Shown one piece after another: positions 1 through 23,416 of a DNA stretch of 23,416 nucleotides. The DNA is from a virus: positions 1-23,416 of IMG/VR virus record IMGVR_UViG_3300018876_000102, one strand, 5' to 3'. How positions within the stretch are numbered: the first letter of the stretch is position 1; the number at the start of each line of letters is the position of its first letter. A program made the position numbers and the translations under genes. Below the pieces are notes generated by a model. The model did no database searches, had not been told where the DNA came from, and was given only the letters and a program-made list of their open reading frames with translations.

Positions 1-2043
1 AGCAACACCTTCTGGTCCTTTTGGAAAAGTTCCTGTGTTCTTATCATAAAAAGATTTAATAAATTCTGCTAAACCTTCTAGTGTATGTTCTTCACCATCT
101 GAAGTTTTAAACTTAGTGCCTTTTTTAGCGCCTTGTGCTTTTAGGTCTTGAACTTTTTTGCTAAATTCATTGCCTTCAGTTTCTTGGCTTTCCATATCCA
201 TAATATCGCCTGCTATATCACCGTGAAACTCTTGTCTATCAATTTCGTGTCTCACTTTATCAAAGCCATCTGTTTTAATTTTTTCAATGTAGTCTTGATA
301 AATTTTGTCTGCATAGGATTCGTCTGGCTCATTGCTACCTGTGATTTCATCTTCAAGTCTTTTAATACATTCTTCTGCATCATCACAATCTTGAATGATT
401 TCCATTCCTGTAGTAACTGCTAGATCCCAAGCATTGCCGCCTTCTGCAACTTCAACTGATTCTTCTTTATTAAGTAATTCTTCTTGATGTTTTTTAAGTT
501 CTTCAATGCTATCAAACTCGCCTGTAATCTCATTGTCTTTAATGCTATAGAATTTGCCACCTTTATTAATAGCAGCAAGTCCATATTTGTTAAAACCTTT
601 TGACATATCTTCTTGTTGTGGTTCAACTTCGTCTGCTCCTGCTGCTGGAGCGTCTGCCATATCACCAAAATCTAATTCACCTAGCACGTCTGGTGCATTT
701 TCTTCAACCCAAGCCTTTACCATTGGACGAACATCTTGTTCTGGTTCTGCCTTTTTAATATCTTGCTCTAATTTAGGGTCTTCAATTATACCTTCCAAAC
801 TAGTGATAGCATTTGTGCCATCTACGCCTGCTTGAAATTCTGTGTTTAGTAAACCATTTAACTTTTTAATCATGTCTACTTTTTCTTCATCGTCAGCCAT
901 TATTAGTGGAGATTCTTCGCCTAGTTGGTTGACCCAGTTTTCAAAACTTGCCATTGGATCTTCTGAAACTTTATCTTCTGATTGTTCTTCTACTTTTTCA
1001 TCTGTTAATCCGACTATGTCGTCATAGCCTACTGTTTCTTCTTCCTTCATTAATTTGTAAATGATAGGAAATGCATTAGCAATATCTTCTTTAAAGTTTT
1101 TAACTGTAAATTTTTCTTTGTATTCTTCCATTACATCATCTGGCACTTCAACTGCCTCTGGTGCTTGAAACTCTGCTACATAATTTTCGTAATGTGCCTG
1201 TTTAGATAATTTTGCAACTCTTTCTCTTAGTCCGTCAAGTTGTGCTTTACTGCGTTCAACGATTGAATTAGTGTCGGAGTTCATTAAATCGTTACGTACA
1301 CAGTAGTTTGTAAAACTTTTTAGTTGAGCAATTTCTTCACTCATTTTGATAAGACTTTCACCAATTGCATCATAAGGCAAACCGCCGTTTGCTACGTGAC
1401 GCTGCATTGCTCTAGCACCTGCTAAATGAATGAAAGGATATTTAAATCTTTCCCCGTCTTGATTTTCTACAAATAGTGCTGAAATATTTCTGCTTCTATC
1501 TCCAGGTTTTTGTTCAAAATCATCAGCAAGTTTTTTGCTGTGTTTAATTATAAGTCTTGTATCCATTAACTTTTGGAAACTCTGCGTCTTAGTTCCATAA
1601 AGGTTGCTCTCATTCATTACTGTTTCTCCGACGGGTTTTGTAATTGTATCATTATCAGATTGTGGTGTAGAGTGTTGGCTAAGAAAAGCATAATCACGCT
1701 TATCTAAATTATCTTTTGCAATGTCTCTTGTGTCAAATGCTAGTAATCTTCTTTTAGCAAACATTCTAAGTTCTTTAAGGAAACCATACCAATTATCTTT
1801 TTGATCAGTATCCATTCCTTCTGTAATACCACTTGAAAAGTATACTTTCATTGAATTAGGTTCTGCTAAACTTATGCTCACATGCCCTATATTTTTGTCG
1901 TTTTCTGTATAATCGAAATCGAAAAAACGAGCAGACTCAGGATTAATTGTTATTTGTCCTGTTGCTTCGCCTAGTTTTAAACCAGTAAATCTGCTTCTAA
2001 TCTTATAAAACAGATCTGTTGAAATATTATTGGTGCTATCCAT
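1..2043 (-). CDS. Large conserved acidic protein, C-terminus cut by window edge
   Basis: An open frame of 681 codons runs from an ATG at 2043 to the left edge without a stop, so the gene is partial. I do not recognise a named family. From memory the N-terminal half resembles conserved hypothetical proteins of marine T4-like phages, including a stretch near residues 180-225 containing GERFKYPFIHLAGARAM and RHVANGG. Residues 1-110 look globular. The region around 240-300 is helical and charged. Beyond about residue 310 the chain is strongly acidic and low in complexity, with Ala/Pro/Asp/Glu linkers near 465-480. A NEPDESYAD motif at about residue 580 recalls NEPDEEYKD in the acidic protein encoded at 4141-4866. 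The gene starts 13 bases after the gp17 stop. It has no Shine-Dalgarno sequence, but GATAAATA lies 7 bases before the ATG. Position among late genes suggests a virion or morphogenesis role, which is inference. Confidence 0.8.
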   Translation of the reverse strand, partial: MDSTNNISTDLFYKIRSRFTGLKLGEATGQITINPESARFFDFDYTENDKNIGHVSISLAEPNSMKVYFSSGITEGMDTDQKDNWYGFLKELRMFAKRRLLAFDTRDIAKDNLDKRDYAFLSQHSTPQSDNDTITKPVGETVMNESNLYGTKTQSFQKLMDTRLIIKHSKKLADDFEQKPGDRSRNISALFVENQDGERFKYPFIHLAGARAMQRHVANGGLPYDAIGESLIKMSEEIAQLKSFTNYCVRNDLMNSDTNSIVERSKAQLDGLRERVAKLSKQAHYENYVAEFQAPEAVEVPDDVMEEYKEKFTVKNFKEDIANAFPIIYKLMKEEETVGYDDIVGLTDEKVEEQSEDKVSEDPMASFENWVNQLGEESPLIMADDEEKVDMIKKLNGLLNTEFQAGVDGTNAITSLEGIIEDPKLEQDIKKAEPEQDVRPMVKAWVEENAPDVLGELDFGDMADAPAAGADEVEPQQEDMSKGFNKYGLAAINKGGKFYSIKDNEITGEFDSIEELKKHQEELLNKEESVEVAEGGNAWDLAVTTGMEIIQDCDDAEECIKRLEDEITGSNEPDESYADKIYQDYIEKIKTDGFDKVRHEIDRQEFHGDIAGDIMDMESQETEGNEFSKKVQDLKAQGAKKGTKFKTSDGEEHTLEGLAEFIKSFYDKNTGTFPKGPEGVA

Positions 2044-2050
2044 AGTAAAG

Positions 2051-2058
2051 TATTTATC
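2051..2058 (-). promoter_or_regulatory. T4-like late promoter motif GATAAATA upstream of the left-edge gene
   Basis: The minus strand reads GATAAATAC followed by six more bases and then the ATG at 2043. The motif overlaps the TGA stop of gp17. It matches the T4 late consensus TATAAATA at six of eight positions and shares TAAATAC with eight other sites in the window. Promoter function is inferred from this recurrence. Confidence 0.6.
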
Positions 2059-3646
2059 AAAAACCGCCAGATACGAATATTGGCATTGGATACTCGTCTT
2101 CTGTCATTCTCTCCGTCAATTTTTCGTATATTTTAGGATCCCAATCAGCCAATTGATTAGCCATCCTTACAATAAGCAGACAAGCACTAACTAAATCGTC
2201 ATGCTCTCCTGTTTTTGCGTTATATCCTACTCCTGTTGCTACAAATGTCTTTAATTCAGATATTAGAGGCTTGCTGTTTATGACCATTTTGTTTTTTTCT
2301 ATTGCGTTTTTCAGTCCGCTACATGCTGTGATCTTAGTTTTGTGTGTTGTATTATACCCTTTTCTGAATTTCCTTACATGTCCTTTTCTAATAGGTTCTG
2401 ATAAAAACAGTCCATGGAAATTTTCTTCTCCTATATCTTTAATTACTACTAATGCTGCTTCGCCTATTGTGTTATTTTCACAACTATAGTAAATTGTAGG
2501 ATTTGAATTACCGCCAGCAACTTGTTCATCAAAGATATATTGTAAAATGCTTTTCAAATGTCTAATTTGTTGTTGCACAGGTGTAAGATTGTGTCGCCAC
2601 TCTCCTACCTGTTCCATTGATGGCATTTCAAATATTTGTATTGCTGCATAGTCTCCTCCTGTACCTAAACTAGGATCAAGTGCTAACAAATAAGTTGCTT
2701 TAGGATTAATCTTTTTATACCAACGTGTCTGTCCCATATTTTGTATAGGTTCTTTGCCTTCAAGTTCTGCAAGTTTAACACTGTTAATAAGTGTTTCATC
2801 AAAAATCAAGAACTCGCAATCAAACTCACGTCTAAATCTTTCTTCACCAATTTTCGCACGTTCTTCTTGTGCCCATTCTTCGTCTCTATCAGGATGTTCG
2901 TCCCATGGTGCAAAGAAAGGAAAAAATCCATTTGTTCCTACAACATTATCATTTCCATATTCGTCAAACTTTTTATTGGCTTCGGTCCATATCTGTGCAA
3001 ACTGATCTTCGTCTGAGTTTGGTGTGCTTGTAACTATTGCTTTACCACCTGTTGACAGTGTTGGAGAAAGTGCAGTCCAAAACTCTCGAGCTTTCTCTGG
3101 CGGTTGCACAAATGCAAACTCATCACAGTATATTAATGAAAGTGATTTACCACGTCCAGTATCTTCTGTTGTAGTAGTTGCTTGTATTCTACTACCGTTA
3201 TCAAATTCAATTGTGTTCCTGTTGTATGTATAGATACCTGCACGAATAAAGTCTGGCAAATTTTCATAACCAAATCTATATCTATTCATGATGTCTTGTG
3301 CACCTGTGTACTTGTGTGCAGCAATTAAAACTTGTGCTTCAGGAGTAAACATACAATACCACAAAAGGTATGCAGCCGCACAAGTAGTTTTACCCATCTG
3401 TCTTGGCAACATAGCAATTGTATATCTATGATCGTGATAGGCTCTTAATAATTCTTCTTGATATCCGTATGGGACAAAAGGCATACTGCCTTTAGTTGGA
3501 TGTTGTATATGAATAAAGTTTTTTGCAAAATATAAAGGACCTTCTTTAGGATCCATGCATCCTTCTAGATGTTTAACTTCATCTAGTGTATATTTTTGCT
3601 TTGTATGGGCCTTCTTAATTTGAACGCCATCTAAACTCTTTGCCAT
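2057..3646 (-). CDS. 17: Terminase large subunit gp17 (packaging ATPase and nuclease)
   Basis: This is the motor that pumps concatemeric DNA into the prohead through the portal and cuts it at headful. It has 529 residues, shorter than T4 gp17 (610). The N-terminal ATPase shows a Walker A of the gp17 type at about 80-88 (LPRQMGKTT), a Walker B at about 171-178 (LIYCDEFA) and the coupling motif TSTPN at 206-210. The C-terminal RNase H-like nuclease keeps three acidic residues: D324 in LALDPSLGTGGDYAAI, E390 in SCENNTIGEAAL, and D483/D484 in GEHDDLVSACL, matching T4 D401, E458 and D542. All catalytic motifs are intact, so the enzyme should be active. It is preceded by a UUCG-loop hairpin and a perfect TATAAATA whose last base is 5 bases from the ATG. 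No Shine-Dalgarno sequence is visible, so it appears to be its own transcription unit. Confidence 0.97.
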   Translation of the reverse strand: MAKSLDGVQIKKAHTKQKYTLDEVKHLEGCMDPKEGPLYFAKNFIHIQHPTKGSMPFVPYGYQEELLRAYHDHRYTIAMLPRQMGKTTCAAAYLLWYCMFTPEAQVLIAAHKYTGAQDIMNRYRFGYENLPDFIRAGIYTYNRNTIEFDNGSRIQATTTTEDTGRGKSLSLIYCDEFAFVQPPEKAREFWTALSPTLSTGGKAIVTSTPNSDEDQFAQIWTEANKKFDEYGNDNVVGTNGFFPFFAPWDEHPDRDEEWAQEERAKIGEERFRREFDCEFLIFDETLINSVKLAELEGKEPIQNMGQTRWYKKINPKATYLLALDPSLGTGGDYAAIQIFEMPSMEQVGEWRHNLTPVQQQIRHLKSILQYIFDEQVAGGNSNPTIYYSCENNTIGEAALVVIKDIGEENFHGLFLSEPIRKGHVRKFRKGYNTTHKTKITACSGLKNAIEKNKMVINSKPLISELKTFVATGVGYNAKTGEHDDLVSACLLIVRMANQLADWDPKIYEKLTERMTEDEYPMPIFVSGGF

Positions 3647-3651
3647 ACTAG

Positions 3652-3659
3652 TATTTATA
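3652..3659 (-). promoter_or_regulatory. Perfect T4 late promoter TATAAATA upstream of gp17
   Basis: The minus strand reads TATAAATACTAGTATGG, with the ATG being the gp17 start. The octamer is identical to the T4 late consensus. Only five bases separate it from the start codon and no Shine-Dalgarno sequence lies between, so transcription would begin at or next to the initiation codon. Confidence 0.8.
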
Positions 3660-3664
3660 GAAGG

Positions 3665-3688
3665 AAATAGGCTCCGAAGAGCCTATTT
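3665..3688 (-). terminator. Stem-loop terminator with UUCG tetraloop
   Basis: AAATAGGCTC (3665-3674) and GAGCCTATTT (3679-3688) form a perfect 10-bp stem around a four-base loop. Read on the minus strand the loop is TTCG closed by C and G, the extra-stable C(UUCG)G form common in T4 terminators. It lies 21 bases past the stop of the 142-residue gene and just before the gp17 promoter. The U-tract is short, so termination may be partial. The stem is symmetric and could also act on the plus strand. Confidence 0.8.
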
Positions 3689-3709
3689 GGATAGTATGAA
3701 ATCTATGAT

Positions 3710-4138
3710 TTATGCGAAATCAAATGATGTTTTAACTGTTGCAGTTACAGCAGTCATATCGAAGTTGTTATTTCCGTATGTAGCACCTAGTGCAATACAT
3801 TCATCTTCAATTTGTTCTACTAGTGTTTCTGCTCCAGCACCATCATAATCTAACGATGCATTTGATTGTTCAACTGCAAAACACATTTTTTGGTTAGTTG
3901 CATGTAAGTCGCCTCTAATAACAATAGTACAATACTTACCAATAATTTCGATAAGTCCTTGGATTGCTTCATTAGCACCTGTTTCAGCATTTGCTGCTGC
4001 TCCAAAATCAACTTCAAAAAATGTTAAATTTTTTCCACCTGGGAAATCAATAGCAGTAACATCTGATGCAGGTTGTCTATTCGCTGCAACTAATACTGAA
4101 CTACCACCGCCAATTGTTGATGTTAATAAGTCTGCCAT
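3710..4138 (-). CDS. Conserved hypothetical protein, 142 residues, probable virion component
   Basis: I do not recognise this protein. It has 142 residues, is acidic and Ala/Gly/Thr-rich, and lacks a signal peptide or membrane segment. A predicted strand-rich middle (about 36-90, with FFEVDF, YCTIVIRGDL and KMCFAV) is followed by an acidic helix (LVEQIEDECIALGA) and a strand-like end (VTATVKTSFDF). The beginning and end resemble small phage tail, decoration or tube-like proteins, but this is impression only. It starts 2 bases before the end of the intergenic spacer after the acidic gene, with a good Shine-Dalgarno AAAGGAG at 4146-4152, 7 bases from the ATG. It ends at a UUCG-loop terminator, so it is the last gene of its operon. 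Confidence 0.85.
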   Translation of the reverse strand: MADLLTSTIGGGSSVLVAANRQPASDVTAIDFPGGKNLTFFEVDFGAAANAETGANEAIQGLIEIIGKYCTIVIRGDLHATNQKMCFAVEQSNASLDYDGAGAETLVEQIEDECIALGATYGNNNFDMTAVTATVKTSFDFA

Positions 4139-4140
4139 CT

Positions 4141-4866
4141 TTATGCTCCTTTATGTTCTTCTAATGCTTTAAGCAATTGCTCTTTAATAGAATTACGTAA
4201 TTCAGCCTCACCAACTTTTTGCATTGGATTATCTCCACCAGCAACTTTTGGATGTGTTCCTTTACGTCTATTCATTCCGCCTGCTGTCTTTTGTGTAATG
4301 TAGTCTATATCTTTATATTCTTCATCAGGCTCATTAGCATATGCTTCTTCTTTATCTTTTTCTTCCTTGTCGTCTTTTTCCATATCATGGTCATCCATAT
4401 CATGATCCATATCACCGTCTTTATCTAGTGACTTAATCATAACATGATCTTTGTCGTGGTCTTTAGGAAGATCTTTTTCTCCGCCTGGCATATCATCGTT
4501 GTCGCCATCGAAGTCTGGTAATAATTTGTTTATAGGCTTAGGCATTGGCGGTCCTTCTGGTCCGTCCATTGGTCCGTCCATTCCTGGTGCCATAATTGAC
4601 ATAGTAGGAATTTCTGGCATATCAGGTTTCATATCACCCTTCATTTTTGCAATTAGTGCCATTACATCGTCAATTGCATCACCTTGTGCATTTATGTTAA
4701 TGCTCATTGAAGCCTTATCTTTTTCTTCTGCAGGTGGCATACTTGGTGCCATCATTGGCGGCATCTCATTCATTCCACATTCTTCAGTGCTTTGATCTAC
4801 TACAGGTGCTTCGGTTTTAACACCGTCTAGTTCCTGCATTCTGGCTAGTAACTGATTAAAATCCAT
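4141..4866 (-). CDS. Acidic Asp/His/Met-rich protein, marine T4-like family
   Basis: This 241-residue protein is largely low in complexity. A short N-terminal helix (MDFNQLLARMQELDG) precedes a Met/Pro-rich linker (about 30-50) and SMSININAQGDAIDDVMALI (about 53-72). Gly/Pro/Met repeats follow near 93-110, then a dense Asp/His/Lys stretch (about 117-170) with DHDKDH and DHDMDDHD. The conserved-looking tail carries YANEPDEEY and GDNPMQKVGEAELR. From memory, proteins with this N-terminus and NEPDEEY tail recur in marine T4-like phages, but I know of no function. The acidic, disordered composition resembles prohead core or DNA-mimic proteins, and the Asp/His cluster could bind divalent metal. 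Both ideas are inference. The start overlaps the preceding stop as TAATG, with Shine-Dalgarno GGGGAG at 4873-4878. Confidence 0.85.
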   Translation of the reverse strand: MDFNQLLARMQELDGVKTEAPVVDQSTEECGMNEMPPMMAPSMPPAEEKDKASMSININAQGDAIDDVMALIAKMKGDMKPDMPEIPTMSIMAPGMDGPMDGPEGPPMPKPINKLLPDFDGDNDDMPGGEKDLPKDHDKDHVMIKSLDKDGDMDHDMDDHDMEKDDKEEKDKEEAYANEPDEEYKDIDYITQKTAGGMNRRKGTHPKVAGGDNPMQKVGEAELRNSIKEQLLKALEEHKGA

Positions 4867-5456
4867 TATTTACTCCCCACAGGACTTGCAACCCCTGCTT
4901 TATCTTGTTTTAATTTTGGTGTATCTTGATAAACATCTGCTTTTAGTTTATCATGACCTAGTTCTTTTTTTCTTGCTTTTGCTTCTTTAGAAAGTTCCTT
5001 CAAAAAACTTTTATTAAAGTCGTCTCCAAAATATTCTTTGTGCTTAATTTTCATGCCATCTTTATATTCGTTGTCATGTAGTAATGCACCTTCATAATCT
5101 GCTTTGCTGCCCATAGTAATTTGATCAATTTCAGTTGGACTTGAGCTATTTCTAACCTTGTAATATCCTGCTTCGCAACATCCCATTTCAAAAATTTCTT
5201 TTTCAATTTCGCTTGTTGTGATTGGATACTCAGTCATTACATCAAATGTATGCACTTCTAGATTTTTCAATGTTGGAAAATCATGTGGTACTTCTGTGAC
5301 TGGTGTAGTTTTCATTGCTTCAAATTGCAGTATACCACGATTTTCTAATCTTGCTTTCAAATCGTCTGCAAAACTTTCGGGCAAATCACCTGCAACTTTA
5401 ACCTTAAAACTATAGGTTTTCTTTGATTCTGATATATATTCTTTTAACGTCTTCAT
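4866..5456 (-). CDS. Probable prohead-packaged protein with capsid-targeting-like N-terminus
   Basis: The 196-residue product begins MKTLKEYISESKK. T4 internal head proteins begin with a capsid-targeting peptide of the form MKTYQEFIAEA, cut by prohead protease gp21 after the Glu of a (L/I)xE site. Here I8-S9-E10 followed by Ser fits both length and cleavage rule. The next domain (about 14-110) mixes strands and helices (YSFKVKVAGDLPESFADDL, then LEVHTFDVMTEYP) and contains a CC pair in EMGCCEAGYY. The C-terminal third is lysine-rich and helical, ending SPVGSK. I do not recognise that domain by name, though similar proteins occur in marine myoviruses. AATAAATA lies 5 bases before the ATG and overlaps the gp16 stop. 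The assignment rests on the N-terminal motif and is inference. Confidence 0.85.
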   Translation of the reverse strand: MKTLKEYISESKKTYSFKVKVAGDLPESFADDLKARLENRGILQFEAMKTTPVTEVPHDFPTLKNLEVHTFDVMTEYPITTSEIEKEIFEMGCCEAGYYKVRNSSSPTEIDQITMGSKADYEGALLHDNEYKDGMKIKHKEYFGDDFNKSFLKELSKEAKARKKELGHDKLKADVYQDTPKLKQDKAGVASPVGSK

Positions 5457-5461
5457 GTATG

Positions 5462-5469
5462 TATTTATT
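5462..5469 (-). promoter_or_regulatory. T4-like late promoter motif AATAAATA
   Basis: The minus strand reads AATAAATACATACATG, ending in the start codon of the 196-residue gene. The TAAATAC core contains the TAA stop of the upstream gp16 gene. Spacing from octamer to ATG is 5 bases. An AAAGGA just upstream is too far (about 12 bases) to be an ordinary Shine-Dalgarno sequence. Confidence 0.65.
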
Positions 5470-5953
5470 CCTTTTCGCTTAATTTCTTAATTAATTCATT
5501 GCGATCAAGCATTACATAGCCCTTTCCGTCAAGCACATCGTTAGGATCTTCAGGCGCATCTTGGTCCAATTTTAATTTTTTCAACTGTAAATCAACTGCT
5601 TTTAGTTTCTTATCTACTTTGGCAGTTTTAGCATCAATGGCGTTTTTAAGCATACTACTAGCAACTTCAAATATACGTCCGCTGTAACGCACTTCTACAT
5701 TCATACCTAAATCCATCAAATCATCATATGCTTTTTCTGCTTTGTCTGCAAGACTATCTAGGTCTTTTTCTTCCATATGATCTAATTCTTGTATTTTAGG
5801 CAGACTGCTTGTAATTTTACTTACTTCTTTATAACTGTCGTCAACACTTCTAATTTGCTGCGGTGTTACTTCTACAGGGGCAGTTTGCTCCTGCTTTTGT
5901 AATGCAGTTTCTTTGTCTTCCATATTAAACAGTTCTTCTAGTTTCTTAGTCAT
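5465..5953 (-). CDS. 16: Probable terminase small subunit gp16
   Basis: The 162-residue protein has the size of T4 gp16 (164). Residues 35-60 carry RSVDDSYKEVSKITSSLPKI, like the DDxYxxVR region of gp16. Residues 60-130 are a long charged helical segment (DLDSLADKAEKAYDDLMDLG, then a coiled coil rich in Lys/Leu), matching the oligomerising coiled coil of small terminases. Gp16 forms a ring that recognises DNA and regulates gp17. The gene is separated from gp17 by three genes, unlike T4 where 16 and 17 adjoin. It starts 8 bases after the gp4 stop. Upstream GATAAGTA is a one-base variant of the late motif, 5 bases from the ATG, and no Shine-Dalgarno sequence is visible. Similarity to known gp16 is moderate and judged by eye. 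Confidence 0.7.
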   Translation of the reverse strand: MTKKLEELFNMEDKETALQKQEQTAPVEVTPQQIRSVDDSYKEVSKITSSLPKIQELDHMEEKDLDSLADKAEKAYDDLMDLGMNVEVRYSGRIFEVASSMLKNAIDAKTAKVDKKLKAVDLQLKKLKLDQDAPEDPNDVLDGKGYVMLDRNELIKKLSEKE

Positions 5954-5961
5954 AATAATAC

Positions 5962-6402
5962 TTATCGTCTTTTCTGGCCGGTGTGAAAAATATCTTCTTC
6001 ATTTACAATACGAAATCTTACACGCTTTTGTTTACACCATGCCGATGCTGCTTCCCATTTTGCCATATTCTTAACATACTGTTCTTGATTGTATCTGCTT
6101 TTTCCTACACTTTCACGCATGGTTTGATTTTTAGGTTTTACTTCAATTACTTCTGCTCTTTTCTTTCCACCTTTTTCATTATACACAACAAAAAAGTCTG
6201 GAACATAGATCGAGTACTTTCCTGTAAAAGGATCTCTATAAGGTATCTTAATACTTTCACTCGCCCATGTTTCTACACCCGGATGTTCATCTAACATTCT
6301 CATAAAAACAAATTCCCAACTACTACGAGCAAGAGGAGTTTTAGTCCCAACATACTTTCCGGGATTTTTCATTTCGAATCTGCCTTGAGCAAACTTAGGC
6401 AT
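5962..6402 (-). CDS. 4: Head completion protein gp4 (TnsA-type nuclease fold)
   Basis: The product has 146 residues against 150 in T4 gp4. In T4 this protein is needed to finish filled heads so tails can attach, and it has a PD-(D/E)xK nuclease fold related to TnsA. Conserved blocks are visible: GRFEMKNPGKYVG at 7-19, the SSWEFVFMRMLDEHPGVETWA block at 28-47, IPYRDPFTGKYSIYVPDFFV at 53-72, and the catalytic EVIEVKPKNQT at 84-94. Putative active-site residues are E30, D69, E87 and K89, all present. The basic C-terminus ends GQKRR. The start codon overlaps the stop of the upstream 121-residue gene as TAATG, indicating translational coupling. It lies just upstream of the small terminase in the same minus-strand run. 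Confidence 0.9.
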   Translation of the reverse strand: MPKFAQGRFEMKNPGKYVGTKTPLARSSWEFVFMRMLDEHPGVETWASESIKIPYRDPFTGKYSIYVPDFFVVYNEKGGKKRAEVIEVKPKNQTMRESVGKSRYNQEQYVKNMAKWEAASAWCKQKRVRFRIVNEEDIFHTGQKRR

Positions 6403-6767
6403 TATGCTACCACATTACGTTGTTTTGTAATATCTGGTGATGGTTTCCTATAACCTAATGTGGATGTCGCAGGTCTATTATTGTTTAGTATTTCTGAAAC
6501 TATTCCACTAAGTTCTAATCCCTCTATCTTTTTTAAATCATCAAGTATACTAAAAATTTTTACATTTTCTAATTTAGCCTGTTTAAGAATACTCATAGAA
6601 ATTGTCTGAGCTGCTTCTTTACTGAACCCTCTGCTTTCAAAAAATCCTATTGTTGCATCAACTTCTGTTGCATTAAATTCTAAAGGTGCAGTTCCATAGG
6701 TATCAAAAAATAGTTTTGTTTTTGCTGCACTATCTGTAATTGGTTTTGCTGGTAAATTTGTAGCCAT
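6402..6767 (-). CDS. Conserved marine T4-like protein, 121 residues, unknown function
   Basis: I do not recognise a named family. From memory, similar proteins of about 120 residues lie beside gp4 in marine T4-like phages. The N-terminal half has TYGTAPLEFNATEVDATIGF followed by FESRGFSKEAAQTISMSILK, a helix-turn-helix-like pair of amphipathic helices. A third helix block (NVKIFSILDDLKKIEGLEL) and the tail TSTLGYRKP follow. Its predicted helical make-up and position between the tail protein at 6769-7881 and gp4 suggest a small assembly or virion component. No catalytic motif is apparent. The start lies 1 base past the upstream stop, and TATAAGTA (a variant of the late octamer) ends 6 bases before the ATG. 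Confidence 0.85.
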   Translation of the reverse strand: MATNLPAKPITDSAAKTKLFFDTYGTAPLEFNATEVDATIGFFESRGFSKEAAQTISMSILKQAKLENVKIFSILDDLKKIEGLELSGIVSEILNNNRPATSTLGYRKPSPDITKQRNVVA

Positions 6768-6768
6768 G

Positions 6769-7881
6769 TTATGTACTTATATCCTGTCTTCCGACTCCGG
6801 TACCGCCTAATTTTTTCTGTGTACCTTTAGTAGTTGAGTTATTTGGATCATTTCTTTTAAAGATAGATCCTGCAACTCCACTTATTGTATTTGATATTGC
6901 TTGTGTACCTACAGGACTTGTTAAAATATTTGTTGCTTCAGATAGTAAGCCTGCTTTGCTTAAACCTTTTGCACCTTTGTAAGTATTTACTGCTTTAATT
7001 GCAGTGCTTAAAAAATTGCCTCCAGAGCTAAATGCTGATCCATCTCCAACAGCACCAAATACAGATTCTAATCCGTCTAATACTCCACCTTCTCCTAGAA
7101 GGTTTCCTGTTCCGCCGCCGCCGATTTGTAATGGACCAGGTGTGTTATCATAATGTAAAGTTGCAAATCCTTTTGGTGATCCTTGTGATACTGTGCCTGC
7201 ACTGTATCTAACTGCTTCATATGATAATGACATTGTGCTTTCTGCAGGTTCAGAAGTTGCAGCATAATCTCTATTACCGTGTTGCCAACTTTTAATTTTA
7301 GGATTTACTAGAGTATAACCGATAAACCTTCTTCTTCCCATTGTGAACAAAGTAACAGTTTTGAATAGTGGCGAACTTACATCATTATCTAGTCCATATC
7401 TAAATTTATCAAATTCAGTGCCTGTTGCTCTGTAAGGATCTGTTTTATCTGAATATGCTGCTGTTGGCAATGTTCTATCTTTTATATAGTAACCATAATA
7501 GATTGCCCATAATGCACTTATAACACCTTGATTATCATCATGAAAAGTAAAAGTAACATCATCGTAGTTTATATTTTTATAAACTATTTTTTTTCTATTA
7601 TATTGATTATATGTGTCCATATCAAACGTAAATTTTGGCAAGTCTGCAGTCTTAACTAAGAGTCCTGTTTCTTCTGCATGTTTTGCAGTAAAGTTAGGAG
7701 CCTTATGTGCAGTTGGATCTAGTTCGATTCTTAGATAATAATTAAATTTCGTCTTAGGAGCAAGACGCATATTATCGTCAATGAATAGTCTAGTAGCATG
7801 AGTATAATTTGCTACTCTACCTTTAGGGTTTGTTACCCCTGTAAATACGTCTGTAAGAAATCTTGTGAATTTATTTGCCAT
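6769..7881 (-). CDS. Probable tail tube/baseplate junction protein (gp19/gp54-like)
   Basis: The 370-residue protein has a strand-rich N-terminal domain of about 240 residues. Its patterns are shared with tube-forming myovirus proteins: YYLRIELDP near 48, LLVKTADLPKFTFDMDTYNQYNR near 74-95, VTFTFHDDNQGV near 108, and TMGRRRFIGYTLVNPKIKSW near 180-199. Close relatives occur, as I recall, in cyanomyoviruses. The motif of strand, 'LP.F..D....N.YNRK', strand, 'DDN.GV...LW..YY' is what T4 gp19, gp48 and gp54 family members show. Residues 245-370 are Gly/Ser/Thr-rich and probably flexible. The gene lies between gp19 and gp4, follows a strong terminator and has its own GCTAAATA late motif. A role at the tube/baseplate junction is inferred from fold and position. 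A structural prediction would distinguish gp54-like from gp48-like. Confidence 0.65.
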   Translation of the reverse strand: MANKFTRFLTDVFTGVTNPKGRVANYTHATRLFIDDNMRLAPKTKFNYYLRIELDPTAHKAPNFTAKHAEETGLLVKTADLPKFTFDMDTYNQYNRKKIVYKNINYDDVTFTFHDDNQGVISALWAIYYGYYIKDRTLPTAAYSDKTDPYRATGTEFDKFRYGLDNDVSSPLFKTVTLFTMGRRRFIGYTLVNPKIKSWQHGNRDYAATSEPAESTMSLSYEAVRYSAGTVSQGSPKGFATLHYDNTPGPLQIGGGGTGNLLGEGGVLDGLESVFGAVGDGSAFSSGGNFLSTAIKAVNTYKGAKGLSKAGLLSEATNILTSPVGTQAISNTISGVAGSIFKRNDPNNSTTKGTQKKLGGTGVGRQDIST

Positions 7882-7886
7882 ACTAG

Positions 7887-7894
7887 TATTTAGC
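7887..7894 (-). promoter_or_regulatory. T4-like late promoter motif GCTAAATA
   Basis: The minus strand reads GCTAAATACTAGTATGG, with the ATG starting the gene at 7881. The stretch from TAAATAC through TAGTATGG is identical to that in front of gp17. It sits directly after the gp19 terminator, so a new transcript must start here. There is no Shine-Dalgarno sequence between motif and ATG. Confidence 0.75.
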
Positions 7895-7896
7895 CA

Positions 7897-7924
7897 TAAA
7901 AAAAGCCCGGAAAAAATCCGGGCT
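7897..7924 (-). terminator. Rho-independent terminator after gp19
   Basis: AGCCCGGA (7904-7911) pairs with TCCGGGCT (7917-7924) around a five-A loop. On the minus strand the stem is followed by seven T residues (7897-7903), the classical intrinsic terminator layout. It lies 27 bases past the gp19 stop and would end the gp18-gp19 transcript. Confidence 0.9.
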
Positions 7925-7950
7925 CTTTAAATTCAATACTAAAATTAGTA

Positions 7951-8610
7951 TTAGCCTTGATTTGAACTTGAACCAGTAGTTGAACCACCAGTACCTGGAC
8001 CATCTGCTGCTGTTCTGCCAACGTTTGCACCAATACCAATACCAATGCTTTGTTCGCCAGCGCCCCACTGTACCATGTTATCAAAACGTATAGTCAATGC
8101 TACTTGCATTGGCTCGTTAGTACCGTAGTTAGCATCACCGTAGTCTACGTTAGTTAGGAAGCAGCCATACATGTTAGAAGTTTCTAACACTTGTGCGCCG
8201 CCTTCTAGTCCGCCGTTACCACCGTCTAGCACTTCAATTTTAGATGTAAATTTGTAGTCAATACCTGATCTTGCAGAAGCCTGTTCAACAAAGTCAAACT
8301 GTTTCTGAACCTGTTGACCAACTAGTCTTTGTACTTCGCCACTAGCGTCATCACGTAAGTTTAGTGTTAACGTTTCAAATGTATACTTACCTGCTAGGTA
8401 TACTTTTGAGTTGTAAACGTCTAACGGCATTTCTTCAAAACCTACTTTAGGTCTTGACACATCAACTACTTGTTTAGTTAATTCAGTTGCAGCACTTACT
8501 CCAAATCCTAAAAGTGTCACTCTAAAGCGATACTTTAGTTTAGGCATCAAGAGCACTTGGTTGCCTGCGTCTGTCGGTACTGAAAAGTTATTTAATGATG
8601 TAATAGGCAT
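7951..8610 (-). CDS. 19: Tail tube protein gp19
   Basis: This forms the inner tube of the contractile tail through which DNA passes. It has 219 residues, longer than T4 gp19 (163). The gp19 family pattern is clear: LLMPKLKYRFRVTLLGFG (20-37), VVDVSRPKVGFEEMPLDVYN (48-67), VYLAGKYTFETLTLNLRDDA (70-89), and the conserved ending NMYGCFLTNVDYGDANYG with VALTIRFDNMVQW. The extra length is a Gly/Ser/Thr-rich tail (about 190-219) that is probably disordered. Shine-Dalgarno GGGGAG (8620-8625) lies inside the end of gp18, 9 bases from the ATG. With a 3-base gap between the genes, gp18 and gp19 form one operon that ends at the strong terminator. Confidence 0.93.
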   Translation of the reverse strand: MPITSLNNFSVPTDAGNQVLLMPKLKYRFRVTLLGFGVSAATELTKQVVDVSRPKVGFEEMPLDVYNSKVYLAGKYTFETLTLNLRDDASGEVQRLVGQQVQKQFDFVEQASARSGIDYKFTSKIEVLDGGNGGLEGGAQVLETSNMYGCFLTNVDYGDANYGTNEPMQVALTIRFDNMVQWGAGEQSIGIGIGANVGRTAADGPGTGGSTTGSSSNQG

Positions 8611-8613
8611 GTC

Positions 8614-11600
8614 TTATATCTCCCCTGTGTTCTTGACACGCAACGGAATGTATATAAACTCAATAGCCTTGACAGGTTCAATAGCAATATCAACATAAAG
8701 TTCATTTCTATCTACCCTTGCTGGCGTATTGTTTGTTTCGTCACATACTACTGCGAAATCATAAATTGCTCTAAGACCAACTAGCTCAAGAAGTAAACTT
8801 TCAACTGCCTGTTTTACTTCATCTCTAGTAATCTTATCATTTGGTTCAAAGATATACGGACGAGCCAATTTGTTAAGTTGACTACGTAAGTATACAACTA
8901 AACGTGCTACGTTAATTCTATCTAGTGCAGAAGCATTTCTTGCTCTAGTTTTCTGTCCGTAGTTTACTAATCCTACTCCATTAAAGAATGTAATTGGATT
9001 AACTTTTAGATCATATAATGTATCTCTTTGTCCTTCGTTAAGTGCAACTGTTTGGAACTCGCCTGTTGCTGCATCAATAAATCCTACTGCTGTAGCATTT
9101 GAAATGCCGCCTCGTCTTGTTCCTGCAGGTGCAAACCATGGAAACGATACTTGGTCGCTTAGTGCAATAGTTCTCATCATCATGTGTGATGCTGGAACAA
9201 CTGCGTTTGAACCACCTAAGTCAGTTGTAAATCCATTTGGATAAAACGTTCCTAAGTATTCATCGTATGTTACTAAGCCATCATCGCCATTGTCTGTTAC
9301 TAAGGAAGCATTTGTTCCCCAGTTAGTCAATGTAGTTGCATCTGCTGCTAATCTAAGTGGTGTGTCACCAATAACAAATGCTGTTAAGCCTCTGTCAATG
9401 TTTAGATTAACTAGGTTGCTCATTAATTCAGGATAACCTGGAGCAGTAATAATGTTGAAGTTACGTCTTTCTTCATCACGTACTTGGCTGCTTGTGTCAA
9501 CTGCACTCTTCATTCTTTGTACAACAACTTTACGTTGCGCTTTTCTACCGAATGAACCTGATCCGTCTTCATTGTTACCTGATTCAGTAACCCAACGATC
9601 AGTTGCATAATCTGCCATTGCTTCGTCATTGTTAAAGCGTTGGTTATCTGCTGTAATATCAATGTAGTTGTTAGCATAACGTTTAACGTTGCCGCCACTT
9701 CTACGTAAGTTCCATAATAGCATACCTTGTGGATATAATGCTGGGTCTGGAGCATCTGGATCTAAGAAATCAACTTTCATTAAATCTTTAATAGTTGCTG
9801 CTGTGTTACCAGTAGCACCTGATGAACCATAACGTGCATCTCCAAACAATATACCATCTTCAGTTGTTTGGTCAGTTTTATCAACTAATATCCATCTTTC
9901 TGAAGCAGGACCTGATTGGTTACTGTCATACTTGTAAATCGTTGGAAAGTTTTCAATATCTGCTGTTGAAATCCAAAGATCACCATCTGTTGTAGTTCCA
10001 GAAACATATGGATTAGAAGCACTTACAGTTGGAACATATCCAACTCTATCGCTTGCTGCTTCAACATATGGACTTGTTGCACTTCTGTAACCTACCCAAG
10101 TAGTACCGTCGTGTATCATAATGTCCACATCTGAAAACTCTGGGTTGTACCAAAGTTGTCCATCTGCTGGTTCTGCTTCTGGATTATCTGCACTAGCGTA
10201 AAAATCACTTGAAGAAAGTGGTTGCCAGTTTGAAGCAAGATATCTATTTTCAGCAGTTGAGTCATCTGCACCTGGTGCTAATTGACCTTGTCCGCCTGTT
10301 AAAGATGCATCTGACAAGTTGTAGAAATTAGCAGTACCTTCTGCTGTATCAATGTTATATGGTGTAAACAATGCACCAATAGCATCTCTTCCTACGTCAC
10401 GTAGTCTAATTTCTCCACCTGTTTTGTGTGAAATTGTAACTTCGTTATTTTCTGTTACGCCTGCTTCAATGTTTGTAAAGCCTGCTGCGTTAATTGCTGC
10501 TGCCATAACATTTGCATCTGAACTTGAACCTGAACTTGAAAATGATACGTTTACTGCTGCATTTAATGCTTCTTGTCCTTGAATTGATTCTTGGATTTCG
10601 AAAGTATAATCATCTGCTGTTAACTGTGCTGCAACAACTGCTGATGTAACTGTTGTTGCTCCTGTGTTTGCTCTACGCCATACACGGAACACTGCTGTTG
10701 CAGGAGATGAATCGTACATGCTGTGTTCAAATGCATTAGTTTGTACAAACAAACTATCTGCTGCAATATTAACACCTGCACCGCTTCTATCTAATGAGTA
10801 AATTGCTGATTGTCCATTTGCAAATAATGGAGCATCGTATGATACCCAAGTAGTAGTTGCGTTATCCCATTTTGCTGCTCTCCATCTTGAACCATTGTTT
10901 GGCTCTGTAGTTTTAATCCATACAGATCCAGTTGGCCTTGCATCAGCATCACTTCCAGGAGTTCCTTTCCATTGTGGCACAAGTGTATGAGGTGCTTGGT
11001 AAAGCTCAGGGCCTTTGTAAGTTGCTGCTGATATTTCTAACTCAGTTAAATCTGCAGTACCTGCCCCAATAATAATTGTATTAGCATTAGTATTAGAAGT
11101 TCCATCAGTGTAAATGTAAATCTTGTCGCTTACATTTTTTGCTGTAACACCTGTAATGCTTAATCCGTTAATTGTTGCAACAATATCGTCAACAGTATCA
11201 CTTCCACCAATAGTAACTGTAGTACCATTAATTGTAAAATTACCTGCTGCTGCTGTAATTTTAGATCCTGTCAATTGTGCAGTAATAATTGTTGGAGTTT
11301 GTCCTCTCCATTCTTGAGAACCAACTAGTACCCAATCACCTGCTGCAACACCTGCTTGTGTGTTACCTGGTGATTTGTAATACATTCTTGCTGGATCTTT
11401 AGAAAAACTAAATGTTCCTGTTGAAGCAGTTCCTACTGTTTCAAATACAACTGCATAGTCGCCAATTGATCCTACTGAACCTAATGGTGCATTATTTGAA
11501 ATTTTTGAAGCATCATCGTCTGTAAGTACAATCGGAGTCTTAGCGGCAAATTTTTGTCCGCCTGTAGTGCTAATTGCAGCACTATTCCATTCTTGGATCC

Positions 11601-12033
11601 CAAATGCTGTAGAACCTGTGTTAATCCACCAAGTTCCGTCCGGTGGGTTCGCTCCCGGAGCCTCTGCTGTTCCTTCTAGTTGACCTAGATCAACATCAGC
11701 TCTCGTTACGAATGCTGCGTTAGAAACACCTAATAAACTGTATGCTGCTAATAATCCGTATTCGTTCAACTCGCTACCGTGAATAGGTGTATTACTCGCT
11801 GTCTTTTCGAAGTTAGGTACTCCAAAAAGATCTACTAATTCTTTTTGACTTGTCACTTTAAATGCATTCCCTGCATTCGCCGCCGTAGTTGCTGAAGCAA
11901 CGCCAGTGCCTGCGGCATTTGTTTTGTCTTGGGCTGTTGCTACTATAATAAGCGGAGTTGTTCCGGGTTCAGCCGGAGTATAAAAACTCTCATCTATTAC
12001 ACTAACTTCTACGCCGGGTGATGTAAGTGCCAT
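8614..12033 (-). CDS. 18: Contractile tail sheath gp18, unusually large
   Basis: The sheath contracts to drive the tube through the cell envelope. The C-terminal 400 residues are typical: LWNLRRSGGNVKRY near 773, MMMRTIALSDQVSFPWFAP near 951, NPITFFNGVGLVNYGQKTR at 1012-1030, LDRINVARLVVYLRSQL at 1037-1053, and a last strand with VDIAIEPVKAIEFIYIPLRV. The N-terminus MALTSPGVEVSVIDESF is also typical. At 1139 residues it is far longer than T4 gp18 (659). The surplus lies at about 125-725 and includes four Trp-rich modules with the pattern G-x-(L/V/T)-W-x-x-T...W, near 132-150, 368-400, 624-650 and 684-717. Similar modules occur in the fibres of this window. Shine-Dalgarno AGGAG (12042-12046) sits 8 bases from the ATG. 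A GCTAAATA late motif lies 52 bases upstream, giving a real leader. Confidence 0.95.
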   Translation of the reverse strand: MALTSPGVEVSVIDESFYTPAEPGTTPLIIVATAQDKTNAAGTGVASATTAANAGNAFKVTSQKELVDLFGVPNFEKTASNTPIHGSELNEYGLLAAYSLLGVSNAAFVTRADVDLGQLEGTAEAPGANPPDGTWWINTGSTAFGIQEWNSAAISTTGGQKFAAKTPIVLTDDDASKISNNAPLGSVGSIGDYAVVFETVGTASTGTFSFSKDPARMYYKSPGNTQAGVAAGDWVLVGSQEWRGQTPTIITAQLTGSKITAAAGNFTINGTTVTIGGSDTVDDIVATINGLSITGVTAKNVSDKIYIYTDGTSNTNANTIIIGAGTADLTELEISAATYKGPELYQAPHTLVPQWKGTPGSDADARPTGSVWIKTTEPNNGSRWRAAKWDNATTTWVSYDAPLFANGQSAIYSLDRSGAGVNIAADSLFVQTNAFEHSMYDSSPATAVFRVWRRANTGATTVTSAVVAAQLTADDYTFEIQESIQGQEALNAAVNVSFSSSGSSSDANVMAAAINAAGFTNIEAGVTENNEVTISHKTGGEIRLRDVGRDAIGALFTPYNIDTAEGTANFYNLSDASLTGGQGQLAPGADDSTAENRYLASNWQPLSSSDFYASADNPEAEPADGQLWYNPEFSDVDIMIHDGTTWVGYRSATSPYVEAASDRVGYVPTVSASNPYVSGTTTDGDLWISTADIENFPTIYKYDSNQSGPASERWILVDKTDQTTEDGILFGDARYGSSGATGNTAATIKDLMKVDFLDPDAPDPALYPQGMLLWNLRRSGGNVKRYANNYIDITADNQRFNNDEAMADYATDRWVTESGNNEDGSGSFGRKAQRKVVVQRMKSAVDTSSQVRDEERRNFNIITAPGYPELMSNLVNLNIDRGLTAFVIGDTPLRLAADATTLTNWGTNASLVTDNGDDGLVTYDEYLGTFYPNGFTTDLGGSNAVVPASHMMMRTIALSDQVSFPWFAPAGTRRGGISNATAVGFIDAATGEFQTVALNEGQRDTLYDLKVNPITFFNGVGLVNYGQKTRARNASALDRINVARLVVYLRSQLNKLARPYIFEPNDKITRDEVKQAVESLLLELVGLRAIYDFAVVCDETNNTPARVDRNELYVDIAIEPVKAIEFIYIPLRVKNTGEI
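9540..11640 (-). repeat. Four degenerate Trp-rich modules in the sheath insertion
   Basis: The bounds are approximate and cover the part of the sheath gene holding the modules. Copies are seen as DGTWWINTG (residue 132), TGSVWIKTT with KWDNATTTWVSY (368-399), DGQLWYNP with HDGTTWVGY (624-649), and DGDLWIST with a later RWILVDKT (683-720). Each begins with a Gly-x-aromatic strand and ends in a G/N-rich turn before a second Trp, the pattern of small beta modules in phage fibres. The copies are divergent at DNA level. Confidence 0.55.
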
Positions 12034-12060
12034 TTACTTTTCTCCTGGTAATATTCAATT

Positions 12061-12072
12061 CATTACGTAATG
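12061..12072. repeat. 12-base perfect palindrome in the sheath leader
   Basis: CATTACGTAATG is fully self-complementary and lies between the GCTAAATA motif and the Shine-Dalgarno sequence of gp18, 27 bases before the ATG. With no loop it cannot form a normal hairpin in RNA, so a dimeric protein-binding site is possible. It could also be chance. Confidence 0.5.
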
Positions 12073-12085
12073 TATTGTTATATTG

Positions 12086-12093
12086 TATTTAGC
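12086..12093 (-). promoter_or_regulatory. T4-like late promoter motif GCTAAATA upstream of gp18
   Basis: The minus strand reads CGCTAAATACAATATAAC, 52 bases before the sheath ATG. Unlike most copies in the window it leaves room for a leader with its own Shine-Dalgarno sequence (AGGAG). It is divergent to the motif at 12148-12155. Confidence 0.7.
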
Positions 12094-12147
12094 GGAATGT
12101 TAGAAAAATGGTGCGTTTAGGCGCCTTAGACAAAGGGATAGAAAAGG

Positions 12148-12155
12148 TGTAAATA
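12148..12155 (+). promoter_or_regulatory. T4-like late promoter motif TGTAAATA upstream of the HNH gene
   Basis: The plus strand reads GGTGTAAATACATGTATG with the start codon at 12161. The octamer ends 5 bases before the ATG, the same distance as at gp17. There is no Shine-Dalgarno sequence at a usable distance. Confidence 0.65.
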
Positions 12156-12160
12156 CATGT

Positions 12161-12496
12161 ATGAGACCTTTATGTAAGTGCGGTTTAAGACCCAGAGCAG
12201 TAAACTATAAAAAACATGGCAAAACGTATTATAGAAGTTTATGCGAAGCATGCTCAACACATGGAGTATATCATGGCATTCCTAGATGGTATAGAGCAGG
12301 TTATAGGATTAAAAAACAGTGTGATAAATGCGGCTATAAATCACCGCATCAAGAAGTTTTTAGAGTATATCACGTTGACGAAAACCTAGATAACTGTAAG
12401 CACAGTAACTTAAAAACTGTATGTGCTAATTGTCGTACAGTATTATCTAAAGAAGGTATTAGATGGAAACAAGGTGACTTAGTTGCTGATTATTGA
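12161..12496 (+). CDS. Small zinc-rich HNH-type endonuclease-like protein
   Basis: The 111-residue protein has two zinc-knuckle pairs at the N-terminus (C5/C7 and C28/C31) and two flanking the HNH core (C54/C57 in CDKCG and C88/C91 in CANC). The core reads VYHVDENLDNCKHSNLKTVC, giving H71, D73 and N83 as putative catalytic or metal residues, as in HNH nucleases. Similar proteins occur beside structural genes in marine T4-like phages as I recall. Whether it is a homing nuclease, a packaging accessory or a DNA-binding protein is not decidable here. It is a lone plus-strand gene between minus-strand blocks, and its last 18 bases overlap the 3' end of the convergent dNMP kinase gene. The gene reads intact. 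Confidence 0.8.
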   Translation: MRPLCKCGLRPRAVNYKKHGKTYYRSLCEACSTHGVYHGIPRWYRAGYRIKKQCDKCGYKSPHQEVFRVYHVDENLDNCKHSNLKTVCANCRTVLSKEGIRWKQGDLVADY

Positions 12497-13096
12497 TTTG
12501 ATATTTGTATATAAGTCATCAATACTGTTATCATTAGCAATTTCCTCATCAAAGTTAGTTCCAACCCATGCCCATTCACTAGCATGAATTTTGCTATCTC
12601 TCATGCCTTTTATTGCAGCATTTGATCCTTGATTTGCTGCTATTGCTAAATCGTACCAACTAGGTAGATCTCCTCTTTTGACCCACAGTATTTTACCGCC
12701 TAAATTCCTAATAGCCTTTATTTCATTAGGAAATCTTACATCACTTACAACAATATTATCACCACTTTTACGTAATTTGTTTTCTAAACTAGCAATCCAA
12801 ATATCATCGTGAAAAGTTCTACGACATACTTCAGTACCCCAATATTGTAATACCCAACGCGGAGTAAGAGTCGGCATATCTAATCTTTCAGCCCACCATT
12901 TATCTGTCTGTTCTCTCCATTCTCTTGACTCTTTTGTTCTACCTTCGAGCATGGTTCTATCCCAGCCAAATACTGCTGCTACTGAATCTTTTAACGAATC
13001 TGCGAAACTTTCTCTACGGTATTCATGGAAATTAACAAGATAGTCTGCTACTGTATCTTTACCACAACCGATAAACCCGCAAACGCCTATAATCAT
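12479..13096 (-). CDS. 1: Deoxynucleoside monophosphate kinase (gp1-like)
   Basis: This enzyme phosphorylates dNMPs to dNDPs, supplying DNA precursors during phage replication. The 205-residue chain begins with a P-loop, GFIGCGKDT at 7-15, the GxxxxGKD(T/S) form of T4 gene 1 kinase and adenylate-kinase-like folds. Other kinase features are YRRESFADSLKDSVAAVFGW (27-46), the substrate-side LQYWGTEVCRRTF near 84-96, and VVSDVRFPNEIKAIRNLGGKI near 115-135, which matches the '..V.DVRF..E...I...GG' segment of phage dNMP kinases. It is the only non-virion gene in the block. It has a strong Shine-Dalgarno AAAGGAGAG and a consensus sigma-70 promoter, so it is likely expressed early by host RNA polymerase. 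Confidence 0.88.
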   Translation of the reverse strand: MIIGVCGFIGCGKDTVADYLVNFHEYRRESFADSLKDSVAAVFGWDRTMLEGRTKESREWREQTDKWWAERLDMPTLTPRWVLQYWGTEVCRRTFHDDIWIASLENKLRKSGDNIVVSDVRFPNEIKAIRNLGGKILWVKRGDLPSWYDLAIAANQGSNAAIKGMRDSKIHASEWAWVGTNFDEEIANDNSIDDLYTNIKSIISN

Positions 13097-13119
13097 ATAA
13101 CTCTCTCCTTTAAAGTTAC

Positions 13120-13147
13120 ATTATAGCATCTTTTGCGAGTATGTCAA
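13120..13147 (-). promoter_or_regulatory. Consensus sigma-70 promoter for the dNMP kinase
   Basis: On the minus strand TTGACA (13142-13147) and TATAAT (13120-13125) are both perfect consensus hexamers separated by 16 bases. The transcript would start around 13112, leaving a short leader with Shine-Dalgarno AAAGGAG (13106-13112 region) before the ATG at 13096. This differs from the TAAATAC motifs of virion genes and implies host-polymerase, early transcription. Confidence 0.9.
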
Positions 13148-13154
13148 GTATTTT

Positions 13155-13496
13155 TTAGTAAAAAGGTTTAGGTTGTCCTGGCTTACCTGTATTAAGTTTT
13201 CTTGCCAAAACACTTGCTGTGTTGATTGATTTACTACGTTTCTGTCTACGTGCTTGTGTAGGAGCAGTTCTTGCTCTAGTGGTTTTCATTTTCTGAGCTT
13301 TTGCAACATTGTATTGTTGTACACACTTTGAAGGATGACTTACTTGTCTGCCTTTACGCGGACCTACTGAGCATCTAAAACGCAGTTTAGTTTTACCGCC
13401 TTTAGCAGTAGGAGCAGCTCTACCCCAAACCATCTTTGCGACTTCATTAAAAATTTGATCGTGTTCTTCTTGTGTAACTAATTCTGAAATACGCAT
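13155..13496 (-). CDS. Small basic conserved protein, 113 residues
   Basis: I do not recognise a named function. I place the start at the MRISELVTQEE methionine, whose ATG overlaps the upstream stop as TAATG. An ATG five codons earlier would give a longer overlap. The N-terminal 25 residues are an amphipathic helix. The middle has KLRFRCSVGPRKGRQVSHPSKC, in which two cysteines and a histidine could bind metal. The rest is extremely basic (TTRARTAPTQARRQKRSKS). From memory, marine T4-like phages encode similar proteins with a conserved GPRKGR motif. Strong positive charge suggests nucleic-acid contact inside the head or connector, which is inference. It is co-transcribed with the gp13-type neck gene. 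Confidence 0.8.
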   Translation of the reverse strand: MRISELVTQEEHDQIFNEVAKMVWGRAAPTAKGGKTKLRFRCSVGPRKGRQVSHPSKCVQQYNVAKAQKMKTTRARTAPTQARRQKRSKSINTASVLARKLNTGKPGQPKPFY

Positions 13497-14254
13497 TATC
13501 CAATTATCCAACTATATCCGTGTCCGCCTGCAACTTGTGTTCCTAGTTCCATTGTGAGACGTTCAATATCATTGAATCCTTCTTGTTTCATAGTTGCACC
13601 ATTTAATGCAGTTCCGCCTTGTGGTCCTGCAATACTAGCAAATTTTTCTCTTGCTTGTCCTAACATTACTTTACAGTTTGCAAGAGTGTAATCTCTAATC
13701 CATTGTCCTGAATAAACATCTTCTAGTATTACAAAGTCAGGTTTATCATTGTACGCCCATAGCAATACTTCTTCAGTTCCTCTTGGACGCTGCATAATAA
13801 TTAGTTTCTTACTTTGTGGATTCCAAGTAAAGTTGATAAACGAACCAAACATTTTTCCAACAAGTTCTTGATACTGTGCAAATAATTCATAAGTTGCAAG
13901 TCCACCCATATTAGTTGAACTTAACAAGTACGTGTTAGTATATGCTAAGTTGAAAGGCTCAAATACTGTTCCGCCTGTGCCGCTTCCTGTACGTGATCCT
14001 ACACTTCTACGATATATTTGCCTTACTTGTTGTATTTCTTTAGGCAGTATATATTCGTTTTGATTCTCTTCTAAACTTAACGTAATGTAACTTTCTTCTA
14101 CAGAATTATCAGAACGCTGCCTAAAAACACCTAGTGAACGTTTCAAAGCAGTTTCATAATGTTCAGGATCGAGTTCAACGTCGATCATGCCATCGCCTAG
14201 CATCAATCGCACATAATCAAATACTTCTTGTTTTGCTTTATCTATTTGGCTCAT
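13496..14254 (-). CDS. 13: Probable neck protein, gp13-type
   Basis: The 252-residue product begins MSQIDKAKQEVFDYVRLMLG. I choose this start because the late motif CATAAATA ends 5 bases before it. An in-frame ATG 13 codons upstream would put that motif inside the coding region. Visible conserved blocks are the acidic DVELDPEHYETALKRSL (25-41), the ENQNEYILPKEIQQVRQIYR block, GGLATYELFAQYQELVGKMFG, and ANCKVMLGQAREKFASIAGP near the end. The last resembles the connector helix of head-tail adaptor proteins. The order neck gene, 442-residue gene, gp15 parallels 13-14-15 in T4, although this gene is on the opposite strand. Gp13 and gp14 close the DNA-filled head and join it to the tail. The family assignment is from recalled marine homologues and context. 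Confidence 0.65.
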   Translation of the reverse strand: MSQIDKAKQEVFDYVRLMLGDGMIDVELDPEHYETALKRSLGVFRQRSDNSVEESYITLSLEENQNEYILPKEIQQVRQIYRRSVGSRTGSGTGGTVFEPFNLAYTNTYLLSSTNMGGLATYELFAQYQELVGKMFGSFINFTWNPQSKKLIIMQRPRGTEEVLLWAYNDKPDFVILEDVYSGQWIRDYTLANCKVMLGQAREKFASIAGPQGGTALNGATMKQEGFNDIERLTMELGTQVAGGHGYSWIIG

Positions 14255-14259
14255 ATTAG

Positions 14260-14267
14260 TATTTATG
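14260..14267 (-). promoter_or_regulatory. T4-like late promoter motif CATAAATA (minus half of a divergent pair)
   Basis: The minus strand reads CATAAATACTAATATGAG, with the ATG of the neck gene at 14254. Spacing is 5 bases. It faces away from the plus-strand motif at 14283-14290, the two octamers being 15 bases apart. Confidence 0.7.
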
Positions 14268-14282
14268 CCTTTGCGAGAAAAC

Positions 14283-14290
14283 GGTAAATA
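14283..14290 (+). promoter_or_regulatory. T4-like late promoter motif GGTAAATA (plus half of a divergent pair)
   Basis: The plus strand reads GGTAAATACATATACTATG with the start codon at 14299, 8 bases after the octamer. No Shine-Dalgarno sequence is present. It would drive the five-gene plus-strand run to 17914. Confidence 0.65.
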
Positions 14291-14298
14291 CATATACT

Positions 14299-15627
14299 AT
14301 GCCAAGACTAAGTTTATATCGTCCAGAAAAGGGCAACGATTACAAGTTTATTGACAAAACTGCCTGGGAGATGTTCCAAGTTGGTGGTACTGATGTGCTT
14401 ATGCACAAGTATCTAGGCTCAGCAGCATCTAGCAGAGAAGCAACTCCTAGTGAGCCCAAATATGATACTCTAAGTCCTACTAATATTCAGGATATGCTTT
14501 TCCTTGAAAACAGAGACAGAAAGTATGATCCAGATGTTTACGTTATGCGTGGAGTATATAACGTACAAGATATTGATTTTAATCTGAGTCAATTTGGATT
14601 ATTTTTACAAAATGATACAGTATTCATTACATTTCATATTACGGATACTATAGAAAAACTTGGTAGAAAAATTATTCCTGGTGATGTAATAGAGTTACCT
14701 CACCTGAAAGACGAATATGCACTGAACGATTTGAATTATGCATTAAAAAGATTTTATGTTATTGAAGATGTAAACAGAGCAGCAGAAGGCTTCTCAGTAA
14801 CATGGTATCCGCACCTATATAGAGCTAAGTGTAAACCATTAGTAGATTCACAAGAATTCAAAGACATATTGGATCAAATTGCAGATTCAGAAAACTTTAA
14901 AGGCACTTGGAATCCAGATTCTACTTACTATCCAGGTGATACAGTCACAGCACCTAATGGTGAAAAATATACTGTTACACAGGAAGTAACAGGCATTGCT
15001 CCTCCTGATACAACTTACTACAAACTTGCAGACACACTCAAAGATATTATGTCTACATATGAGAAAGAAATGCAAATTACTAAGGCTGTAGAAGATCAAG
15101 CAGAAGCAGATACGCCACAGAGTGGATATGATACTACAAAATTATATACTTTACAACAGGACGAAACAGGAAAAACAGAACTTGTTACTGCTGATACTAC
15201 ACTAGATGATGCAGACATTGATACTGTAACTGCTGATACTGTGTTCCAATCAGCAGAAGCAAATGGCTACAAAGGCTATTTACTAGGTGATGGTATTCCG
15301 CCTAACGGAGCACCGTTCACGCAAGGAATAGCATTTCCATTAGGTCCATCAGAAGGACAATTCCATCTGAGAACTGATTACAAACCTACTAGACTATTTA
15401 GGTTTGCTAAAGGAAGATGGAGCAAAGTAGAGGATGATGTGAGAACAAATATAACTAATTTAGGTCCTAGCGATACTGCACCAGGTGCAGACTTTGCTGG
15501 AAACGAAAAACGTGAGACACAAAAAACTTCGTTCATCAACAATACAAATGAATCAGTAATTGATGGAGAAACAGTTAAAGAAAGACAGAGTCTTTCAAAA
15601 GCACTTAAACCAAAGGCAGATGAATAA
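14299..15627 (+). CDS. Virion protein with embedded carbohydrate-binding-like module
   Basis: The 442-residue protein belongs, as I recall, to a family conserved in marine T4-like phages whose members start LSLYRPEKGNDYKFID and continue QVGGTDVLMHKYLG. Residues 60-180 form a strand-rich domain (ENRDRKYDPDVYVMRGVYN, FGLFLQNDTVFITFHI, IIPGDVIELPHLKD, RFYVIEDVNRA, TWYPHLYRAKCKPL) that is probably the virion-binding core. Its place between a gp13-type gene and gp15 suggests a neck or tail-completion role like gp14, but similarity to gp14 is not evident. Residues 200-243 match CBM5/12-type modules: W204, Y210, GD at 213-214, G221, Y224, a Pro pair and Y241. Residues 345-380 contain GQFHLRTD...RLFRFAKGRWSKVED, a fibre-like unit. 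The C-terminus is polar and disordered. It ends in a TAATG overlap with the next gene. Confidence 0.75.
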   Translation: MPRLSLYRPEKGNDYKFIDKTAWEMFQVGGTDVLMHKYLGSAASSREATPSEPKYDTLSPTNIQDMLFLENRDRKYDPDVYVMRGVYNVQDIDFNLSQFGLFLQNDTVFITFHITDTIEKLGRKIIPGDVIELPHLKDEYALNDLNYALKRFYVIEDVNRAAEGFSVTWYPHLYRAKCKPLVDSQEFKDILDQIADSENFKGTWNPDSTYYPGDTVTAPNGEKYTVTQEVTGIAPPDTTYYKLADTLKDIMSTYEKEMQITKAVEDQAEADTPQSGYDTTKLYTLQQDETGKTELVTADTTLDDADIDTVTADTVFQSAEANGYKGYLLGDGIPPNGAPFTQGIAFPLGPSEGQFHLRTDYKPTRLFRFAKGRWSKVEDDVRTNITNLGPSDTAPGADFAGNEKRETQKTSFINNTNESVIDGETVKERQSLSKALKPKADE

Positions 15628-15806
15628 TGCGTATAGATGAAATATTAGGGTTCGCAACAAGAACACCGAGAAGAACAACTATTAAGAAAAAAGTACGTAA
15701 AGATGATGACGAGCCACTTGCAATTAAGTTACAGCAACGTAGAGCTGCTGCTGCAAAAGGTGATAAAACTGCGTTTACACACGATTTTAAAAAGGCAAGT
15801 AAATAA
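15627..15806 (+). CDS. Small basic protein, 59 residues
   Basis: An ATG at 15627 overlapping the previous stop (TAATG) opens a 59-codon frame whose own stop overlaps the gp15 start as another TAATG. This chained layout is strong evidence for translation. The product begins MRIDEILGFATRTPRR and is rich in Lys/Arg (KKKVRK near 20-25, LQQRRAAAAKGDK near 35-47). It probably forms one helix with a disordered start. The MRI-x-E-(I/L) beginning recalls the basic protein at 13155-13496 (MRISELV). I do not know its function. Its place beside neck/tail genes suggests a small assembly or virion component. Confidence 0.8.
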   Translation: MRIDEILGFATRTPRRTTIKKKVRKDDDEPLAIKLQQRRAAAAKGDKTAFTHDFKKASK

Positions 15807-17245
15807 TGGATTTCTTTTACGACGGACAAATTAGAAAATATGTTACTCAGTTTATGAGAATCTTTATTGGTTTCAAATACGAAGCAGGCAATGGAGATCA
15901 GCAAACTGTTCCAGTAATGTATGGAGATCTAACAAGGCAAGTTGCAAACATCATAAGAGAAAATTCTGAAAACAAAATGCCAACAGTACCTAGAATGGCT
16001 GCATATATCACCGGATTAGATATAGATACATCAAGATTAACAGATCCTACATTTGTAAGTAAAGTGAATATACGTGAACGTAACTACACTGTAGATGAAG
16101 CAGGTAACAGACAATATACAGGCGCTCCAGGTAAAAATGTTACAGTAGAAAGACTAATGCCAACGCCTTACTTGATGACTTGCAAATTAGATGTATGGAC
16201 ATCTAACACAGATCAAAAACTACAATTGTTAGAACAGATAATGGTGCTGTTTAATCCTGCATTTGAAATACAAACAAATGACAATTATATTGACTGGACA
16301 AGTTTAAGTGTTGTAAGAATGACAGGTATGAATTTTAGTTCAAGAAGTATACCGGCAGGAACTGAATCAGACATTGATATTTGTTCATTGGATTTTGAAA
16401 TCCCTATATATGTATCTCCGCCTGCGAAAGTTAAAAAACTTGGAGTTGTAAGAAGTATTGTTGCAAACATATTTACAGAAGATGGCGATGTACAAAATTT
16501 ATCAAGTTTAGTATACAATCAAACAGATTCAAATGTTGTATATGTAAATCCAAGATATCCAGTGTTGTTGTTTAAATCAAATAATGGCAATCCTAACGAT
16601 TATGATTTATCAATTGTAGATCAAAATGCTGCAATTCAGAGTTTAGGTTTAGACAAAAAAGAATTTACAGATGATAAAAAATTAGATTGGAATGCTGTAC
16701 TCGCTGCTTTAGGTAGTTTCCAAGAAGGCACAAGCACTATACATTTCCGCCAACCTAACGGTAAAGAAATTACAGGAACTTTTGCTATTAATCCTGTAGA
16801 CAATTTTATTTTATTAGTTACAATTGATAAAGATAGTCCAGGTTGGACAGAAAATACTTTACTAGAAAGTCCGCAATATCCAACAGGTAAAGGAACTTTT
16901 GATGCAATTGTAGACCCAACTACATATAATCCTATTACAAGATTAAATGGAATAGATAACATTCCTGTAGGGCATAGATTTTTAATTCTTGAAGATGTAG
17001 CAGATGATGCAGATGGCTGGAAAAACAAAGATGGAACAAATACTGCTATTAAAGCAAACAGTGTTGCAGAATGGAATGGTTCAAGTTGGTCAGTTGCATT
17101 TGATCCTTCAGCAGTAGAAGATTTCACTTATCTATCTAACATAACTACTGGAATACAGTATAAATGGGATGGTATACAATGGCTTAAATCTTTTGAAGGA
17201 GAATATGCACCAGGTTATTGGAGACTAGATCCCGAAGGTGCATAA
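15806..17245 (+). CDS. 15: Tail sheath stabiliser and completion protein gp15, C-terminally extended
   Basis: In T4 gp15 caps the finished tail and binds the neck. The start DFFYDGQIRKYVTQFMRIFIG parallels FGYFYNSSFRRYATLMGDLF of T4 gp15. Further matches are VPVMYGDLTRQ (35-45), RLMPTPYLMTCKLDVWTSNT (116-135), QKLQLLEQIMVLFNPAFEIQ (137-156) and the IYVSPPAKVKKLG strand (201-213), like WMYPPV in T4. T4 gp15 has 272 residues and this one 479. The surplus (about 225-479) contains Trp-rich fibre-like units: AEWNGSSWSVAFD at 421-433, IQYKWDGIQWLKSF at 450-463 and a terminal YWRLDPEG. The gene is coupled to the 59-residue gene by TAATG. Loss of strand continuity with gp16/gp17 differs from T4. Confidence 0.88.
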   Translation: MDFFYDGQIRKYVTQFMRIFIGFKYEAGNGDQQTVPVMYGDLTRQVANIIRENSENKMPTVPRMAAYITGLDIDTSRLTDPTFVSKVNIRERNYTVDEAGNRQYTGAPGKNVTVERLMPTPYLMTCKLDVWTSNTDQKLQLLEQIMVLFNPAFEIQTNDNYIDWTSLSVVRMTGMNFSSRSIPAGTESDIDICSLDFEIPIYVSPPAKVKKLGVVRSIVANIFTEDGDVQNLSSLVYNQTDSNVVYVNPRYPVLLFKSNNGNPNDYDLSIVDQNAAIQSLGLDKKEFTDDKKLDWNAVLAALGSFQEGTSTIHFRQPNGKEITGTFAINPVDNFILLVTIDKDSPGWTENTLLESPQYPTGKGTFDAIVDPTTYNPITRLNGIDNIPVGHRFLILEDVADDADGWKNKDGTNTAIKANSVAEWNGSSWSVAFDPSAVEDFTYLSNITTGIQYKWDGIQWLKSFEGEYAPGYWRLDPEGA

Positions 17246-17253
17246 GTAGTTTT

Positions 17254-17640
17254 ATGCAAAAAAGAGTAGGACTGCTATATCTATCAAGAGATTCTCACCG
17301 AATACTTCTAATATTAGAAAATGAAAGGTGGACTGTGCCTACGTTTGCATTAGAAAATAATGTAATACAAGATAGCCAAGATTTACAACAGAAATTTTCA
17401 TCTGGTAAAATAATACCTATAGAATTATATCTATCTAAAGATAAAGGGTTTGAGTACGGCACATATATTTGTCTTGTAAAAGAAGAATTTATAACTGAAG
17501 TTATACCTACATTTTGTTGGGCAGATTTAAATTATCTACCCAAGAATGTGCATACAGGGTTAAGAAGCACATTAAATAATAGTCTAATAAGAACTAAAAT
17601 AGAAACAGTTTTGGAGTTAGAAGATGCTATCAATATTTAA
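17254..17640 (+). CDS. Nudix-like protein lacking the Nudix box
   Basis: I choose the start at MQKRVGLLYLSRDS, after the gp15 stop. A frame-consistent ATG 12 codons earlier would overlap gp15. The 128-residue protein resembles a Nudix fold: the first strand RVGLLYLSRDSHRILLILEN, then ERWTVPTF (where Nudix proteins have W-xx-PGG), then a strand pair (GFEYGTYICLVKEE), and the ending CWADLNYLPKNVHTGLRSTL, which resembles the 'E..W...D.LP...H.G' close of Nudix domains. The catalytic Nudix box (GX5EX7REUXEEXGU) is not present: the stretch after VPTF lacks the RE and EE pairs. It is therefore likely non-catalytic and may be a binding or scaffold protein. The assignment is by eye. Confidence 0.6.
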   Translation: MQKRVGLLYLSRDSHRILLILENERWTVPTFALENNVIQDSQDLQQKFSSGKIIPIELYLSKDKGFEYGTYICLVKEEFITEVIPTFCWADLNYLPKNVHTGLRSTLNNSLIRTKIETVLELEDAINI

Positions 17641-17914
17641 TTCAGAATCATTCCAAAATGATTTAAGTAGATATACGAATGAAATTAAAAAGATCGACAA
17701 CGTAGATGTTAAAACTAATTGTCAAACACTGCTTGATAGATTAATAAGTGAAGTAAACAAATTCGATAAAGAACATGAACAACTAATTTTTAGTAGAGAT
17801 ATTCGAGATAGTCAATCTGTGAAACAAAGTATGGTAGATATTAGAAAAGCTCTAGAAAGAAAAATAGAAGAGTATAAAAAAACAGTTCAAATTAGATCGA
17901 AACAAAGTTCTTAA
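17624..17914 (+). CDS. Small helical coiled-coil protein, 96 residues
   Basis: The product is almost wholly helical and charged: SFQNDLSRYTNEIKKIDN, TLLDRLISEVNKFDKEHEQL and MVDIRKALERKIEEYKKTVQ. No named family is recognised, but similar small helical proteins follow gp15-type genes in marine T4-like phages as I recall. The start overlaps the end of the Nudix-like gene by 17 bases and has Shine-Dalgarno TTGGAG (17611-17616) 7 bases upstream. Its final 23 bases overlap the convergent tail-fibre gene. It could be an assembly chaperone or small virion part. That is inference. Confidence 0.8.
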   Translation: MLSIFNSESFQNDLSRYTNEIKKIDNVDVKTNCQTLLDRLISEVNKFDKEHEQLIFSRDIRDSQSVKQSMVDIRKALERKIEEYKKTVQIRSKQSS

Positions 17915-19472
17915 CAGTAATATTTCCTACCATTCCTGAGTGTAACGAACATTGATATCTAAATGTTCCTGATTCGCTACTAGGAATTTTCCAATACAAG
18001 ACACCAGCGTCTTTACCTTGAGCACTTGCAGCGGTACTTACTGTTCCATCAGTTGCAACGTGTGTTAATCCTGTATTATAATTAGTTCCTGAAAAATCTT
18101 GAAGTAGGAAAGGATGTGATCCTGCCATAGTGCTTAAATTAAATGCTATAGTTGTTCCGTTTAGTGCATATATTGTAGGATTATTTGTAGCCCCATATTG
18201 ATCAAATCTGTAAGCAGTGCTGCCACTGTTTGTTACATCTAACATAGTAATTGCTGGTAGATATATTTTATCAACTGTCAAATTTGCTTCATCAACATCT
18301 GTAAGGTCATCAAAATTAGGTGTTGATGCTGATGCTGTAAACGTTATTGTATCAGTAGTAGCATTAGTTGTAATATTGATTCCTGAACCACCTACAAATG
18401 TTACTTCATCAGTTTCGCTATCTGCTACAACACTAGATTGTCCAGATATTGCAAATGATGCAAAAGCATTTTGATTTGCATCTCCGCCTCCAGCAGATGC
18501 AGAAGGTATCCAATTAGACCCGTTCCATTGTAAAACATCGTTTGTACTAGGTGCCGATGACGTAGTATCTACATCACCAAGAGCATCTATACTTGAACTA
18601 CCAGTTAGATATGTTCCAAGATCACTTATCTGACTTTCAGTAATACTAAGTGCTGCTTGGTGTTGTGTGACACTTGACTCAGTAATGTTTACATTTGGCA
18701 CATTTGCCCAAGTAACTGCTGCTGTTAGATCGTTTACTTCAGCAGTTAACGCTCCTAAACCTGAGGCTGTTGGAGGAGTAAATTTAAATTCACCTGTACT
18801 ATTATCATAAGAGATTGCACCATTGCCGCTTGGAGTATTTTCAATACCAATACTTAAACTTGCTAGTGTTAAAATTGCAGGTTTGTTGTTTAAATTATTA
18901 TAATCAAGGTAATAAGAACCGTCAAAACCATCAAGTGTATCAGCATCTGTGCCAGCGCCACCAGTTGTAGCATCTGCGCCAGGAGCCCATTGTGCACCAT
19001 TCCATTTTAAAACTTGTCCTGTTGTCGGAGCAGAACTTGTTGTATCAACATCACTTAGAAAGTCAATGCTAAATGCATCCATGTTAATTTCTACATTGTC
19101 TGTATCTGTAGCAATAGAGGTTGATATATTTGTGCCACCGATTATATTAAGAGTATCATTAATACTTGCTGCTACTGTTGAACCTTCATCAGCAGTAATA
19201 GTACCAAAGGCATCTCCACCGCCACCTGTACTAGTAATAGTAAGTGTGTCGCCTACTATTGCAGTAGTAACATTAGTGCCGCCAGCAACTGTAAGACTGT
19301 CTGTAGGAATGTTGGCTTCAGTAAATCCTGTATCTGCATTGAATCTTGTAAAAATATTTGCTCCAGGCGGTGATGTGGTTACATTCCAGGAAGTACCGTC
19401 ATACTGCCAAGTAGTACTACCTTCTGTAAATGTATCATTTAGTGCCGGGCTAGCCGGAAAGTTTATTGCCAT
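17892..19472 (-). CDS. Tail fibre protein with C-terminal cupredoxin (type-1 copper) domain
   Basis: The 526-residue protein is Ser/Thr/Gly/Asn-rich like trimeric phage fibres. Residues 20-30 have a TWQYDGTSW unit. Two clear copies of a fibre module, DVDTTSSAP followed by VL(K/Q)WNG..W.P, lie at 141-164 and 300-323, with a third degenerate one at 388-395. From about 405 the chain changes to a cupredoxin fold: DVTNSGSTAYRFDQYG, NPTIYALNGTTIAF, GSHPFLL, then YWKIP and FRYQCSLHSGMVGNITV. The ligand set H453, C508, H511 and M514 has the amicyanin-like spacing C-x2-H-x2-M and is complete. Such domains occur in some marine viral and bacterial surface proteins. Whether it binds copper or a host ligand is open. 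Shine-Dalgarno AAGGAA sits before the ATG and ACTAAATA 17 bases upstream. The 3' end overlaps the coiled-coil gene. Confidence 0.85.
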   Translation of the reverse strand: MAINFPASPALNDTFTEGSTTWQYDGTSWNVTTSPPGANIFTRFNADTGFTEANIPTDSLTVAGGTNVTTAIVGDTLTITSTGGGGDAFGTITADEGSTVAASINDTLNIIGGTNISTSIATDTDNVEINMDAFSIDFLSDVDTTSSAPTTGQVLKWNGAQWAPGADATTGGAGTDADTLDGFDGSYYLDYNNLNNKPAILTLASLSIGIENTPSGNGAISYDNSTGEFKFTPPTASGLGALTAEVNDLTAAVTWANVPNVNITESSVTQHQAALSITESQISDLGTYLTGSSSIDALGDVDTTSSAPSTNDVLQWNGSNWIPSASAGGGDANQNAFASFAISGQSSVVADSETDEVTFVGGSGINITTNATTDTITFTASASTPNFDDLTDVDEANLTVDKIYLPAITMLDVTNSGSTAYRFDQYGATNNPTIYALNGTTIAFNLSTMAGSHPFLLQDFSGTNYNTGLTHVATDGTVSTAASAQGKDAGVLYWKIPSSESGTFRYQCSLHSGMVGNITVKNFVSI

Positions 19473-19489
19473 AATATTTCCTTATACAG

Positions 19490-19497
19490 TATTTAGT
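19490..19497 (-). promoter_or_regulatory. T4-like late promoter motif ACTAAATA upstream of the cupredoxin fibre
   Basis: The minus strand reads ACTAAATACTGTATAAGG. The motif overlaps by one base the TAA stop of the protease gene (19497-19499) and ends 17 bases before the fibre ATG. An AAGGAA Shine-Dalgarno sequence lies between, so this copy gives a leader. Confidence 0.6.
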
Positions 19498-22466
19498 TAT
19501 TTCTTCAATCTGAAGTTTGCTGCGCCTTTTATTGTTAGTTTATTTGTGATTCTACGCTTGCCTGTTTTGAATCTTTCATCCCAAGGTGCTTGATATAACA
19601 CTCTAGGTGATGCACCTTCTAAACTTGGATAGTCAGTCCAATTAGCGTCATTAGGTGTTGTAGATTCAACACCAACGTAAAAATCACTTGAATCTTGGGT
19701 GTTTAAGTTTAGTGTCCATTCTTTTAATTCTTTCCATGTCCAATCTCTATTGTGTTCTAAAACTGTTGTTAAGAATCCAGCAGCAACTGGGCATGCAGCA
19801 CTAGTACCACTAAAAGCACAATCTGTAGCAACTTCTGATTCTGTAAATCCTGGATAGGTATCAGGTCTATCAGAAAGTTCAGTATACATTTTGTTTGCTG
19901 CTAGTGTTCCATCTGCTGCTGCAAATACATCTATTTGATTGCCTCTATCACTATACCCTACTTTTCTTTCTGTGCTTCCTGTGCCATAGTTGTCATCTAA
20001 CGCACCTATATTAATAGTTTTATAATCTGTATTTCCATCTGCGTTTGTATACCTTCCACCTTGTTGAGGAAATCCTGTTCTATTAGTTGTGCCATAAACT
20101 TCAACACCAAATTCAAATACTGAACTATCTTCTAAACTGCCGGCGTCAGTAGTTGTAATGTAATTGTCATAATCAGGGTGTCCTTCTTTAACAACTTTTT
20201 GATTGCTGTTTCCTGCAGCACCAACAAAGATTACTCCTTCTTCGATCATTTCGTCTAGTGCAGTGGTTAATGAATTAGTTTTCATTTGGCCTTTCCAACG
20301 TCCACTATCACCTTGTGTTCCCATATGGCTTAACCAAGCAATACCTGTTTCAGTTGTGTAAGATACATTTGCAGTTGCACGATGAGTATAATACAAGGTT
20401 GTTGCATTGCTAACATTAGCATTCAATGAGCTAGGTGATTTATCTGAACGATATCCCCAACTGTTTGAAGATAGTGTTGGATCTTTTGTTTGGTAAACAG
20501 GATTTATAGGTTTTAGTCTATGAAATAATTTTTGTAAGTCAAATCCTTGTTCAATACCTATGCCTAAACTGCCATACAGGTCAAGATTCCATTTGTTTGC
20601 ATTATAGGCCCAACCCTGTGTTCTACCAAATGCTAAAGCACCACATGGCGTGCCGTGTCTTCCTTCTGTGCCAGGAGGTTTAGCAGTATTATCTCCGTTG
20701 CAGTTTGATCTCGTGTAGTTTGAAGTTACTGTTACTGTTCCTTCATTGGCAAATTTAGCACTACGTTGTGAAGCATTGCCCCACCAATCACGTGCTACAC
20801 TTTCTACAGGAACTATTGTGCCGTCCCAACGTGTTGTAAGCCTATCGGTAACGGTGACATTATATCCTGATGCACCTGCAACTGTTGGATCACCTGTGTC
20901 TCCGTCTTGGAATATATTTCTAATAGTAGCAAGTGACGGTTTACTAATTACCGGAGCAATATATGAATTGTGTAGTGCATACCCTAGAGGGTTATTAGAT
21001 TGTATGCCTGCTGGTGTACGCATACTATCGCTCCACTCAGGACTAAGGCTTCCGCCTTCCCATAGACTTGAATAATCAAACATACAAAAGTTTAGTAGAT
21101 ACAAATATTCTTTAGCCGCTACTTCAAATGCATCTCCATCAGTCTTCCAAGCATTTCCGCCATATCCTGATGAATCCCAAAAACCTCCATCGTATGCTTC
21201 TACCATTGCATTATACAATGGACCAGTGTTCCAATCTGAACTTAAAAAAGGATACAACTTTAATGTTTGTGCATCTAAACCATGCATATGTATTGTGTGA
21301 AATACGTGTTCAATAACTTCTTGTGCGTCTTGATCGCCATCGCCTGGCGATCCACCTGTTGAGTTTAGATACCACACCATATCGTTTTGAACAGTAGCGT
21401 CAAACAAGTCTGTTAGGTTCCAAAATATAATGCCAGCATCTGTTAAAAAGTTTGTGCTATAGTCTGCACCAGCACCTCTTGCTACTCTTTGTATTGTTGG
21501 TTTGCCTGCATGATATGTTCCTGTGTCACCGCTTAAATTTTGTATTAATGCTCGTTGTGCTGTTTCGTTTATACCTGTGCCTGTTGGATCTGTAAACAGT
21601 TCAAACATACGTGCTACTTTTTCAACAAATGCGTCTGGTACTGCTGTTTGTCCTCCAACTCCACCTGCAGCCATAATTCTTACACCATTAACAGTAACTT
21701 CACGTTTGAAAAAATCACTGCCATCGCCGACTACATCGATAATTGCGCCATTGTTGTATTCTGGATCAGTACTAGCGTTGAACCATTCTGGATCAATATA
21801 ATAAGGTGCATCAAGAACAAGATCTAATACATCACAAGTACCATTTCCTGGAAGAAGATTTCCTCCTGTATATCCTATAGGTTTTTCTAGTTCTGTTGTT
21901 TGGCTGAAAAATTCAACACAATTACTTTGAAACTCAGGATGTCCTAACCACATTCCTTCATCTGCTACAACTAAATCTACATGCTTTCCATTAGCATATT
22001 GCTGTATTGTTGTATTAACAATAGCATTTTCAGCCAGACTTCCATCTACCCAAGGATCTAAAAACTGCATATGCCTGTATAACTGATATCCTGTTCTATT
22101 TGGAGTGAGACTGCCAAGTAACACCGTTGAAGTGTTTCTATGATTTTCTACAGAGCCGGAAGAGTAACGATTAACTAGCTCAGGCCTTACTGCTTGTAAT
22201 TCATCCGGCGGTGGCTTAAATTCTTCATATTTTGAATAATCAATATTAATAAATCGTACTCTAGAGTCTGACTTTAGTGCTGTTGCTTCTTCGTCTGTTA
22301 GTAGATAAGATCCTCTAGTAGGACTGTGTTGCTTGTCGTCATCAACTGTTACAGTACGAGTAGGTACTGCTTCATATGTATTTCCGTCTGCAATTAATTC
22401 CGCATGCAGTTCTTGCCATTGTTCTTCGGTATGTGTACCTAGTTGATAATATTTTTCATCAGCCAT
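19497..22466 (-). CDS. Subtilisin-like (S8) serine protease of the virion, with large insertion
   Basis: The 989-residue protein contains all S8 motifs in order. The Asp motif is HVDLVVADEGMWLGHPEF with D169. The His motif is EGRHGTPCGALAFG with H604. The oxyanion Asn is N753 in VGAAGNSN. The Ser motif is FSGTSAACPVAAG with S889. Residues 5-80 resemble an I9-type propeptide (YLLTDEEATALKSDSRVRFINID), so the enzyme may be made as a zymogen. Subtilisin has about 32 residues between Asp and His; here there are 435. The insertion includes EVIEHVFHTIHMHG (383-396), a His/Glu cluster suggesting metal binding. There is no signal peptide. Lying between two fibre genes and sharing their strand, it is probably a tail-associated enzyme that degrades host surface protein or processes fibres. 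Shine-Dalgarno AAGGG overlaps the upstream fibre's stop. Confidence 0.85.
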   Translation of the reverse strand: MADEKYYQLGTHTEEQWQELHAELIADGNTYEAVPTRTVTVDDDKQHSPTRGSYLLTDEEATALKSDSRVRFINIDYSKYEEFKPPPDELQAVRPELVNRYSSGSVENHRNTSTVLLGSLTPNRTGYQLYRHMQFLDPWVDGSLAENAIVNTTIQQYANGKHVDLVVADEGMWLGHPEFQSNCVEFFSQTTELEKPIGYTGGNLLPGNGTCDVLDLVLDAPYYIDPEWFNASTDPEYNNGAIIDVVGDGSDFFKREVTVNGVRIMAAGGVGGQTAVPDAFVEKVARMFELFTDPTGTGINETAQRALIQNLSGDTGTYHAGKPTIQRVARGAGADYSTNFLTDAGIIFWNLTDLFDATVQNDMVWYLNSTGGSPGDGDQDAQEVIEHVFHTIHMHGLDAQTLKLYPFLSSDWNTGPLYNAMVEAYDGGFWDSSGYGGNAWKTDGDAFEVAAKEYLYLLNFCMFDYSSLWEGGSLSPEWSDSMRTPAGIQSNNPLGYALHNSYIAPVISKPSLATIRNIFQDGDTGDPTVAGASGYNVTVTDRLTTRWDGTIVPVESVARDWWGNASQRSAKFANEGTVTVTSNYTRSNCNGDNTAKPPGTEGRHGTPCGALAFGRTQGWAYNANKWNLDLYGSLGIGIEQGFDLQKLFHRLKPINPVYQTKDPTLSSNSWGYRSDKSPSSLNANVSNATTLYYTHRATANVSYTTETGIAWLSHMGTQGDSGRWKGQMKTNSLTTALDEMIEEGVIFVGAAGNSNQKVVKEGHPDYDNYITTTDAGSLEDSSVFEFGVEVYGTTNRTGFPQQGGRYTNADGNTDYKTINIGALDDNYGTGSTERKVGYSDRGNQIDVFAAADGTLAANKMYTELSDRPDTYPGFTESEVATDCAFSGTSAACPVAAGFLTTVLEHNRDWTWKELKEWTLNLNTQDSSDFYVGVESTTPNDANWTDYPSLEGASPRVLYQAPWDERFKTGKRRITNKLTIKGAANFRLKK

Positions 22467-22476
22467 TGTCTAACCC

Positions 22477-23416
22477 TTATATCAAGTTTACCCAAGAGCC
22501 ATTCTCATATCCTTGAAATTTATTGTCAGTAGTATTGTATATAAGATCACCATTTGCTGCTGTAAGAGCATTACGTTCTACTGTTGTAACTCTTAACATT
22601 TGTAAAGGACCTGTAGTCGGAACAATTCTAGTTCCTGCATTCAATTCTATTTCATTATCGGAAAATATTTCAGGAGTTCCAGACCCTTCAGAAGTAAACT
22701 CGCCGTTTATTATTAAATTGTTTTGTACAGTTAAATTATTGTTTACTACTGCATCATTGTTTACATTTAAATTTACACCCACTGTTGCATCTTGTAATAC
22801 TGTCAAATCGTTACCAACTGTGACATCACTGTCCATATCTACAGCAGGAGTAAACACAATGCTTGTACTATCTGTACTGTCAATTGTGTTTGAACTAAAT
22901 GTAATGTTTCCAGTATTTCCTGCTACGGATATATCGCCTGAACCTAGTACACTACTTCCATTTATAGTTTTAATATTTGTTCCACTAACCAAAGTTGCTT
23001 GGCCGTCACTTATGCCGTATCCTGATAATGTAGTTGGTGTACCTGTTAAACTTGCAAAAGTTTGTGCTGGAACTGAAGTTAAATACCCACTGTCATTAGT
23101 GAATGCGCTTACATTAGTAGGAGCACCTGTTAAATCACCATAGGCTCCGCTAAAACCTCCTGAAGCATCTTGAAATGTAAATGTGCCATTACCGTTTGTA
23201 GTTAAGACTTGTCCGTTTGTTCCATCTGCAATTCCTAATCCTAATAGCGTACCAGGAGCAGGTGCAGCAGGTTGTACCCATTGACTACTATCTGTATCTT
23301 GCACATATACATACAATTTAGCAGTCGAACTATTATACCATATATCTCCTTGTGATGGACTATCAGGAGCAGTGTCAGAAACTGCTAAACTTGCGCCGCC
23401 GCTACCAGAACCTGTA
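22477..23416 (-). CDS. Tail fibre protein, N-terminus beyond right edge
   Basis: The frame is open to the window end, so the true start lies beyond 23416. A TTG at 23316 is an internal codon, because in-frame sequence upstream continues a clear fibre module: SDTAPDSPSQGDIWYN then LYVYVQDTDSSQWV. Downstream of that are Gly/Ser/Asn-rich repeats typical of collagen-free beta fibres (GLGIADGTNGQVL, YGDLTGAPTNVSAFTNDSGYLTS, FASLTGTPTTLSGYGISDG). A run of Val/Asn heptad-like strands follows (DLTVLQDATVGVNLNVNNDAVVNNNLTVQNNLIIN), forming a long beta-helix-like shaft. The end MLRVTTVERNALTAANGDLIYNT and YENGSWVNLI is a common tip or chaperone-attachment module. It is followed by the protease after 10 bases. 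Confidence 0.85.
   Translation of the reverse strand, partial: TGSGSGGASLAVSDTAPDSPSQGDIWYNSSTAKLYVYVQDTDSSQWVQPAAPAPGTLLGLGIADGTNGQVLTTNGNGTFTFQDASGGFSGAYGDLTGAPTNVSAFTNDSGYLTSVPAQTFASLTGTPTTLSGYGISDGQATLVSGTNIKTINGSSVLGSGDISVAGNTGNITFSSNTIDSTDSTSIVFTPAVDMDSDVTVGNDLTVLQDATVGVNLNVNNDAVVNNNLTVQNNLIINGEFTSEGSGTPEIFSDNEIELNAGTRIVPTTGPLQMLRVTTVERNALTAANGDLIYNTTDNKFQGYENGSWVNLI

Follow-up and report, generated by a model that had tools for sequence, protein, structure and literature searches.

The window, by which we mean the whole analysed stretch of 23,416 nucleotides, comes from a marine T4-like phage and carries a gene for a 989-residue subtilase of peptidase family S8, set between two tail genes and interrupted by a module of 304 residues. 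The features discussed below, all on the minus strand, are as follows.

17892..19472, minus strand: gp9/fibre-connector-like gene, downstream of the protease, a conserved neighbour (phrog_677, 5e-73)
19497..22466, minus strand: S8 subtilase ORF with inserted module, 989 aa (Pfam, PHROG, Foldseek and PDB profile matches)
19662..20837, minus strand: catalytic domain, C-terminal part, residues 544-935 (Pfam Peptidase_S8 at 585-922)
19800..19802, minus strand: catalytic S889 (alignment columns)
20208..20210, minus strand: oxyanion N753 (alignment columns)
20655..20657, minus strand: catalytic H604 (alignment columns)
20856..21767, minus strand: inserted module, residues 234-537, 304 aa (empty-site homologues; sharp DNA-level edges)
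21108..21110, minus strand: E453 of a KEY motif, candidate third metal ligand (invariant; second long helix of the model)
21288..21320, minus strand: invariant E-x-x-E-H-x-x-H-T-x-H motif, E383 to H393 (module alignment)
21768..22154, minus strand: catalytic domain, N-terminal part, residues 105-233 (homologue alignment)
21960-21962, minus strand: catalytic D169 (alignment columns)
22215..22460, minus strand: I9-like (propeptide-like) N-terminal domain, residues 3-84 (family conservation, weak Inhibitor_I9)
22477..23415, minus strand: fibre-like gene, upstream of the protease and running off the contig, a conserved neighbour (phrog_9729 tail fiber, 2e-11)

The initial annotation had recognized a subtilisin-type protease with all catalytic motifs, and both claims hold. 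Pfam Peptidase_S8 matches residues 585-922 of the ORF (7.4e-14), the phrog_9158 profile matches its catalytic domain (8.3e-85), and a profile of the family compared with PDB sequences retrieves aqualysin and subtilisins (2.5e-14 and weaker); the AlphaFold model of the ORF resembles proteinase K and subtilisins (Foldseek E about 1e-8). The triad D169/H604/S889 occurs in the S8 order with the signature motifs, N753 occupies the oxyanion position, and the earlier numbering of S889 was exact. Catalytic substitutions in homologues, named at that time as evidence against the proposal, were not seen: scored by alignment columns, all four sites are kept in 107 of the 108 distinct homologues (from a set of 121) that are complete there, and the lone exception, L167, is perhaps misaligned in the Asp region. 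The gene family itself is already known in cyanophages as T4-GC 292/phrog_9158, and its member from phage P-SSM2 matches the phrog_9158 profile at 1.3e-202.

The N-terminal 80 or so residues are conserved throughout the S8 family, and in the AlphaFold model they form a domain of alternating strands and helices. Pfam Inhibitor_I9 gave weak matches in four of 20 family members (best E 0.0046) and no match to the N-terminal domain of the window protein itself. Because of this conservation and these weak matches, the label "propeptide-like" given earlier to this end of the protein is fair. The absence of a secretion signal, also proposed at that time, agrees with the start MADEKYYQLG, which contains no hydrophobic signal.

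The protease had further been placed between two tail fibres. The upstream neighbour is indeed fibre-like; the downstream one is instead a gp9/fibre-connector-like gene. A survey of gene neighbourhoods, suggested together with that placement, demonstrated that the order fibre, protease, gp9 is found again in most of the related contigs whose flanks are long enough: both neighbours were found in the expected order and strand at 64 of 167 S8 loci and one neighbour at 65 more, many of the remaining loci being cut by contig ends or belonging to diverged S8 lineages. Thus the part of the earlier interpretation that concerned an intact S8 protease in a conserved fibre/tail cassette stands; it had overlooked the 304-residue module and the prior annotation of S8 genes in cyanophages.

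Among cultured phages, the S8 genes PSSM2_297 (P-SSM2) and SSSM7_232 (S-SSM7), both assigned to T4-GC 292 and described as "contains PF00082", lie in tail-fibre/spike clusters, and the S8 gene of S-CREM1 adjoins a baseplate wedge/tail pin gene; Sullivan et al. 2010 (PMC3037559) mention T4-GC518, a cluster of S8 peptidases, in P-HM1 and P-HM2. The T4-GC 292 proteins share with the window protein the family, the N-terminal domain and the tail-fibre cluster setting. They differ in that the three closest cyanophage homologues aligned lack the 304-residue module, and the overall identity to the window protein is about 40%. In phage S-TIM54 (L256:7998-14420), the S8 domain is part of a predicted virion structural protein of 2140 residues, which also carries tail, Hoc-like (decoration) and fibre segments and in which an esterase-like segment separates the N domain from the catalytic part. 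This fusion gives the best support, of an indirect kind, for the predicted virion location of S8 proteins, and the window protein too is probably a virion component. No proteomic record of this S8 protein was found, and literature searches, with most subscription journals outside their reach, found no paper describing a virion-linked S8 protease or the module. Compared with polysaccharide depolymerases, tail proteases have received little study. One further contig (L044:4995-8610) encodes a tandem pair of S8 subtilases, one near the family of the window and the other about 25% identical.

The module sits in frame between the catalytic Asp and His, and it is not subtilase sequence. In tblastn searches, residues 215-540 were 75-80% identical to cyanophage baseplate wedge proteins, whereas the matches of the remainder of the ORF were cyanophage subtilases, at about 40%. 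The subtilases of the cultured phages S-SSM7, Sf-FS3 and S-SCSM2R align straight through this place, from YYIDPxxFNA to LTxRWDGT, without an insert, and the module is also absent from the contigs L018 and L019. It occupies the same site in close subtilases (L008-L012 and L016), follows just after the Asp motif in diverged subtilases of about 26% identity (L025, L026, L033 and L057), is found at subtilase C-termini (L042, L062-L066 and L081), and occurs inside giant baseplate proteins without a detected protease domain. Altogether 205 ORFs carry it: 88 inside an S8 domain, 28 C-terminal to one, five truncated at the 5' end and 84 without a detectable S8 domain. The carrier in phage Syn33 (Syn33_094) is a phrog_708 baseplate wedge protein of 1721 residues, about one module longer than the 1383-position profile of its family. 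This carrier is not a protease; its module is about 82% identical to that of the window and again appears inserted when the protein is compared with its family. Nine of nine large contigs with the module contain a single copy, and so do all 85 cultured phage records, where it resides in baseplate proteins.

No significant match to the module was obtained in Pfam, PHROGs or NCBIfam, and two module profiles (A1 and A5) gave no usable match among PDB sequences. Judged from its sequences, the module is a discrete, undescribed family; it is in none of the searched family libraries, yet hundreds of phage stretches matched it in one public collection. Among about 85,000 bacterial species, relatives were detected at four loci: two lie on contigs of a single Rhodobacteraceae bin, the third in an Opitutia and the fourth in a Litorivicinus genome. 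The Rhodobacteraceae contigs encode an S8 domain with the module as in phages and may be phage-derived, and no further relatives were found in 369 Opitutia and 289 Litorivicinus genomes. The Litorivicinus protein indicates that the module family exists in bacteria outside subtilases. In that protein (L171:5998-8058), the module relative (37%) is followed by an apparent dockerin-type repeat.

An alignment of 129 distinct module rows revealed seven invariant residues (in module numbering H86, E150, E153, H154, H157, T158 and E220), and their invariance extends to the bacterial relatives at 37-49% identity. All 127 sequences that have residues at these positions show the EHxxH core, and the last His of the motif is kept in 126 of 127; the zincin motif HExxH is absent. 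The AlphaFold model of the module (pLDDT 85, pTM 0.86) places the motif on one helix and the invariant Glu on a second long helix. Foldseek comparison of this model with PDB yielded weak matches, the best being lugdulysin (E 0.096), and nothing below E 0.05 was found in BFVD. After re-ranking by VIA-align, all 50 matches listed were zinc metallopeptidases or toxins of the zincin fold, among them lethal factor, collagenases G/H and members of M30 and M1; the best was PPEP with a Z-score of 7.1, and Z below 8 may reflect a common arrangement. The closest structural neighbours (PPEP, collagenase G/H and the M30 enzyme lugdulysin) are zincins with Glu as the third ligand, which resemble the module in the motif helix and the Glu of a second helix; they have HExxH where the module has EHxxH, and no sequence match connects them. 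Since the order of the residues in EHxxH departs from HExxH, we do not file the module as a zincin; its fold is possibly zincin-like, the resemblance being weak. By analogy, E153, H157 and E220 could serve as metal ligands and H154 as the base. In the full-length model the confidence of the module, and with it that of its position with respect to the S8 cleft, is low.

The large terminase subunit of the window (2057-3646, minus strand) is 55% identical to those of PA5oct-like Pseudomonas jumbo phages and about 32% identical to those of cyanophages, and an assignment of the window to a cyanophage is thus unsupported. We also note that the tail cassette of the window resembles cyanophage ones despite this PA5oct-like terminase. 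The window module is 74-81% identical at the protein level to those in the baseplate wedge proteins of S-RIM2, S-RIM12, Syn33 and S-B43; for S-RIM2 and S-RIM12, modules 74-79% identical contrast with terminases of about 32%.

At the DNA level, blastn homology breaks off at residue 233 and about residue 535 in nearly every context. The contig L019 lacks the module, and its flanks are 90.0% and 94.4% identical in nucleotides to those of the window (over 1.6 and 5.8 kb). Conversely, the module of L025 is 97.9% identical to that of the window in DNA (97% in amino acids) with sharp edges, whereas the S8 domains share only 26% of their amino acids. Over 85 distinct ORFs with both parts, the correlation between module and S8 identity is loose (Spearman 0.32), and pairs whose S8 domains share under 35% have modules up to 97% identical. 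The hexamer GATCCA occurs both at the edge of the module and in the empty site and was judged to represent common Asp-Pro codons. Because nearly the same module is found at other sites of other tail proteins, it behaves as an exchangeable host-contact part. The architecture alone, an S8 protease with an exchangeable module, we regard as near certain. Swapping of the module between proteases, baseplate proteins and further tail proteins provides natural pairs of phages with and without it, in which effects on adsorption could be compared.

The interpretation that we favour, and consider rather probable, is a tail-cassette S8 proenzyme that acts at the virion surface, cuts host-surface proteins and has a loop carrying exchangeable modules. 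The protein would be made as a proenzyme, would probably form part of the virion close to the junction of fibre and baseplate, and would presumably cleave host-surface proteins during adsorption. The loop separating the catalytic Asp from the His would be the insertion site for exchangeable modules and would here hold the undescribed 304-residue module, with its EHxxH...E residues and possibly zincin-like fold. This module would move between phages as a DNA cassette, settling also in giant baseplate proteins, and would contribute, at the point of contact, either binding or a second enzymatic activity that depends on a metal. A more specific proposal, which we put forward tentatively at somewhat less than an even chance, is that the module represents a new family of metal-dependent hydrolases with an EHxxH...E site, usually present in one copy per genome, spread as a DNA cassette across distant T4-like lineages and mounted on any tail protein that accepts it, including a virion protease, inside whose catalytic domain it would create a two-enzyme tool for host contact. 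If catalytic, the EHxxH site would be a new arrangement among metal-dependent hydrolases.

Compatible with the favoured interpretation of the S8 domain is a different view of the module, which could be a non-catalytic adhesin or receptor-binding domain with the protease merely as its carrier. The movement of the module between S8 proteins, baseplate proteins and further tail proteins fits this view, and "evolved" Dit proteins, which contain carbohydrate-binding inserts, provide a precedent (PMC10688798). The invariant cluster of Glu and His on one helix together with the Glu of the second helix, conserved in all 129 rows including the bacterial relatives, resembles a metal or catalytic site and not a variable binding face, and we hold a purely binding role to be a real possibility of clearly less than even probability. 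These evolved Dit proteins are the closest functional precedent: in lactococcal skunaviruses the module is likewise an in-frame insertion into a tail protein, its presence varies among relatives, and the inserted domain changes adsorption (PMC10688798). The carrier there is a structural tail protein with a sugar-binding insert, whereas in the window it is a protease with an EHxxH insert.

The conserved adjacency to fibre and gp9-like genes, the propeptide-like domain and the lack of a signal peptide would also suit a maturation protease, which would trim the neighbouring fibre or gp9-like proteins in the infected cell during tail assembly and not act on the host surface; peptidases linked to the virion type in jumbo phages have been proposed as maturation enzymes (PMC7824862). 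The often-swapped module and the fusion of S8 to long fibre and decoration segments fit an exposed part of the virion better, although neither is decisive, and we consider a maturation role unlikely. For a selfish element at the protein level, for instance an intein, one could cite the in-frame position between catalytic residues of an enzyme, the sharp bounds, the length of about 300 residues and the patchy distribution; we rejected this very improbable explanation, as copies forming protein C-termini without a C-extein (L042, L062, L066 and L081) contradict it, the first residue is not Cys or Ser, the His-Asn end is lacking, and no intein or endonuclease family was matched. Finally, an assembly chimera, conceivable for the window and most S8-module fusions as metagenome contigs, is rejected as still more improbable, since L014, a separate contig, continues through the right junction with 99.8% identity over 6.6 kb, L008, L009 and L010 align unbroken over both junctions, and baseplate proteins contain the module in the 85 cultured phage records.

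Consistent with the favoured interpretation of the Asp-His loop, the same loop in three other subtilases holds a cupredoxin-like domain instead of the EHxxH module. This insert and a similar domain of the window are located as follows.

L073:4956-7415 (also L074 and L076): subtilase with cupredoxin-like insert (Pfam Copper-bind, PDB)
17895-18239 of the window, minus strand: cupredoxin-like domain, C-terminal 115 aa of the gp9-like gene (weak Copper-bind match, E 0.055)

The loop insert matches Copper-bind with E 0.0035, which is below the curated cutoff, and has weak PDB matches to copper nitrite reductase (the best, E 0.0015) and amicyanin; a His-Cys-His-Met ligand pattern can be recognized by eye. 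Comparison of these sequences thus indicates that the loop is a docking site for different modules. In L004, a related cupredoxin-like domain is present elsewhere in the S8 protein. As a separate observation, the C-terminus of the gp9-like protein of the window displays an apparent His...Cys-x-x-His-x-x-Met copper-ligand pattern. Related cupredoxin-like copies follow the S8 gene in most related contigs, and the homologue of this gp9-like domain in S-SCSM2R is annotated as PetE.
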